From NCBI RefSeq assembly GCF_030068505.1, contig NZ_JAQOSO010000004.1:1-64000 (forward strand): a DNA stretch of 64,000 nucleotides. Direction: 5' to 3'. Source of the stretch: Roseofilum capinflatum BLCC-M114. GTDB lineage: Bacteria; Cyanobacteriota; Cyanobacteriia; Cyanobacteriales; Desertifilaceae. Shown here piece by piece: positions 1 through 64,000 of this stretch. Position 1 is the first letter of the stretch; each line of letters opens with the position of its first letter. The notes below the pieces were generated by a model, which was given only the letters and a program-made list of their open reading frames with translations, was not told where the DNA came from and ran no database searches. The translations under genes were made by a program, and so were the position numbers.

Positions 1-1973
1 CTGCACCGACACCAGCGCCATCACCAGCACCGACTCCTGCACCGACTCCTGCACCGACTCCTGCACCAACTCCTGCACCGACACCAGCACCGACTCCTGC
101 ACCGACACCAGCACCGACACCAGCGCCAACTCCTGCACCGACACCAACGCCAACTCCTGCGCCAACTCCTGCACCGACACCAACGCCAACTCCTGCGCCA
201 ACTCCTGCACCAATACCAGCACCGACACCAGCACCGACTCCTGCACCATCACCAGCGCCAACTCCTGCGCCAACTCCTGCACCGACACCAGCGCCATCAC
301 CTGCGCCTGCACCAGCACCGACACCAGCGCCAACTCCTGCACCAACACCAGCACCGACACCAGCACCGACTCCTGCACCAACTCCTGCACCGACACCAGC
401 ACCGACTCCTGCACCGACTCCTGCACCGACACCAGCACCGACACCAGCACCGACACCAGCACCGACTCCTGCACCGACTCCTGCACCGACACCAGCACCG
501 ACTCCTGTGCCAACTCCTGCACCAGCGCCAGTGCCAACTTCTAACTTAGTCTCAGGGAATAGGGAAATAGTCAATCGTGGCAATAGTGAGATTAATATTC
601 TCCAGAATCAGAGTGATACGATTAATGGGATTAATCGGGCGATCGCCTCTACACCCCGTGAAACCTCGGATAATTCGTCCAGTGCTTCAGTACCGATTGA
701 TTCTCAGCAAGCTGCAACTGCCCTGATTAGTCGTGGTAGTGTACAACGGTTACTCGATGAAGGACAATTACAGCAAGCCGTTGAAGTGGGCGATCGCCTC
801 TTGAGCGAAGAATTTGCCGATTATCTCAATAAACCCTTACCCCAACAACAACTCTCCTTTGCTCAACTCCAGAATCAACTGGAAAAAATGAGCGCCCAAA
901 TGGGCAATTCTTCAGCCTTACTCTATATGATTTCTCGTTCGGAGCAACTAGATTTAGTCTTAGTGCCCCCCACAGGAGAACCCATTTATCACTCCATTCC
1001 TGAAGCCTCAAATGCGGCATTAATTGCCAAAATCAAAGCATTTCAAGCCGAAATTGCCAATCCCATTCGCCGCCGCAGCACCAGTTATTTAGATGCTTCT
1101 CAACAGCTTTATCAATGGTTAATTGCACCCATCGAAGCTGAATTAGAAGCCCAAGGGATTACCACCTTATTATTCAGTTTAGATAGTGGACTTCGTAGCC
1201 TTCCCATAGCCGCCTTGCATGATGGCGAACAATTTTTAGTCGAAAAATATCAATTTAGTTTAGTTCCCAGTTTGAGCTTAACCGATACTCGCTATCAAAA
1301 CCTGCAAAAGACTCCCGTTTTAGCTATGGGAGCCTCTGAATTTAGCGATCAAACTCCCTTACCTGCTGTCCCAGTTGAACTGAGTACCATCTCTGAGCAA
1401 CTGTGGCAAGGACAAGCCTTTCTCAATCAAGAGTTAACCGTCGAAAACTTTAATCAACAACGGGCCCAATCGGACTATGGTATTATTCATTTAGCCACCC
1501 ATGGTCAATTCAAACCCGGTAGAATTGAAGAGTCTTATATTCAATTTTGGGATCGTAAAATTGGACTCGATCAAATCACGAATTTAAACTTAACCGATCC
1601 TCCCATACAATTACTGGTGTTAAGCGCCTGTCGCACCGCATTAGGCGATCGCCAAGCGGAATTTGGTTTTGCTGGTTTAGCCGTTCAATCTGGGGCACAA
1701 TCCGCCTTAGCCAGTTTATGGTATGCCAGCGATTTAGGCGCATTAGGCTTAATGGCCGAATTTTACCATCACCTACAAACCGAAGATACAAAATCTGGCG
1801 CTTTGCGTAGAGCGCAGATAGCCGTATTGCGGCAAGAAGTTCAGATTAAAGACGGTAAACTCATCGGCAATTTTGGCGAAATTGACCTCCCCCCCGAACT
1901 CAATACCGGCATTCAACCTAATCTCATTCATCCCTATTATTGGTCAGGATTTACCCTGATTGGCAATCCCTAA
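1..1973 (+). CDS. CHAT-domain protein with long Pro/Thr/Ala repeat (5' end outside window)
   Basis: The reading frame is open from base 3, so the N-terminus lies upstream of the window. The first ~170 codons encode a low-complexity tract of alternating A-P-T-P and A-P-S-P units built from degenerate 12-base repeats. After a linker comes a CHAT domain, a caspase-like cysteine peptidase fold. Counting from the in-frame Met codon at 507, the catalytic pair is probably His332 (in HLATHGQF) and Cys375 (in VLSACRTA). The C-terminus ends in the family's usual [12 protein letters not shown]. Cyanobacterial CHAT proteins often carry TPR domains upstream; here the visible upstream part is the repeat, probably an extended spacer. 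Substrate and partners are unknown. The CHAT call is firm; a protease activity is inferred. Confidence 0.88.
3..540 (+). repeat. Degenerate 12-bp coding repeat (Ala-Pro-Thr-Pro)
   Basis: About 540 bases consist of variants of CCA GCA CCG ACA and CCT GCA CCG ACT in one reading frame. They encode Pro at every second residue, alternating with Ala, Thr or Ser. Neighbouring units differ mainly at synonymous third positions, so the array is probably length-variable by slippage. It starts before the window. Confidence 0.9.
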
Positions 1974-1979
1974 TACCTC

Positions 1980-2591
1980 CTACAATTCAGTCAAGGCCAT
2001 TTGGCCGCGATAACCGGTGATTAACCGCGTTCCATCTTTGAGAATATGGATCTCCATTTGATCGCTGGCCCAACTAATCGCATTTTCAAACTCTGGGTTC
2101 AGGATATGGACGCGCTGATTACTGGAAGAAACCGGAGAGGTAGGAGCATGAATGGCTAAAGATTCAATATAGGGGCCATCAATCAAAATATCCAGCTCAT
2201 CGAGCAACTCCTGTGCCCCTTCCGGCGCACCTTTTGCCCTTAACTGCTCCAAAGTAAAACCCGTAAACGACATCACACTCAATCCCTTAGCTTTAAGCTG
2301 ACGAGCCAACTTCGCCAACCCTGGAGCCTGCCAAAACGGTTCCCCTCCCGAAAAAGTCACCCCTTGATTGCGGGGATTACTAGCAATTTTTTCGGCTAGA
2401 GTATCAATCGCAATCAATTGATTAATCTCAAACGACCAAGACGCGGGATTAAAACAACCAGAACAAGCGCGAGTACAACCTTGAACCCAGACCACAGCGC
2501 GACATCCTGGGCCGTTGACTTCCGACTCGTCTACATATCCCATGATATTGAGATGGTTGGGAGGGAGGGTTGGGGCGTTGGGGTGATTCAT
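1980..2591 (-). CDS. NrdG-like radical SAM activating protein
   Basis: The 203-residue product has the radical SAM cluster motif CTRACSGC (C-x3-C-x2-C) near residue 39 and the TFSGGEPFWQ motif typical of glycyl-radical and ribonucleotide-reductase activases. It belongs to the 4Fe-4S single-cluster/NrdG group, whose members use S-adenosylmethionine to make a glycyl radical on a partner enzyme. No nrdD-like partner is visible in the window. The stop lies 6 bases from the stop of the convergent CHAT gene. The start at 2591 is the first Met; a second Met at residue 17 (MGYVDE) is also possible. Family is confident, exact partner unknown. Confidence 0.82.
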   Translation of the reverse strand: MNHPNAPTLPPNHLNIMGYVDESEVNGPGCRAVVWVQGCTRACSGCFNPASWSFEINQLIAIDTLAEKIASNPRNQGVTFSGGEPFWQAPGLAKLARQLKAKGLSVMSFTGFTLEQLRAKGAPEGAQELLDELDILIDGPYIESLAIHAPTSPVSSSNQRVHILNPEFENAISWASDQMEIHILKDGTRLITGYRGQMALTEL

Positions 2592-2699
2592 GATGGCTAG
2601 AGAGATAAAAGTTGCTTCCTATTCTAGACGCAAGACACCTATATAGTTATAAAGTGAATCTAAAGTTTTAAGCTAATTGCCCACGATCGGGGCGTGGTG

Positions 2700-3040
2700 C
2701 TATAGAGCTAGTCTAAATGAGTTGTGCAACGGGAAATGCCCTCTCCCTTTCATATCAAGTCCGGTTTCCGCAAGCGGACATGAAAATTGGTTAAGAAGCG
2801 GGCAAGATGCCCGCACTCCTCAAATTCTTTGATATGACTGGAGTGGGAGCATCTTGCTCCCTGGATTTTTAATTAGGGTATTTCCGCTTCGCGGACATGA
2901 ATAAGCGAACTTGATATCATGTCCGCTTGCGGAATATCCCTCTCCCACTCCAAGAGAGACTTTTTCCCCCTTCTCCCGCGGGAGAAGGGGGTAGGGGGAT
3001 GAGGGGAAGCCATTACACAACTCATTTAGGTTTGCTATAG
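2700..3040. repeat. MITE-like element with CTATAG terminal inverted repeats
   Basis: A 341-bp segment begins CTATAGAGCTAGTCTAAATG and ends with the near-complement of that sequence (CATTTAG...CTATAG), giving imperfect terminal inverted repeats of about 25 bases. It has no coding capacity and contains nested palindromes and a CCCTCTCCC/GGGAGAAGG-type repeat. The right terminal CTATAG supplies the stop codon of the neighbouring minus-strand gene. Single ends of the same element recur near 12075 and 46798. It fills the otherwise gene-free gap 2592-3034. Confidence 0.7.
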
Positions 3041-5041
3041 AGCCTCTAAATCTTCAAGTAACCCTTGCTGGGCTTCCCCTTCTACGGCAAACTGTTGGCT
3101 AAGTAATTCCAGAACTTGGGCTTCTTCTGGGGTGACAATGCCATCGAGTTCGGCCATTTTTTGACATTGCATCATTAAGGGCAGGGCAAAATCTGGGTTA
3201 ATTTGGGGAAGTAATTCTTCTAGAGGGGTGGGATTATGAATATTTTGACTAATCGCTTCTAAGGAGGCTGGAGAAAGATTCATTGGTTCTAATTCTGGAA
3301 GCAAATCTTCCCAGGTTTTGTCGGGATTTCCAGCTAAAATCATATGGACTAAAATCTGATCCATAATCGTTTCTTGGGTAATGGCGGCTTCGAGATAGTG
3401 CTGGCTTTCTTCTTGTAGGGTTTCTAGGGTGGCTTCCATGACGATGGGGCTGCATTTGGCTTCGTAAAACCGACAAGCGGCATAGCCTAAAGCATAGAGG
3501 AGAGCGGCGTTGGCGCTGGCGCTGATCACTGCACCGGCTATGGGTACAGATTTGAAGACTCCTAATCCTGCTTTGACGGCATATTGTCCGCCAAATTTAA
3601 TGGCTTGAGCGCCCCCTAATGCTAATCCAAAAACGGCTAAAACTTCTCCTTTACGCTCTGGTGCTTCGGGTTCAAAACCGTAGGCGTAGGCGATTTGATA
3701 AACCATTTCGGCTTGTAGGGCGGTGGTGGCGGCTAAATCAACGGCTAATAGGGCTAAACTGAGACCAGGAATACTGGTGGCGACTCCGGTTGCTCCTACT
3801 AATAGGGCTTTGTCAATCATGACTTTATGACTGATTTGATCGGGAGTGTAATCTGGAAATTGTTGCTGAAGTTGGAGAATGGATTCTTTGGTTTTAACAA
3901 CATCAACAGTGTCGATCGCCTGTAACATCCAATCGGTTTTCAGGACTTTGGTGAGGGGTTCCATCCAGGGATTTTCTTCAAGGCATTTGAGGAGGGTGTT
4001 CAGGCGATCGGGAGCTTGGATAATTGCGCTACTCGCACTCTCCCCAGCTTTACCGACTCCTGCAATTACGGTATCGCTTGCGTTTCCGGCTAGGATAGCA
4101 AGGGTTTGCGTGGCTTTTCCCATGGTTTCGGTTGCACCTGTGGCTGCACCCCCCACTCCTGCAATTACGGTATCGCTTGCGTTTCCGGCTAGGATAGCAA
4201 GGGTTTGCGTGGCTTTTCCCATGGTTTCGGTTGCACCTGTGGCTGCACCCCCCACTCCTGCAATTACGGTATCGCTCGCATTTCCGGCTAGGATAGCAAC
4301 GGTTTGCGTAGCTTTTCCCATGGCTTCGGTTGCACCTGTGGCTGCATCGGCGACTTTTCCAAAGAGGGAACCCCAACCGGATTTTTTCTGGGGTTCTGGA
4401 ATGGGGGCGATCGCCGTTTCAGGTGCAGGAATAATGCCGGTTTCTGGCATAAGCTGAAGGGTTTGCTCCCAGATTGGCACAGCTTCACCGGTTTTTTTAC
4501 CCACTACGGTGACGGTTTGAATGGAGTTAACCCCCAGTTGAATAAAAAATTTCTCTAAAATCTCCATTAATTTAGCTTGCGGCGGCCCCTTCAAGGATTC
4601 TACGCTGATCCATAATCCTTGGGATTGAGCCATCACCAGGGCTGTCAAGCCTTTGGGGTTAAGGTTACGGTTGAGGATTTCGGCGATCGCCCCTACTTTC
4701 CCCTGTTTCGCTGCTTCTAATGTCCCCGTTTCTTCCTCTGTGGGCAGCTTTAGCACCTGTTGCCATTCCGGAAGCTCTTCCTCCGCTTCCTTGCCATAGA
4801 CCTTGATTTGGCTTACCGAGGCGATCGCCAGTTTTTTGAAAAAATTGGTCAAAACCTTAACAAAAACCGCTTCGGTGGGAACTTGAGCGCCTTCTAGCAC
4901 TAAATTTAACGTCTCACCCTTACAGGTCACCTTGGTATTAATTCCTTTAGGTTGCAATTGCCGATTGAGGATCAGGGCGATCGCATCCGGGTTACCTTGT
5001 TTGGCAAGTTCAAGCACACTGGTTTGCACAGAGCTACTCAT
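3035..5041 (-). CDS. EcsC-like/TerB-like protein with duplicated N-terminal domain and tandem 33-residue repeats
   Basis: I start the protein at the Met at 5041 (MSSSVQTS), which has a good AAGGAAGG ribosome site 8 bases upstream; the longer frame to 5083 lacks this. The 668-residue product has three parts. Two copies of a ~90-residue domain (A-E-I-L-N-R-x-L-x-P-K-G core, ending in W-x-Q-x-L-x-L) come first. Next is a Gly/Ala-rich stretch of three near-identical 33-residue repeats (GKATQT.AILAGNASDTVI). The C-terminal half has hydrophobic Ala/Gly-rich segments like EcsC-family proteins, then a TerB-like end (MAELDGIVTPEEAQVLELL). The same N-terminal domain occurs once in the protein at 38712-39551. 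Function is unknown; membrane association is inferred. Confidence 0.75.
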   Translation of the reverse strand: MSSSVQTSVLELAKQGNPDAIALILNRQLQPKGINTKVTCKGETLNLVLEGAQVPTEAVFVKVLTNFFKKLAIASVSQIKVYGKEAEEELPEWQQVLKLPTEEETGTLEAAKQGKVGAIAEILNRNLNPKGLTALVMAQSQGLWISVESLKGPPQAKLMEILEKFFIQLGVNSIQTVTVVGKKTGEAVPIWEQTLQLMPETGIIPAPETAIAPIPEPQKKSGWGSLFGKVADAATGATEAMGKATQTVAILAGNASDTVIAGVGGAATGATETMGKATQTLAILAGNASDTVIAGVGGAATGATETMGKATQTLAILAGNASDTVIAGVGKAGESASSAIIQAPDRLNTLLKCLEENPWMEPLTKVLKTDWMLQAIDTVDVVKTKESILQLQQQFPDYTPDQISHKVMIDKALLVGATGVATSIPGLSLALLAVDLAATTALQAEMVYQIAYAYGFEPEAPERKGEVLAVFGLALGGAQAIKFGGQYAVKAGLGVFKSVPIAGAVISASANAALLYALGYAACRFYEAKCSPIVMEATLETLQEESQHYLEAAITQETIMDQILVHMILAGNPDKTWEDLLPELEPMNLSPASLEAISQNIHNPTPLEELLPQINPDFALPLMMQCQKMAELDGIVTPEEAQVLELLSQQFAVEGEAQQGLLEDLEAL
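4056..4352. repeat. Three tandem 99-bp coding repeats
   Basis: Units of 99 bp start at 4056, 4155 and 4254. Units one and two are almost identical and unit three differs at a few bases. Each unit is exactly 33 codons, so copy number can change without a frameshift. The near identity at DNA level suggests recent expansion. Confidence 0.9.
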
Positions 5042-5240
5042 AGGGCAGGCCTTCCTTATTAACGTGGAGCGTATTAAACCCAACGATCTTAGAACGTAGA
5101 GTTTAATCGATTGATCTGGATGATCACCCTAAAGATTATACCCGAATCCTGCGATCGTCTCCGCATCTCCCTGAAATTATCCATGACCTCAATTGGTATA
5201 ATGTGGGCAACCTCGCAAATCAACGGGTTGGGTAGAGGTA

Positions 5241-5463
5241 GATATATTGTTAAGGCTCTTCAATTAAGAATCTGAAAGAGCTTCGCATTCAATATAAAGG
5301 AGACCCTTGGCAGATTTTATTTGCGTTCGACCCGGAACGACAAGCTATTTTACTCGTTGGTGGCAACAAAACGGGTAACAAGCGATGGTACAAGGAAAAT
5401 ATTGCTATAGCAGAACGACGTTATGAAAACTATCTTGAACAACTGAAGGAAGAAGAACCATGA
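5241..5463 (+). pseudogene. Truncated HigB/RelE-type (Gp49-like) toxin remnant
   Basis: The frame ending at TGA 5461-5463 reads GSSIKNLKELRIQYKGDPWQ and continues to AFDPERQAILLVGGNK and a C-terminus rich in Lys and Glu. This matches the C-terminal half of phage-derived Gp49-like/HigB toxins (DUF891). An in-frame TAA at 5251 precedes it, and the usual N-terminal part is not readable in one frame; parts of the expected sequence just upstream lie in another frame. Its stop overlaps the start of the antitoxin gene by ATGA, the normal toxin-antitoxin layout. The toxin is therefore probably inactive. Confidence 0.6.
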
Positions 5464-5771
5464 AAGACTATACAACATTATCGTCAGAGTTAGCCAAACT
5501 TTCTCCAGAACGACAGGAACGGATTAAAGCTAGAGCAGATAAAATTCATCTTGAAGAATTGACTTTGAAGTATCTGCAAGAGAAGTTAGGATTGTCGGAA
5601 GACGAGTTGGAGCAATATTTTACTGCATCGAATCTCGGAAAAGCCAAACCGGAAAGTCGAGAAGGTCTGGATTTAAATACACTTCAGAAAGTGGTCAGTG
5701 CATTAGGAGGAACACTGGAAATTACGATAAACATTCCCCAGAAAGAGCCTCTTGTTGCGATCGATGAATAA
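5460..5771 (+). CDS. HigA-like antitoxin (XRE-type helix-turn-helix)
   Basis: The 103-residue protein follows the truncated toxin with a 4-base start/stop overlap. It has a predicted helical N-terminus (SSELAKLSPERQERIKARAD), a short helix-turn-helix-like centre (LQEKLGLSEDELEQYF) and the C-terminal pattern LNTLQKVVSALGGTLEITI, which is typical of antitoxins paired with Gp49-like toxins. It probably binds its own promoter region. With the toxin decayed it is probably an orphan. The helix-turn-helix core is less canonical than in most relatives. Confidence 0.7.
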   Translation: MKDYTTLSSELAKLSPERQERIKARADKIHLEELTLKYLQEKLGLSEDELEQYFTASNLGKAKPESREGLDLNTLQKVVSALGGTLEITINIPQKEPLVAIDE

Positions 5772-5837
5772 TATCCCACTATGACCCAATTATGATAAAA
5801 TTATCCTAGTCAATATTAAAGCTAGAGTCTTGCTTGA

Positions 5838-6074
5838 GTGCCAACTGTTTTAAGATTTGAAGCTTATCGCTTTTACTTTTATAGCCATGAGCCGAATGAA
5901 CCACCCCATATTCACGTTGATCGAGATAATCAATCATCTAAATTCTGGTTATCTAGTGTATCATTGGCCAAAAATATTGGCTTTAGTGCCAAAGAACTAA
6001 GAAAAATTCAATCTATTGTAGAATCTCATCAAGAACAATTTTTAGAGGCATGGTATGAATACTTTGATGGTTGA
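5838..6074 (+). CDS. DUF4160 protein
   Basis: The 78-residue product starts at a GTG. It contains RFYFYSHEPNEPPHIHVDRD, the hallmark of DUF4160, where a small basic protein carries a conserved PPHIHV segment. It overlaps the next gene, a DUF2442 protein, by 20 bases. DUF4160-DUF2442 pairs recur in bacteria and are regarded as toxin-antitoxin-like modules, though to my knowledge their biochemistry is not settled. The nearby HigBA remnant and restriction-modification genes make this a defence- or mobile-type neighbourhood. Confidence 0.75.
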   Translation: MPTVLRFEAYRFYFYSHEPNEPPHIHVDRDNQSSKFWLSSVSLAKNIGFSAKELRKIQSIVESHQEQFLEAWYEYFDG

Positions 6075-6324
6075 AACTGATATTCGTGTTCATCAAGTCA
6101 TCATTCATGATGATTCCTTTAGTGTCGAATTGATAGATGGGCGAACGATTACTGTTCCCTTAGCTTGGTTCCCCCGTCTTTTAAGCGCCACTTCTGAGCA
6201 GTTACAAAACTGGGAAATTTGTGGAGGTGGATATGGTATTCACTGGGACGATATCGATGAAGATATCAGTACGGAAGGATTGTTACGCGGTGCTGCTGCT
6301 CCTCGTCGTTCTTTTCCTGCTTGA
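6055..6324 (+). CDS. DUF2442 protein
   Basis: The 89-residue product shows the DUF2442 pattern: a variable N-terminus, SVELIDGRTITVPLAWFPRL in the middle and GYGIHWDDIDEDISTEGLLRG near the end. It is translationally coupled to the DUF4160 gene; the first ATG overlaps it by 20 bases and a second ATG at 6067 overlaps by 8. In such pairs it is the probable antitoxin or partner. The family is clear, the function is inferred. Confidence 0.78.
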   Translation: MNTLMVETDIRVHQVIIHDDSFSVELIDGRTITVPLAWFPRLLSATSEQLQNWEICGGGYGIHWDDIDEDISTEGLLRGAAAPRRSFPA

Positions 6325-6390
6325 AGCAACAAAAACAGTTATGACTGATGCCCTTTCTCTTTAAGTAACTAGCTTCTATCAAGATGCGTA

Positions 6391-7359
6391 ATGAACGAAC
6401 TAATTGTTCACGAAGTCAACATCACCCACTATCGTTTAGTCGAACTTTCAAAACTCGCCGATCAAGCCAAACCCTTTTATGACTGGGTAGAAAAAACAGC
6501 CAAAAGATTAACAGGATCGCATAAAAACTTAAATGAAATACTCATGTCTGTCACTAAAATTGAGCTTATTTCCATCATTGATGCCTGCTATCATGAAGTA
6601 GAAGAAAAGCGTCCCTTACTCTTTGATGGTATTGGCAGAGTTTATCCCCATAAAAAAGCTTGTTTTTATTTCTTTGCCTGGATCATTCGAGATGCTCCCC
6701 AACAACGGTTAGCTCCTCTGATCGCCCGCATGAGGAAAATAAAGAAAATTGATAAGATAGTGGCAGAGACTGACACTTTAGCTGAATTAATTCTTGAATA
6801 TAGATCATATGTTCAGAGTTTTAGCTGGTTAACTGTACGAGAGGTCATAATCGATCGCCTAGAAGGTTCTCGGCGGAGTATTAAAGGACATCACCTTGAA
6901 GCTAGTGCGCGAACCGCTATCATTACAGCATTTCAAAATTATTATGCTATTTATGGCAATTATGGAAAATACAAGAAAATTATCATTGCTGATAAGCAAA
7001 TTAAAATAGGCAACCATACCATTGATGTTTCTGTAAAACTGATTCCTTCAGATGGTCGTCCTAAACAAACACTCTTAATGCCAATTAAAACAAGAGAAAC
7101 GGAGGGTGGAGGCCATTCCCATCTATTTACTAGGGATATCATAGCTGCGATTGGAGAACTGAAGGATGATCCACAGATATATCACATAATTGTAGTTATT
7201 GTTGCTCTCAATTGGTCGATCTCTGAACTGGGGAATATGGAAAACAAGATTGATAAGCTATTCTACTTTAATATGAATCCTAATCAGTTTCTGGGATTTG
7301 ATGATCCCTCTCAGATCTCATTAAATAAGTATATTCAAGGGATTTTAGATCATGGCTGA
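6391..7359 (+). CDS. Putative type II restriction endonuclease
   Basis: The 322-residue protein is called a restriction enzyme mainly from context: its end overlaps the start of a DNA methyltransferase by 8 bases, in the usual operon layout. The C-terminal half contains DVSVKLIPSDG followed by LLMPIKTRETEGGGHSHLF, which fits a D...(x)K-type PD-(D/E)xK nuclease core. The first half is helical and gives no clear motif. I cannot assign the recognition site. Base composition is more AT-rich than the surrounding genes, which fits horizontal transfer. Confidence 0.68.
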   Translation: MNELIVHEVNITHYRLVELSKLADQAKPFYDWVEKTAKRLTGSHKNLNEILMSVTKIELISIIDACYHEVEEKRPLLFDGIGRVYPHKKACFYFFAWIIRDAPQQRLAPLIARMRKIKKIDKIVAETDTLAELILEYRSYVQSFSWLTVREVIIDRLEGSRRSIKGHHLEASARTAIITAFQNYYAIYGNYGKYKKIIIADKQIKIGNHTIDVSVKLIPSDGRPKQTLLMPIKTRETEGGGHSHLFTRDIIAAIGELKDDPQIYHIIVVIVALNWSISELGNMENKIDKLFYFNMNPNQFLGFDDPSQISLNKYIQGILDHG

Positions 7360-8248
7360 TCTGGATAAAATAATCGACAAAGTTCTATGGGGAGACATTC
7401 GTTCTGTCGCTGACCAGATACCCGATAACGTTGTGCAAACTATTATCACCAGCCCACCTTATTTTGGTCACAGAAATTATGGTACAGAACCAGAAAGTGA
7501 ATATGAAATTGGTAGAGAAAATAGCCTAGATGTCTATATTGAAAATCTTACTTCCTGTTTTAGTGCCATTAAATCTAAACTCCGTGACGATGGACTATTA
7601 TGGTTAAACCTAGGAGATACCTATATCAATAAAGAACTTCAAGGGGTTCCTTGGCGGATAGCATTTGCTCTAAAAGATACGGGTTGGATTCTCAGAAGTG
7701 ACATTATCTGGAAAAAGCCCAATGCGATGCCTTCTTCAGTGAAAAATCGACCCACTACAGATCATGAATATATTTTTTTATTTGCCAAATCAAGTGATTA
7801 TTATTATGATGCAGATGCGATCCGAGAACCGCACATTACTTTTACCGAAAACTCTAAAATGAAGGGGGGCAGAAATCATTTAGGAAAACGGAATGGTACA
7901 CCCGAAAAGGGTAAAAACTCAGGAAACTCTAACCTACACACAGGAAGGTGGGATCAGGCGTTTCATCCTAAAGGGAGAAATAAAAGAACGGTTTGGGAAA
8001 TTCCGTTAGGAAAATTTAGGGATGCCCATTTTGCGGTCTATCCTGAAGCGTTGGTTGAAACCTGCCTCTTGGCTGCAAGTCGGAAAGGTGATATTGTTTT
8101 TGATCCGTTTGCGGGTTCAGGAACAACAGGTGTAGTAGCACTCAAGCACCAGAGGAAGTTTATCGGCTGTGAACTGGTGAAGGAATATCAAGAAATGGCA
8201 CAAAAGAGGATTGATGAACTGGTGGTTCAGCCGAGTCTCTTTGAATAA
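7352..8248 (+). CDS. Type II DNA methyltransferase, TSPPY motif (beta order)
   Basis: The 298-residue enzyme has the catalytic motif IITSPPYFGHRNYG near residue 30 and the SAM-binding motif FDPFAGSGTTGVVA near residue 250. Motif IV before motif I is the beta-class order. SPPY methyltransferases modify the exocyclic amine of cytosine (N4) or adenine (N6); the TSPPY form favours N4-cytosine. It protects host DNA from the endonuclease encoded just upstream. No controller protein gene is visible. The methyltransferase call is firm, the target base is inferred. Confidence 0.88.
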   Translation: MADLDKIIDKVLWGDIRSVADQIPDNVVQTIITSPPYFGHRNYGTEPESEYEIGRENSLDVYIENLTSCFSAIKSKLRDDGLLWLNLGDTYINKELQGVPWRIAFALKDTGWILRSDIIWKKPNAMPSSVKNRPTTDHEYIFLFAKSSDYYYDADAIREPHITFTENSKMKGGRNHLGKRNGTPEKGKNSGNSNLHTGRWDQAFHPKGRNKRTVWEIPLGKFRDAHFAVYPEALVETCLLAASRKGDIVFDPFAGSGTTGVVALKHQRKFIGCELVKEYQEMAQKRIDELVVQPSLFE

Positions 8249-8276
8249 TAAATGATTGATCCTTTTATATGATTAA

Positions 8277-8337
8277 GGTGGGCAGGGTATGCTGGCAGGT
8301 TTTAAATCATTTTTCTGCCTTCTCCTGCCCACCCTAC
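8277..8337. repeat. GGTGGGCAGG inverted-repeat element, copy 1
   Basis: The segment starts GGTGGGCAGGGTA and ends with its near-complement CCTGCCCACCCTAC, with about 35 bases between. Four more copies occur at 19104, 19890, 41839 and 49683, each with a similar core containing TTGAATCAT or a variant. All lie between genes. This is a small palindromic dispersed repeat and probably folds as an RNA hairpin. Confidence 0.8.
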
Positions 8338-8338
8338 T

Positions 8339-8423
8339 GCCGTGACAACCCTAAAATGGTGGGTTACGGCGGATTGATAGATTGCTGTCAGAGTCTAGGT
8401 TTTAGCCGCCTAACCCACCCTAC
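8339..8423. repeat. 85-bp dispersed repeat, copy 1
   Basis: These 85 bases are identical, as far as I can read, to 49791-49875. The element contains an internal inverted repeat (GTGGGTTACGGCGG against CCGCCTAACCCAC). At both sites it lies downstream of a GGTGGGCAGG element, adjacent here and 48 bases away at 49.7 kb. Confidence 0.85.
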
Positions 8424-8492
8424 GCTAATGCACATTTTTAGCTGTGTCAAGGCACTACGATAAATTACTATTACCGATTACTGCGCGAAGCG

Positions 8493-9827
8493 CTATAACG
8501 CTCCGGCTGCTGTGCGGTCAAAAATACCTGCATTGAGATGAGAGGTAATATTATGGCATTTGAGCATCGGTTTACCCTGTGCGCCATAGGGATAATCAAT
8601 CACGGTAATTGCTCCATTGCCTTGTTTGAAATTCCAGAAATATTGGGGATCTAAATTAAACAAATGACACACGATCGCCTTATTGATGGCATCGTGAGCC
8701 GTCACCATCCCTGTGGTTCCTGGTTGAGCGAATTCGAGAATACTCTTCCAAGCGGCGATCGCCCGCTCCCAAACCTGCTGTAAATTCTCTCCTTCTGGCA
8801 TTTGCACCGTTTCCGGCGACTTTTGCCATTGTGCTAACATCCCCGGATAAGCCGCTTCAATCTCGTTCTCTAACATCCCTTCCCACAACCCATGGCTAAT
8901 TTCTGCTAAGAGGGGATTAAGCTGTAACTCAACTCCAGGATGATTCTCTAAAATCAATTCTGCTGTTTCTTTCGGGCGCAATAACGGACTACTGACAGCA
9001 AAATCTAAATGCACATCTTTCAAAAACTCCGCCGCTTTGCGTCCCTGTTCTTTCCCCGTTTCATTTAAGGGAATATCCTTAATTCCTTGAAAGCGCTTAT
9101 CCCGGTTCCATTGGGTTTCCCCATGACGTACCAACAACAGGCGAATCCCTTCCGGTTGATTAAATTTTGGTAACGAAACCCCTAAATGGCTGGTCAGATT
9201 CATCGATTCTAATTGCACTCCGTCGCCCCAACCACCAGAAAAATTGAGGACACTAATACCACAATTCGATTGCAAGATGGACTGATAATAAGCTGGGGAA
9301 ATATTCAGCGCCGTACTCAACAAACAGCGATTAATTCCATTATGGGCCACGACAACCACGGTTTGTCCCTGATGCTTGGCTAAAAGATCTTGCCAAAACT
9401 CTTTGGCTTGTTCATGCATTGCCAAAACTGGATAATGCTCTTTGGAGCCTTCTGGGGTAGAAATCACCATTTTGAAGGCTTCTGGTTGACGCTTCCAAAC
9501 CTCATAGTCTGAAGCAAATTGGGTTTGTACGTCTTTTTTATGCATCCCTTGCCATAGGGGAAGATCGACTTCTAATAAGGTTTCTGGACTTTGGATGCTG
9601 AGAGAAGAGCCAAGATGAGCCACAATTTCTTCCGCCGTTTGTCGAGCGCGTTGCAAAGGACTCGAATATATGGCATCTAGGGGTATGTCTTGGAGCGCAG
9701 CAGCAACCAACTTAGCATCGGCTTTGCCTTGTTCCGTGAGTACGGAGTCATCAAGACGGCCTTGAATGCGTTGCTGGGCATTATAGCTGCTTTGACCGTG
9801 GCGGACGAGGATAACACGGGTAGTCAT
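8493..9827 (-). CDS. Double-domain histidine phosphatase (phosphoglycerate mutase-like)
   Basis: The 444-residue protein contains two complete histidine phosphatase domains. Each has the catalytic RHG motif: LVRHGQSSYN at residues 7-16 and LVRHGETQWN near residue 233. Each half also has the second catalytic His (VVAHNGINR and VTAHDAINK). Such two-domain proteins are common in cyanobacteria and are annotated as phosphoglycerate mutase or phosphoserine phosphatase-like; the substrate cannot be told from sequence. The gene stands alone between repeat-filled spacers. Confidence 0.85.
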   Translation of the reverse strand: MTTRVILVRHGQSSYNAQQRIQGRLDDSVLTEQGKADAKLVAAALQDIPLDAIYSSPLQRARQTAEEIVAHLGSSLSIQSPETLLEVDLPLWQGMHKKDVQTQFASDYEVWKRQPEAFKMVISTPEGSKEHYPVLAMHEQAKEFWQDLLAKHQGQTVVVVAHNGINRCLLSTALNISPAYYQSILQSNCGISVLNFSGGWGDGVQLESMNLTSHLGVSLPKFNQPEGIRLLLVRHGETQWNRDKRFQGIKDIPLNETGKEQGRKAAEFLKDVHLDFAVSSPLLRPKETAELILENHPGVELQLNPLLAEISHGLWEGMLENEIEAAYPGMLAQWQKSPETVQMPEGENLQQVWERAIAAWKSILEFAQPGTTGMVTAHDAINKAIVCHLFNLDPQYFWNFKQGNGAITVIDYPYGAQGKPMLKCHNITSHLNAGIFDRTAAGAL

Positions 9828-9879
9828 GAGGTTTTACTCGATCTGTTGCGGTCTGCATTTTACCCCATAATTTGGGGGA

Positions 9880-10000
9880 ATGGGGGGATGGGGAGATGGG
9901 GAGATGGGGGGAGTGCGAGCATCTTGCTCGCTTGTTAACTCATTATTACTCATTACTCATTACCCATTACTCATTACTCATTACTCATTACTCATTACTG
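9880..10000. repeat. Intergenic repeats including heptamer array ATTACTC
   Basis: A GGGGAGAT-type tract is followed by a GCGAGCATCTTGCTCGC palindrome and then about eight tandem copies of ATTACTC. The unit length is seven, as in short tandemly repeated repetitive sequences known from cyanobacteria. No gene is visible between 9828 and 10056. Confidence 0.8.
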
Positions 10001-10056
10001 ATAATCGGGTTATGATTTTTGGGAATGAATAGGAACCGATTACCCAAGAAATTATT

Positions 10057-10794
10057 GTGAGTCAATGGCAACGGGTGGCGATCGCCCCAAATCAACTGCA
10101 TGAGGATATAATCCGGTTGACTGCCGAGCAACAGCATTATCTCTATCGAGTGCTGCGACTGCAACCGGGCGATCGCTTTATTGCCTTGATGCAACCGGAC
10201 TGGTGGTTAAGTGAACTGCGGGATCTCGAAACAGCGCAGCGCTTAGAAAAAATGGCAATACAAACGGAATTGGCGATCGCCATTACCTTGATGGTTGCCT
10301 TACCTAAAAATGGCTTTGAAGAGAGTATCCGTTGTTGTACTGAATTGGGCGTAAGCTCGATTATCCCTGTAATCAGCGATCGCACCCTGCTTAAACCTAG
10401 TGGCCAAAAATTACAACGGTGGCGACGCATTGCCACAGAAGCGGCTGAACAATGTGAACGGCAACATATTCCGGCGATCGCCGATCCTCTCTCGTTTTCT
10501 GAACTGATACAAACATGCGATAGGGGCGATCGCTATTTAGCGGTTACCCGCACCAGTGCCCCCCATCTGCTGACTCTACCTCTACCCCCACCGACCCAAC
10601 CGATGGCGATCGCCACGGGGCCAGAAGGGGGCTGGACTCCCCACGAAGTCGAACAGGCCCTAAAAGCAGGGTTTCAACCCATTTCCCTCGGTCAACGCAT
10701 CCTCAGAGCCGTAACCGCTCCCATTGTCGCCCTATCCTTATTGAGCGGACACTATGAAGTTCAAGAATATAGCGCTGCGCGTGGTAATGGGTAA
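10057..10794 (+). CDS. rsmE: 16S rRNA m3U1498 methyltransferase RsmE
   Basis: The 245-residue protein matches RsmE, a SPOUT-fold enzyme that methylates N3 of U1498 in 16S rRNA. Visible features are the N-terminal PUA-like part (HYLYRVLRLQPGDRFIAL), the phrase GFEESIRCCTELGV, and the knotted SAM site IATGPEGGWTPHEVE followed by LGQRILRAVTAPI. It starts at GTG 10057; no upstream in-frame ATG gives a better fit. It is encoded alone, followed by GGTAATA heptamers. Confidence 0.93.
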   Translation: MSQWQRVAIAPNQLHEDIIRLTAEQQHYLYRVLRLQPGDRFIALMQPDWWLSELRDLETAQRLEKMAIQTELAIAITLMVALPKNGFEESIRCCTELGVSSIIPVISDRTLLKPSGQKLQRWRRIATEAAEQCERQHIPAIADPLSFSELIQTCDRGDRYLAVTRTSAPHLLTLPLPPPTQPMAIATGPEGGWTPHEVEQALKAGFQPISLGQRILRAVTAPIVALSLLSGHYEVQEYSAARGNG

Positions 10795-10822
10795 TAGGTA
10801 ATAGGTAATAGGTAATAGGTAA
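10783..10822. repeat. Heptamer array GGTAATA
   Basis: Five copies of a seven-base unit follow and partly overlap the end of rsmE. The last codons of rsmE (RGNG) lie inside the repeat, so the array probably reshaped the C-terminus. Confidence 0.8.
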
Positions 10823-10878
10823 ACCGTTTTTGCGGAGGGATGCAATCACAAAGAGTTATAAAATTTGAGAAAGACAAC

Positions 10879-12009
10879 CTATTGATCCATTAAATCTTCA
10901 GCTTGTTCTTCCTCCTCTGAGGGGGTTAACTCAGGGTCAGTATTGGGGTTCTCTTCTAAACTTTCCTGGGCCGTCTGTTCAGGATAGCGGGCAAAGTCTA
11001 CCATGGTTTTGATTACACTGGCGACAGGAACAGCCAGTAATAAACCGAGAAGTCCAGCGAATTTTCCGCCAATAATCAGGGAGATCATTAACCAGAGGGG
11101 ATTGAGTCCGATCATATCTCCTAAAAGACGGGGGGCAACAATGTTGTCATTAATTTGCCCAACAATCAAAGCCGCAGCTAACACCTGAAGGCCTAATCCA
11201 AAATCTTGTAATCCAACAATGAGGCTCGCTAAAATGACGGTCAGGGCACTGGCATAAGGAACTAAGGTAGTCATACCAATGGCTACGCCAAATAAAAGAC
11301 CATAGGGAACTTGTAAAAGCACAAAAACGATCGTTTGAGCAACGCTGAGAATTCCGGCTAAAATGGTTTGACTGACAAAGTAGTTGGCAAAAACTTGCTG
11401 TGAAGTGTCTTGTAATTTGGTTCCCCAAGGATCGGGTATCCAACTAAAAATCCCCTGCCAAAAGGATTCTCCACCAAAGACGAGAAAGAGGGTAAAGACG
11501 AGAATAATCGTGCCATTGAGAATATTGTTAATGGTTCCTACGAGCAAATCTAACGCTTGGGAACCAATGGATTGCAGTTGGGTGGATAAATTTCGAGCCA
11601 GATGTAGAGTGATATCACTTAAGTCAAAGGGGAGATTTTGGGCGATCGCCCATTGCTCTAGCGCTTCGATTTGGCGATCGCCCGATTCGATGATGTCTGG
11701 TAAGCTCCTGAGCAGTTGAGCCAATTGCCTCAGAATTTGCGGGATCAGTAACCCAGCTAAAAACAGGACAAATAAGACCGCAACCAGAAAAACGACAGCA
11801 ATTGCCCAAGATCGTTTCAGTCCTCGACGATGTAAAAATTGAATGGGAAAATTCAGTAGAAATGAGAACAGAGTCGCGGTAATAAACAGGCTGACTAAGG
11901 GTTGAAGATTATTAATGACATGGGAGAGCAACCAAGCATTCAGAAATCCCAGGGGAAATAATAGACCTAACCGGACAGTCCTCGGTATACCTTGCCAAAA
12001 TTCTAACAT
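10879..12009 (-). CDS. AI-2E family transporter (PerM/TqsA-like permease)
   Basis: The 376-residue integral membrane protein has about eight hydrophobic segments and the family signature near the end (GLNPLWLMISLIIGGKFAGLLGLLLAVP). The N-terminus has paired helices and a soluble stretch (residues ~95-150), as in AI-2E/UPF0118 proteins. Members export or import small signals or serve in ion exchange; the substrate here is unknown. The C-terminus is acidic (PNTDPELTPSEEEEQAEDL). The downstream neighbour is the convergent rsmE. Confidence 0.88.
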   Translation of the reverse strand: MLEFWQGIPRTVRLGLLFPLGFLNAWLLSHVINNLQPLVSLFITATLFSFLLNFPIQFLHRRGLKRSWAIAVVFLVAVLFVLFLAGLLIPQILRQLAQLLRSLPDIIESGDRQIEALEQWAIAQNLPFDLSDITLHLARNLSTQLQSIGSQALDLLVGTINNILNGTIILVFTLFLVFGGESFWQGIFSWIPDPWGTKLQDTSQQVFANYFVSQTILAGILSVAQTIVFVLLQVPYGLLFGVAIGMTTLVPYASALTVILASLIVGLQDFGLGLQVLAAALIVGQINDNIVAPRLLGDMIGLNPLWLMISLIIGGKFAGLLGLLLAVPVASVIKTMVDFARYPEQTAQESLEENPNTDPELTPSEEEEQAEDLMDQ

Positions 12010-12074
12010 ATAGGGGTGGATAAGTTCAGCTAGACCTCAAAGTAAAGCTATGTTATCACTTTGGCTCGCAGGCA

Positions 12075-12240
12075 CTATAGCTAGTCTAAATGAGTTGTGT
12101 AACTGGAAATGCCCTCTCCCTATTCCCTATTCCCTATTCCCTATTCCCCATTCCCTATTCCCTATTCCCTATTCCCTATTCCCTATTCCCTATTCCCTAT
12201 TCCCCATTCCCTATTCCCCATTCCCTATTCTCTATTTCTT
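12075..12240. repeat. MITE end plus heptamer array TTCCCTA
   Basis: One end of the CTATAG element (CTATAGCTAGTCTAAATGAG) is followed directly by about 17 tandem heptamers TTCCCTA/TTCCCCA. The array runs to the stop codon of the feoC-like gene. Frames through it give repeated PYSLFPI peptides that are artefacts. Confidence 0.85.
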
Positions 12241-12456
12241 CCCCATCCATTCATAAAACTCAAAAGCTTCTGCATCGCAGTGGGTGCAACCGCCACATTT
12301 TTTTCCTTCTGAAGCTAAGGGTTTGACTCTACCTTTATGGACTAATTTGTTAAGCATCCCTCGCAGAGCGTCCGGATGGCTGCGAAAGTGGGTTTCGAGT
12401 TCCGCTAGGGAGACTTTCTGTTTTTGGGCGAGATAGGTTTGGAGTTCTAAAATCAT
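12232..12456 (-). CDS. feoC: FeoC-like winged-helix protein with cysteine cluster
   Basis: I start the gene at ATG 12456 (MILELQTYLAQK), which fits FeoC proteins; the frame further upstream runs into a repeat. The 74-residue product has a small winged helix (VSLAELETHFRSHPDALRGMLNKLV) and the C-terminal cysteines of KKCGGCTHCDAEAFEFY, a possible iron-sulfur site. FeoC proteins assist or control the ferrous iron transporter FeoB. It lies 108 bases downstream of feoB on the same strand. Good family match. Confidence 0.85.
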   Translation of the reverse strand: MILELQTYLAQKQKVSLAELETHFRSHPDALRGMLNKLVHKGRVKPLASEGKKCGGCTHCDAEAFEFYEWMGKK

Positions 12457-12564
12457 GATGTCAATGAATAATGAACAATTAACAATTAACATTTGGGGAA
12501 CAGGGGAATCTTCGCGTTCACGCTCCCTGAGAGGAGTCGAAGGGAGCGCCCACCTCTTCCATCT

Positions 12565-14901
12565 CTAAATGGGGTTTTCCGACTGGCGCTGGGCTTTGAA
12601 CTGGGGCGTGACTATTTTCAAAGCGAAGAAGATACCGACACTGATGGCTGCCATGCTCAGTAGCCATATACTGGCAAAGACAGGCTGGGTAGTGAGTTGG
12701 GTGATTTGATAGAAACTGGTGGCGACGATGTAGGCTAAACCGGTTGTCCATGCGGCGACAAAAATTGTCCATTGGGTGTTGGTTTCCCGGTAAACGGCTG
12801 CGGTGGCAGAGACACAGGGGAAATACAGCAAGACAAACAACAGGTAAGCATAGGCTCCAGCTTTGCCATCAAACCGGGTTACCATGGCTCCAAATGTGCC
12901 TACAGTGACTTCTTGTTCTGATGAGGCGGTTTCTAGGTCTGTGGTGTCGCCAATGTTCAATCCTAGGGGATCGAGTAATGTACCGGGGAGTTCGGCTAGG
13001 TTGGCGGGAATGGTAGCAAAGGCTTCTTGGATGCCTCCCCAGAACTCAAAGCCGCCTTCTGCTTCGGCTAATTCGGGATTATCGGCGATCGCCAGTTGTC
13101 CGTAAATAGAATCAAGTGTGCCTACCATGGCTTCTTTAGCAAATACACCGGTAAAGAGACCCACGGTAGCGGGCCAATTGTCCTGGGTAACGCCCATGGG
13201 AGCAAACATGGGGGTAACGGCTTGACTGGTGGCACTGAGAACAGAGCGATCGCTATCTTGGTTGCCAAATGAACCATCAGTGCCTAAAGAGTTCAGTAAT
13301 CCCAGAATCGTCACCATGATTACAATTACTTTTCCGGCTTTTAAGAGAAACGCCCGCAGCCGATCCCAGGTGCGAATCATTACGCCTTTGAAGCGGGGGA
13401 TGTGGTAGGGAGGCAGCTCCATGACAAAGGGAGAAATCTCGCCTTTAAGGATGGTGTTTTTCATCACTAGCCCGGTGAGGATGGCAAAGGCGATGCCGAG
13501 TAGATAGAGGCTAAAGACGATGTTTTGTCCGCCGACGGGGAAGAAGGCGGCGGCAAAGAGGGCGTAAACGGGAAGCCTTGCCCCACAGGACATGAAGGGG
13601 TTCATGAGGATGGTCATCAGGCGATCGCGGGAATTCTCCAATGTCCGAGCGGCCATGATTGCCGGGACATTACAGCCAAAGCCCACTAACATGGGCACAA
13701 AGGATTTTCCGGGTAAGCCCACAAACCGCATCATCCGATCCATGACAAAGGCAGCCCGTGCCATGTAACCCGAATCTTCGAGTATGGATAAGAACAGGAA
13801 CATGAAGCCAATCACGGGGATAAAGGTGGCGACGGTTTGTATCCCACCCCCTGCGCCGTCAGCTAACAGGGCGATCGCCCATCCGGGGAAGTTGAGGCTC
13901 TCCAGAACTTGCCCAAAGCCATCGACAAAGATTGTCCCGGCAGCAATATCAAAGAAGTCAATAAATGCACTGCCCACGTTAATCGTAAATAGGAACATCA
14001 GATACATAACGGCTAGGAAAATGGGAATACCTAGCCAACGGTTAAGGACAATAGCATCGAGCTTATCGCTCATGGACTGACTCACTTCTCCGGTGCGCTG
14101 ACTGGCTTCTTGGGCCACATTTTGAATAAAGCCGTAGCGACTATCAGCAATCAGAATATCGAGATCTTCTCCTAAAACTTGGTGAATGGTACGCCGATGT
14201 TTGGCGATCATCTCCGTGAGTTCTGGAGTCACAATTTCGCCCGCTCCTCGTTGATCGTATTGCAGCAAGTTTAGAGCAGTCCAGCGCGGTTCGACAATAC
14301 GGTTGGTGGTTACTTCAGTGAGATAGGGGACGATTTCCGCTAAGGCATCTTCGATGACGGCTGGATAACCCACATAACTGGGAGAATGGGTTAAGTTTTC
14401 GAGAATTTGACCGACTAAATGAACTAAAGGCTGGATTCCTTGGCGATCGCTGGCCACAATCGGAATTACAGGAACCCCTAAGCGATCGGCTAACTGATCT
14501 GCGTTAATTTCTATGCCCCGCTTGTCCGCAATGTCCATCATATTCAGAGCCACGACCATCGGTAGGCGCATTTCCATTAACTGGGTCGTTAGATAAAGAT
14601 TACGCTCTAGATTAGAAGCATCAATGATATTAATCACCAGTTGCGCTTCTCCAGAGAGGAGATAATCTCGCGCCACTAACTCATCCATCCCGGTAGCACT
14701 TTCTTCGGCATCTAGGGAATACACCCCCGGTAAATCGACCAGGGTAATGGTCGATTGATTAATTCTAAACTGCCCTTCTTTGCGATCGACCGTAACCCCC
14801 GGCCAGTTTCCTGTCCGTTGGTTCGCGCCAGTTAGGGCATTAAAGAGGGTGGTTTTCCCGCAGTTGGGATTGCCAATTAAGGCAACAATGGGTTTGAGCA
14901 T
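12565..14901 (-). CDS. feoB: Ferrous iron transporter FeoB
   Basis: The 778-residue protein has the N-terminal G-protein domain with G1 GNPNCGKTT (10-18), G3 DLPG (56-59) and G4 NMMD (near 120), followed by the membrane part with the core GFGCNVPAIMAARTLENSRDR and later GVFAKEAMVGTL. It imports Fe(II) across the inner membrane. Length is normal for FeoB. It is flanked by feoA-type and feoC-type genes on the same strand; a heptamer repeat array separates it from feoA. A Fur-box-like site lies upstream of feoA. Confidence 0.97.
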   Translation of the reverse strand: MLKPIVALIGNPNCGKTTLFNALTGANQRTGNWPGVTVDRKEGQFRINQSTITLVDLPGVYSLDAEESATGMDELVARDYLLSGEAQLVINIIDASNLERNLYLTTQLMEMRLPMVVALNMMDIADKRGIEINADQLADRLGVPVIPIVASDRQGIQPLVHLVGQILENLTHSPSYVGYPAVIEDALAEIVPYLTEVTTNRIVEPRWTALNLLQYDQRGAGEIVTPELTEMIAKHRRTIHQVLGEDLDILIADSRYGFIQNVAQEASQRTGEVSQSMSDKLDAIVLNRWLGIPIFLAVMYLMFLFTINVGSAFIDFFDIAAGTIFVDGFGQVLESLNFPGWAIALLADGAGGGIQTVATFIPVIGFMFLFLSILEDSGYMARAAFVMDRMMRFVGLPGKSFVPMLVGFGCNVPAIMAARTLENSRDRLMTILMNPFMSCGARLPVYALFAAAFFPVGGQNIVFSLYLLGIAFAILTGLVMKNTILKGEISPFVMELPPYHIPRFKGVMIRTWDRLRAFLLKAGKVIVIMVTILGLLNSLGTDGSFGNQDSDRSVLSATSQAVTPMFAPMGVTQDNWPATVGLFTGVFAKEAMVGTLDSIYGQLAIADNPELAEAEGGFEFWGGIQEAFATIPANLAELPGTLLDPLGLNIGDTTDLETASSEQEVTVGTFGAMVTRFDGKAGAYAYLLFVLLYFPCVSATAAVYRETNTQWTIFVAAWTTGLAYIVATSFYQITQLTTQPVFASIWLLSMAAISVGIFFALKIVTPQFKAQRQSENPI

Positions 14902-14904
14902 GGC

Positions 14905-15078
14905 TTAGGGAATAGGGAATAGGGAATGGGGAATGGGGAATAGGGAATAGGGAATAGGGAATAGGGAATAGGGAATAGGGAATAGGGAATGGGGAATGGG
15001 GAATGGGGAATGGGGAATGGGGAATAGGGAGATAGGGGATCGCCCATTACTCATTACTCATTACTCATTACTCATTAC
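14905..15078. repeat. Heptamer arrays GGGAATA/GGGAATG and ATTACTC
   Basis: About 17 heptamers GGGAATA or GGGAATG fill the gap between feoB and the feoA-type gene, followed by ATTACTC heptamers that run into the feoA stop region. All have period seven. The first GGGAATA block has the opposite orientation to the block at 12118-12240, so feoB is bracketed by inverted arrays. Confidence 0.88.
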
Positions 15079-15723
15079 CACTTGTAAAGCTTGGGCTTCG
15101 TCTTTGCGTACAGTTAAGTGAAAATTCCGCACTTCGATTTCCACAGGATCGCCGAGGGGCGCGACGCGAATGACGGTAAATTCTGTTTTTGGGGTGAGTC
15201 CCATAGCAAGAAGCTTACTTTTGTAGGCACGATGGGTTGGTTCGTAACCGATAATGCGCCCTTTTGTGCCTACCGTCAGGTCTCCTAGATGGAGTGTGGA
15301 GGTCGAGTTTTCCATATCTGAGTTCGGATGTGAGGATAGATTGGTTTCGGTGACGACGACTCGTGAGGCGAGACCTGCGCCTAAGCCTAAGCGGTTATCG
15401 GCGATCGCCACTACCACCGAGCCACTACCTTGACAACTGAGAATTTGCACCTGAGACCCTGGGGTAATTCCCATGGCTAACAGGCGAGAGATCCCCCCTT
15501 TTCCCCGAAACTCCCTCACCCATAATTGTTGGCCTGGTCGTCCTTCACTGAGCAGGAACCCGCTCTCTTCCGTCATTTCAGATGCGGCTGGTTCGTCTTG
15601 GCTCGAACTGACTCCGAGATAATCAAAGTGACCGCCGTGGTGTTGTCCTCGCCCTGGGGGGCGATCGGGGCGCTCATTCCTACCCCATCGCTTCATCCAA
15701 CTCATAACTTGACTCTGATTCAT
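15061..15723 (-). CDS. feoA: Fused double FeoA protein
   Basis: The 220-residue product carries two FeoA (SH3-like) domains. The first is near residues 60-135 (LWVREFRGKGGISRLLAMGI...GLGAGLASRVVV) and the second near 145-220 (LTVGTKGRIIGYE...LLAMGLTPKTEFTVI...VEIEVRNFHLTVRKDEA). FeoA partners with FeoB in Fe(II) import. Fusion of two domains into one chain is seen in cyanobacteria. A Fur-box-like sequence lies a few bases upstream of the ATG. It is the first gene of the feoA-feoB-feoC arm. Confidence 0.93.
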   Translation of the reverse strand: MNQSQVMSWMKRWGRNERPDRPPGRGQHHGGHFDYLGVSSSQDEPAASEMTEESGFLLSEGRPGQQLWVREFRGKGGISRLLAMGITPGSQVQILSCQGSGSVVVAIADNRLGLGAGLASRVVVTETNLSSHPNSDMENSTSTLHLGDLTVGTKGRIIGYEPTHRAYKSKLLAMGLTPKTEFTVIRVAPLGDPVEIEVRNFHLTVRKDEAQALQVVMSNE

Positions 15724-15730
15724 TAGAGTT

Positions 15731-15749
15731 GCTAATTATTCTCATTTAT
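15731..15749. promoter_or_regulatory. Candidate Fur box between feoA and the HMA2 gene
   Basis: The sequence GCTAATTATTCTCATTTAT matches most positions of the Fur consensus GATAATGATTATCATTATC. It lies just upstream of the feoA start and in the divergent spacer facing the HMA2/ATPase arm, so it could co-regulate both arms by iron. This is a visual match only. Confidence 0.5.
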
Positions 15750-15929
15750 TTTGCATTATTAGTTTACTCTTATATCTATTAATTAGCAAGAAGATTAAGT
15801 TAATTGACAAGAGTATGAAGAAAATAAACATTTCCTTGAGAAGAGTTATTATTCTTCTCTCCCGTAGTAAACTAGGGTTGGCTCATTCAGAACCCTACGA
15901 AAACCTACTCAAGAAACGGCTAAGAGACC

Positions 15930-16529
15930 ATGACCGATGCTGCATCCCCTCCAGAAGTTTCCAGTTCAACTTCAAGCTCAACCTTGACCCAGAGCAACGC
16001 AAGCTCTTCTGACTTAACTTCTCAATTAGGACAATGGCTGGAAAATAGCAGTGAAATTGCGACCATTTTACCCGTAGTCGCTGGATTATTAGTGACCAGT
16101 CGCTTGCAATTACGAGGAGCGCAAGCCCTAGTCGTTAATCTGACGATCGCCGCCCTCGTGCGTCAAGCCCTCCAACAAGTGAAGAAACAGGCCCAACCGA
16201 CTTCAGGAAGCGAGCAACAAGCCTCAAGTGCCAGCGAAGAACAAGCCAATAACGAGGAAGAAGACTATAAAATTGTCCATTCTGTCCCTGGGCGCATTCG
16301 GTTACGCATCCCTCGTTTAATGAACGACTCGCTCTATGGCAAACGCCTGGAAAAACTCCTGTCTGCCGAGTCCAAAGTCAAGCATGTGCGGATTAACCGA
16401 GCTGCCGCGTCCCTGATTATTCAATACGATGGAGACGGCATGTCAGAACTTGAATTAGGCATGTATTTACTCAACATTCTCGATCAAGCCAACTCTGCAC
16501 CAGTTGAAAATCCCAGCGAGGAAAATTAG
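15930..16529 (+). CDS. HMA2-domain protein with N-terminal hydrophobic segment (candidate FezC-like)
   Basis: The 199-residue product begins with a Ser/Thr-rich leader. A hydrophobic region follows (ILPVVAGLLVTSRLQLRGAQ, then ALVVNLTIAALVRQ), then a low-complexity Ser/Glu linker. From about residue 113 there is an HMA2-type domain with VHSVPGRIRLRIPRL. This domain lacks the metal-binding CxxC of true HMA domains and closely matches the start of the ATPase encoded next. The gene is divergent from feoA and co-directional with the ATPase. A role in an iron compartment or in guiding the ATPase is inferred. Confidence 0.75.
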   Translation: MTDAASPPEVSSSTSSSTLTQSNASSSDLTSQLGQWLENSSEIATILPVVAGLLVTSRLQLRGAQALVVNLTIAALVRQALQQVKKQAQPTSGSEQQASSASEEQANNEEEDYKIVHSVPGRIRLRIPRLMNDSLYGKRLEKLLSAESKVKHVRINRAAASLIIQYDGDGMSELELGMYLLNILDQANSAPVENPSEEN

Positions 16530-16722
16530 GGAATGGGGAATGGGGAATGGGGAATGGGGAATAGGGAATGGGGAATAGGGAATAGGGAATAGGGAATAGG
16601 TAAGAGGCCATTTTCCCATCCTCCCCATCTCCCCATCTCCCCCATCCTCCCCATCTCCCCCATCCTCCCCATCTCCCGACTCCCGACTCCCCAATCCCCC
16701 AATCTCCCCACCCCCCACTCCC
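16529..16722. repeat. Heptamer array and C/T-rich array before the ATPase gene
   Basis: GGGAATG/GGGAATA heptamers are followed by about 100 bases of CCCATCTCC-type repeats that run up to the ATG of the ATPase gene. No clear ribosome site is visible. The array fills the whole 196-base gap between the HMA2 gene and the ATPase gene. Confidence 0.85.
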
Positions 16723-16724
16723 CC

Positions 16725-18863
16725 ATGTTAAAGATCGTTCATTCTATTCCTGGAAGAATTCGCTTGCGAGTTCCGCAACTGAAAGACAATGCTGCTTATG
16801 GGACTCAACTCGAAGCAACCCTGGTGACTTGGCCAGGGGTGAGGCATGTTCGGATTAATCAATTATCCGCCTCGGTGGTGGTGGGTTATGCTCCGGAAGT
16901 GGTCGGAGAAGGGGCGGCGGAGCGAATCGCACAAATGGTCGAGGATCAGATCGACAAAATTACTCAGACTATTGCCCCAGAACCGCCTGCTGCTCTGGCT
17001 AGTGAAAAGCATTCAGAAGGGTGGTCAAGCTTGCGCCTTCCCCTGGTGGCGGCTATTCTCGCTCTGCTTAGTCGTAGCCTTCCCCGATGGGTTGGCTTGC
17101 GTCCGGTGGCGAAGATCGCCTTTCTCCTCGCTGCTTTCCCGGTCGCAAAACGGGCCTGGCATAGTGTGGTAGAGGAGCAGCGCTTAAATATTGACTGTCT
17201 GGATTTTCTCGCCCTCACCTTAAATGGGTTACAAGGAAAACAGGTGACTCCGGTGATGGTGATCTTGCTCCATGAGTTGGGGGATATCATCCGCGAACAA
17301 ACGGCTAGAGCAACGGAAGTGCGGACGGCTGACTTACAAGAGGCGATCGGGCGGTTTGCTTGGGTGAAAGTGGGAGACGATCAACCCCCAGAGCAAATTC
17401 CGAGCGATCGCGTGGAAGTGGGGCAAACGGTTATTGTTTATCCTGGGGAACAAATTCCCGTGGATGGTACGGTATTGCGCGGAGAAGGAGTCATCGACCA
17501 ACAGCAGCTCACCGGGGAAGCGCTACCGGTGGTTAGACAGGAAGGAGGATCGGTCTTAGCGTCTACTTTGCTGCGATCGGGTCAATTGTATCTGCGGGCC
17601 GATCGCGTGGGCAACCAAACCCGCGCCGCTCTGAGTCTGGCCTTACTACAAAAGGCTCCTGTCCATGACACCCGCATGGCCAACTATGCCGAAAAAATTG
17701 CCGATCGCCTGATTTTACCCTCCCTCTTTCTCGCCTCCCTCATCTGGCTGACCACAGGCGATCCCTCTAGGGCCGCCGCTATCTTAACCCTAGACTTTGT
17801 AACCGGCATTCGCGTCTCCATTCCCACCGCCTTTTTAGGAGCCTTAAATCATACCACTCGCCATGGCATTCTGGTTCGTAGCGGTCGCACTTTAGAACAA
17901 TTGGCGGAAGTTGATACCGTTGTATTTGATAAAACGGGAACGCTGACCCAAGGAATTGTCACGGTAGCCAGCATTACCCCGTTTAATGGCTCATCTGAAG
18001 ACCGAGTGCTACAACTAGCTGCTGCGGCCGAACAACGGTTGAATCATCCCGTGGCTGAAGCCATTGTTGACTATGCTCATCAGAGGGGGGTAACGATTCC
18101 TGCCAGGGGCGAATGGTTCTATGAACTGGGGTTAGGGGTTCGCGCTCAGATTGAAGGTCAGGAAGTGTTGGTGGGTAGTCAGCGCTTTTTACACCAAGCA
18201 GGAGTTGAGTGGGAAAGTTCAGAAGAGTGGCAGATCGAAGAGGATGCTCCCTCTCAGATTTATGTGGCTTGTAACCAGGAGTTTCAAGGGGCGATCGGCT
18301 ATCGCGATCCCTTGCGTCCAGAGAGCGATCGCCTGATTCAGACTCTACAGCACCATTATGGTATCGATATTCATTTGTTAACGGGCGATCGCCCCCAACG
18401 AGCCGCCCAAGTTGCCCAAGAACTCCGTATTCCCACCTCCCAAGTGTATGCGGAAGCTTTCCCCGATGATAAAGCTCGGATCTTGCGAGATTTACACCGT
18501 TCGGGGCGGACAGTCGCCTTTGTGGGCGATGGCTTAAATGATTCCGTTGCCCTGGCCTATGCGGATGTGGCGGTCTCCTTTGAACAAGGGTCAGAGATTG
18601 CCAGGGAAACGGCGGATGTGGTTTTGATGAATAATAATTTACTCGATTTACTCGAAGCCATTTCCATTGCTCGCCAAACCCGCAATCTGATCGATCAGAA
18701 TATCGCCTTGGTGGTTGCGCCCAATTTAGCGGCGTTGGGGTTAGCCTCAACGGTAGGGTTGAATCCTCTGGTGGCAACGGCTATTCATAATGGATCGGCG
18801 ATCGCTGCCGGAGTCAATAGTCTGCGTCCCCTAGTCGAGCATCAGATGACCCTGGAGGGTTGA
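16725..18863 (+). CDS. P1B-type ATPase with N-terminal HMA2 domain and no CPC motif (P1B-6/FezB-like)
   Basis: The 712-residue protein has an N-terminal HMA2 domain (IVHSIPGRIRLRVPQL), then the P-type ATPase core: TGE at 263-265, phosphorylated Asp402 in DKTGTLT, His-Pro at 441-442 (the P1B hallmark) and GDGLND at 601-606. The membrane segment before DKTGT, where P1B pumps have CPC, SPC or similar, reads DFVTGIRVSIPTA (357-369), so the usual metal cysteines are absent. DF...KLSxP-type segments are, as I recall, typical of P1B-6 ATPases, including FezB of ferrosomes. With feoAB next door, iron is the likely cargo. The ATPase call is firm, the subclass inferred. Confidence 0.87.
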   Translation: MLKIVHSIPGRIRLRVPQLKDNAAYGTQLEATLVTWPGVRHVRINQLSASVVVGYAPEVVGEGAAERIAQMVEDQIDKITQTIAPEPPAALASEKHSEGWSSLRLPLVAAILALLSRSLPRWVGLRPVAKIAFLLAAFPVAKRAWHSVVEEQRLNIDCLDFLALTLNGLQGKQVTPVMVILLHELGDIIREQTARATEVRTADLQEAIGRFAWVKVGDDQPPEQIPSDRVEVGQTVIVYPGEQIPVDGTVLRGEGVIDQQQLTGEALPVVRQEGGSVLASTLLRSGQLYLRADRVGNQTRAALSLALLQKAPVHDTRMANYAEKIADRLILPSLFLASLIWLTTGDPSRAAAILTLDFVTGIRVSIPTAFLGALNHTTRHGILVRSGRTLEQLAEVDTVVFDKTGTLTQGIVTVASITPFNGSSEDRVLQLAAAAEQRLNHPVAEAIVDYAHQRGVTIPARGEWFYELGLGVRAQIEGQEVLVGSQRFLHQAGVEWESSEEWQIEEDAPSQIYVACNQEFQGAIGYRDPLRPESDRLIQTLQHHYGIDIHLLTGDRPQRAAQVAQELRIPTSQVYAEAFPDDKARILRDLHRSGRTVAFVGDGLNDSVALAYADVAVSFEQGSEIARETADVVLMNNNLLDLLEAISIARQTRNLIDQNIALVVAPNLAALGLASTVGLNPLVATAIHNGSAIAAGVNSLRPLVEHQMTLEG

Positions 18864-18904
18864 ACTGCTGTATCAAATCCGCTTAAAGAATTGTCATATC
18901 AAGT

Positions 18905-19095
18905 CCGATTAAACAGTTGTCATTGCGATCGAAGGGAAGCAATCGCCAAGATTGGGAGATGATCGAGATTGCTTCATTCCACTGCGTTCCACTCGCGCTT
19001 TACGTTTCACGCAAGCTTCGCTTTCATGTCCGCGAAGCCCAAACGCGCATACTTCGTATTCATGTCGGCGACAGCCGAAATGCCATGACATACTG
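18905..19095. repeat. Dispersed repeat with GAAGCAATC/GATTGCTTC arms
   Basis: The segment contains GAAGGGAAGCAATCGCC and GATCGAGATTGCTTCATTCC plus CGCGAAGCxx-type and ATGTCCGCGAAG pieces. Related pieces occur near 49505, 58300 and 62755. It is non-coding and part of the 18864-19603 gene-free gap. Confidence 0.65.
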
Positions 19096-19103
19096 ATAGG
19101 TCA

Positions 19104-19164
19104 GGTGGGCAGGGTAAGCTTGTAGAAGTTGAATCATGTCGCGGACTCCTCCTGCCCACCCTAC
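19104..19164. repeat. GGTGGGCAGG inverted-repeat element, copy 2
   Basis: It has the same terminal inverted repeats as the element at 8277, with TTGTAGAAGTTGAATCATG in the core. Confidence 0.8.
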
Positions 19165-19427
19165 TGGACCGGCAAGCTTAAAATTGTGAGTAAGAGTGTA
19201 GGTTGGGTTGAGGAACGAAACCCAACACCCGTCTGACGAAAGTTGGGTTTCACTTCGTTCAACCCAACCTACAGTTTTAAGCTTGCCAAGCCACTACTGG
19301 ACCGGCAAGCTTAAAATTGGGGGTAAGAGTGTAGGTTGGGTTGAGGAACGAAACCCAACACCCGTCTGACGAAAGTTGGGTTTCACTTCGTTCAACCCAA
19401 CCTACAGTTTTAAGCTTGCCAAGCCAC
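19162..19427. repeat. Tandem pair of 133-bp palindromic units
   Basis: Two nearly identical 133-bp units start at 19162 and 19295. Each has outer arms CGGCAAGCTTAAAA and TTTTAAGCTTGCC, and inner arms GTAGGTTGGGTT and AACCCAACCTAC, so each can form a long nested hairpin. There is no coding capacity. With flanking repeats this explains the gap between the ATPase gene and 19604. Confidence 0.88.
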
Positions 19428-19603
19428 TACGATGATTTGCTGGTTGTTCCCTCTTGCCTTTTGCCTTTTGCCTCCCCCTAGCCTACCCTTTTGCCTCCCC
19501 CTAGCCTACTTTTAAGATTGCTAACAATTCTTCTCATTAATGGCACAAATTCTGCTAGGCTATGACCAGAAATCAACCTTTCTACATAGTCTTCTAAACC
19601 CCT

Positions 19604-19846
19604 ATGTCTCTGATTCATCTGGACAAGTCCGTCGTGACCTTTCATCTCAAGGAAATTCTCGAAGACGGAAACGGTAACCATCCCCTATTCTGGGTTGGAT
19701 TAGGCGTTTTAGTTTTAGCCCCTACCCTGTTGCCCGATCCTCAACCGGTGAATCAACGGTTGACTCAACAGGGAAAAACGGGAAAAACAGAAATTTCTTT
19801 ATCTGAGTGGGTAGCTCAGGCACAAAAAAAGGGAGTTGAGAGCTGA
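19604..19846 (+). CDS. Small single-pass membrane protein, DUF5132-like
   Basis: The 80-residue product has one hydrophobic segment (PLFWVGLGVLVLAPTLLP) with a charged tail (SLSEWVAQAQKKGVES). The pattern HP...VG..VL.P.LLP resembles the membrane part of the DUF5132 protein encoded at 20059-20349. It lies downstream of the HMA2/ATPase arm on the same strand, past a repeat block. I infer it belongs to the same locus. The open frame is plausible but short. Confidence 0.55.
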   Translation: MSLIHLDKSVVTFHLKEILEDGNGNHPLFWVGLGVLVLAPTLLPDPQPVNQRLTQQGKTGKTEISLSEWVAQAQKKGVES

Positions 19847-19889
19847 CTCTTTTCTCAAGTCCAGTTAATTGATTAAAATATCGCGCTAC

Positions 19890-19954
19890 GGTGGGCAGAG
19901 TAGGCTTGTAGAATTTGAAAAATTTTGCTTATCCTATTCTCCTGCCCACCCTAC
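19890..19954. repeat. GGTGGGCAGG inverted-repeat element, copy 3
   Basis: It starts GGTGGGCAGAGTAGG and ends CCTGCCCACCCTAC, with TTGTAGAATTTGAAA inside. It sits between the two small membrane protein genes. Confidence 0.8.
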
Positions 19955-20058
19955 TACGATAATGGGCTGTTCCCCAGCGATCGTATTCAACAAGTTGCTC
20001 CCAGCCCCTTGTTAGCGTGCATGTTCATAGGGAAAGCGCTATAAATCTCAAGGCTGAA

Positions 20059-20349
20059 TTAGGAATTGGGGAGGGATTTTTGGGGAGTTTCGGCTTGAAC
20101 CTCTGCTTTAGCTTCAGCCGCAATATCCGCTATGCTTTCAGCCGTTTCTGCAAGGGCAGATTTGGTTTTTTCATACCAAGTCACTCCGGTTTTAATAGAG
20201 GTTTTCAAAACGGGTTTGACCAACGGCAAAATGATAGGGGTGAGGGCCACTGTAGCGACTCCGACGGCGATCGCCGTAGTATTTGGATGACGGCTGAGTT
20301 CGGCAACTCGCGCTCTTAATCCAATGCCTTCGTGATGCATCATTACCAT
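20059..20349 (-). CDS. DUF5132-type small membrane protein
   Basis: I choose ATG 20349 (MVMMHHEGIGLR) because an AGGA ribosome site lies just upstream; the longer frame to 20400 has no support. The 96-residue product has a hydrophobic segment (AIAVGVATVALTPIILPLV) after HPNT, then an amphipathic tail rich in Ala and Glu (ALAETAESIADIAAEAKAEV). This is the DUF5132 pattern, often found beside HMA2 proteins in cyanobacteria. It could line a membrane or compartment; its function is unknown. It is the last gene of the iron locus and is oppositely oriented. Confidence 0.75.
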   Translation of the reverse strand: MVMMHHEGIGLRARVAELSRHPNTTAIAVGVATVALTPIILPLVKPVLKTSIKTGVTWYEKTKSALAETAESIADIAAEAKAEVQAETPQKSLPNS

Positions 20350-20575
20350 GATTGAGATCCTGCTTGCTAAGTTGAAACAAAATGTAGCTGGTATTCTCAT
20401 CTATTATAGGCTAATTGAGAAAGAAAAGCCAGACATTAATGATGAACAGATTATTAAATGATTAAGTGAGAGTTAATCCTAATTACTCATGTCTCAGAGG
20501 ATGGGGAAACGGAGACACCAGGATACGGGGGCACGGAGATGGAAATCATATCACAAATGTTTTCTAACTAAGCAA

Positions 20576-20932
20576 TCAAATATATCGAACCTGATTTTCC
20601 ATTTCATCTGCTGTAACGTGATTCAAAATTGCCAGCAATCGTTGTGCAATTTCTTGAGGGGGACGACGGACAGCTAATATCACACCACAGTGTCTTTGTT
20701 CTGTATCAAAATACATCTGAATAAGCTCTTCAAAATCCCCACGGTTATGTGTGACTAAGGCTCTTTTCTGGCTGACTGCGTAGGCAAGTTGCTCTTTGTC
20801 GCTTGCTTGAAGTTGTCCCGCATCTCTTACCGTTAAAGCATCAAACCCTCTCGCTTTCAGCAAGTCTGAGACCAGTATATTAACATCCTCGTCTAAATAT
20901 AGACGGATGAATACACTGCTCATAGATCGCAC
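20576..20932 (-). CDS. DUF5615 PIN-like protein (probable toxin)
   Basis: The 118-residue protein has the DUF5615 pattern: IRLYLDEDVNILVSDLLKARGFDALTV at the start, then LVTHNRGDFEEL in the middle. The acidic residues LDEDV and the later D fit a PIN-like nuclease fold. Its start overlaps the end of the DUF433 gene by 13 bases. DUF433-DUF5615 pairs are regarded as type II toxin-antitoxin-like modules. A Met at residue 5 gives an alternative start. Confidence 0.85.
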   Translation of the reverse strand: MRSMSSVFIRLYLDEDVNILVSDLLKARGFDALTVRDAGQLQASDKEQLAYAVSQKRALVTHNRGDFEELIQMYFDTEQRHCGVILAVRRPPQEIAQRLLAILNHVTADEMENQVRYI

Positions 20933-21201
20933 ACTAACGGGTCAATCAAGTCATCAGGAATTCGATTGCGCTCAATGTAGGTGTTGATCTCATCCTGATG
21001 ATCGCTGTAATAACTCAAGGCATCGAATATCTGCGCCAGCGTAAGATGGGGCAATCCTTTGGGAATCTCTTCAGGAGCAATGCCCATGCGCCAAGTCTCA
21101 ACGATCGCCCTAACCGGTGTGCGCGTTCCTTTAATGATGGGTTCACCCCTTAAAATCTGTTCATCTCTAACAATGTAAAGATGCTCCGTGACTTGAACCA
21201 T
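20920..21201 (-). CDS. DUF433 protein (probable antitoxin)
   Basis: The 93-residue protein shows the DUF433 pattern: a GEPIIKGTRTPVRAIVETWRMG core and EEIPKGLPHLTLAQIFDALSYY, a small helix-turn-helix domain. It precedes and overlaps the DUF5615 gene, the usual antitoxin-first order. The perfect inverted repeat 27 bases upstream of its start could be its autoregulatory operator. Confidence 0.87.
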   Translation of the reverse strand: MVQVTEHLYIVRDEQILRGEPIIKGTRTPVRAIVETWRMGIAPEEIPKGLPHLTLAQIFDALSYYSDHQDEINTYIERNRIPDDLIDPLVCDL

Positions 21202-21227
21202 AGCTAGTTCTGAATTATCTTTTCAGC

Positions 21228-21279
21228 CTACAATTATAAGGGATATGCCGATAATCCGGGATATCCCTTATAATTGTAG
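21228..21279. promoter_or_regulatory. Perfect 19-bp inverted repeat across the mlaE start and upstream of DUF433
   Basis: The arm CTACAATTATAAGGGATAT (21228-21246) is repeated as its exact complement at 21261-21279, with a 14-base loop. It lies in the divergent spacer between the DUF433 gene and the MlaE gene, and the first ATG of the MlaE frame (21245) is inside it. Possible roles are an operator for the antitoxin or an RNA hairpin masking the start. Confidence 0.75.
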
Positions 21280-22093
21280 TCCTGTAGCAGCAGTAGCCTT
21301 GAGTCAACCCAAACTCTTGCAGAGCGGCAACCCCTTCTATCGCCCCCTAGCCGCTATCCTCTTAGGGGGACAGGCGATCGCCCATATCCTGGCTGGAAAC
21401 ATTCATCGCCGAAACACCCTGGAGCAGATGATTAACGTCGGCCCGGCTTCCCTGACGATCGCCGTCATGACCGCCATTAGCGTCGGTTTCGTGTTCACCA
21501 TTCAAGTTGCCCGTGAATTTATTAACTTTGGAGCCACCACTGCTGTTGGGGGAGTTTTGGCGATCGCCCTAGCTAGGGAACTCTCCCCCGTTCTCACGTC
21601 CGTTGTGGTCGCTGGGCGAGTCAGTTCCGCCTTTGCTGCCGAAATCGGAACCATGCAGGTGACCGAACAAATCGATGCCCTCTACATGCTCAAAACCGAC
21701 CCTATCGATTACCTTGTGATACCCCGATTAGTCGCCTGCTGCTTGATGGTTCCCCTTCTGAGCCTCATTTCCCTAGTCGCGGGTATTGGCTCCGGCTTAT
21801 TCATTGCCGAAGCTCAGTACCAAATTCCCTACTCCGTCTTCCTCTCCTCCGTGCAAAGCTTCATGACTCCCTGGGATGTCTGTAGCTCTGTGATTAAAGC
21901 CTTTATTTTTGGAGCCTTAATTTCTGTAATCGGCTGTAGTTGGGGACTCACTACCACCGGAGGCGCAAAAGGTGTCGGTAAATCGACTACCACTGCTGTA
22001 GTGGTTTCCCTGCTCTCGATCTTTATGAGTGATTTTGTTCTTTCTTGGATCATGTTTCAAGGTATGGGTACATCGTCAATTCAAGGGATGTAG
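21245..22093 (+). CDS. mlaE: MlaE family ABC transporter permease
   Basis: The 282-residue membrane protein matches MlaE/TGD1-type permeases that move lipids between membranes. Visible motifs are RNTLEQMINVGPASLTIAV, FTIQVAREFINFGA, the long AIALARELSPVLTSVVVAGR and AEIGTMQVTEQIDAL. The N-terminal ~25 residues before FYRPLAAILLGGQ are not typical and come from inside the inverted repeat, so a TTG start at 21299 is possible. The ATP-binding and substrate-binding partners are not in the window. Confidence 0.9.
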   Translation: MPIIRDIPYNCSPVAAVALSQPKLLQSGNPFYRPLAAILLGGQAIAHILAGNIHRRNTLEQMINVGPASLTIAVMTAISVGFVFTIQVAREFINFGATTAVGGVLAIALARELSPVLTSVVVAGRVSSAFAAEIGTMQVTEQIDALYMLKTDPIDYLVIPRLVACCLMVPLLSLISLVAGIGSGLFIAEAQYQIPYSVFLSSVQSFMTPWDVCSSVIKAFIFGALISVIGCSWGLTTTGGAKGVGKSTTTAVVVSLLSIFMSDFVLSWIMFQGMGTSSIQGM

Positions 22094-22171
22094 AGATACA
22101 GCGCACTGGTAATGAGTCATGAGTCATGAGTAATCCTTTTCCGATAATCAACCCATACAAAGGCTAATAAT

Positions 22172-22810
22172 ATGCAAGTAACTCTTGAACAATTAGTCAT
22201 TCCTCCCGGTCGGCAACTTTTAATGAAAGATATTAGTTGGCAGATGTACGAAGACTTGCTAGAGGAGTTGGGAGAAAAACGCGGGTCTCGGATTCATTAT
22301 AGTCAAGGAATATTAGAAATCATGACACCATTACCGGAACACGAAGACGATAAAGTGATGATTTCTGACTTTGTAAAAGCAATTTTGGAAGAATGGGATA
22401 TTGAATTTCGGAGTCTGGGTTCCACGACGTTTAAAAGTCAACGAATGAATCAGGGACTTGAAGCTGATGATTGTTTCTATATCGAAAATGAAGCAGTAGT
22501 TCGCGGTCAAAAACGAATTGATTTAAGTATAGATCCGCCCCCAGATTTTGCCCTTGAAATTGATATTACATCTCGGACTCGGTTTAACAATTATGAAGCC
22601 TTGGGAGTCGGAGAACTTTGGCGCTTTAACGGTACAACTTTAGAGATTAATGTGCTACAAGATGGTGTTTATATTCAATCTGATGAAAGTCCTCATTTTC
22701 CTGGACTTTCTTTAACGAAAATTATTCCTGAATATCTGGAACGGAGCAAAGTGGAAGGTAGGAATAAAACTATGAAAGCATTTCGGGCTTGGGTGAGGGA
22801 GCAAATTTAG
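22172..22810 (+). CDS. Uma2 family (DUF820) protein
   Basis: The 212-residue protein belongs to the Uma2/DUF820 family, very abundant in cyanobacteria, with a PD-(D/E)xK nuclease-like fold. Visible are GSRIHYSQGILEIMTPLPEHE near the start and PPPDFALEIDITSRTRFNNYEALGVGELWRF, where D and the E-x-D/S region match the nuclease core. Its role is uncertain. A second, more distant member is at 34136. It stands alone, after an ATGAGTC heptamer stretch. Confidence 0.87.
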   Translation: MQVTLEQLVIPPGRQLLMKDISWQMYEDLLEELGEKRGSRIHYSQGILEIMTPLPEHEDDKVMISDFVKAILEEWDIEFRSLGSTTFKSQRMNQGLEADDCFYIENEAVVRGQKRIDLSIDPPPDFALEIDITSRTRFNNYEALGVGELWRFNGTTLEINVLQDGVYIQSDESPHFPGLSLTKIIPEYLERSKVEGRNKTMKAFRAWVREQI

Positions 22811-22890
22811 AGGAGGTTGTGCAATAGATAGCGATCGGATTATACTAAAGCCGATTAAAAAAAATGGCTTACGCTTGTCCGATCTAAAGT

Positions 22891-24090
22891 TTAGGACTGA
22901 AAATTGGCGGGGTCTTGGTCGCGGCGATCGCGAACCGAAATAGGTGGCCCTTGGCGATCGCCCACTAACGCGGCCGTGCTTTCCAGGGCTTCCCGTAACC
23001 GTTTAGCCGCATAAATGGACATATCCCTAGGCACACTAATGCGATCGCGTAAATAGCGTAACGCAGTATCTGAACCAGAGGGAGGCTTGCACTCTTCCCC
23101 GGTCATCAAGTGAGTTAAAGCACAGCGCAAGGCTTCATCAAACTGGCGATCGTCCCCTGGATTGACTCTAATAATCGAGTCACGATGCTTCAGAACCCGA
23201 TGCAGAGCTTCTTTACGAGACGTTTCCGGTTCCGGATAGGTCACATCCGGCAGACCGAACCAAGGCCCGCGATCCACCCGTTTCTGATTCTCCTGTGCTT
23301 CCGGTTGCTTATTCGAGTGACATCCGCCCATTTGCGGAGGTAAATCATGGGCATGGGTATGAAAATCGCTTTGGGTTCCTCGGTATGTGGGCCGGGTTTC
23401 CATGGCATCAAACCAATCAGAAAAATGGGGATTTTCCGTTCGCAAGCTATACCCTTTGTAGTAGTATAAACTAGCATTCATGCGCTCAACATAGGGCGTG
23501 AAAATGATATCTACTGTGCCAAAATTCTCTAGGAAATAGGCCCCAGGGGTATTGCTCAGAGCTTTTTCAACTTCAGCAACGACTGCGGTAAACCGTTCTT
23601 TTTGTCGTTCATCGTCACGGGGCGATCGCATCGGATAGCATAGCCAACTACACCAAGCTCGAAACAGCAAGCGCTCTAATCTCCGTAGGGGAATCACCTC
23701 AGCATCCTTCATCCCTGCACTGTTCAGGGGGCCAAACTCTTTTTCTAGGGCAATTAAAATATCATCACTTTCCGTAATCAGTCGCCCATCCAACTCGATC
23801 GCCGGTAGCATCCCGGATCTAACAATATTTTTATACCATTGTTCCTTCGTCCCGTAACAGAACATCGTTACCTTGCGGATACGGTAAGGAATTTGCTTTT
23901 CCTCCAACCATAACCACACCTTTTGGCAGTAGGGACACCAAGCATGATGATCCCGATAAAGCGTCACCCGCACATCCGCTTCCGAATGACCAAAGAGGCG
24001 TAAATTCGATTGGGCATTGGTGGGGCCATTCACCCGATCGATCGTAAAATCAGTTAGGGTTTCCAGTTCTGTCCAGCTTAGAATACTCAT
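22891..24090 (-). CDS. Glutathione S-transferase family protein with long C-terminal extension
   Basis: The 399-residue protein has a thioredoxin-like N-terminal GST domain with [19 protein letters not shown] (near residues 53-71) and [18 protein letters not shown], which hold the glutathione-binding residues. A helical C-domain follows. The last ~130 residues, with a Cys/His patch ([17 protein letters not shown]), are an extension common in cyanobacterial homologues. Its likely role is redox or detoxification; the substrate is unknown. Confidence 0.85.
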
Positions 24091-24161
24091 AGGTAGGCAG
24101 AGGATAACAATAAAAGCAATAGTAACTCAGTTGATACTTTAATATTTCTGAAATAAATAGC

Positions 24162-25553
24162 TTATTCTAAATCTCCTTCCATGACTAGGGCGATCGCCTG
24201 TTTCGTGTTTTCCTGGAACTCGCGGATATTCACCCGACCCAAGAGCCAGGTCGCCGCAATTAAGCCCCCCGCTTGCACCACAAACACCAAACCATAGGAG
24301 AATACTGGCTCAGAAAACAGGGCTTTTCCTACATCTAAAACCGCTCCTCCTAACACCGTTGCCCCTCCTCTGGCCATTGCCTGGGCTAACCCCCAAGCAC
24401 CGATAAAGGTTCCGGCAGTTTCCGCAGCCGTTAAATCGAGCATTAATCCGATCGCTCCAGCCGTCAAGACTCCAGAGGTTAAGCCAAATAGAAAGAGGCT
24501 CAACATCAGGGCTTTAGGATTACCCGTAAACCCAGAAAACAAGAGAAATCCTGAGCAAAATGCCGTCCCTACACAGCCACTAAAACAGGTGCGTTGTTTG
24601 CCTAAGTGAGGGGTAATCAAAAAGCCGGTGGAACCAATACCGATCAGGGTTCCCATACCAAAAAAGGCATTCAGTTGAGCGGTTTCTGAAATCTGCATCT
24701 GGAAGACTTCGCCTCCGTAGGGTTCCAACACCGGATCTTGCATAAACAAGCTGATGCTCATAAACAGAAGGAAGGTGAAAAAGATCCCGGTTTGGCGACT
24801 GGCGGTGAGAATTTTTAGGGCATTACCCAGGGTAATTTGATCTTCGCGGTTGGCGGCGGTGGTGCGATCGCCATACAACGAATATTTTTTCTCAATTCCT
24901 AACGTTCCCATCACTGCGAGGAAACAAACCAATGTGGGCACAATGATAAACAGCCGATTAATCGACGCTTGCAGGTCTTCCGGGGGAGAATCTAAGCCCA
25001 ACTGTTTCAATAAACTGCTACTAATAATCGCCCCAACCACAATCCCCACCATTAACATAGACCAGACAATACTCACCAATTTAGAGCGATTACGGTCATC
25101 AGAGACATCAAATAAGAGGGCAGCAAAGGGGGTAGAACTGGCACTTAAAGCCAATCCATAGAATACAAAAACGATCGCCAATAAACCTGCCCAGCCATAG
25201 GTGGGGGTAGTCCAGCCTAGAGTAGCCGCACTATTGCCCAATTGCCAAACCACTTGCAAGGCGAGAAATGAAGTGGTGGTAAACAGCAGAGTCCCCATCC
25301 AAACATAGCCCGTGCGATGGTAACCGGCGATCGGTTTTGCGTCCGAGAGTTGACCAAACCAGATCCGTGCTGGCGAGACAAACTGATGGGCGGCGATCGC
25401 CCCAGACGCAATCAAAGCCGGGACTTTCAGCTCATCAATCATCACCCGATTAATCACCCCCAAGGTTAGCAGGGACATAATCCCTAAACCCATTTGAAAG
25501 AGTCCCAAGCGGAACATTGTCAATAGATTAATTTGGGATTTAGACTCACCCAT
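24162..25553 (-). CDS. BCD/PucC family MFS transporter
   Basis: The 463-residue membrane protein has twelve-helix MFS architecture and the BCD (bacteriochlorophyll delivery) pattern: LLTMFRLGLFQMGLGIMSLL, RIWFGQLSDAKPIAGYHRTG and AGAIGLMLDLTAAETAGTFIG. I choose the start at 25553 (MGESKS) because AGGA lies 8 bases upstream; Met codons at 25559 and 25562 also exist. In cyanobacteria these proteins are linked to chlorophyll or chlorophyll-protein handling. It is divergent from the CbiX-type chelatase gene. Confidence 0.88.
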   Translation of the reverse strand: MGESKSQINLLTMFRLGLFQMGLGIMSLLTLGVINRVMIDELKVPALIASGAIAAHQFVSPARIWFGQLSDAKPIAGYHRTGYVWMGTLLFTTTSFLALQVVWQLGNSAATLGWTTPTYGWAGLLAIVFVFYGLALSASSTPFAALLFDVSDDRNRSKLVSIVWSMLMVGIVVGAIISSSLLKQLGLDSPPEDLQASINRLFIIVPTLVCFLAVMGTLGIEKKYSLYGDRTTAANREDQITLGNALKILTASRQTGIFFTFLLFMSISLFMQDPVLEPYGGEVFQMQISETAQLNAFFGMGTLIGIGSTGFLITPHLGKQRTCFSGCVGTAFCSGFLLFSGFTGNPKALMLSLFLFGLTSGVLTAGAIGLMLDLTAAETAGTFIGAWGLAQAMARGGATVLGGAVLDVGKALFSEPVFSYGLVFVVQAGGLIAATWLLGRVNIREFQENTKQAIALVMEGDLE

Positions 25554-25860
25554 TTTCATCATCCTGGTTGATCTTTTAACCTTAAGTAAACCTTAAATCT
25601 TTGCATGGGGCACAAAGAACCTAGAACAGCTAACCTCAGCGGTTATGCAACCGTTTGGCCTAGTCTTCTATGCCTAGAATACCGAATTGGGGGACGAATT
25701 GCTGCCTTGAGTTTCACAAACCATCCTCTATGATGAGTCATTGACTGGGTTGGTTGATGTCGGGGCAGGTTAACCCAATTGTGGCTCGTCCAAGCGAACT
25801 GTTGGTGAACCTGTCTCATACATCCCCGCAGATTTGACAATCCCCCACCCCTGCATAGCC

Positions 25861-25892
25861 CTATGCCATAGCCTTAACGTACTATGCCATAG
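25861..25892. promoter_or_regulatory. Two CTATGCCATAG boxes 21 bp apart upstream of cbiX
   Basis: The 11-base near-palindrome CTATGCCATAG occurs at 25861-25871 and again at 25882-25892. The 21-base spacing equals two helical turns, as expected for two dimer sites on one DNA face. The second box ends 24 bases before the cbiX start. A regulator-binding role is inferred. The rest of the 25554-25916 gap shows no gene. Confidence 0.5.
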
Positions 25893-25916
25893 GGTTATCG
25901 TATCTTACTAGCCATC

Positions 25917-26903
25917 ATGCAACTTCAATCTAGACCGTCTTCAATTCAACTCTCTCCCTTGCCCATCAACCGCCCGTTGTTGATGATTGGCCATGGGAGC
26001 CGCGATCGCGAAGGGAGAGATGCATTTATCGATTTTGCGGCCGCTTACGAAGCCCTAGACCCCTCTCGGCCCGTGATTCCTTGTTTTTTGGAGTTAACAG
26101 AACCCACCATTTTAGAGGGGGTTAAACGCTGCGTAGAGCAAGGCTATACCGACCTTTCCGCTCTGCCGATTTTGTTATTCGCTGCCCGCCATAATAAATT
26201 TGATGTCACTAATGCCCTAGATGCGGCTCGCTTAGAATATCCACAAGTCAAATTTCACTATGGTCGACACTTTGGCATCACGCCCAGTATTTTAGAGTTA
26301 TGGAGCGATCGCCTTTCCGCCCTCGATACCCCAGACTATCCCCGCGCTGATACCGTACTCCTGTTTGTCGGACGCGGATCGAGCGATCCTGATGCCAATG
26401 GGGATGTTTACAAGTTAGCTCGCATGGTGTGGGAAGGCAGTGGTTATCAAACCGTCGAAACCTGTTTCATTGGTATTACCCATCCCCGTTTAGAAGAAGG
26501 ATTTCGCCGCGCCCGGCTCTATCAGCCCAAGCGGATTATCGTGTTACCCTATTTCCTATTCACTGGGGTATTGGTGAAGAAAATTGCCGACATCACCGCC
26601 CAACAACAGGAACAGTTTCCAGAGATTAACCATGTGTGCTTATCTGAGATGGGTATCGATCCTCATCTGATGCAGTTGGTGCGCGATCGCGAAATTGAAA
26701 CCCAGTTGGGACAAGTACAGATGAACTGTGAGTTATGCAAATTCCGGTTAGCTGCCCTCGGTGATGGCGATCATTCCCATTCCCACGATCATGGACATCA
26801 TCACCACCACGATCATCATCACGATCACGATCACGATCATCCCCCAATCGATCCCTATGCTGATCCCCAAGCCTACCATCAACGGATTTGGCAAGTGCCA
26901 TGA
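25917..26903 (+). CDS. cbiX: Sirohydrochlorin chelatase, CbiX long form
   Basis: The 328-residue protein has two CbiX/SirB domains; the first starts with [16 protein letters not shown] (active-site His) and the second has [16 protein letters not shown]. After them comes MNCELC (M-x-C-x-x-C), the iron-sulfur motif of the long CbiX type, then a His/Asp-rich tail of about 30 residues. It inserts Co(II) or Fe(II) into sirohydrochlorin for cobalamin or siroheme. The His-rich tail probably holds metal. Its stop overlaps sipA by ATGA. Confidence 0.93.
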
Positions 26904-27124
26904 GTGAAAACAAAACCTTTCAAGTGGGCGATCGGGTGCGCGTCATTGCCCTCCCTCCCTACGTCAAAACCGCCGAACCCATGCCCATGCTTCGCCCTCC
27001 CGATGTCATTCAACTGGGCGAAGAAGGCACAATTCTTGACTGTCGTCCTGGAGGATATTGGGGCGTTCGCTTTACCGGAGGCGCATTTTTAATGGATAGC
27101 CAATACATCGAAGTCGTCACCTGA
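26900..27124 (+). CDS. sipA: SipA/DUF3148 regulatory protein
   Basis: I start at ATG 26900 ([15 protein letters not shown]), which overlaps the cbiX stop; the four extra residues upstream would extend into cbiX. The 74-residue SH3-like protein has [19 protein letters not shown] and [20 protein letters not shown]. This is the DUF3148/SipA family, known in cyanobacteria to bind and stimulate the sensor kinase NblS (Hik33). Coupling to a tetrapyrrole chelatase suggests coordinated expression. Confidence 0.88.
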
Positions 27125-27159
27125 CGAAGAGGGGGGATGGGGAAGATGGGGAGACAAAC

Positions 27160-27255
27160 TATTGCCTTTTGCCTTTTGCCTATTGCCTTTTGCCTTTTGC
27201 CCATTCCCCATTCCCCTCGCCCTGAGCGAAGTCGAAGGGCATTCCCAGAAAAAAT
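27160..27255. repeat. Heptamer array TTTTGCC and a CTTCGACTTCGCTCAGG-type repeat
   Basis: Tandem TTTTGCC/TATTGCC heptamers are followed by CCCTCGCCCTGAGCGAAGTC, a dispersed repeat also seen near 46870-46935. The segment lies between sipA and tRNA-Asp. Confidence 0.75.
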
Positions 27256-27314
27256 TTTCCCATCCCCTTGACAAACCCCAAAAATCATGTAACTATGGAT
27301 ATTGGCTTACACAA

Positions 27315-27388
27315 GGGACTGTAGTTCAATTGGTTAGAGCACCGCCCTGTCACGGCGGAAGTTGCGGGTTCGAGCCCCGTCAGTCCCG
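27315..27388 (+). tRNA. tRNA-Asp (GTC)
   Basis: The 74-base sequence folds as a cloverleaf: acceptor GGGACTG pairs with CAGTCCC, the anticodon arm CCGCC-CTGTCAC-GGCGG carries GTC, and the T-arm is GCGGG-TTCGAGC-CCCGT. No CCA is encoded; the discriminator is G. Confidence 0.97.
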
Positions 27389-27600
27389 TACAATACTCCA
27401 AATAACAAAATGCTTACCCGAAGATTCTGCAAACGCAGAATCGCTTAGGGCGTTTTTGTTTGAGTCTATCCCCCCATTCCCCCTACTTGGCGGAAAATGC
27501 GCCAACCCTGATACGGTTTGCCCTCCTGCCTGAAAGAGTTCCAGCCTTTAGGATGAGAACAGTAGAAATCACTGAACCCAAGGTTAACAGGAGGGCAACC

Positions 27601-28026
27601 ATGATGATGCGCGTCCACCCGATAGAAAAAAACCCAATCTATCAACCAGCGATCGCCTGGAAAATCACATCAGAAGGTCTGATGCTGCAAGTGGAAGTAC
27701 CGGGAATTCAAGCCGAAGATCTCGATATTGAAGCCACAGAAAAAACCCTAACCATCCAATGGACTCGCCGTCCTCATCCTGACTCGGTTGCCCTCTATTC
27801 CGAAGTGAAGTATGGGCAATTTCGGCGCTCTGTCGCCTTACCCTTTGAAATTGAGTGCGATCGCATTGAGAGCCAATTAAACCAAGGCATCTTAACCCTG
27901 AATCTACCCAAAAAGCAAAAACCCCAACCCGTGAAAATCACCTTGGGTACATCCACCCCCTCCCAACCCGAACCCACCCCCTTAGAAACTCCCGTGAGTC
28001 TAGAAGAAGACCCTTGGGCAGCTTAA
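27601..28026 (+). CDS. Hsp20/alpha-crystallin small heat shock protein
   Basis: I start at ATG 27601 (MMMRVHPIEK), which follows an AGGAGG ribosome site 7 bases upstream; the longer frame to 27460 has no support. The 141-residue protein has an alpha-crystallin domain (AWKITSEGLMLQVEVPGI to SQLNQGILTLNLPKK) with the A-x-x-x-x-G-x-L-type core GILTLNLP. Its Pro-rich tail is unusual. It acts as an ATP-independent holdase chaperone and passes clients to DnaK, which is encoded next. Confidence 0.92.
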   Translation: MMMRVHPIEKNPIYQPAIAWKITSEGLMLQVEVPGIQAEDLDIEATEKTLTIQWTRRPHPDSVALYSEVKYGQFRRSVALPFEIECDRIESQLNQGILTLNLPKKQKPQPVKITLGTSTPSQPEPTPLETPVSLEEDPWAA

Positions 28027-28212
28027 ACCCAACTGGGAAGCTCCCCAAGTTCGGTAAACCGCCCTTCATTGCCAGGGCAAACCCCCATCAGGATAGGTTA
28101 AGAGGTCTTTATACTGAGAACGGCCCACCTAACAAGCAAAACATTTATAGATCGCTCTCAGGCCCAGGCCGGAACCCCTAGTAGTTAGTAAAGTTGGAAC
28201 GCAAAAACTCTT

Positions 28213-30126
28213 ATGGCTAAAGTAGTTGGAATTGACTTAGGAACCACAAACTCTTGTGTAGCAGTAATGGAAGGGGGCAAACCCACCGTTATCGCCAACG
28301 CAGAAGGTGGACGCACCACCCCCTCCGTCGTTGCTTATGCAAAAAATGGCGATCGCCTCGTCGGACAAATCGCCAAACGCCAAGCCGTCATGAACGCCCA
28401 AAACACCTTCTATTCCGTTAAACGATTCATCGGACGGCGCTACGACGAAGTCGGAACCGAATCGACAGAAGTATCCTACGAAGTCCTCAAAGAAGGCAAC
28501 AGCGTTAAACTCAACTGTCCGGCTGCTGACAAAAAATTCGCTCCTGAAGAAATCTCCGCCCAAGTCCTGCGGAAACTGGTTGACGATGCCAGTACATACC
28601 TGGGCGAAACCGTTACCCAAGCAGTAATCACGGTTCCAGCTTATTTTAACGACTCCCAACGGCAAGCCACCAAAGACGCAGGTAAAATTGCAGGGGTTGA
28701 AGTGCTGCGGATCATCAACGAACCCACCGCCGCATCCCTCGCTTACGGACTCGACAAAAAAAGCAACGAAACCATCCTCGTCTTTGACCTAGGGGGCGGA
28801 ACCTTCGACGTATCCATCCTCGAAGTAGGCGACGGTGTATTTGAAGTCCTATCCACCTCTGGAGACACTCACCTCGGTGGAGATGACTTCGATAAAAAAA
28901 TCGTCGATTATCTAGCCGCAGAATTCCAGAAAACGGAAGGCATTGACCTCCGCAAAGACAAACAAGCCCTGCAACGGTTAACCGAAGCAGCCGAAAAAGC
29001 CAAAATTGAACTCTCCAGCGTCACCCAAGCAGAAATCAACCTGCCCTTTATTACCGCTACCCAAGAAGGCCCCAAACATCTCGACTTGACCCTAACACGG
29101 GGTAAATTTGAAGACCTCTGTAGCGACCTGATTAAACGCTGTGCCATCCCTGTCGAAACCGCTCTCAAAGATGCCAAACTCGATAAAGCAGCCATTGATG
29201 AAGTCGTCCTAGTTGGGGGTTCCACTCGGATGCCTGCGGTTAAAGAAGTGGTCAAGAAAACCCTGGGTAAAGAACCCAACCAAACCGTAAACCCCGATGA
29301 AGTCGTTGCCGTGGGTGCTGCTATTCAAGGTGGGGTACTCGCTGGAGAAGTGAAAGACATTCTCCTGTTAGATGTAACCCCTCTCTCCCTTGGGGTTGAA
29401 ACCCTCGGTGGTGTCATGACCAAAATTATTCCCCGCAACACCACCATCCCCACCAAGAAGTCCGAAACCTTCTCTACCGCAGTCGATGGTCAAACCAATG
29501 TAGAAATCCATGTGCTGCAAGGGGAACGGGAAATGTCCACCGACAACAAGAGCTTAGGAACCTTCCGCTTAGATGGTATTCCGGCTGCTCCCCGTGGTGT
29601 TCCCCAAATTGAGGTGACCTTTGATATTGATGCCAATGGTATCTTGAATGTCACCGCTAAGGATAAGGGAACCGGTAAGGCTCAGTCCATTAGTATCACC
29701 GGTGCTTCTACCCTGGATGACCGGGAAGTTGACCGCATGGTGAAAGAAGCCGAAGCCAATGCAGAAGCGGATAAGGAACGGCGCGAAAAAATCGATCGCA
29801 AGAACCAAGCCGACCAACTCTGTTATCAAGCCGAGAAACAAATGGAAGAACTCGGTGACAAAGTTCCTGCCGATGATAAAACCAAGGTTGAAGGACTGGT
29901 TAAGGACTTGCGCGAGGCCGTCGGCAAGGAAGATGATGAGAGCATCCAAACTCTGACCACTGAACTGCAACAAACCCTCTATAGCATTGGTAGCAGTGTG
30001 TATCAACAGGCAGGCGGTGATGAAGCAGGCGCACCCGGTGCAGATGCTCCCCCTCCTGGAGGTGATGCCGGTTCTGGTGGCCCCGACGATGATGTGATTG
30101 ATGCGGAATTCTCGGAAACCAAGTAA
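28213..30126 (+). CDS. dnaK: Chaperone DnaK (Hsp70)
   Basis: The 637-residue protein starts [20 protein letters not shown] and has [40 protein letters not shown] and [11 protein letters not shown], the Hsp70 ATPase motifs, then the substrate-binding domain ([19 protein letters not shown]) and a Gly/Pro/Asp-rich C-terminus ending [11 protein letters not shown]. The ending is typical of bacterial DnaK. Length is normal. A 186-base leader without obvious CIRCE element lies upstream. A strong terminator follows. Confidence 0.98.
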
Positions 30127-30173
30127 CTGAAATCATGAATTAAGTTACTCTAGACACAAGAGTAACCTGAAAT

Positions 30174-30207
30174 AACCCCTCCTAGATCGTCATACCTAGG
30201 AGGGGTT
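30174..30207 (+). terminator. Intrinsic terminator after dnaK
   Basis: AACCCCTCCTAG pairs with CTAGGAGGGGTT across a 10-base loop, and is followed by a short T-rich stretch. It lies 47 bases after the dnaK stop. Confidence 0.85.
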
Positions 30208-30394
30208 TCTGGTTAGTGCTTTTAGCCGATCCATCCCTGACGCGATCGAGGCGGCGATCGCCTCCATCATAGCCTTCATCTGATATCGTTAATCATAGCG
30301 AGTCAGCATAGGTAAAGCTAATTCCTACATTAACCTAAGTTGTGCCTTTTTCCCCTAAGCTTAAGATAATTTACCAAATATTGATAGAGTCGTT

Positions 30395-31048
30395 ATGCAA
30401 CCCATCTTAACTCTTGATCTATTATGTCAAGAAGCAAAAAAGTTTGCTCAACTTGAGTCTAATCATCATGAATCTTCCCTCTATGGTGTTACCGATGGTA
30501 AAGCTCTCGGAACTTACTTCGAGCATAAGTTTCAAACTTATCTAGAAACCTGCTACACTTTTGAGCGAGGAAGTTCAGCCAAAGGTATGGATTTTCCGGG
30601 ATTAAATGTAGATATGAAAGTAACCAGTTATCGGCAACCCCAATCCTCTTGTCCTTTCCAATCTGCACGTCAGAAAATCTATGGGTTAGGATATAACTTA
30701 CTCATTTTTGTCTATGATAAGACCGATAACTCCAATACTAAAACCGGTCAACTGAAAATACTAAACTCAGTTTTAGTGACTGGAGAAAGGACAGCAGACT
30801 ACCAAACAACGCGGGGAATCCAGCAACTCTTAGACAATGATGCTAACCTAGATGACTTACTCGCTTTCTTTGCCGAGCGGATGCTTCCTCTGGATGATAT
30901 TCAAGCTCAACAACTAGCGGAAGAAATCATGCATCATCCTCCTGACTTAGGCTATTTAACCATTTCCAATGCCTTACAATGGAGGCTTCAGTATCGCCGT
31001 GTTATTGCCGAAGCAGGTAATATACCGGGAATTATTCGAGTTTTATAA
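30395..31048 (+). CDS. Putative type II restriction endonuclease
   Basis: The 217-residue protein precedes a DNA methyltransferase gene by one base. It carries a PD-(D/E)xK-like core: LGTYFEHKFQTYL (possible first acidic residue), then KGMDFPGLNVDMKVTS, where D...D-x-K fits the nuclease motif. The family is not recognised more precisely. The recognition site is unknown. AT-rich composition and a second R-M system in the window suggest mobile defence genes. Confidence 0.75.
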   Translation: MQPILTLDLLCQEAKKFAQLESNHHESSLYGVTDGKALGTYFEHKFQTYLETCYTFERGSSAKGMDFPGLNVDMKVTSYRQPQSSCPFQSARQKIYGLGYNLLIFVYDKTDNSNTKTGQLKILNSVLVTGERTADYQTTRGIQQLLDNDANLDDLLAFFAERMLPLDDIQAQQLAEEIMHHPPDLGYLTISNALQWRLQYRRVIAEAGNIPGIIRVL

Positions 31049-31049
31049 T

Positions 31050-32558
31050 ATGACTATCAGTCAACAGACAAAAAAAGAATATGGTGATTTTCAAACTCCC
31101 TGGGAACTCAGTCATAAAATCTGTAAACTGTTGTATAATAAAGGCATTAAACCTCGATCAATTATTGAGCCAACTTGTGGTCAAGGCAATTTATTAATGG
31201 CTGCTATGGAATGGTTTGATTCTGTAGAAGTTGGTCTAGGATATGATATCAACGATCGGTATATCCAGCAAGTCAAAACTAAACTCTGCGATCAGCCTTA
31301 TGCGGGTAAAATCAAAGTTGTTAACGCTAATTTTTTTGCTCTTGACTGGAAAAGTATCACCGCTCAATTGCCAGAACCGATATTATTTATTGGCAATCCT
31401 CCTTGGGCAACAAATTCTTTTTTGGGAGGTTTAGAGAGTGGCAATTTACCAGCAAAAAAGAACAGCGATCAATATTGTGGATTAGATGCACTTACGGGTA
31501 AAAGCAATTTTGATATTTCGGAATGGATGTGGCGCTATCTTCTAGACTCTCTAGGGAAAAAGTTAGGTTGGGTTGCCCTGCTGACTAAAACAGTTGTTGC
31601 TCGTAAAATTATCCAATATAGTTATAAACATCAGTTGCCAATTATGCAATCTAGCCTCTATATAGTTGACGCGAAAAAATATTTTCATGCTGCGGTAAGT
31701 GCAGGTCTACTTGTGTGTCATTTAGGTCAGGAAAAATCTAATTATAGTTGTTCGGTTTATGAAAACATTGAAAATCCAGTGAAGCAGTCAACTTTTGGTA
31801 TCCATGAAGGACACTTAATTGCAGATTTAGCGAATTTCAATCAATGGCAGCATCTTCAAGGAAGGACGGTTTATCAATGGCGATCGGGGATTAAACATGA
31901 CTGTGCTAAAATCATGGAAATGACGGGGAATTTTGCAGATCTTAAAAATGGATTTGGAGAACCAGTTAGTCTGGAAAATAATTATTTATATCCTCTGTTG
32001 AAAAGCTCGGATATTGCTCATCAGAAAAGCAGTTCGCGTTATCTCTTAGTGACTCAAAGTAAAGTGGGAGCAGAGACGAAATCTATTGCTATTCATGCCC
32101 CGTTGACTTGGCTGTATTTAAGTCAACATCAAGCGTTTTTTGATCGGCGTAAAAGCTCAATTTATAAAGGTAAACCCCCTTTTTCTATTTTTGGCGTTGG
32201 AGATTATTCCTTTGCTCCTTGGAAAGTGGCTATTTCAGGACTGTATAAAAAACTGGCTTTTTGTCTAATATCACCTCATGAAGGAAAACCAGTTATGCTG
32301 GATGATACTTGCTATTTTCTTGCTTGTCAGTCGCAATCCGAGGCTATTTTGCTGGAACATTTATTAAATTCAAAAGTTGCCCAAGAATTCTTGAGCGCTT
32401 TTATTTTCTGGGATGCCAAACGTCCGATTACTGCCTCGCTGCTTAATCGTCTGGATTTGTTTAAACTGGCAGATGAATTAGGTAAAGGTGAGGAATTAAG
32501 AGAGTATCATGACTTCTGTGATGGTTCACCTATAATTAAGGGAATGATGCAGAGATAG
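31050..32558 (+). CDS. N6-adenine DNA methyltransferase of the second R-M system
   Basis: I start at ATG 31050 (MTISQQTKKEYGDFQTP), one base after the endonuclease stop; an upstream Met at 30969 would overlap that gene by 80 bases. The 502-residue enzyme has SAM motif I (IIEPTCGQGNLL) near the N-terminus and the catalytic NPPW (FIGNPPWATNS) near residue 107, the gamma-class order for N6-adenine enzymes. The C-terminal half (SFAPWKVAISGLYKKL) resembles target-recognition domains of TaqI-type enzymes. Protects the host from the partner nuclease. Confidence 0.85.
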   Translation: MTISQQTKKEYGDFQTPWELSHKICKLLYNKGIKPRSIIEPTCGQGNLLMAAMEWFDSVEVGLGYDINDRYIQQVKTKLCDQPYAGKIKVVNANFFALDWKSITAQLPEPILFIGNPPWATNSFLGGLESGNLPAKKNSDQYCGLDALTGKSNFDISEWMWRYLLDSLGKKLGWVALLTKTVVARKIIQYSYKHQLPIMQSSLYIVDAKKYFHAAVSAGLLVCHLGQEKSNYSCSVYENIENPVKQSTFGIHEGHLIADLANFNQWQHLQGRTVYQWRSGIKHDCAKIMEMTGNFADLKNGFGEPVSLENNYLYPLLKSSDIAHQKSSSRYLLVTQSKVGAETKSIAIHAPLTWLYLSQHQAFFDRRKSSIYKGKPPFSIFGVGDYSFAPWKVAISGLYKKLAFCLISPHEGKPVMLDDTCYFLACQSQSEAILLEHLLNSKVAQEFLSAFIFWDAKRPITASLLNRLDLFKLADELGKGEELREYHDFCDGSPIIKGMMQR

Positions 32559-32568
32559 GAAAGTGGGA

Positions 32569-32943
32569 ATGAGTCAAGTTTTTCTGACGCTAGGATCGAG
32601 TTTAGCGGCGATCGCCGTTGCCGGGGGCGCTTTTGCCTCCCATGCGCTCAAAGGACAACTGAGCGATCGCTCCCTGGAAATCTTTGAAACCGCCACCAAG
32701 TACCAAATGTATCACGCCCTCGGCATCATCCTCGTTGCCCTCTGGCTCTCTTCCCTGCCTACTGCTAATCCCTGGATGGTAACCGCAGGATGGGCATTTT
32801 TTGCCGGAATTCTCCTCTTTTCCGGTAGCTTATATGCCCTCAGCGTCACCGGAATTAAAATCCTCGGAGCCATTACCCCCTTGGGAGGAGTCGCCTTTTT
32901 AATCGGTTGGGGATGTTTAGCCGTTTCTGCGTGGATGAAATAA
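32569..32943 (+). CDS. DUF423 membrane protein (YgdD-like)
   Basis: The 124-residue protein starts at ATG 32569 (MSQVFLTLGSSL), two codons after an alternative GTG. It has four hydrophobic segments and the DUF423 pattern AGAFASHALKG near residue 25, then QMYHALGIILVAL and ALSVTGIKILGAITPLGGVAFLIGW. The family is small, widely conserved and of unknown function in the inner membrane. Confidence 0.9.
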   Translation: MSQVFLTLGSSLAAIAVAGGAFASHALKGQLSDRSLEIFETATKYQMYHALGIILVALWLSSLPTANPWMVTAGWAFFAGILLFSGSLYALSVTGIKILGAITPLGGVAFLIGWGCLAVSAWMK

Positions 32944-32955
32944 GTAATACAGCCC

Positions 32956-33052
32956 TAATTTAGGCGTTAGGGAGAGAGCTTAATTTAGGCGTTAGGGAGA
33001 GAGCTTAATTTAGGCGTTAGGGAGCGAGCTTAATTTAGGCGTTAGGGAGCGA
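32956..33052. repeat. Four tandem copies of a 25-bp repeat
   Basis: The unit TAATTTAGGCGTTAGGGAGA plus GAGCT recurs at 32956, 32981, 33006 and 33031, the last cut at 22 bases. It has no CRISPR-like spacers; units abut directly. Confidence 0.9.
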
Positions 33053-33067
33053 GACGCTCCCACTCCA

Positions 33068-33160
33068 AAACAGGAGTGCGGGCATCTTGCCCGCTTCATA
33101 ACCAATAACCAATAACTCATAACTCATAGCTCATAACTCATAACTCATAACTCATTCTCA
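33068..33160. repeat. GGGCATCTTGCCC hairpin and ATAACTC heptamers
   Basis: GCGGGCATCTTGCCCGC, also near 2798, is followed by tandem heptamers of the type ATAACTC. The array runs up to and slightly into the 3' end of the hydratase gene. Confidence 0.75.
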
Positions 33161-34017
33161 AACCTTACCGAAACTTCCCCCAAACCCTCATATCGCGCTC
33201 GAATCATCATCGGCTCCTTCACCGGAGTTAGGGGGGTAATCGTTCCCAGCGATAACAAATCTCCCGGTTTGAGCTGAATTCCCGCAGCATTCAAATCCTC
33301 TTTCAGCCATAATACCGCTTGCAAGGGATGCCCTAACAGTGCCGCACTGCTGCCTTCCGATAACTTCTCTCCTGCACCATCTTCCATCACTACCGCAATT
33401 TCGCCTAAGCGCTTTTCCCATGCGGGAGTCGCTGCGAGTGCCACCGGTTCCCCCAAAACTCCTAACCTCGCTCCAGCATTGATGGCGACTAAGGCGGGGC
33501 CATTTAAGGGTACAGTGCGATCGTACATCAAATCCGCCAGCTCAATAAACGGAATCACCGCATCTAAACTTTCTAATACCTCTCGGTGAGTTGTCGCTTG
33601 ATTAATCTTTTCATCTGCTACACGCACCATTAAATCAGCTTCAAATACCCCACGAGCGCCAAAGTTAACTGGAACCGTTGCCCCAGTAGAGAGTAACATT
33701 TGTTGTAATAACGTTCCCCGCACCGGATGGGAAACCCCAAAGCGCTCCTGAGCCACAGGACTCGTTAAAGCAGCTTTATAGCCGACAATGGGGCCAAGTT
33801 GGGGAATTAGGGCTTGTACCAATTGTTGCTGAAATTGGGCAGCTTGTTCTAAAGTCCAATGGGGGGCGATCGCCGAAACCGGAGTACGATTAAGATAATT
33901 CGTCACCAAACGCTCCACAGCACTCGGCATCGAACGCACCTCAGCCCAGACACTGCCGGTGAAGAGTATGCCCCCAGAAAATCCTACCAGTAGCGGTTTT
34001 CCTAATCGCCACACCAT
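33145..34017 (-). CDS. Exported 2-keto-4-pentenoate hydratase-like protein
   Basis: The 290-residue protein belongs to the MhpD hydratase/decarboxylase family, seen in VGYKAALTSPVAQERFGVSHP, VFEADLMVRVADEKINQA and LSLGTITPLTPVKEP. Unlike most members it begins with a likely signal peptide or anchor (LGKPLLVGFSGGILFTGSVWA), implying a periplasmic location. Typical relatives hydrate an enol double bond in aromatic breakdown; the substrate here is unknown. Confidence 0.85.
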   Translation of the reverse strand: MVWRLGKPLLVGFSGGILFTGSVWAEVRSMPSAVERLVTNYLNRTPVSAIAPHWTLEQAAQFQQQLVQALIPQLGPIVGYKAALTSPVAQERFGVSHPVRGTLLQQMLLSTGATVPVNFGARGVFEADLMVRVADEKINQATTHREVLESLDAVIPFIELADLMYDRTVPLNGPALVAINAGARLGVLGEPVALAATPAWEKRLGEIAVVMEDGAGEKLSEGSSAALLGHPLQAVLWLKEDLNAAGIQLKPGDLLSLGTITPLTPVKEPMMIRARYEGLGEVSVRFENEL

Positions 34018-34135
34018 AATAATCTTCTCCAGTTTCTCCTGATAGCTTCAATATCTCACGTTTTGCCTAGAGAGGGGCGATCGCCACTTTCTCTACCATT
34101 GGCTATGATCGAAATAATTTCAACAAGTGTGAATT

Positions 34136-34924
34136 ATGGTTTACAGCGATCGCAGCCACCCTTGGCAAAAACCCTTACCCACCATGTACGATCTCCCCAG
34201 TGAAGACCCGGAGGAACCCGGTTTGCCCGACGAATTCCACGACCTGCAACCCGCCCTCCTCAGCCAAACTTGTAAACCCGCCCAACACTGGCCCGATCGC
34301 TGCTTAACCGCCACCGATCTAAACTTATACTATGACTCCCGCCATACCAAGTGGTACAAACGTCCAGATTGGTTTTTAGTCCTCGATAATACTCCCTCCA
34401 CCGACCAAGAAACGCTACGCTGGAGTTACGTCATCTGGCAAGAAGGAGTCATTCCCTACCTCGTCGTCGAACTCCTCTCTCCGGGAACCGAAACAGAAGA
34501 CTTAGGACTCACCCAGCGCAAAAGTGGAAAGCCTCCCACAAAATGGGAAGTCTATGAACAAATATTACATATCCCCTATTATGTCGTTTATGACCGCTAT
34601 CAAAACCGGTTGCGAGCGTTTCGCTTACAAGGCGCACGCTACCAAGAACAGCTACTTCCCGATCGCCGCATCTGGTTTAATGAGTTAGACCTAGGCTTAG
34701 GCCTATGGCAAGGCATCTATGACTACAGAGAAGGACTCTGGCTCCGGTGGTATGATGCCCAAGGAAACTGGATACCCACTCCCAGCGAGCAACTCCAAGA
34801 AAGGGACGAGGAGCTAGAGCAACTACGCCAACGCGCTCAAGATGCTGAACAGAAAGCCGAGCAACTTGCAGCCTATATCAAGTCTCTAGGACTCAACCCA
34901 GAAGACATCAACCCTCCAGATTAA
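34136..34924 (+). CDS. Uma2 family protein with C-terminal coiled coil
   Basis: The 262-residue protein has the Uma2 core: YDSRHTKWYKRPDWFLVLD and IPYLVVELLSPGTETEDLG, followed by WEVYEQILHIPYYVVYDRY, with the nuclease-like residues D, E and K in order. A Glu/Gln-rich coiled coil (residues ~215-250: LQERDEELEQLRQRAQDAEQ) ends it. Such two-part Uma2 proteins are common in cyanobacteria. A second, simpler member is at 22172. Confidence 0.87.
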   Translation: MVYSDRSHPWQKPLPTMYDLPSEDPEEPGLPDEFHDLQPALLSQTCKPAQHWPDRCLTATDLNLYYDSRHTKWYKRPDWFLVLDNTPSTDQETLRWSYVIWQEGVIPYLVVELLSPGTETEDLGLTQRKSGKPPTKWEVYEQILHIPYYVVYDRYQNRLRAFRLQGARYQEQLLPDRRIWFNELDLGLGLWQGIYDYREGLWLRWYDAQGNWIPTPSEQLQERDEELEQLRQRAQDAEQKAEQLAAYIKSLGLNPEDINPPD

Positions 34925-35028
34925 GGATCAATAATGGAGTAATCCCTATTCCCTATTCCCTCACCTTCTGCAAGAAGTCTAATGATCGATCGCGATATGG
35001 CACAATAAATGGGAAGCGCAAGAAGTAG

Positions 35029-36714
<1,686 letters not shown>

Positions 36715-36735
36715 GCATCATCTGGAGGTAAACCG

Positions 36736-37164
36736 GTGGCATTTTGGGCTAAAATTCCATTTGAACGTCAGATTTATGTGATCGATTTAGACCGCATTGA
36801 TACCTTTATTTGTGCCACTAATGGTAAAATTTCCTTTTGGTTACCCGACAGTCATACCCCCATTGTTCTGACTCCCCAAGGCGACTCTGAAAGTTACTCA
36901 AAAGTGCAAAAGTATATTCATCACTGTTTAGATAGTCGTAAGGATAAGAATTGGCTCAAGTTTCACTATGAACGCAATGATTATTTTATTAATCTGATTC
37001 AAATCAGTCTATTTGCCTATCATCCAGGGAATAAAAAGCTCACTTTTTGGTTGCCCAATAGTCAGACAGAAATTGTTTTACATCCGAAAAATAACGAGCA
37101 AGCTTATCATGAAGTCATTGAGTATATTCGAGAACAAACTCATTATTCCTTGGATGAGGAATGA
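36736..37164 (+). CDS. Hypothetical protein with internal duplication
   Basis: The 142-residue product starts at GTG 36736, 22 bases after pyrG. It consists of two similar halves: residues ~4-66 (FWLPDSHTPIVLTPQG) and ~73-135 (FWLPNSQTEIVLHPKN), each preceded by an (I)Y/F-(V/I)-(I/L)-x-L strand pattern. The duplicated domain is small, beta-rich and without motifs I know. It may be co-transcribed with pyrG. No function can be given. Confidence 0.8.
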   Translation: MAFWAKIPFERQIYVIDLDRIDTFICATNGKISFWLPDSHTPIVLTPQGDSESYSKVQKYIHHCLDSRKDKNWLKFHYERNDYFINLIQISLFAYHPGNKKLTFWLPNSQTEIVLHPKNNEQAYHEVIEYIREQTHYSLDEE

Positions 37165-37167
37165 TGG

Positions 37168-37240
37168 ATGGGTAATGGGTAATAGGGAATAGGGAATAGG
37201 GAATAGGGAATAGGGAATAGGGAATAGGGAATAGGGAATG
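37168..37240. repeat. Heptamer array GGGAATA
   Basis: About nine tandem GGGAATA units fill the gap between 37164 and the leader of the sulfide:quinone reductase gene. Confidence 0.9.
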
Positions 37241-37364
37241 GGCAAGAGGAGGAAATACTTAAAATTGAATTCAAGAGGTTTCTTTATCTTTTCTTAAATT
37301 TTAATGGGTAAAGATTGCGTTATTATGGTAACCCAAAAACTATTTCAGTATAGATCGAGAAATT

Positions 37365-38600
37365 ATGGCAAATTCAACCCATCATCAAATCGTAATTGTG
37401 GGCGGAGGTTCGGCAGGAATTACGGTAGCAGCTCAACTGTTAAATGCAAACTCTAGTTTGGATGTGGCGATTATTGAACCGTCAGACAAGCATTATTATC
37501 AGCCCGCTTGGACATTAGTGGGTGGAGGAGCCTATGCTGCTGAAGATACGGAGAAACCGGAAAAGGAATGTATTCCAGAAAAAGCGACTTGGATTAAAGC
37601 TTATTGTCAGGAATTTAAACCGGATAAAAATCAAGTCATTACCCAGGATGGAGCGATAATTTCTTATGATTATTTGGTGGTTTGTCCGGGGCTGCAAATC
37701 CATTGGGAATGGGTGGAAGGATTGCCGGAAACGTTAGGTAAAAATGGGGTTTGTAGTAATTATGCTTTTGAGCAAGCCCCGAAAACTTGGGAGATGATTC
37801 GCAATTTTAAGGGCGGGACAGCCATTTTTACTTATCCAGGGACGGCGATTAAATGTCCTGGTGCGCCCCAGAAGATTATGTATTTAGCGGATGAAGCATT
37901 CCGGAAAAATGGGGTTCGCGATCGCTCGAAGATCATGTATTGTACAGCAACAGGGGGAATTTTTGGGGTTCCTGCCTATGCCAAACCCTTGATGGAAATT
38001 GTGAACCGCAAAGATATTGAGATGAAAGTTAAATATAACCTGAAAGCGGTTAAAACTAACCCCAAAGAGGCGATTTTTGAGGTGACGACAGATGAGGGAG
38101 TGGAGTCAGTAAGTATTCCCTTCGATCTGCTCCATGTGAGTCCACCGATGAGCGCTCCTGATTTTATTAAGAATAGTCCTTTAGCGGGTACGGAAGGGGC
38201 GGCTAAAGGGTGGATCGATGTAGATAAGTTTACCCTCCAGCATAATCGCTATGCGAATGTGTTTGGTTTGGGGGATGCGTCTTCTTTGCCTACGTCGAAA
38301 ACGGCGGCGGCTGTGCGTTCAGAAGCGCCGGTGGTGGTGAAGAATTTGTTGGCTCTGATGGAGTCTAAATCGTTGAATAGTCAGTATGATGGTTATGCTT
38401 GTTGTCCGTTGGTGACGGGGTATGGCAAGGTGATTTTTGCTGAGTTTGATTATGATAAGAATCCGAGTCCGACGTTTCCTCTCGATCCGATGGAGGAACG
38501 CTATAGTATGTGGTTGCTGAAACGCTATGGGTTGCCGTTCCTGTACTGGAACCGGATGCTCAAGGGTAAGAATTTTGAGCGATCGCTGCTGAAAAAATAG
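37365..38600 (+). CDS. Sulfide:quinone oxidoreductase-like flavoprotein (SQR)
   Basis: The 411-residue protein has the FAD-binding IVIVGGGSAGITVAAQLL at the N-terminus and the conserved HYYQPAWTLVGGG near residue 44. Cys residues fit SQR redox sites: GVCSNY near residue 128 and IKCPGAPQK near 165, plus GYACCPLVTGYGKVIFAEF near 345. SQR oxidises sulfide or a thiol to polysulfide and passes electrons to quinone. In cyanobacteria it serves sulfide detoxification or sulfide-driven photosynthesis. The family is well supported; the substrate is not proven. Confidence 0.87.
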   Translation: MANSTHHQIVIVGGGSAGITVAAQLLNANSSLDVAIIEPSDKHYYQPAWTLVGGGAYAAEDTEKPEKECIPEKATWIKAYCQEFKPDKNQVITQDGAIISYDYLVVCPGLQIHWEWVEGLPETLGKNGVCSNYAFEQAPKTWEMIRNFKGGTAIFTYPGTAIKCPGAPQKIMYLADEAFRKNGVRDRSKIMYCTATGGIFGVPAYAKPLMEIVNRKDIEMKVKYNLKAVKTNPKEAIFEVTTDEGVESVSIPFDLLHVSPPMSAPDFIKNSPLAGTEGAAKGWIDVDKFTLQHNRYANVFGLGDASSLPTSKTAAAVRSEAPVVVKNLLALMESKSLNSQYDGYACCPLVTGYGKVIFAEFDYDKNPSPTFPLDPMEERYSMWLLKRYGLPFLYWNRMLKGKNFERSLLKK

Positions 38601-38647
38601 GTAATATAATTCTTCTGTCTCTCATGCGGTATAGTCCTCACCCCCAA

Positions 38648-38671
38648 CCCCCTCTCCCACGGGAGAGGGGG
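38648..38671. terminator. GC-rich hairpin between SQR and the next gene
   Basis: CCCCCTCTCCC pairs with GGGAGAGGGGG. It lies downstream of both convergent genes, so it could end transcription from either side. The same hairpin type recurs as a dispersed repeat elsewhere, so it may be only a repeat. Confidence 0.55.
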
Positions 38672-38711
38672 CTTTCCAGCCCCAAAATACCTACATTCGG
38701 GGTTATCCTCT

Positions 38712-39551
38712 TTAATTACTGCGATCGGCCCAGATCATAGCTGAATTGGCATTCTCATCGTAAGTAATCACCCGCTCCTGTGCCGCTCCATAGTTTTCAC
38801 TATCCTCTGGCACTTGATCCATAAGATCTCGTGCTTGCTGCCATTGACTCGCCACTTCTTCCCACTCAGCACGGGTGCTTGCCGTTTGTGCGAGTTCAGC
38901 AGCGCTCGTAGCGATATTAATACCATCTCTCCAAGGGTTGGTAGAAGCAGGGGGAACGGATGCAGGACTTTCAGGGACGGCTTCCGGTTCTGTCGTTTCC
39001 GTGGTGGTTTGCTCAGGAGCCGTTTCTGGAGCAGTTGCCGGGGTGATGGGGGCTGGAGAGGGACGCAGGAAAAACCACCAAACCGCGCCACCAATCAGAG
39101 CAATAATGGGGATAGCTAATAAAGGTAAGAACTTATTAGCCCCTGATTTTTTCGGCTCTTCAGATTCATCTGGCTCTGGCTCTAGAGGCTCTGCACCATC
39201 AAGATCGTTATCATTATAAGAATTCATATCATCATCGGGATCGTCAAGGGCAAAGTTCGGTAAATCGTCCTCATCGTCCTTCCCTTGCAAGAGATCAATA
39301 GTTTCACTCCAACTCGGTTTTTTAGCTCCTATTTGGCGGCCATAAATTTGTAGGGTAGGGAAGGAGTCAATACCCATATTGAGGATTTCGTCATGAACGA
39401 TCGCCGCATATTCTTCCTGTTCGGGTATCGTTTCCCCTTCCAGGAGGATATGTAAACAGCCTTCTTTAACCAGTGCTTTAGCGGTAACCCCTTGGGGTTG
39501 TAGGACACTGTTAAGAGCCTCGGTGATCTCTGCTGGATTAGGTTGTGCCAT
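38712..39551 (-). CDS. Membrane-anchored protein sharing the domain of the 3035-5041 protein
   Basis: I start at ATG 39551 (MAQPNPAEITEALNS); the longer frame to 39638 has weak support. The 279-residue product begins with one copy of the ~90-residue domain present twice in the 3035-5041 protein (LNSVLQPQGVTAKALV to KKPSWSETIDLL). A Asp/Glu-rich linker, one transmembrane helix (KFLPLLAIPIIALIGGAVWWFF) and a Pro/Thr/Ala/Glu stretch follow, then a helical end (AQTASTRAEWEEVASQWQQA). It probably exposes the end outside the membrane. Function unknown. Confidence 0.78.
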   Translation of the reverse strand: MAQPNPAEITEALNSVLQPQGVTAKALVKEGCLHILLEGETIPEQEEYAAIVHDEILNMGIDSFPTLQIYGRQIGAKKPSWSETIDLLQGKDDEDDLPNFALDDPDDDMNSYNDNDLDGAEPLEPEPDESEEPKKSGANKFLPLLAIPIIALIGGAVWWFFLRPSPAPITPATAPETAPEQTTTETTEPEAVPESPASVPPASTNPWRDGINIATSAAELAQTASTRAEWEEVASQWQQARDLMDQVPEDSENYGAAQERVITYDENANSAMIWADRSN

Positions 39552-39703
39552 GGCGCTGATTACCCTGAACCGGTTGAATGTGGACAAGGAGGGGTGAGAC
39601 AGAAAATGGCCACTCAGGTTAGGTCTTTCCCTGGCCATGCCATTTCTACTCGCGTCAATGGTAGCAGAGTTTGAGTCTCTGTGGGAGTTTTTTCGCTCCC
39701 TAT

Positions 39704-39767
39704 CCCCACGGGGTGAAGAAACCGTGGGGTAGGTCGAGTTAAGGAACGTTTCGCTTAAGCCGTTCCT
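39704..39767. other. Two adjacent RNA-like hairpins, possible IS200/605-type relic
   Basis: CCCCACGG (39704) pairs with CCGTGGGG (39722), and AGGAACG (39742) pairs with CGTTCCT (39761). Tandem hairpins of this kind end IS200/IS605-type elements and their guide RNAs, but no transposase or TnpB is visible. The relic idea is a guess; they could also be a transcript end for thiG. Confidence 0.35.
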
Positions 39768-39814
39768 CTAGTCCCCTGTCCTGTTCCAGGCAATGCCATG
39801 AAATCAATTGAGGT

Positions 39815-40660
39815 TTAGTTGATTGTACCGGTTAGGGGAGAACTGGCGCTGGCATAGGCCTTAATGGGAATTCGCCCGGCAACTGCGGCAACTCGTCCGG
39901 CTTCTGTGGCCAACCGGAAAGCATGGGCCATAGCCGGAGGATTTTCGGATTGGGCGATCGCCGTATTAATCAATAAAGCATCAGCGCCCATCTCCATCGC
40001 TGTTGCTGCTTCTGAAGGCGTACCGATACCGGCATCCACAACAACCGGCACAGTCGCATTTTCGATAATAATGCCAATATTTGCCCCATTCTTAATCCCT
40101 TGTCCAGAACCAATAGGCGACCCCAAAGGCATCACGGTAGCGCAACCGATTTCTTGCAAACGTTTGGCCAGCAAGGGATCGGCATTAATATAGGGCAAAA
40201 CGGCGAATCCTTCTTTCACCAGTTGCTCGGCCGCTTCCAAAGTCCCGATGGGATCGGGGAGCAAATATTTAGGATCGGGAATCACTTCTAACTTGATAAA
40301 ATTATTATCTTCCTGACCCAGTAGTTTGGCCATTTCGCGCCCCAGTCGGGCAACTCGCACGGCATCTTCTGCGGTTTGACAGCCAGCAGTATTGGGTAAC
40401 ATCCAGATCTTTTGCCAATCAATGGCTTCCGCTAATCCTTCATGGCCAGGGGCGTTCGTTTGTACCCGCCGCACTGCCACCGTTACAATTTGGCAACCAC
40501 TGGCAACAATGCTCTGTTGCATTTCGGTAAAGGAGCGATATTTACCTGTGCCAGTCATTAGGCGCGAGTTAAAGGTTTTGCCAGCAATTTCTAAGGGGGA
40601 ATCTCCTGGGATGTCAGGATCAGCTTGTTGTTGAGAAATACTCGGATCGAGGGTTTGCAT
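39815..40660 (-). CDS. thiG: Thiazole synthase ThiG
   Basis: The 281-residue protein makes the thiazole phosphate of thiamine. I start at ATG 40660 (MQTLDPSIS); the longer frame runs into tRNA-Pro and is an artefact. Visible are [20 protein letters not shown], the Schiff-base Lys in [15 protein letters not shown] and the phosphate loop [20 protein letters not shown]. No other thi gene lies in the window. Gene position just downstream of a tRNA suggests an independent promoter. Confidence 0.95.
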
Positions 40661-40734
40661 GGTTGGATATAACGTTGGACAATTGTTTAGCTTAACGGTT
40701 CTTTTCCCGTTATTGAGGGGGGATAGGATTTGAA

Positions 40735-40808
40735 TCGGGATGACAGGATTTGAACCTGCGGCCCCCTCGTCCCGAACGAGGTGCGCTACCAAGCTGCGCT
40801 ACATCCCG
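40735..40808 (-). tRNA. tRNA-Pro (CGG)
   Basis: On the minus strand the 74-base sequence starts CGGGATGTAGCGCAGC and folds as a cloverleaf. The anticodon arm CCTCG-TTCGGGA-CGAGG carries CGG. The T-arm is GCAGG-TTCAAAT-CCTGT. Immediately after the 3' end, TTCAAATCCT appears again, a short partial copy of the tRNA end. Confidence 0.96.
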
Positions 40809-40918
40809 GTAAACTATGTAGGTTATCCGATGATAACATGCGATCGCCCCATTGAGGTAAAAATTCCCCAATCTTGTTAGGATAAACGTCAGTAACTCAA
40901 CACAGGAAAAAGAGTACG

Positions 40919-41788
40919 GTGACGGTTAAACCAGATTGGCTCAGGGTTAAAGCTCCCCAATGGCAGCGAGTGGGTGACGTGAAAACGACCCTCCGCGATT
41001 TAGGCCTCAATACAGTTTGCGAAGAAGCGTCCTGTCCTAACATCGGTGAATGTTTCAATGCCGGTACAGCGACCTTTCTAATTATGGGGCCCGCTTGTAC
41101 AAGGGCTTGTCCCTATTGTGATATAGACTTTGAGAAAAAGCCCCAACCCCTTGACCCCACTGAACCCCAACGGTTAGGGGAAGCGGTACATCGGATGGGA
41201 CTCAAGCATGTGGTAATTACGGCGGTTAATCGGGATGATTTACCTGATGGGGGGGCCAGTCAATTTGTCCGTTGTATTGAGGCTGTCCGCGCCTTGATGC
41301 CCCAAACCACGATTGAAGTATTGATTCCGGATCTCTGTGGTAATTGGCAGGCTCTAGAGACGATTTTGAACGCTCGTCCAGAGGTTCTCAACCATAATAC
41401 AGAAACCGTTCCTCGGCTGTATCGGCGCGTTCGTCCCCAAGGGAATTATCAGCGTTCTTTGGAGGTTTTAAGGCGATCGCGACAACTCTCCCCCCAAATC
41501 TACACCAAATCAGGGATCATGGTTGGACTCGGGGAAACCGATGAAGAGGTGCGCCAAGTGATGGCCGAGTTACGTGAAGTAGACTGCGATATCCTCACTA
41601 TCGGTCAATATCTGCAACCGACTCCCAAACATTATCCCCTGAACCGGTTTGTCCCTCCCGAAGAATTCGACGCTTGGCGCGTATTCGGAGAATCATTAGG
41701 CTTTCTGCAAGTCGTCTCTTCTCCCCTGACTCGGAGTTCCTACCATGCTGAACAAGTCCAAGACTTGATGAAGCAAGCACCCAGATAA
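40919..41788 (+). CDS. lipA: Lipoyl synthase LipA
   Basis: The 289-residue radical SAM enzyme inserts sulfur into octanoyl groups on carrier proteins. It has the auxiliary cluster motif [13 protein letters not shown] and the radical SAM motif CTRACPYCD. The C-terminus has the conserved RSSYHA. It starts at GTG 40919. A hairpin overlapping the stop probably ends the transcript. Confidence 0.97.
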
Positions 41789-41806
41789 CCCCTGAATCTC
41801 TGGGTG
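41778..41806 (+). terminator. Candidate terminator at the lipA end
   Basis: CACCCAGA pairs with TCTGGGTG over a 13-base loop, followed by ATTTTC. The left arm overlaps the last lipA codons and its stop. Confidence 0.5.
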
Positions 41807-41838
41807 ATTTTCTCAGGCAACCGTAAATCAGCACCCTT

Positions 41839-41907
41839 GGTGGGCAGGATCTGCTTGTAGACTTGTAGAATTTGAATCATATTGCCGCCTTTTCCTGCCC
41901 ACCCTAC
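41839..41907. repeat. GGTGGGCAGG inverted-repeat element, copy 4
   Basis: It has the same arms as copy 1 with TTGTAGAATTTGAATCATA inside. It lies between lipA and recJ. Confidence 0.8.
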
Positions 41908-41976
41908 CGGCCAATGACGGGGTTTGAGACCCAGGAATGATAGGCTAAACCCAGATGTATCTGGCATCACGGTTTG

Positions 41977-43761
41977 ATGGATAGTCCCAATTTTGCTCGC
42001 TCTTCCTCCACACCTAGCCCCAAAACCTTAACCCGACGTTTGGGAACGGTGGCTCGAACGCCTCAGCAACGATGGCAAATTTTTCAGCCTGCTCCAGAGG
42101 TTGAACACTTTGCCCAACAGGTGAATTTATCTCCGTTAATTGCCCAGGTATTGCACAATCGAGGGATTGAAACTCTGGAGGAAGCCCAAAGATATCTTAA
42201 TCCGGATCAACTGCAACTTCCCCATCCCTTGGCAGAATTCCCCGATTTACAAAAAAGTGTGGCGTTGCTGAAAGAGGCGATCGCCCAAAGACAAAAAATT
42301 GCTATCTGTGGAGATTATGATGCCGATGGTATGACCAGTACCGCCCTCTTATTACGCAGCTTGAAGCATTTAGGCGCTCAGGTCGATTATGCCATTCCCA
42401 GTCGCATGAGCGAAGGCTATGGAATTAATCGCCGCATTGTAGAAGAGTTTCACCAAGACGGGATAGAGATTATTCTCACGGTAGATAATGGAATTGCGGC
42501 CTATGATCCCATTGCACGGGCCATTGAATTAGGCTTAACGGTGATTATTACCGATCACCACGAACTACCCAGCCAATTACCGCCAGCAACAGCTATTTTA
42601 AATCCTAAACTCTTACCAGTTACCTCTCCCTACGCTTCAGTGGCCGGAGTTGGGGTAGCCTACATTCTTGCCATTACTTTAGCCCAAGAGTTAGGACAGG
42701 CCAAAGCCATTTATCCCCTTTGTTTAGAATTATTCACATTAGGTACGATCGCCGATCTTGCACCCTTAACCGGGGTGAACCGTCGTTGGTTAAAGCGGGG
42801 ATTAAGTCGTTTACCCCATTCCGAATTAGCCGGAATACAAGCTTTAATTCAAGTCTCTGGAGTCAACGATCGCCAGAAAACCTTGAAACCCGAAGATATT
42901 GGCTTTCGTTTAGGGCCGAGGATTAATGCGATCGGACGCTTATCCGATCCACAAATTGTTATCGAATTATTGACCACCGATGAACCCGGAATTGCCCTAG
43001 AACAGGCGATGAAATGCGAACAAATTAATCGCCGTCGGCAAGAACTCTGCGAACAGATTACCCAGGAAGCGATTGAGATCATTGAACCACAAAAAAAATC
43101 TCTTTATGATGACCGAGTATTGCTCTTAGTTCAACCCGGTTGGCATCATGGAGTGATTGGCATTGTCGCTTCCCGTTTAGTCGAGCGATATGGGGTTCCC
43201 GTCTTTATTGGCACTCATGAAGATGAAGATTGCATCCGGGGTTCAGCACGGGGGATTCCGGAATTTCATGTGTTTGAAGCCTTAGAATATTGTGATTCTG
43301 TGTTGGGCAAATATGGAGGACATAAAGCGGCTGGAGGCTTTTCCTTACCCCGGAAAAACTTAGACCTTTTTCAAGCACAACTGAGCGAGTTTGCCCATCA
43401 CTGTTTACAACCGCAATGGTTGAAACCCTTAGTCCGCATTGATGGGTTAGCCGAGTTTAGCCAATTAGATCTAGATTTATATCATCAAATCGATCGCTTA
43501 CATCCCTGTGGCATCGAAAATGATTTACCCATTTTCTGGACTCCAGATGTGCGAATTTTGGAACAAAAAATCGTAGGGAAAGGCCATATTAAGCTAACCT
43601 TAACAGAAGAAAAATCTAAACGAATCTTAAAGGCGATCGCCTGGCGTTGGCACGACTATTTTCCCCTGCCATCGAGATTAGATATCGCCTACAGCTTGCG
43701 CGAGAATACTTGGAATGGAAATACAACCCTAGAACTAGAGTTAGTGGGGGCAAGGATTTAG
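41977..43761 (+). CDS. recJ: Single-stranded-DNA exonuclease RecJ
   Basis: I start at ATG 41977 (MDSPNFARSS); a TTG one codon upstream is possible. The 594-residue enzyme degrades single-stranded DNA 5'-3' in repair and recombination. Visible are the DHH motifs GDYDADGMTSTALLLRSL, VDNGIAAYDPI and TDHHELP, the DHHA1-type region WHHGVIGIVASRLVERYG and the GGHKAAGGFS motif. Length is normal for RecJ. Confidence 0.96.
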   Translation: MDSPNFARSSSTPSPKTLTRRLGTVARTPQQRWQIFQPAPEVEHFAQQVNLSPLIAQVLHNRGIETLEEAQRYLNPDQLQLPHPLAEFPDLQKSVALLKEAIAQRQKIAICGDYDADGMTSTALLLRSLKHLGAQVDYAIPSRMSEGYGINRRIVEEFHQDGIEIILTVDNGIAAYDPIARAIELGLTVIITDHHELPSQLPPATAILNPKLLPVTSPYASVAGVGVAYILAITLAQELGQAKAIYPLCLELFTLGTIADLAPLTGVNRRWLKRGLSRLPHSELAGIQALIQVSGVNDRQKTLKPEDIGFRLGPRINAIGRLSDPQIVIELLTTDEPGIALEQAMKCEQINRRRQELCEQITQEAIEIIEPQKKSLYDDRVLLLVQPGWHHGVIGIVASRLVERYGVPVFIGTHEDEDCIRGSARGIPEFHVFEALEYCDSVLGKYGGHKAAGGFSLPRKNLDLFQAQLSEFAHHCLQPQWLKPLVRIDGLAEFSQLDLDLYHQIDRLHPCGIENDLPIFWTPDVRILEQKIVGKGHIKLTLTEEKSKRILKAIAWRWHDYFPLPSRLDIAYSLRENTWNGNTTLELELVGARI

Positions 43762-43804
43762 CAGCAGGCTTGGGCAGGTGCTTTGGGCAATAGAGGCAAC
43801 CGAT

Positions 43805-45064
43805 TTAAAAGTCTGCACCTCCCCCTCCTCCGTCACTACTTCCCCCACCAAAATCACTACTACTTGAATCACTGCTGCTCTGATCGCTACTACTTGAATG
43901 GGAGCTATAATCTGCACTCGATGAAGTAGAAGACGAGCTGTTTCTTCCTCTAGATCGATGGGATGAAGAGCGAGAACGTGAAGATTTGAGTAAATGACGA
44001 GGAAAAGCAGCCACCAGCCCTAAAAAAGTAGTCATAATCAATGTTAACTTGAACAGTCCAATGTAGTTAACCAAGACCTGGGTTACCCTGCGAAAATAGG
44101 CAATCAAGTCCGGTGTCAGGATCGGTTCTTTAAGACCTATACCTTGATTGAGCAGCACCCAGACAATCAATAGCAAAATGAACTGAATGATTTTTTCTTT
44201 TAACCAGACGGATTTTTGTTTAGATTTTGTCCAATCGTAACTCAAGCCACAAATGGCATTGAGCAATAGTAAATATCCGAGGTAGCTCGGTAGAACCGAG
44301 CCGGGATATCGAATAATTGAAACGTAGATTAAAGGACTGTAGAGAATGAAGGTAAGACTAAAAACGGTAATACATTGAGATAGGGTAATATGGGTAGGGA
44401 TTCTATAACGATTCCTCTTAGCCTCTACGCCAAAAAAGATAAGCCCAGTACATCCAGCGATCGCTGATAGCATCATGAGGGGACGAGGTAAGGTCGAAAT
44501 AGAGAAAGGATTGCCTTGCAAATGCTTGACGATCGCCTGGGTTCCCACTAAAACCCCTCGATCGTAACGATTCTGTTTTAAGTGGGGGACAATGTTGTGT
44601 TTCAGAATCTCTTGTACTTGGCGATCGGGTAAACGTTGGCTTAACCCTGTACCGGTTTCAATTTCTACTCGCCTTTCTTCTACGGCAACTAACAATAAAA
44701 CCCCATTATTGCTTTGAGCTTTTCCAATTCCCCAGAGATTAAACAACTCTGTGGCAAAGGCTTTCGGTGTGGGTGAAGGGGAAGTATCGGGAACGGTAAC
44801 GACTGCAATTTCAGCACGAGTGTTCTGCTCTAAATCGGTAATCATTTGATTGAGTTTATTTTCAGCATTTTCGCTGATGACATTAGCCATGTCTGTCACC
44901 CAACCGCCATGGGTTTGTCTGGGGTTAGGCACTTCATGCACAGTTACGGCTAAAGTGGAAAAAGTGGAACCCCAAAACATCACCGGAAAAAGCCAAACCG
45001 ATAGACTCAAAAGACCGATCCAACACAGATGAATGATCTGAGATCGTTGAGGCCAAGAAGTCAT
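43805..45064 (-). CDS. TPM-domain protein with Ser/Gly-rich C-terminus
   Basis: The 419-residue protein has a signal sequence (near residues 10-35) and then a TPM (YgcG-like) domain from about residue 55: GGWVTDMANVIS...LNQMITDLEQNTRAEIAVVTV and NNGVLLLVAVEERRVEIETG. Several membrane helices follow, then a Ser-rich tail ending in GGGSSDGGGGGADF, as in YgcG proteins. TPM proteins act at the membrane surface; some are phosphatases of photosystem repair. Function here is inferred. Confidence 0.9.
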   Translation of the reverse strand: MTSWPQRSQIIHLCWIGLLSLSVWLFPVMFWGSTFSTLAVTVHEVPNPRQTHGGWVTDMANVISENAENKLNQMITDLEQNTRAEIAVVTVPDTSPSPTPKAFATELFNLWGIGKAQSNNGVLLLVAVEERRVEIETGTGLSQRLPDRQVQEILKHNIVPHLKQNRYDRGVLVGTQAIVKHLQGNPFSISTLPRPLMMLSAIAGCTGLIFFGVEAKRNRYRIPTHITLSQCITVFSLTFILYSPLIYVSIIRYPGSVLPSYLGYLLLLNAICGLSYDWTKSKQKSVWLKEKIIQFILLLIVWVLLNQGIGLKEPILTPDLIAYFRRVTQVLVNYIGLFKLTLIMTTFLGLVAAFPRHLLKSSRSRSSSHRSRGRNSSSSTSSSADYSSHSSSSDQSSSDSSSSDFGGGSSDGGGGGADF

Positions 45065-45080
45065 GAGATTAAAATAAGAA

Positions 45081-46187
45081 TTATTCTAAAAGGCGTAATG
45101 CTTTACGAATCTCTTCGAGTTTCTGGGTATATCCTAACATTTCATATCCCTGTTGGGCTTCGGTGAGCCAATGGAGGGCTTGGGGGCGATCGCCCATAGC
45201 TTGGTAAACTTGTGCCAGATTATAGGAAATTTCGGCTCGATCTTCTAAATTATCTGAAGCGATCTGATTCAACCCTTGCTGATAATACTCTTGAGCGAGA
45301 GGAACCAGCCCCAAATTAAATAAATATAAATCTCCTAATTCTCGGTAGATGCTGGCTCCCCCGATCCCGTGACTCACAACTGCTTCTAAATGTTCGATCG
45401 CCTCAGCCATTAGGTTAAAGTTCAAATACAACCGTGCTAAAGCTAGATGTTCAGACACCGGATCGAGGGACTGTTGCTGAATTTCGGCTTCTTTTAAGGA
45501 GAATTCAGCTTGTTTTTCCGGCTCTAGAATTTGGAAATGAATGCCTCCAGCCATCGGTTGTGCATCGAGAGAGGAAGCGCCGCGATCGGTCTCAATGTGT
45601 AAAGTATAACTGATTCCAGGTTCCAGAGGGCGATCTCCACCATAGACGGCTTGATTTTCTTCTACTGTGGTGCGCCAAATTTCTACCCCATCCCCTTTCA
45701 AAATGACGGTATACGTTTCGCTATCGGGGACTGAATGCCAACGCAAGCGAGGCGTTGGGTTGATCAGATATGTGCGCCGAGGACTGATAATATAGGGCAC
45801 ATCAGCATAGAGTTGAAAATCTTTATCGCCTCGATGGGGGCAACCATAGGAATCCGTAGAACATTCAGGATCGTTGGTAGCTGTATCATTGTTACTGATG
45901 CAAGTATTCGGCTGAGTTTCTCCTGGGGCGATCGCCTGCCAAGCTAAATTCAAACATTGTACCAACACCGAACCCTCCGTTGCTAGGACGCGATCGCCAG
46001 CAAATACCGGCATTCCTAATTGAGCCGTAACTCTACGTCCATCTTGGCGCTCAAGTTGCCCTGTCCCTTCTACCTGCACGATCCAACCATTAGGCAATTC
46101 ATTATTCGCAGCCAAGGCCATGGGGGTAAAACTCAATACTCCAGCACTCAAGAGGGGAGTGAGTAGTAGGTCTCTCTTGACGTTCAT
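45081..46187 (-). CDS. Exported FecR-like/TPR protein
   Basis: The 368-residue protein begins with a signal peptide cut after LAA at about residue 26. Next is a FecR-like segment (DGRRVTAQLGMPVFAGDRVL), then a beta-rich middle (PTPRLRWHSVPDSETYTV), and two to three TPR motifs near the end (LGLVPLAQEYYQQGLNQIA, YNLAQVYQAMGDRPQALHWL). It probably acts in the periplasm as a binding or scaffold protein. It lies 16 bases upstream of the TPM gene, same strand, so likely an operon. Confidence 0.83.
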   Translation of the reverse strand: MNVKRDLLLTPLLSAGVLSFTPMALAANNELPNGWIVQVEGTGQLERQDGRRVTAQLGMPVFAGDRVLATEGSVLVQCLNLAWQAIAPGETQPNTCISNNDTATNDPECSTDSYGCPHRGDKDFQLYADVPYIISPRRTYLINPTPRLRWHSVPDSETYTVILKGDGVEIWRTTVEENQAVYGGDRPLEPGISYTLHIETDRGASSLDAQPMAGGIHFQILEPEKQAEFSLKEAEIQQQSLDPVSEHLALARLYLNFNLMAEAIEHLEAVVSHGIGGASIYRELGDLYLFNLGLVPLAQEYYQQGLNQIASDNLEDRAEISYNLAQVYQAMGDRPQALHWLTEAQQGYEMLGYTQKLEEIRKALRLLE

Positions 46188-46266
46188 AGCTTTATTCGGT
46201 GAAGATAGCTTTGTTACCTATGGTACTCTAAAAATCCTCTTTTCAAAAGTTAATTGATGATTCAAT

Positions 46267-46785
46267 TTACTCCGTCTGCATTCCCCCATCAATGCCTAAC
46301 TCAATATTGGAGCGACACAATTGTTGGGTTGCCTCATCCGGCGTGGCGATCGCCAAATTCCACTCCGTTTCCAAGGTAGGATCGGTTTCATCCGCTAAAT
46401 ATCCCTGAGCGATAATCTGATTATTCTCATCATCGGGAATTAACACTAACTCTTTCTCCTGGGGGTGTTCTCGTTTCAGCGCCGAAACTCTCACCGTTCT
46501 GGGTAAAGGAGTCATGCGAACCGATTTCATCTGCTCCTCTTCCATTTCATCAAAAGCGATCGGCCATTCTGCTGTACCTAAGCTAGAAAACAAATAACTG
46601 ACAAACTCTGACGGCTTACCATTGGGATAAACTAGATAAAAACAGGAACGCGAGAGCATTCTAGGTGTTGCCATCTGAGCCATCGCTGATGAAGCTTGTT
46701 GAATCTCCGGATCAGCAGGTTCTTCGCATCCGAAAAGGAACAGAGAGCCAACTAAGGTTAGTCCTAAAGCAGTTCTAGAAATCAT
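46267..46785 (-). CDS. Small lipoprotein of unknown function
   Basis: The 172-residue protein has a lipoprotein signal (SRTALGLTLVGSLFLFGCEE) with cleavage before Cys20. The rest is soluble without a motif I know (contains AIAFDEMEEEQMKSVRM-type acid stretches). It is the first gene of a minus-strand run with the TPR and TPM genes, so the three may work together at the cell envelope. Function unknown. Confidence 0.78.
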   Translation of the reverse strand: MISRTALGLTLVGSLFLFGCEEPADPEIQQASSAMAQMATPRMLSRSCFYLVYPNGKPSEFVSYLFSSLGTAEWPIAFDEMEEEQMKSVRMTPLPRTVRVSALKREHPQEKELVLIPDDENNQIIAQGYLADETDPTLETEWNLAIATPDEATQQLCRSNIELGIDGGMQTE

Positions 46786-46797
46786 CGATCTTATAAT

Positions 46798-46950
46798 AGA
46801 GCTAGTCTCAATGAGTTGTGCAACTGGAAATGCCCTCTCCCACTCCGAGAGGGACTTCTGCTCCCCTTCTCCCTTCGACTTCGCTCAGGACAGCGCCTGC
46901 GGGAGAAGGCTTGCCCTGAGCGTAGCCGAAGGGGGCTGGGGGATGAGGGG
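46798..46950. repeat. CTATAG-type MITE end and CTTCGACTTCGCTCAGG-type repeat
   Basis: AGAGCTAGTCTCAATGAGTT matches one end of the 2700-3040 element. A CCCTCTCCC/GGGAGAAGG hairpin and a CTTCGACTTCGCTCAGG repeat follow. There is no second MITE end, so the element is broken or a composite. Confidence 0.65.
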
Positions 46951-46979
46951 CAATTAACATTTATTCGGGTTAACGATCC

Positions 46980-48233
46980 ATGACCAATAGCAATCAGGAT
47001 TTTGAAACGACGATTAACAAAGTCGTCCGGATGACCCAAGATGGTCAACTGTGCGATCGCGTCCGTATCCTCGGACTCAATGTCGTTAACGTCATGTGGG
47101 AAGATACGGCGCGGACTGCCGGTTCAGTCTGGGGGCCCAACATTACCGATATGACCCTACAAGTGCGCCATGGCCAGAACTCCCAAAAGAGAGAACTCTT
47201 ACCCGTCATTCGCTATCCCAATTTTACCGATAAAACCGGCGATGTGCCTTTAGAGTATGTCCACCTGAAAATTGGCAACGAACAAGGACAACCCTTAGAG
47301 GCAATTCCGCTTAAACTCTACCTGAATCATCTTTCTCAATATATTAGTTATCCAGAGAAATATAATTCCGAAAATCAACCCCTCATCACAGATCAGGATA
47401 CCCATGTTTTAGTCAGCGCTCAAGCTTGCTTTCTGCCCATTCCTCAACAAGGGAAATGCGAGTTTAACCCGGTTCTGTTTAATTATCAGTCTCGCCAAGA
47501 TAGTCCCGCCGTTCTCGCGATTCTCATCACCACAGAAGGAAGTAGTGCGACTGTACTGGATAATAGCAGCGATCGCGCCCAATGGGGACAAAATGTCTAC
47601 TTCAACAACAACGGTCAAAAAACTTGCCTCACCGGAGAGCGTCTCAGCGACTACAAAGACAACCAAGCTCAAGAACTCGCCAATCGTCAAGGCATTTCCC
47701 TAGAAGAAGCTCGCAACCAAGTCACCGTTGCCGAAGATGTAAACAGGGTCATGATTGTGCAAGTTCCCTTGAAGCAAAAACAAGATCTTGCCTATGCTGG
47801 CGGCTGTGATTTTATGGTAGACGAGAAGGAGCGGGGGATAACCTTGAGATCGAGATCCAGCGATATGGAAGATGCCGTCATTGGCCATGGGGAAGATGAA
47901 GGGGAACATTTAGAACTTGGAAATCATAAACTCGAACGAGATCCCGACTATCCCATCCGGATCACCGTCCAATTCTATAAAGCCACCAGCAATGGCATAA
48001 TTGATGACGAAGATTTAGTCAATATCCATAACTGTATTGAAAAAGCCTATACCAGCGCCGAGTATGTGGGGTCTTTAGTTGTGGGAACTTTAGAAAAAGG
48101 TAATTTAGGTATGGGTGAAGCGCGTCCTACCCAACCCGCACCCTCTGCCAAACCTGTTCTTGGCCCTCCAAAAGATTTTTTACAGGTGGTGAATCCTTTT
48201 GCTCCTCACCAGAAGCCGAAATCTAAAGAATAA
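46980..48233 (+). CDS. Unrecognised conserved-looking protein, 417 residues
   Basis: I do not recognise this protein. It starts MTNSNQDFETTINKVVRMTQ and is soluble, with no signal peptide or membrane helix. An early stretch (LGLNVVNVMWEDTARTAGSVWGPNITDMTLQ) and a middle one (FMVDEKERGITLRSRSSDMEDAVIGHGE) look conserved. The C-terminus is Pro-rich. Its length and codon pattern (HIP1 sites within it) suggest a real gene of the host. Neighbours give no hint. Confidence 0.8.
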   Translation: MTNSNQDFETTINKVVRMTQDGQLCDRVRILGLNVVNVMWEDTARTAGSVWGPNITDMTLQVRHGQNSQKRELLPVIRYPNFTDKTGDVPLEYVHLKIGNEQGQPLEAIPLKLYLNHLSQYISYPEKYNSENQPLITDQDTHVLVSAQACFLPIPQQGKCEFNPVLFNYQSRQDSPAVLAILITTEGSSATVLDNSSDRAQWGQNVYFNNNGQKTCLTGERLSDYKDNQAQELANRQGISLEEARNQVTVAEDVNRVMIVQVPLKQKQDLAYAGGCDFMVDEKERGITLRSRSSDMEDAVIGHGEDEGEHLELGNHKLERDPDYPIRITVQFYKATSNGIIDDEDLVNIHNCIEKAYTSAEYVGSLVVGTLEKGNLGMGEARPTQPAPSAKPVLGPPKDFLQVVNPFAPHQKPKSKE

Positions 48234-48261
48234 AGCAGTTATCTTTAAGTGCCTTTCAAAA

Positions 48262-49425
48262 TCAATTAAAAACTCCTCCTAAAATGACTTTAGCCAAGGC
48301 ATCAATCACATCATGTTCCGATTCTTGGCTCAAGGAATCATACCAGGCTTGAGTGACTGCCCTATCCTTTCCGTAAATGGTGTCGGTGCGCTTTCTGGCC
48401 TTTAACACTAATTCAGAAGTTCGGGTTTTGCGATCGAGTTCATAGCGTTTTAGAGCATCTTCCACACTCACATTTGTTGTGACTAAATAGCGACATAAAA
48501 CCACCGCATCTTCCATGGCTTGACAACCTCCTTGGCCTAACGTGGGAGTAGTTGCGTGACCTGCGTCTCCGAGTAGGGCGATCCGTCCTTTCACTAAAGT
48601 GTTGAGGGGATTTAAATCATGAATTTCTAAGCGATTGGTTTTTAAGGGATTGAGGGTTTGAATTAAGGTTTGTACGGGACTTGCCCATCCCTGGAAAATT
48701 TGCCCTAATTCCTGTTGGCGATGTTCTGGGGCAACGGTTGTGCCTTTTTCCAGGGGACAGCCGAAGAAAAAATAAAAGCGATCGCCCCCTATGGGCATCA
48801 GGGAAGCTCGTTTTCCCTCTCCCACATAAATCACCCAACACTCTCGATCAACCTCCTGCATCTTGGCATCTACCAACCCATTCCAATTCACATATCCCGC
48901 ATATCGAGGCTCACTGCTCTCTCCCGTCACCATTGGACGAATAATCGAGTGAATGCCATCAGCAGCAATTAACACATCTCCATGGGTAGTCCTGCCATCT
49001 TCAAAATAGACAGTTACCCCATCTTCATCTTCAGAAACACTGACACATTTACAATTGAGGGTAACCTTTTCTTCGCCAATAGTTCGTAATAATAAAGCTT
49101 GTAACTCTGTCCGGGAAACCGGGTAAGGGCGCTGTCCAACTTGGGCAATTAAGGGATGTAAATCAATCGAATTTAACAAATTATCTTGATGGGTGCGATA
49201 CTCCATCCGATTCATTGTTCCACCAATTTTAGCAATCTCTTCCCCCAACCCTAACCAATTCAGAACCTTAATCCCATTTGACCATAAAGAAATTCCTGCA
49301 CCGGCTGGGCGAAATTCCCCCACCTTATCATAAATTTCAATGTCGTATCCGGCTTGTTTAAGGGCAATTCCGGCAGTTAATCCACCAATGCCAGCGCCAA
49401 TAATAATTGCTTTGAGCTGATACAT
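48262..49425 (-). CDS. hpxO: FAD-dependent urate hydroxylase-like monooxygenase (HpxO-like)
   Basis: The 387-residue flavoprotein has the FAD motif IIGAGIGGLTAGIALKQAG near the N-terminus and LLGDAGHATTPTLGQGG near residue 280. The segment RYAGYVNWNGLVDAK with EGKRASLMPIGGDRFYFFF is very close to Klebsiella HpxO, which oxidises urate to 5-hydroxyisourate. Zeaxanthin epoxidase and 3-hydroxybenzoate hydroxylase relatives are alternatives, but the match is best to HpxO. Allantoate amidohydrolase-like and XdhC genes nearby support purine breakdown. Confidence 0.85.
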   Translation of the reverse strand: MYQLKAIIIGAGIGGLTAGIALKQAGYDIEIYDKVGEFRPAGAGISLWSNGIKVLNWLGLGEEIAKIGGTMNRMEYRTHQDNLLNSIDLHPLIAQVGQRPYPVSRTELQALLLRTIGEEKVTLNCKCVSVSEDEDGVTVYFEDGRTTHGDVLIAADGIHSIIRPMVTGESSEPRYAGYVNWNGLVDAKMQEVDRECWVIYVGEGKRASLMPIGGDRFYFFFGCPLEKGTTVAPEHRQQELGQIFQGWASPVQTLIQTLNPLKTNRLEIHDLNPLNTLVKGRIALLGDAGHATTPTLGQGGCQAMEDAVVLCRYLVTTNVSVEDALKRYELDRKTRTSELVLKARKRTDTIYGKDRAVTQAWYDSLSQESEHDVIDALAKVILGGVFN

Positions 49426-49504
49426 AATGTTTAGTATAGTATTTTTGTTTCAGAGGTAATATCACGTCTGTTAGATCAGTTATATCAAGTCCGTTGGATC
49501 AGTT

Positions 49505-49625
49505 ATAGTATGTCATTGCGTTAGCGAAGCTTGCGCGAAGCGCGAATGGAGCGGAGCGGAACGAAGCAATCTCAGCAATATCGGGAGATTTGGCGATTGC
49601 TTCCCTGCGGTCGCAATGACACCTG
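49505..49625. repeat. Dispersed GAAGCAATC repeat
   Basis: The segment contains GTCATTGCGTTAGCGAAGCT, CGAAGCAATCTCAGC and CGATTGCTTCCC, related to repeats near 18905, 58300 and 62755. It is non-coding and lies in the 49426-49940 gap. Confidence 0.65.
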
Positions 49626-49682
49626 ATTCACCAAATATCATATAATATCAAATCCTGGTAATCAACCAAAAGATAGCGGTAA

Positions 49683-49742
49683 GGTGGGCAGGGTATGCTG
49701 GTAAAATTTGAATCATTTTGGTTATGCTCCTGCCCACCCTAC
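49683..49742. repeat. GGTGGGCAGG inverted-repeat element, copy 5
   Basis: It has the same arms as copy 1 with TTTGAATCATTTTGG inside. An 85-bp repeat follows 48 bases later. Confidence 0.8.
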
Positions 49743-49790
49743 TGGACTGTTTCGACTAAAATAGGGCTTTGTTTGTAGTAAGCACGAAGA

Positions 49791-49875
49791 GCCGTGACAA
49801 CCCTAAAATGGTGGGTTACGGCGGATTGATAGATTGCTGTCAGAGTCTAGGTTTTAGCCGCCTAACCCACCCTAC
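49791..49875. repeat. 85-bp dispersed repeat, copy 2
   Basis: Identical as read to 8339-8423. The order GGTGGGCAGG element then 85-bp repeat is the same at both sites. CCCATTA heptamers at 49920-49960 follow, just before the next gene's stop. Confidence 0.85.
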
Positions 49876-49940
49876 CCTATTGCCCTATTTTAGCTGAAAC
49901 AATCCACTACTCGCTTGGTTCCCCCATTACCCATTACCCA

Positions 49941-51203
49941 TTACCCATTACCCATTACCGCGCAAAGCGCTGTATACTCTCGATCCAATTTTAGCAACGT
50001 ATGCAATAAAACCATCGCCCCTTGTACACAATCTTGAGCTGGGGTATACTCCTCTCCGGAATGACTAATTCCTCCTTGAGAAGGGACAAAAATCATCCCC
50101 ATGTCGGTACAGCGTCCTAATTCTTGGGCATCATGACTGGCACGACTGGGTAAAGAAAGATGGGTTAATCCTAATTCTTGGCAAACGGTGGTGATGTGCT
50201 GTTGAATGTTTGGTGAGGCTAGGGTGGGTTGAACGTTTAACAGAGGTTCGATTGTAATTTGAGTTTGGGTCGCCCTAGAAATCTGCTCTAATTGAGTTTT
50301 TAAGTCAGTGACTAAATGATCAATGGTTTGCTGATGTAAATCTCGAATATCGACGGTCATGGTTACTAAGCCGGGGATAATATTAGGAGCATTGGGAAAG
50401 ACTTGCAGTGCGCCCACGGTGGCAACGGGATCGCCGGGAGCAGATTGGGCTAAGTGTTCAACGGCTAGGACAATGCGAGCGGCGGCAGTGAGGGCATCTT
50501 GGCGCATTCCCATGGGGGTGGTTCCGGCATGGTTTTCCTGACCTTTGACGGTGAGGGTATAGCGTTGTTGTCCGACAATGCCTTGAACAATGCCGATTTG
50601 TTTGTCTAATGTTTCTAGGACGGCTCCTTGTTCGACATGCAATTCTAGAAAGGCGGCGATGTTTTGGCGGGTTTGTTGGGCTTGGGTTAAGGTGGGCCAG
50701 TTGCCGCCGATTTTAGCTAAGGCTTCAATGATGGAAAGATTGACTTTAGTTTGATAATTGTCTGGGTTAAGGGATGCGGTTCCTGAAATGGCTTTACAGC
50801 CGATCATGGTGCTTTCTTCATCGGTGAAGACGATGACTTCTAGGGGATGATTGAGGTGGTGTTGATGGTCGTTTAAAACGCGAATGATTTCAATTCCGGC
50901 AAGGACTCCCAAGGCTCCGTCAAATTTCCCGCCAGAGGGGACGGTATCGAGGTGGGAACCGGTGGCTAAGGTGGGAAGATGGGGCTGTTTTCCGGGGTAG
51001 GTTCCGCGCAGGTTTCCGGCGCTATCGACTCGGACGGTCATTCCGGCTTCTTCCATCCACTGACGGACTAGGGCACGAGCTTGGAGATCTTGGTCGGAAA
51101 AGGCGAGGCGGCAAATACTACGATCGCCTTTTTGACCAATTTGCGCCAGTTCTTCTAAGCTATCTTGGAGCCGTTGAGCGTTAATTTGCAGAGCTTCAAT
51201 CAT
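49941..51203 (-). CDS. M20-type Zn hydrolase, allantoate amidohydrolase/ureidase-like
   Basis: The 420-residue enzyme has the M20/AllC-HyuC metal motifs: GSHLDTVPSGGKFDGALGVL (His and Asp), VFTDEEST (Glu pair), LELHVEQGAVLE and SHSGEEYTPAQDC. AllC-type enzymes cleave allantoate or N-carbamoyl amino acids. The HpxO-like gene 500 bases downstream and XdhC gene favour an allantoate role. Other M20 amidases are possible. No RBS anomalies; the C-terminus is shortened by CCCATTA heptamers. Confidence 0.88.
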   Translation of the reverse strand: MIEALQINAQRLQDSLEELAQIGQKGDRSICRLAFSDQDLQARALVRQWMEEAGMTVRVDSAGNLRGTYPGKQPHLPTLATGSHLDTVPSGGKFDGALGVLAGIEIIRVLNDHQHHLNHPLEVIVFTDEESTMIGCKAISGTASLNPDNYQTKVNLSIIEALAKIGGNWPTLTQAQQTRQNIAAFLELHVEQGAVLETLDKQIGIVQGIVGQQRYTLTVKGQENHAGTTPMGMRQDALTAAARIVLAVEHLAQSAPGDPVATVGALQVFPNAPNIIPGLVTMTVDIRDLHQQTIDHLVTDLKTQLEQISRATQTQITIEPLLNVQPTLASPNIQQHITTVCQELGLTHLSLPSRASHDAQELGRCTDMGMIFVPSQGGISHSGEEYTPAQDCVQGAMVLLHTLLKLDREYTALCAVMGNG

Positions 51204-51296
51204 GTGATGGGAATGGGTAACAAGTTAAGGTTGTAAGCTAGTTGTCAAGGGGGAGGGAATAGGGAATAGGGAATAGGGAATAGGGAAAACCCGGTT

Positions 51297-52313
51297 ATGC
51301 CTTTTTCTACCACTGTCCATAAATACTGGTCATCATCAAAAGGGATGTCACTGCAATTTTATCAACAGTTACTCAAATCTTTGCCAAGGGGAGATGTGGC
51401 GATCGCCACTGTCATCGCTACTATTGGATCAGTTCCCAGGGAAGTGGGGGCGAAAATGGCGCTCTGTGCGGATGGCACGCGGTTAGATACGGTTGGCGGT
51501 GGAGCGGGAGAAGCCAAGGTTTTAAGCACCATGGAGCAGGTTCTAGCATCGGGAGATCCGCAGAAAGTGGCGATCGACCTTTCTGGTGCAGTTCAGCGCG
51601 TCACTGAGGGGGTTTGTGGGGGTCAAATGCAGGTCTGGGTGGCAAAATGGTCAGGTGAAGGGGCGATCGCCTTAACTCAAGCTATCCTAGACCATCTGAA
51701 CCAGGGTTATTCTGTGCGTCTCTTTATCCCCTTTTCTCCCCGTTTATCCCCCCATATTCTCACTGAAAATACTCCCCAACCTTCCCAAGACCAAGGATTT
51801 ATCGATTTCATTGAACCCTCGCCTATGCTCCTCATTATCGGTGCAGGTCATGTCGGAGAAAAACTCGCTCAAGTCGCCACATTATTAGACTTTCAAGTGA
51901 TTATTCAAGACGATCGCCCCCAATGGGCAAATCGCGATCGTTTTCCTTCTGCATTAGCTATTTTCACCGCTCCCCTCTCTACCGTTTTAGAGCAATGGCC
52001 CTATCATCATCCCCTTTATATCGCCATGGTCACCCGTGGATATGATTACGATCTCCAAGCTCTAACGAGTCTCCTAGAACACCCAATTCCCCATCGCTAT
52101 ATCGGCATGATTGGCTCGGCAAAACGGGTTCATAAAGTCCGCAAAACTCTCGCAGATCGTCCCTTTCCCCTAGAAAAACTCAACACCATCCATGCACCCA
52201 TCGGCCTCGATATCGGAGCCTTAACCCCGGCAGAAATTGCCCTTAGCATTGCCGCCGAATTAGTCCTAGTCCAACGAGGCGGAACCGGTGTACCCTTATC
52301 TAGGGTTATCTAG
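51297..52313 (+). CDS. xdhC: XdhC family protein (xanthine dehydrogenase accessory factor)
   Basis: The 338-residue protein has the XdhC N-domain (VAIATVIATIGSVPREVGAKMAL with GGGAGEA) and the Rossmann C-domain (LLIIGAGHVGEKLAQVATLL, MIGSAKRVHKV, LDIGALTPAEIALSIAAELV). XdhC inserts sulfurated molybdenum cofactor into xanthine dehydrogenase, the enzyme giving urate. No XdhA/B genes lie in the window. A second Met (residue 16, MSLQFYQ) is a possible start. It is divergent from the M20 hydrolase gene; a GGGAATA array sits between. Confidence 0.9.
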   Translation: MPFSTTVHKYWSSSKGMSLQFYQQLLKSLPRGDVAIATVIATIGSVPREVGAKMALCADGTRLDTVGGGAGEAKVLSTMEQVLASGDPQKVAIDLSGAVQRVTEGVCGGQMQVWVAKWSGEGAIALTQAILDHLNQGYSVRLFIPFSPRLSPHILTENTPQPSQDQGFIDFIEPSPMLLIIGAGHVGEKLAQVATLLDFQVIIQDDRPQWANRDRFPSALAIFTAPLSTVLEQWPYHHPLYIAMVTRGYDYDLQALTSLLEHPIPHRYIGMIGSAKRVHKVRKTLADRPFPLEKLNTIHAPIGLDIGALTPAEIALSIAAELVLVQRGGTGVPLSRVI

Positions 52314-52322
52314 GGTTAATTT

Positions 52323-52520
52323 TTAATTATTCTTCCCCTGGTCTTGGTTAATACAATTCGGTTTTTGCACATGCTGGCAAATCTTCTGCCATAATTGTTC
52401 GCGAGTGGCTGGTGGCCCATAAGAAAACAAAACCCGATCCTGACCCACCATCTTTTGAATCTTGACCCCACAAACGGGGCAGCTTTGTTCTAACATCAGC
52501 TTGATTTGACTATTGGTCAA
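52323..52520 (-). CDS. Small cysteine-containing cyanobacterial protein
   Basis: The 65-residue product starts at TTG 52520, or at ATG 52496 (MLEQSCPVCG). It has CPVCG, then CQHVQKPNCINQD, so four Cys could bind a metal or zinc. I recall similar small proteins in cyanobacteria but no function. It is convergent with the XdhC gene, 10 bases apart. Confidence 0.72.
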   Translation of the reverse strand: MTNSQIKLMLEQSCPVCGVKIQKMVGQDRVLFSYGPPATREQLWQKICQHVQKPNCINQDQGKNN

Positions 52521-52681
52521 CCGTCTGGCACAGTATAGCGCATCTTTGCCAAAATGCTAGGGTGTCAAACACCGCTAATCCGCAAATAGAATAGAGGTGA
52601 TTCATAGAAAGCCAGACCTATCTATTGACACTCTTCTAGAATACTCAATAGTATATTGAACTGAACCGTTGAGAGAATCCC

Positions 52682-53620
52682 ATGAATGAGGCCAAGCAAC
52701 CTTCCCTGAAGATCGCCGTGGTAGGAGATGTACACGATCAATGGGAAAATGCCGATGCACAAGCCCTACATGCTTTGGGAGTGGATTTAGTTTTATTTGT
52801 GGGTGATTTTGGTAATGAGTCAATTCCTGTGGTTGAGGCGATCGCCGCGTTAGACTTACCGAAGGCGATCGTTTTAGGAAATCATGACTGTTGGTATACC
52901 GCATCACCTTGGGGTCGCAAAAAATGCCCCTACGATCGCCAATTAGAAGACCGAGTGAGCAACCAACTTCAGCTCCTCGGAGAGACCCATGTGGGCTTTA
53001 ATGCTTTGGATTTTCCCCAATTTCAGCTCAGTGTCGTCGGCGCTCGTCCCTTTAGTTGGGGAGGCCCCATCTGGCAAAATGGGGGCTTTTATCAAGAGCG
53101 TTATGGCGTGAATAGTTTTACGGAATCTGCGGATAAAATTATTTCTGCTGCCCAGAATACAGCCTATGAGACAGTGTTATTTATCGGCCATTGTGGCCCC
53201 CAAGGTCTGGGAAATCAACCAGAAGACATTTGTGGCAAAGATTGGAATCCTTTGGGGGGAGACTTTGGGGAACCCGATTTTCGGGCGGCGATCTCGGCGA
53301 CTCGACAGCAGGGAAAACACATTCCTTTGGTCACCTTCGGCCATATGCATCACCGTCTGCGGCACACTCAGGCCCAATTGAGAGAGGCGATCGCCCAGGA
53401 TAATCAAGGTACACTCTATCTAAACGCCGCCAGAGTCCCCCGAATCATCACCACTGACACCGGAAAATCTCGCAACTTCTCCCTCGTTACCCTAGAAAAT
53501 CACACCGTTACCCAAGCCAGCTTAGTTTGGGTCAATGAGCAGTTCAAAATAGAGAGCGAAGAGATCCTCTATTCATGCGGCCCATCTGTGGTCAAAATAG
53601 GCTATACTAATCAACTGTGA
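52682..53620 (+). CDS. TIGR04168-type metallophosphoesterase
   Basis: The 312-residue protein matches the cyanobacterial TIGR04168 family. The metal-binding motifs are IAVVGDVHDQWENAD (D-x-H), VGDFGNE (GD), LGNHDCWY (GNHD) and HCGPQ, then TFGHMHHRLRH (GHxH). It is a calcineurin-like hydrolase of unknown substrate. tRNA-Ser starts three bases after its stop, so both may be on one transcript. Confidence 0.92.
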   Translation: MNEAKQPSLKIAVVGDVHDQWENADAQALHALGVDLVLFVGDFGNESIPVVEAIAALDLPKAIVLGNHDCWYTASPWGRKKCPYDRQLEDRVSNQLQLLGETHVGFNALDFPQFQLSVVGARPFSWGGPIWQNGGFYQERYGVNSFTESADKIISAAQNTAYETVLFIGHCGPQGLGNQPEDICGKDWNPLGGDFGEPDFRAAISATRQQGKHIPLVTFGHMHHRLRHTQAQLREAIAQDNQGTLYLNAARVPRIITTDTGKSRNFSLVTLENHTVTQASLVWVNEQFKIESEEILYSCGPSVVKIGYTNQL

Positions 53621-53622
53621 CT

Positions 53623-53710
53623 GGAGAGATGGCAGAGTGGTCGAATGCGCTCGACTTGAAATCGAGTGGGCGTTAACAGCGTCCCGTGGGTTCAAATCCC
53701 ACTCTCTCCG
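53623..53710 (+). tRNA. tRNA-Ser (TGA)
   Basis: The 88-base gene folds as a class II tRNA. Acceptor GGAGAGA pairs with TCTCTCC, the anticodon arm CTCGACT-TGA-AATCGAG carries TGA, a long variable arm follows, and the T-arm is GTGGG-TTCAAAT-CCCAC. The discriminator is G. Confidence 0.97.
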
Positions 53711-53746
53711 TTCCCTGTTTGGGTGAATACATCAGATTTACAGATT

Positions 53747-54025
53747 ATGGCCTCGACTATACAAATTGAGCATCAACCCAGCCGCGAACAGCTCGATCAA
53801 CTCGGCATCTGGGATTGTCCCATCTGGGAGAAAGAGGTTTCTGAGTTTCCCTGGACGTATGACTGCTCGGAAACCTGTTACTTACTCACCGGAGAAGTGA
53901 TTGTTACACCTGATGATGGGGAACCGGTACAATTTGCCCAAGGAGATTTAGTCACATTTCCTGCTGGACTCTCCTGTACCTGGAAAATCCTCAAACCGGT
54001 TCGCAAACATTATTTTATGGAATAA
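53747..54025 (+). CDS. Cupin domain protein
   Basis: I start at ATG 53747 (MASTIQIEHQPSREQL); the longer frame reads through tRNA-Ser and is an artefact. The 92-residue protein is a one-domain cupin of the DUF861/RmlC-like type: CSETCYLLTGEVIVTPDDGE and FAQGDLVTFPAGLSCTWKI. The metal-binding Glu/His are partly replaced, so enzyme activity is uncertain. It lies eight bases before the dioxygenase gene. Confidence 0.85.
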   Translation: MASTIQIEHQPSREQLDQLGIWDCPIWEKEVSEFPWTYDCSETCYLLTGEVIVTPDDGEPVQFAQGDLVTFPAGLSCTWKILKPVRKHYFME

Positions 54026-54033
54026 ACTGGCCC

Positions 54034-54915
54034 ATGGTAGAGGACTCCAATCTTTACGCTCAAGTCCATAGTGTGGATTTCTGGAAGCAGCTTAATCCAG
54101 GTTTATCCGTCGAAGAGCATACCTCTACCCCACCCATAAAGGCGATCGCCTTTGACCCAGAAGCATTAGAAGAGCAACTTCTTTATCTGCAACAAGAAGG
54201 CTATTTTCAGCTCGATCCCGTTCTACCAGAAATCGAAGTTTTTCGCATGGCCGCCGGGATTGAATTGTTAGCTCTAGAAGGATGGCCGGCTGTTTTTGCC
54301 TTTGTCTATGATGAATTTTGGCTCATCTTGCACCGAATCTCTAACCTGATTGCAGCCATATTAGGCGAGAATTATCGGCAACTGCCTGCATTTTGGGCGT
54401 GGTATGTCGGCACAGATAACGATCAATCGGGATGGAGTCCTCATCGCGATCGCGGCGGAAATACCCTCAGACCCGATCGCCTGCCCAATGTTATCACCAT
54501 TTGGATTCCCTTCACCGATGCCATACCCCTCAATGGCTGTATGTATGTCTTACCCCCCGATCGCGATCCCTATTACTCCATTTACGATAATCGTCCTGAA
54601 GATCCCTTCATCAACCCTCAAGATATCCGCGCTCTCCCGGCTGCGGCAGGTTCGATTTTAGGCTGGAATCATCGAATAATGCATTGGGGAGGACGTAGTA
54701 GCGCCATTGCCCCCCATCCCCGCATCAGCCTGTCGTGCGAATTTCAGCGAGGCGATGTAGAACCCTACGATCCCCCCTTACTCGATCCTCACTGTTTACC
54801 CAGTTTTCACCAGCGTTTAGCTCTCATTGGCAAACAAATTATGCGTTATGAACATATGTATGATTTACCTCTGGAGCTAGTAGAAGTAGCAAGGCAAATC
54901 AGCACCAATGGGTAA
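54034..54915 (+). CDS. Phytanoyl-CoA dioxygenase-like (PhyH) protein
   Basis: The 293-residue protein is a Fe(II)/2-oxoglutarate dioxygenase-like enzyme. Visible is SPHRDRGGNT (probable H-x-D pair) and the later HRIMHWGGRSS (distal His), with an Arg (ISLSCEFQRG) for the 2-oxoglutarate carboxylate. The substrate is unknown; these enzymes often modify natural products or lipids. It follows the cupin gene by eight bases and probably shares its transcript. Confidence 0.8.
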   Translation: MVEDSNLYAQVHSVDFWKQLNPGLSVEEHTSTPPIKAIAFDPEALEEQLLYLQQEGYFQLDPVLPEIEVFRMAAGIELLALEGWPAVFAFVYDEFWLILHRISNLIAAILGENYRQLPAFWAWYVGTDNDQSGWSPHRDRGGNTLRPDRLPNVITIWIPFTDAIPLNGCMYVLPPDRDPYYSIYDNRPEDPFINPQDIRALPAAAGSILGWNHRIMHWGGRSSAIAPHPRISLSCEFQRGDVEPYDPPLLDPHCLPSFHQRLALIGKQIMRYEHMYDLPLELVEVARQISTNG

Positions 54916-54935
54916 ACTTGTTGGTTTTCCCCTGT

Positions 54936-55820
54936 TTAAAATGTTGGTGCAAGAATCATCATTTGGTCTCCATACAGGCTTTTTTGCACCACTACCACGG
55001 GGGGAAATTCACTCTGATTTTCCACAGTCGGATAGGTTGGGATTAAATAAATCCAGCCATCTCGCTCTAGCAATAAGCGCCAGACTCTCGTCGGTTCTTG
55101 GGTATCAGTCCCATCCGTAATTTCTGAACCCAGAAGAGAGTCGAAAGGCTTGAGAGTGCCAAATACGCGAAATCCGGCGATCGAGGGATCATCAAAGGGT
55201 TTGTCTAAAAATCTTCCCAGGGGAATGCGACTCTCTGGAGTGATGAAGGTGACTACGGGTAATGTAGAATTCGGGCCGATATCCCGTTGAGCATCGGCAA
55301 TTGCTTGGCTCTGGGCTAAATGAAATAAAATGAACAGTACCCAAGCTACAATCACACTTTCATCAACTAGGGAACTGAGAAATTTAATCGAGTCGAAATT
55401 GAGGGGATCGAACGCTATGAGAATTTGGTATCCGCGCATCCAAAAACTTTGGGAATGGCTCTGTTTGACCCAATTTTGGAAGGAGGAATACCGAGAGGCG
55501 AACCCATCAGCGACAACCCGAATCCCCAAAAGACTAAGGTACAGAGCGGGTATCATAATGATCAGAGCGAGTAGGGTTCTGGCGATCGCCTGACCTTCCC
55601 CGAATAAGACCTGAATCGGGACAATAAAAAAGGATTGTACCGGTAAGTCGAGGGTCGTTACTTCGATATTAAAGTGAAAGAAATAGACCGAGCGATAAAT
55701 CCAACCGGTGAAAAATAGGGAGGCTCCGAGTAAGCCAATTAAACTCGCAAACCGGCGTAAAATTGTCGGTTCAGAATTGGGTGGGGGATGGGGCTGTTGA
55801 GGGTCAGGAGAAACCACCAT
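54936..55820 (-). CDS. Multi-pass membrane protein of unknown function
   Basis: The 294-residue protein has a helix near residues 25-48, another near 60-95 (IARTLLALIIMIPALYLSLL) and a third near 150-170 (SVIVAWVLFILFHLAQ). The C-terminal third is soluble (VVTFITPESRIPLGRFLDKP) and probably periplasmic. I know no family for it. It is convergent with the dioxygenase gene. Confidence 0.8.
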   Translation of the reverse strand: MVVSPDPQQPHPPPNSEPTILRRFASLIGLLGASLFFTGWIYRSVYFFHFNIEVTTLDLPVQSFFIVPIQVLFGEGQAIARTLLALIIMIPALYLSLLGIRVVADGFASRYSSFQNWVKQSHSQSFWMRGYQILIAFDPLNFDSIKFLSSLVDESVIVAWVLFILFHLAQSQAIADAQRDIGPNSTLPVVTFITPESRIPLGRFLDKPFDDPSIAGFRVFGTLKPFDSLLGSEITDGTDTQEPTRVWRLLLERDGWIYLIPTYPTVENQSEFPPVVVVQKSLYGDQMMILAPTF

Positions 55821-55877
55821 TTTTAAGTTAGATGAGGTATACTGATAATTATAACTAAAATTCCAAGCTGTAGGCTC

Positions 55878-56468
55878 ATGAAAAGAGGAATTGGAGTAGC
55901 GGCAATACTCGGATTAGTGCTGGTAAGCGTCGGTAGTTTTCCTCTCTTGGTCTCGAATCTGAGGATAGGGGATTTGCCGGTGCTGGCGCAAGTGCAGCCG
56001 AGCGCCAACCTAATGGAAATTGCCTTACGGGAACAGGCAAAAGTTGTCCTAGTTAATGGCAGTCAGAAATCCGGTAGAATTGTGGAAATGAATCAGCAAA
56101 CTTTCTTTCTGGGATGGGGGAATCGCCGGGAAGAAATTCCCTGGAGTCAAGTGGCTTCAGTGGAGTTTGAAGGAGATGGAATTATGGTTTATCCAGTGGG
56201 TGAATTTAAGATTCGCGGAGAAGGTGGCCCAAGGATTAGATTATGGAATGTTCCTCTACAAGCCTTGGGGGATTCTCCAGAAGGGAATTTAGTGGTTGAT
56301 TTAAGAGCAATTCCGGGTATTGCAGAAGACGAAATTGTTGAATTTCAGAAGTTAATGAATCAATTTCAGTATGTTGTGGATATGATTAAATATGATTTGA
56401 ATCAGAATCGGATGGTGGTGGAGTTGACGGGGTATGAGAAGCCTGAAGAGGAAAGCCTGAAGCCTTAA
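55878..56468 (+). CDS. Exported protein of unknown function
   Basis: The 196-residue product has a signal peptide (IGVAAILGLVLVSVGSFPLL and ..VLAQVQ at about residue 40). A small beta-domain follows (VLVNGSQKSGRIVEMNQQTF) like LSm/SH3 folds seen in other cyanobacterial exported proteins. The last codons and stop come from a duplicated fragment (56455-56510), so the native C-terminus may differ. Divergent from the membrane protein gene, 57 bases apart. Confidence 0.75.
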   Translation: MKRGIGVAAILGLVLVSVGSFPLLVSNLRIGDLPVLAQVQPSANLMEIALREQAKVVLVNGSQKSGRIVEMNQQTFFLGWGNRREEIPWSQVASVEFEGDGIMVYPVGEFKIRGEGGPRIRLWNVPLQALGDSPEGNLVVDLRAIPGIAEDEIVEFQKLMNQFQYVVDMIKYDLNQNRMVVELTGYEKPEEESLKP

Positions 56469-56510
56469 ATATCCTCCCTGGGAAAGCTACTCCAGGCTTC
56501 TAGACGAGCG
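56455..56510. repeat. 56-bp fragment duplicated from 57897-57952
   Basis: The fragment matches 57897-57952 except at one base. At 57897 it is the 3' end of an antitoxin gene (EIDNARLEAWSSFPREDI). Here it supplies the stop of the 55878 gene. It marks a recombination event. Confidence 0.85.
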
Positions 56511-56595
56511 CTATAGCGCTTTCCGCTTCGCGGACATGAACGCGCTAGGGAATAGGGAATAGGGAATAGGGTTGTGGTACATGGCTTTGAGCCTT

Positions 56596-56710
56596 ATCTT
56601 CGAGCATTTGTGCTTCATTAATCACAGATTTCATTTTAGCGTCTCCAACGATTGACAAGAGTCTCAACTTTTAGTTTAACTTCTATGACTTTACCCAAGA
56701 GATTACTGAG
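56596..56710. repeat. 115-bp duplicate of 57000-57114
   Basis: The segment repeats 57000-57114 almost exactly. It covers the C-terminal codons of one small gene and the N-terminal codons of the next (minus strand). It is the leftover of a tandem duplication. Confidence 0.9.
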
Positions 56711-56722
56711 TGAGGGCAGTTG

Positions 56723-56878
56723 CTAACAACGTTGCAAAATGGAGCATAAATGTTGACGGTTGAGGACAACAAGAGGGGTGTCACTATCCCATCCAAAATC
56801 ACGAAGATGGGGCACAATTTCACCGAGGGTTTGGTTGAAGTTTAATAGGGCATTAAGCCATTGGGTTCGAGTCATCAT
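56723..56878 (-). pseudogene. Truncated small gene at duplication junction
   Basis: A 51-residue frame (MMTRTQWLNALLNFNQ to LVVLNRQHLCSILQRC) ends abruptly in a stop next to the duplicated segment. Cyanobacterial relatives that I recall continue after LxxxL-QR with YLxGE, so the gene has probably lost its end. It overlaps the upstream gene by 26 bases in a third small-gene position. Confidence 0.55.
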
Positions 56879-57038
56879 GGGTAAGGCTTAGATCAACAGT
56901 GGAGGCTTCTTTAACTATCTCTTGGCATTGGTTGGCGAAGGCTATGGAAAGTTCATATAACTCTCTGGCTGATTGTTCGCATTCTTGCAAAAGTTCCAGA
57001 TCTTCCAGCATTTGTGCTTCATTAATCACAGATTTCAT
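56853..57038 (-). CDS. Small coiled-coil protein
   Basis: The 61-residue product starts at ATG 57038 (MKSVINEAQMLEDLEL), one base after the stop of the upstream gene. It is helical with Glu, Leu and Ala (LLQECEQSARELYELSIAFA). It is the middle gene of a three-gene minus-strand set. No function is known to me. Confidence 0.65.
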   Translation of the reverse strand: MKSVINEAQMLEDLELLQECEQSARELYELSIAFANQCQEIVKEASTVDLSLTHDDSNPMA

Positions 57039-57039
57039 T

Positions 57040-57381
57040 TTAGCGTCTCCAACGATTGACAAGAGTCTCAACTTTTAGTTTAACTTCTATGACTTTACCC
57101 AAGAGATTACTGAGCATTTCTCCACACTCTTGAATCCTCTCTTCGGATACGGTAGCATCGGTAATAAGCTCCAGACTATCACTAATTTGCGTTCTGGATG
57201 ATTGCACAAAGAATAAGATGGTGTTCAGGTAAGCAAAGTGCTGAATCAGGATGGTATTATCGGGAAAGCTAGACATAATCGGTCTGAGTAACCTGAGTCC
57301 CTCCATTCCTTGAGCTTCGATAACATCAAGTTCCGCATTTAACCGATTGATGAGAACATTCAGTTCTGATGGGATGGTCAT
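57040..57381 (-). CDS. Small helical protein
   Basis: I start at ATG 57381 (MTIPSELNVLINRLNAE). The 113-residue product is all helical (LDVIEAQGMEGLRLLRPIMS, EMLSNLLGKVIEVKLKVETL). It ends in VNRWRR. A second copy of its last ~25 codons lies in the 56596-56710 duplicate. It is the first gene of the small-gene set, of unknown function; a coiled-coil partnership with the next gene is inferred. Confidence 0.68.
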   Translation of the reverse strand: MTIPSELNVLINRLNAELDVIEAQGMEGLRLLRPIMSSFPDNTILIQHFAYLNTILFFVQSSRTQISDSLELITDATVSEERIQECGEMLSNLLGKVIEVKLKVETLVNRWRR

Positions 57382-57432
57382 TACTGTTAACTGGGTTGAT
57401 ATCGTCAGTTTAACGTAGATCGGTTTCTCCGT

Positions 57433-57524
57433 GCTTCTTGCGGCGGTTAGAAACCGGGTTTCTTCCCATAGATGCACCCTGGGATGGAGAGGAGCGAGAA
57501 ACCCGGTTTCTTTGCACTTCTCGC
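57433..57524. repeat. 92-bp element with GAAACCGGGTTTC arms, copy 1
   Basis: The segment contains AGAAACCGGGTTTCTTCCC and GAGAAACCCGGTTTCTTTGC. Copy 2 is at 58185-58276. It is a palindromic, non-coding, dispersed element. Confidence 0.82.
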
Positions 57525-57586
57525 GCTAGTCAAGGCAAGGCTGTGTAGATCTGGTACAATGAATTACATAATTGTATGAGTTGTTA

Positions 57587-57796
57587 ATGATGAAAATGCC
57601 CATTGAACTTAATAAACAATTAGTTGAAGAGGCTTTCAGTTTAACGGATTGTCAAACTGAGCAAGAATTGATTAATTTAGCTCTAGAAGAGTTGATTCGC
57701 ATCCGCAAAAAGCGGAATCTGCTGGATTTGAGTGGACAAATTCAATTTTCAGATAACTACGATTATAAGGAGTTACGGTCAAGCCGAAATTTTTGA
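57587..57796 (+). CDS. VapB-like antitoxin (DUF2191)
   Basis: I start at ATG 57587 (MMKMPIELN). The 69-residue product matches VapB-type antitoxins: IELNKQLVEEAFSLTDCQTE and LINLALEELIRIRKKRNLLDL. The partner PIN-domain toxin should follow on the same strand but does not; instead a minus-strand fragment of a PIN gene overlaps its end. It is probably an orphan. Confidence 0.78.
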   Translation: MMKMPIELNKQLVEEAFSLTDCQTEQELINLALEELIRIRKKRNLLDLSGQIQFSDNYDYKELRSSRNF

Positions 57797-57907
57797 TCGC
57801 CCATCAGTCGCAGCTTGTTCTATGGTCATGCGAGCGATGTTAGACAGACGAGAATCGGAAAAAACATACCAAATAATGGCATGGGTATCAACAATTGCCT
57901 GAAGCAT
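57779..57907 (-). pseudogene. N-terminal fragment of a PIN-domain (VapC-like) toxin
   Basis: The minus-strand frame starts MLQAIVDTHAIIWYVFSDSR, the PIN-domain N-terminus with catalytic Asp7, and runs 42 codons to a TGA in the vapB end. A full VapC is ~130 residues, so the gene is cut. Its ATG overlaps the stop of the antitoxin gene at 57907-58137, the usual order. The cut end lies exactly where the + strand vapB gene ends, showing a rearrangement. Confidence 0.7.
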
Positions 57908-58137
57908 TAAATATCCTCCCTGGGAAAGCTACTCCAGGCTTCTAGACGAGCGTTATCAATCTCTTCGGCTGAAGGTGCTGTTCCTAAATGGCTACAGATC
58001 CCCCATAAAGAGCGCCGGGGAGTTACGGTAGTTTGAGTGACTTCGCGCTCAATTTCAGGCGCGATCTTTTCAATTAAGCGTATTTTGTCGATCGGAGAAA
58101 GTTGTTTGGCTAAGTTGAGGACTTGTTCTAAGGTCAT
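57907..58137 (-). CDS. Antitoxin-like protein upstream of the broken PIN toxin
   Basis: The 76-residue product starts MTLEQVLNLAKQLSPIDKIR and ends in EEIDNARLEAWSSFPREDI, a pattern typical of small antitoxins paired with PIN toxins in cyanobacteria. Its last codons recur at 56455-56510. With the toxin truncated it is probably a relic. Confidence 0.72.
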   Translation of the reverse strand: MTLEQVLNLAKQLSPIDKIRLIEKIAPEIEREVTQTTVTPRRSLWGICSHLGTAPSAEEIDNARLEAWSSFPREDI

Positions 58138-58184
58138 CGGAGTCAGAGATGGGAGAGATGATTAAGGATTGTAACTTATGATTG

Positions 58185-58276
58185 GCTTCTTGCGGCCGTT
58201 AGAAACCGGGTTTCTTCCCACAGATGCAACCTGCGATGAAGAGGAGCGAGAAACCCGGTTTCTTTGCCCTTCTCGC
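58185..58276. repeat. 92-bp element with GAAACCGGGTTTC arms, copy 2
   Basis: Nearly identical in layout to 57433-57524. Between this and 58654 lie further dispersed repeats (AATGAAGCGAAG..AATGAAGCAATC, near 58300-58430; GGTTGTGGTACATGGCTTTG near 58470, also near 56572) and TTTTTAA heptamers. No gene is visible in 58138-58654. Confidence 0.8.
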
Positions 58277-58654
58277 ACCCTGCGTTCCCCAATGTCATGG
58301 CGAATGAAGCGAAGCCATCTCATACTCTTGGAGACTTATCGAGATTGCTTCGCTACACTCCGTTCCGCTCGCAATGACAGATCAAGTCATTGCGAATGAA
58401 GCGAAGCGGAATGAAGCAATCTCAGCCCCCTGCGGTAATACAGCGCTTCGCGCTAGGGAATAGGGAATAGGGTTGTGGTACATGGCTTTGAGCCTTTAAA
58501 GCTGTACACCATAACAGCGCAAAGCGCTGTATGAGAGGGCTTCGCGACACTCCGTTCCCCTCGCCATGACCAACAACATCCCCGCCAGAGAAATTTCCGA
58601 TACAATAGAAAGCGTCCATCATTTTTAATTTTTAATTTTTAATTTTTAATTGAT

Positions 58655-61513
58655 ATGAGAATCGTCGGAACTCTGGTAGCGCTGGGAGTGTGGATGACTC
58701 CGGTAATGGTGACGGTGGGAGAGCAACCCAGTTGGGCGCAAAGTCAGCAACGTTCTAGAGAAGAAGTTGAATCAGAAGTCCCACAGCTCATGCTCGAAGC
58801 AGTCAAACTGCGACAACAAGGAAAAATTCAAGAATCTACAGCAATATGGCAGGAAGTTCTAGCTATTACCCAACAATTCAAGCTCAGGGAATTAGAAGCA
58901 TTAGCTTTTCTAGGCATCGGTCAGCACTTTGGCGATATAGGAGAGTATATAGCTGCATTAGAAGCTTATCAACAGGCATTACCCATTTTTGAAGAAACTA
59001 ATGACCTAGAAATGCAAGTTACAACTCTCCTTAGCATAGGAAAAGTCTACCATAATATTAGCCAACATCAAAAGGCAATTAATCATTTCCACCAGGCTAT
59101 ACTTATCTCCCAAAATTTAGAGGATCGAAGTCGGGAAGCAATGGCTCTCAATAGCTTGGGAACAACCTACAATAGCATAAACGATTATGCACAAGCGATA
59201 GATTACTTACAACAGTCTTTAACTATTCGTCGGGAGATCAAAGATAAAAGAGGAGAAGCTTTTACCTTGCATAACTTGGCCACCATCTACTACAGTACCG
59301 GTCAACTGCAACTAGCATTAGAATTTTATCAACAGATGTTCCCAATTGTCAGAGAAATTGGAGAGAAAAAATTGCGAGCAAATGTTGTCAGCACCTTAGC
59401 TGTGATTTTGGCTGATTTGGGTTATTGGCAACACTCTATCGATCATTTTAATGAAGCTTTACAGTTTTTTCAACAAGTTCACGATCAAAACCTGGAAGCT
59501 CGTACTCTGAATAATTTGGGTACAGTCTATAATAGAATTGGTCAAACAGAAGATGCCATAGATAAATATCAGCAAGCATTGCAAATTTTTCGTGATATAG
59601 ACAGCCCGAACGGTGAAGCAGTCACCCTTAATAACTTGGGTGAGGTGTACAGTGGTCTTGGTGACCTAGAACAGTCAGTAGATTATCACAAGAAAGCTTT
59701 AAATATTTTCCAACGAATAGATAATATGTGGGGGCAATCTGTTACTTTTCAAAACTTGGGGTCGGTATATATTGATTTAGGTGAAGAGGGAAAGTCAATA
59801 GAATATCATGAGCAAGCTCTGCGCATAGATAGACAGACGCACAATAGGAGGGGAGAAGCAAGGACTCTACATAGTTTTGGAGTAGTATACCTTAAAATTG
59901 GGAATTTCCAACAAGCACTCTACAATTTTAGCCTAGCATTGCCTATTATGCACGCAGTAGGAGATGAAATCGGGAAAGCTGCTAATTTCAGCAATACAGC
60001 CACAGTTTACAAAAAAATTAATCAACCTGAAAAGGCTATTAAATATTATGAGCAATCCCTAGAAATAATCCTCCGCCTTCGCAGTAACCTCAAACAAGAC
60101 AAACAAGAATATCGGAAAACTTTCATCAATATTCATCAGGGTTCTGCGATCGCCCTCACCTCCCTGCTCATCCAACAAAACCGAGCCAAAGAAGCCTTTA
60201 CCTGGATAAACCGCGTCAGTACCTACGAACTGGCCGACTATACTCGCCTCCTCGGAGCCAAAGTCCAAAACCCCGAAGCTCAAGCCCTCATCGACCAATA
60301 TAACCAGCGCTGGCAACAACTCGAAAACCTGAGACGACAACTGCAACGCGACCCCTCCGATGAACTTTCCCGCCGCATCAGTACCCTAGAGACAGAAAAT
60401 ATTGAACTCGGAGAACGCATTGCCCAACAGTTCCCGGAAGTTGCCGATATTTTTGAAACCACTCCCACCGACATCGAGCAACTCCAAGCCACCATCCCCG
60501 AAGGAACCCTTGTCCTGCAACCGGTTCCCCTCGCCAATGTTACCAACACTCCCAATACCCTGGCTCTGTTTCTGCTCACCCGCGATAGTTTCGAGGTGGT
60601 GCAAACCTCCCTGGATGTGGAGGAATTTAACCAACTCCTTGACCAATACCCCGAACAACTGGAAGAACTGAGTCCCTTTTACAAAAAAACCAGTAGCAAG
60701 CTTTACGATATCCTCATCCGTCCCATCGAAAAACAAATCAGCGCCTACAACCCCGAAAACCTGAGCATCATCGCCACTGGCAAACTGCGCTACATTCCCT
60801 TTGAAAGCCTCTACGACAAAGCCAATGAACAGTTTCTGATTGAAAAATATCCCATCAACTACCTGACGCGCCTCTCGAAAACGCCCCCCAACCGCGAACC
60901 GAGCGCCAAAACCAACGCTATTCTCGCCATGGGTAACCCGGTTCCCCACAACCCGCACAACTTACCGGGAGCAGAAGAAGAAGTTAAAACGATTACCCAA
61001 CTGTTCCCCAACAGTCAAGCCTATCTCCACGACCAAGCCACCCTCGACCAGTTTAAGCAACAAGCTCCTAGGTTTGGTTTTTTACATCTGGCGACTCACG
61101 GCTGCTTTCAACCCAATGGTTGTGAAAAATACGATATGGCAGCCAACACGATTCTGTTTGCCAACAATACCCAGTGGCCCATCACCGATGCCGCCTTACT
61201 AGGGTTAGACCACACCCGACTGATTGCCCTGAGCGCCTGTCAAACCGCCCGCGAAGCCGACACCGAGGGAAAATCGATTTCCGGAGTGGCGTACCTGTTT
61301 GAACGGGCAGGAGCGCAAGCAGTGATGGCTACGCTCTGGTCAGTGAGCGATAAACATACGCAGACGCTGATGAGCAATTTTTATCAGCATGTGGCGGCAG
61401 GCATGAGCCAAGGGGAAGCCCTGCGGGAGGCGAAGTTGGCACAAATTAATACTGGTGATGAGGATCATCCGTTCTATTGGTCAGCATTTATTCTGATTGG
61501 CGATCCTCGGTAA
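58655..61513 (+). CDS. TPR-CHAT protein
   Basis: The 952-residue protein starts with a signal-like segment (VGTLVALGVWMTPVMVTVGE). Residues ~60-470 hold about ten TPR repeats (for example ALNSLGTTYNSINDYAQAID). The C-terminal third is a CHAT domain with catalytic His815 (FLHLATHGCF) and Cys862 (LSACQTA), ending WSAFILIGDP. TPR-CHAT proteins are abundant in cyanobacteria and are thought to act as caspase-like proteases. The substrate is unknown. A leader peptide suggests it is exported or membrane-bound. It carries an upstream TTTTTAA heptamer run. Confidence 0.93.
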   Translation: MRIVGTLVALGVWMTPVMVTVGEQPSWAQSQQRSREEVESEVPQLMLEAVKLRQQGKIQESTAIWQEVLAITQQFKLRELEALAFLGIGQHFGDIGEYIAALEAYQQALPIFEETNDLEMQVTTLLSIGKVYHNISQHQKAINHFHQAILISQNLEDRSREAMALNSLGTTYNSINDYAQAIDYLQQSLTIRREIKDKRGEAFTLHNLATIYYSTGQLQLALEFYQQMFPIVREIGEKKLRANVVSTLAVILADLGYWQHSIDHFNEALQFFQQVHDQNLEARTLNNLGTVYNRIGQTEDAIDKYQQALQIFRDIDSPNGEAVTLNNLGEVYSGLGDLEQSVDYHKKALNIFQRIDNMWGQSVTFQNLGSVYIDLGEEGKSIEYHEQALRIDRQTHNRRGEARTLHSFGVVYLKIGNFQQALYNFSLALPIMHAVGDEIGKAANFSNTATVYKKINQPEKAIKYYEQSLEIILRLRSNLKQDKQEYRKTFINIHQGSAIALTSLLIQQNRAKEAFTWINRVSTYELADYTRLLGAKVQNPEAQALIDQYNQRWQQLENLRRQLQRDPSDELSRRISTLETENIELGERIAQQFPEVADIFETTPTDIEQLQATIPEGTLVLQPVPLANVTNTPNTLALFLLTRDSFEVVQTSLDVEEFNQLLDQYPEQLEELSPFYKKTSSKLYDILIRPIEKQISAYNPENLSIIATGKLRYIPFESLYDKANEQFLIEKYPINYLTRLSKTPPNREPSAKTNAILAMGNPVPHNPHNLPGAEEEVKTITQLFPNSQAYLHDQATLDQFKQQAPRFGFLHLATHGCFQPNGCEKYDMAANTILFANNTQWPITDAALLGLDHTRLIALSACQTAREADTEGKSISGVAYLFERAGAQAVMATLWSVSDKHTQTLMSNFYQHVAAGMSQGEALREAKLAQINTGDEDHPFYWSAFILIGDPR

Positions 61514-61514
61514 G

Positions 61515-61565
61515 TTCAATGAACAATTAACAATTAACAATTAACAATTAACAATTAACAATTAC
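61515..61565. repeat. Heptamer array AACAATT
   Basis: Six tandem copies of AACAATT follow the CHAT gene; a similar block at 62630-62660 flanks pyrB on its other side. The period is seven. Confidence 0.85.
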
Positions 61566-61621
61566 CCCTCTTCTGTCACTTTCTAAAAAAAGTGCTTCAA
61601 ACGCGGGGACACCGATCGCCG

Positions 61622-62620
61622 CTACTTACCCCCTCCCATTAAATACAGTAGGGCCATTCTCACGGCTACTCCACTGCTGACCTGTTGGGAAATGAGGCTA
61701 AATTCGGGATCGTCCATCAGATCGGAGCTAATTTCCACCCCTCGGTTCACGGGGCCGGGATGGAGAACTTTAACACCCGGTTTGCAGAGTTTGAGGCGAT
61801 CGCGGGTAATGCCAAACCGATGATGGTATTCCCTGGCACTGGGGAGTAAATGTTGGGCCATGCGCTCTTTTTGCAGACGCAAGGTCATGACAAAATCTGC
61901 ATCTTGCAGGGCCGGTTCTGCTGACCAATGGACAAAGAGTTTCCCCGGTCTTTCTTGAGACTCAGTAGAAACATATTGGGCAAAATATTGGGGTAATAAG
62001 GTGGGAGGAGCGGCTAAGTGAACTTCGCATTGAGTCGCCGTTAAACTCCAAAGATTAGAACGAGCCACCCTAGAGTGGACAATATCCCCGACAATGGCAA
62101 TTTTTTTACCTGCAAGTAACTCTAACCGGGGAGATTGGGGATCGAGAAGAAAGCAGAGCGTAAACAGATCGAGTAAGGCTTGGGAGGGGTGTTCGTGTTG
62201 ACCATCCCCAGCGTTGAGAACCCCAACATTGGCATTCAGGCGATCGAGTTCTGCGGCGATCGCCTGGGGAACTCCAGACTCCTTATGGCGAATCACCATA
62301 ATATCAGTTCCCATGGCTAAATAGGTTTTGGCCGTATCTAAGATTGTTTCTCCTTTGGAGAGAGAAGAGGAACCAGGGGCAAAATTAAGGGTATCAGCCG
62401 ATAACCGTTTGGCCGCTAACTCGAAACTGCTGCGGGTGCGTGTTGAGGGTTCAAAGAAGAGATTCGTCACCACTCGTCCCTGAAGTGTCGGCAGTTTCTT
62501 CGCTTTTTTCGTTGGTCGCGACAGCACATCGGAAAAACTAGCAGCCGTCTGTAAAACCGTATTGTAATCCTCTGGGGTGAAGTCGGCCAGAGATAGGATA
62601 TGAGGGTGAGTAAAGGACAT
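61622..62620 (-). CDS. pyrB: Aspartate carbamoyltransferase PyrB
   Basis: The 332-residue enzyme catalyses the first committed step of pyrimidine synthesis from carbamoyl phosphate and aspartate. Visible are [19 protein letters not shown] (carbamoyl phosphate loop), [13 protein letters not shown] and [11 protein letters not shown]. Length is normal. pyrG lies elsewhere in the window, so the genes are not clustered. Confidence 0.97.
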
Positions 62621-62699
62621 GGGGTTGAATTAATAATTAACAATTAATAATTAACAATTAGGGCTTTTCTAGGGGGGTTGGGAGGATCGAGATGCAGGG

Positions 62700-62850
62700 C
62701 ATATCGCGCTTCGCGCTAGGCAATAGGCACTCTAGCAATCGCAGCAACTACCGAGATGATCGAGATTGCTTCGTTCCGCTCCGCTCCACTCGCAATGACT
62801 TGTCTCAATGATACTGTACTCCGTTACAGTGTAAAGCGCTGTATTAGGTG
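62700..62850. repeat. Dispersed GAAGCAATC-type repeat after pyrB
   Basis: The segment carries GCGCTTCGCGCTAGGCAA, TGATCGAGATTGCTTCGTTC and CACTCGCAATGAC, related to the repeats near 18905, 49505 and 58300. No gene is visible in 62621-62934. Confidence 0.65.
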
Positions 62851-62934
62851 CGATCGCAGCCATTGGGGAAATTAGGCGGATCAAATCTAGGCTTCGATGA
62901 AGGGTGTGAAGAGTAACTCATTACTCATTACCCC

Positions 62935-63441
62935 ATGATCTTACAACCCAACTTTTGCCTTTTGCCTCTTGCCGTTTGCCTGGTGAGTCTGAGCGGATGC
63001 ACTCTGAATGCAAGTCATTCCACGGAACCTACACCCACTCCTGCACCCTTACCCAAACTTGCCCAAACCCTTGATCCGCCTCCGGTAGAGACGATCGAGG
63101 TAACCGCCTATCATCTCGATTCTTTCTGTGAAACGTTTGTGCAGAAACCCCTGCAAGTGCCTCGGCCCAATCCCCTACAAGCAACAATTCATAAGCTGAT
63201 CGCAGAGGGAACCAGCACCGATTTTGCGATCGCCGGTTATCGCGTGCAACCCAACCCAGCCAACAATAGCCTCACCATTGATTTTCGTCTCTCTCCCGAA
63301 TCTCCACGTCAGTTTGTCTCCCTCTCCACTTGTGAACGCATGGCTCTCATGGGTAGCCTACAGCAAACCTTAACCCAATCTTCTCTGTGGAATATCCAGG
63401 AGGTCAAATTTACCGATCGCGGTCAACCCATTGGGTTTTAA
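62935..63441 (+). CDS. GerMN-like lipoprotein
   Basis: The 168-residue protein has a lipoprotein signal (LAVCLVSLSGC, Cys22). A Pro/Thr linker follows, then a domain resembling GerMN/sporulation-type proteins (NSLTIDFRLSPESP...MALMGSLQQTLTQSSLWNIQ...VKFTDRGQPI). GerMN domains bind or order peptidoglycan-related factors in other bacteria; in cyanobacteria the role is unknown. It is 45 bases upstream of homoserine dehydrogenase. Confidence 0.75.
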   Translation: MILQPNFCLLPLAVCLVSLSGCTLNASHSTEPTPTPAPLPKLAQTLDPPPVETIEVTAYHLDSFCETFVQKPLQVPRPNPLQATIHKLIAEGTSTDFAIAGYRVQPNPANNSLTIDFRLSPESPRQFVSLSTCERMALMGSLQQTLTQSSLWNIQEVKFTDRGQPIGF

Positions 63442-63485
63442 TGATAAACTTTTAAGAATAATCCATTGTTTTCAAGATTGGTACT

Positions 63486-64000
63486 GTGGCATATAACATT
63501 GGCTTGCTAGGCTTAGGAACCGTAGGAGCAGGAACGGTTGATATTTTACTGAACCCGGAAGGGCGGCATCCCCTCTTAGGTGACCTAAATCTCTATCGGG
63601 TTGGTGTGCGGGATCTGAATAAACCCAGAGCAGTGAAAGTGCCCGAAGACTTGCTCACCACCGATCTGCAAGCCATTGTCACGGATGAAGCGGTGGATAT
63701 TGTCGTCGAATTAATCGGCGGCTTAGAACCGGCGCGATCGCTCATTCTTCAGGCGATCGCCCATGGCAAGCATGTGGTGACTGCCAATAAAGCCGTGATT
63801 TCTCGGTATGGCGATGAAATTTATGATGCCGCAAATGCTGCGGGCGTTTACGTGATGGTAGAAGCGGCAGTAGGGGGCGGGATTCCGGTGATTAATCCCC
63901 TCAAACAAGCTTTGGGGGTGAACCGGATTCAGTCGGTTATTGGTATCATTAACGGCACGACTAACTATATTTTGTCCCGGATGCAGCAGGAAGGCTCGGA
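63486..64000 (+). CDS. hom: Homoserine dehydrogenase (3' end outside window)
   Basis: The frame begins at GTG 63486 and runs open to the end of the window (171 codons). It reads YNIGLLGLGTVGAGTVDILL (NAD(P)-binding), then GKHVVTANKAVI and EAAVGGGIPVINPLKQ, then GIINGTTNYILSRM, the homoserine dehydrogenase catalytic region. The enzyme reduces aspartate semialdehyde to homoserine for methionine and threonine. The C-terminus is missing. Confidence 0.93.
   Translation, partial: MAYNIGLLGLGTVGAGTVDILLNPEGRHPLLGDLNLYRVGVRDLNKPRAVKVPEDLLTTDLQAIVTDEAVDIVVELIGGLEPARSLILQAIAHGKHVVTANKAVISRYGDEIYDAANAAGVYVMVEAAVGGGIPVINPLKQALGVNRIQSVIGIINGTTNYILSRMQQEGS

Follow-up and report, generated by a model that had tools for sequence, protein, structure and literature searches.

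Metal selectivity in P1B-type ATPases is usually inferred from Cys-containing motifs in transmembrane segment M4. The P1B-6 ATPases carry an SCA-type M4 motif, and FezB of ferrosomes is a member of this class. P1B-6 pumps are entered as Fe(II) pumps in a table of PMC7558416, and PMC9374683 describes an HN motif in TM6 of these pumps and DUF6110 proteins that are typically encoded together with them. The same text presents CtpC and PacL1 (a DUF1490 protein) as a mycobacterial zinc efflux platform, in which the gene of a pump with HN in TM6 adjoins that of a protein with one TM and a region rich in Glu/Ala; DUF1490 is reported in Actinobacteria only. Another described group, the P1B-4 Fe(II) exporters, includes PfeT, FrvA, CtpD, and PmtA (PMC7762939). 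DR1440 of Deinococcus, a proposed iron exporter, was considered as a characterised member of the pump group described below and ruled out, being an SPC pump according to PMC6091924. Among the matches listed in the open-licence literature (titles and abstract openings), we found no study of this cyanobacterial group (designated xTG), and no biochemical datum for the branch was found in that literature.

The window analysed here, a stretch of 64,000 nucleotides from Roseofilum capinflatum BLCC-M114 (contig NZ_JAQOSO010000004.1), contains one such pump (Table 1). Its open reading frame starts with ATG and has no internal stop in the ORF list of the window, and Pfam assigns it the domains HMA_2 (residues 2–60, E 2.2e-10), E1-E2_ATPase, and Hydrolase. 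Among the NCBIfam models, TIGR01525 matched with 502 bits (cut-off 346) and the generic TIGR01512 “cadmium family” model with 326.5 bits (cut-off 313.5); the copper subfamily model stayed at 315.7 bits, under its cut-off of 397, and the ZntA equivalog was also under its cut-off. All P-type catalytic motifs are intact (TGE at 263–265, DKTGTLT at 402, TGD at 553–555, GDGLND at 601), and the HP motif of P1B-type ATPases is present at 441. An AF2 model built with a 65-row alignment (mean pLDDT 91.0, pTM 0.82) was closest, among PDB chains, to the Cu(I) pump CopA (7r0g, P1B-1; Z 33.2, rmsd 3.8 over 604 residues, 29% identity), with which it has the overall fold in common, the CopA motif being CPC; the predicted structure thus keeps the P1B fold. 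In this model, the M4 helix is interrupted at 356–358, at D357-F358, and strands and helices at the N-terminus follow one another as in a small ferredoxin-like domain.

Table 1. Coordinates of the pump, its sequence features and its neighbours in the window, and of six related pumps in their own loci.
Feature	Position	Strand	Basis
P1B-type ATPase, xTG type, 712 aa	16725..18863	+	Pfam, TIGR01525, AF2 model, CopA match
N-terminal HMA_2 domain, GRIRLR, without CxxC	16728..16904	+	Pfam, AF2 model
D160 in M1 (D in 41/41 xTG; D in 16 and E in 2 of 18 SCA; no D/E in 24 CPx)	17202..17204	+	alignment
M4 putative metal-site segment DFVTGIRVSIPTA, residues 357–369	17793..17831	+	alignment, AF2 model
DKTGTLT phosphorylation motif (402–408)	17928..17948	+	motif reading
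N667 in M5 (N in 40/41 xTG, 18/18 SCA, 15/24 CPx)	18723..18725	+	alignment
HNGS in M6 (688–691), “HN” motif of P1B-6	18786..18797	+	alignment; PMC9374683
FeoB, 778 aa	12565..14901	-	Pfam
FeoA, 220 aa	15061..15723	-	Pfam
199-aa protein, N-terminal hydrophobic region and C-terminal HMA_2, directly upstream of pump	15930..16529	+	Pfam
80-aa conserved protein, no Pfam family, MSLIHL..FHxxEILEDG, recurs next to pump	19604..19846	+	
DUF5132 protein, 113 aa, hydrophobic stretch then A/E-rich tail	20059..20400	-	Pfam
Paralogue with altered P domain, L167	5554-7725		
Paralogue with altered P domain, L168	11420-13669		
Paralogue with altered P domain, L169	5817-8084		
Paralogue with altered P domain, L171	7866-10142		
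Paralogue with altered P domain, L181	7966-10254		
Paralogue with altered P domain, L182	7880-10198		

The original prediction had read DFVTGIRVSIPTA ahead of DKTGTLT, and this segment lies exactly at residues 357–369. It had also placed Phe-Val-Thr where other pumps have CPC and Val-Thr-Gly where P1B-6 pumps have SCA; both placements are borne out by the alignment, in which F358-V359-T360 fall in the CPC-type columns of 24 CPx pumps (C22/S2, P24, C21/H2/G1) and V359-T360-G361 in the SCA-type columns of 18 SCA pumps (S15/A2/T1, C18, A16/P2). M4 therefore lacks the CPC, CPH, or SPC motif of P1B-1/2/4 as well as the SCA motif of P1B-6, whose Cys is present in 18/18 SCA rows. A displaced CPC, SPC, or SCA motif, one of the findings that could have overturned the prediction, occurs nowhere in the pump, as follows from the M4 sequence and from the fact that its only cysteines are C158 (kept in 15/41 xTG rows) and C516. 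The N-terminal HMA_2 domain likewise has GRIRLR in place of a CxxC site, as predicted, with no Cys in residues 1–150.

Site columns were compared among 41 xTG rows (selected by their motif), 18 SCA rows, and 24 CPx rows. Residue 357 is D in all 41 xTG and all 18 SCA rows and A (16), S (4), G (2), F (1), or T (1) in CPx rows; residue 360 is T in 40 xTG rows and S in one, C in all SCA rows, and C (21), H (2), or G (1) in CPx rows; residue 361 is G in 41 xTG rows, A (16) or P (2) in SCA rows, and A (23) or G (1) in CPx rows. At 363, all xTG rows have R and all SCA rows K, and none of the 24 CPx rows has a basic residue. In M6, residue 688 is H in 17, N in 22, and S and L in one xTG row each, H in 18/18 SCA rows and in 10/24 CPx rows, and residue 689 is N in 38/41 xTG, 18/18 SCA, and 7/24 CPx rows; HNG was found in all 20 close-group loci (defined below). 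M4 to M6 are free of Cys in 36/41 xTG rows, as compared to 0/18 SCA and 0/24 CPx rows, and 19/41 xTG rows have no Cys across the examined M1–M6 columns. Asp, Thr, Asn, and His occupy the conserved polar positions, in agreement with the earlier suggestion of a non-thiol metal path, and the alignment is most simply read as a site built from oxygen and nitrogen donors. One relative (L053) has D-L-C-T-G in M4, with a Cys one position ahead of the Thr.

Relatives of the pump were found in 13 of 39 related genomes (E ≤ 1e-100) and in 52 of 291 genomes of the class (E ≤ 1e-120); no relative on a viral contig was confirmed. The fetched loci presented three main M4 types. CPx pumps have CPC, CPH, SPC, and similar motifs. 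SCA pumps have D-[FY]-[STA]-C-[AP]-[ILV]-K and were found in Vibrio, Azospirillum, Cereibacter, Hahella, Rhodobacter, Rhodomicrobium, Sulfurospirillum, Methanobrevibacter, gut Firmicutes, and others. The xTG pumps have D-[FLV]-x-[T/S]-G-[IVL]-R and were found in cyanobacteria, one Melainabacterium (L066), Deinococcus (L029), Methylobacterium (L030), and Acidocella (L067). Some loci came from a contig scan with two general P-type pump patterns, which yielded mainly other pumps since both patterns are common to P-type pumps; these loci serve the tree and not the distribution.

The motif columns were left out of all trees. A quick tree of 88 rows, restricted to GDGxND proteins, placed the window pump in a branch of 43 rows (support 98), namely 41 xTG rows and two Thioploca rows with FGYNM, and no xTG row fell outside it; with six paralogues added, the branch comprised 49 rows (support 99). 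A careful tree of 52 rows gave the same groups (xTG branch 100/98, SCA branch 100/97). Cys is absent at residue 360 from all 49 branch rows, so that its absence is, in these sequences, a trait of the whole branch and not of the window gene alone; the motif [T/S]-G-[IVL]-R is not universal within it (41/49 rows), and its retention by branch-mates in many other cyanobacteria, the paralogue set excepted, argues that it is not a product of chance. While the three-group tree is unrooted and does not allow sister relations to be read, the addition of four outgroup rows (KdpB and P2 types) joined xTG and SCA at 94/99. A sister relation of the xTG branch to the SCA/P1B-6 group is thus favoured, and only favoured, because the AU test keeps the orders SCA+CPx (p 0.427) and xTG+CPx (p 0.366) in the outgroup-rooted tree.

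The six cyanobacterial paralogues within the branch have GEGxND (five) or GDSISD (one, L167) in their P domain and DFSHG, DFGYG, DFGAG, DFGSG, or DLGSG in M4 (i.e., SHG, YGM, AGI, or SGI/SGL at the motif). Four of them (L167, L168, L169, and L182) have a GTG-type pump no more than a few kb away, and such pump pairs with one altered partner may merit study. The two Thioploca pumps (L071, 5854-7863; L072, 7902-9467) have AFGYNMR or SFGYNMR in M4, with no Asp, Cys, or Thr at the motif. Relatives with GTG or ATG occur in many cyanobacteria (L056–L063, L165–L182), mostly with NNG in M6 and no nearby feoB, and some of them with DUF5132 or HMA_2 genes. Outside the branch, pumps of a Priestia plasmid (L033, 5986-8103) and of Fusobacterium (L034, 5974-8181), both flanked by GRxR (HMA_2-like) proteins, have ICG/SCG in M4 and group with CtpC-like CPC pumps; SCA-like motifs therefore do not form one clade and, to judge from this grouping, may have arisen twice.

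Compared with P1B-6 pumps, the window pump shares the M4 Asp, a basic residue at 363, the M1 Asp (Glu in 2/18 SCA rows), and, with the rest of its close group, HN in M6; Y/F at 466 (16/18 SCA rows) and R627 (17/18) are also alike. An HMA_2 domain scored above the Pfam cut-off in one of six scanned SCA pumps, under it in two, and was absent from three. The xTG pumps differ in having Thr (Ser once) for Cys, Gly for Ala, and Arg for Lys, and in forming a separate branch, and the window has a DUF5132 gene, not a DUF6110 gene. Because the SCA motif and a DUF6110 partner are missing, the window pump was not filed as P1B-6; the most fitting description is that of a variant, non-thiol branch close to P1B-6. 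CtpC differs from it in retaining CPC in M4, and a Rhodococcus relative gave a weak N-terminal HMA_2 match (25.1 bits, below the cut-off of 30). The P1B-4 Fe(II) exporters have SPC, with its Cys, whereas the window pump has neither Pro nor Cys there.

The genes surrounding the pump were compared among its relatives in two counts. For the first, 291 cyanobacterial genomes were surveyed, 95 of which have a FeoB_C match; the R. capinflatum genome has a single one, in the window FeoB. With relatives binned by identity after inspection of the list (at least 55%, close, window included; 48–50%, intermediate; lower, distant), feoB was found within 10 kb of the pump in 14/20 close, 1/6 intermediate, and 0/54 distant cases, and anywhere in the genome in 19/20, 4/6, and 36/54, the distant bin also containing paralogues without xTG. 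The 14 close pumps near feoB span 11 genera, and the sole intermediate pump near feoB stands in tandem with a close-group pump. Gene order and orientation vary among the 14 loci while nearness is retained, and because their FeoB scores against the window FeoB range from >1000 down to ~110, more than one FeoB type is found near these pumps. In two loci (L150 and L159), the FeoB near the pump is split into two ORFs (210–220 aa and 484–487 aa), giving the impression of one gene for the GTPase part and another for the membrane part.

The second count covered 45 xTG pumps in the fetched loci (picked from the matches, non-random, window excluded), with the close group set at a score of at least 740 (n = 20), a cut slightly unlike that at 55% identity. 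As lower bounds, given short contigs, the 20 close-group loci contained FeoA or FeoB in 15 cases, an HMA_2 protein in 18, the 80-aa protein in 14, and a DUF5132 protein in 16, as compared to 1, 7, 1, and 9, respectively, among the 25 other xTG loci, where the sole 80-aa case is a broken close-group copy (L178). The FeoA, FeoB, HMA_2, 80-aa, and DUF5132 proteins thus recur as one neighbourhood of the close group.

Other parts of the window locus were also inspected. A Fur box in the spacer between feoA and the HMA_2 gene was dropped as a candidate; the best 19-mer matched 12/19 positions in the window spacer and 13 in G001, and 123 of 400 random draws of 297 bases from the window reached 12–13 as well. 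Short repeats, GGAATGGGGAAT... followed by CCCCATCTCC..., make up the stretch that separates the HMA_2 gene from the pump (16530-16724), and a DUF5615 and DUF433 pair identified by Pfam (20576-21201, minus strand) resembles a toxin-antitoxin pair. DUF4405, the FezC-like cytochrome of the ferrosome (fez) cluster, was absent among the 13 window proteins scanned with Pfam, and a search of the HMA_2 membrane proteins against the PDB gave a single chance-level match (E 0.4).

Neighbours within 8 kb were also recorded for a comparison set of 27 SCA, 53 CPx, and 7 xTG pumps. FeoA or FeoB was found near 7/27 SCA pumps (FeoB 5, one of them weak at 83 bits; FeoA 4), a DUF6110 relative near 14/27, and a Fur relative near 4/27; each of these four was found near 0/53 CPx and 0/7 xTG pumps (one of the latter, L064, being of the VTG type). 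Two SCA loci, in which the FeoA, FeoB, Fur, and DUF6110 proteins were confirmed by Pfam, have the orders FeoA, FeoB, small protein, DUF6110, pump (L076) and FeoB, further genes, Fur, DUF6110, pump (L095). A likeness in build between DUF5132 and DUF6110 is a lead and not homology, no kinship being detected by hhalign (22 DUF5132 against 10 DUF6110 proteins, probability 2.7%). Weak DUF5132 signals, both below the curated cut-off, were seen next to SCA pumps of Azospirillum (E 0.0026) and Cereibacter (E 0.031).

Based on these comparisons, we consider it moderately likely that this P1B-type ATPase, which stands near the SCA/P1B-6 group, removes Fe(II) from the cytosol through a non-thiol membrane site. 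The iron assignment, with which the original prediction agrees in holding that a non-thiol path fits iron, is supported because the feoAB neighbourhood recurs and because the pump resembles P1B-6, a class tabulated for Fe(II) in PMC7558416. The substrate, ligands, direction, membrane, and small-protein roles that we propose would combine as follows. Fe(II) would enter the cytosol through the neighbouring FeoAB, and the HMA_2 domains may offer cytosolic Fe(II) to the pump or control that offer; D357 and T360 would hold the ion where M4 kinks, possibly assisted by N667 (M5) and H688, N689, and S691 (M6), with D160 of M1 and R363 tuning the charge at the site, and phosphorylation of D402 would then drive the ion off on the opposite side of the membrane. 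For the HMA_2, 80-aa, and DUF5132 proteins, a role in scaffolding or feeding the pump is probable, by analogy with PacL1 and CtpC, and the pump, perhaps clustered by these small partners, would remove Fe(II) from the cytosol at the expense of ATP. Two outcomes would be compatible with this scheme, efflux under overload or the filling of a store inside the cell; a pump that is repeatedly coupled to an uptake system would suit the safe handling of newly imported iron.

Several observations count against this explanation, and Mn(II) or another divalent metal may be moved in place of Fe(II). In six of the 20 close relatives, the pump has no feoB closer than 10 kb (on another contig in four, far away on the same contig in one, absent in one), and the 7 xTG pumps of the comparison set have neither FeoA nor FeoB nearby; the M6 His is Asn in 22/41 xTG rows (in none of the 20 close-group loci), same-branch paralogues differ at residue 360, no Fur box rises above background, and other orders of the three pump groups stay within the AU test. 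Hard-donor sites prefer harder ions, and photosystem II requires cyanobacteria to handle Mn in quantity; a pump whose conserved site positions are Asp, Thr, Asn, and His and lack thiols would be no less suited to Mn(II) than to Fe(II). Export of Mn(II), or of a mixture of Mn, Fe, and Co, nevertheless seems unlikely to us, since the genes that recur beside these pumps across 11 genera, with more than one type of FeoB, are those of ferrous-iron uptake.

These same iron genes speak against an ordinary Zn/Cd/Co efflux pump whose motif has drifted harmlessly, which is what automatic annotation would make of this gene and what the TIGR01512 score, a further point against our preferred explanation, would suggest. 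Such drift is hard to reconcile with the retention of the motif in 41/49 branch rows, with M4 to M6 lacking Cys in most xTG rows, and with the copper and ZntA models staying under their cut-offs, and we regard this explanation as quite improbable. The loss of the usual thiol ligands, together with the altered P-domain motifs of some branch paralogues, could also be taken as a sign of a regulatory or sensor-like relative that has lost metal transport; the window pump itself, however, has intact TGE, DKTGT, TGD, GDGxND, and HP motifs, a P1B fold in the predicted structure, and conserved polar positions in M4 to M6, which makes that explanation very improbable indeed.

Fe(II) export through a non-thiol site, the reading we prefer, may be extended, although only as a doubtful proposal, to a separate P1B subgroup with a wholly oxygen/nitrogen site, coupled to Feo and to HMA_2/DUF5132 proteins, that would load Fe(II) into a ferrosome-like membrane compartment of cyanobacteria. 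PMC7762939 puts the share of cyanobacterial genomes with an FtnA homologue at no more than around 12%, and the P-type iron exporters in its list come from other bacteria; intracellular iron mineralisation by a siderophilic cyanobacterium is reported in PMC9670899. A branch that has no Cys at this M4 position and stands partly beside ferrous-iron genes offers a direct test of which residues make a P1B pump choose Fe(II), and a concrete cyanobacterial gene set can now be named for iron export or storage. If the proposed compartment is real, it would represent a ferrosome-like iron store in a phylum with patchy ferritins and, in some strains, reported intracellular iron mineralisation.
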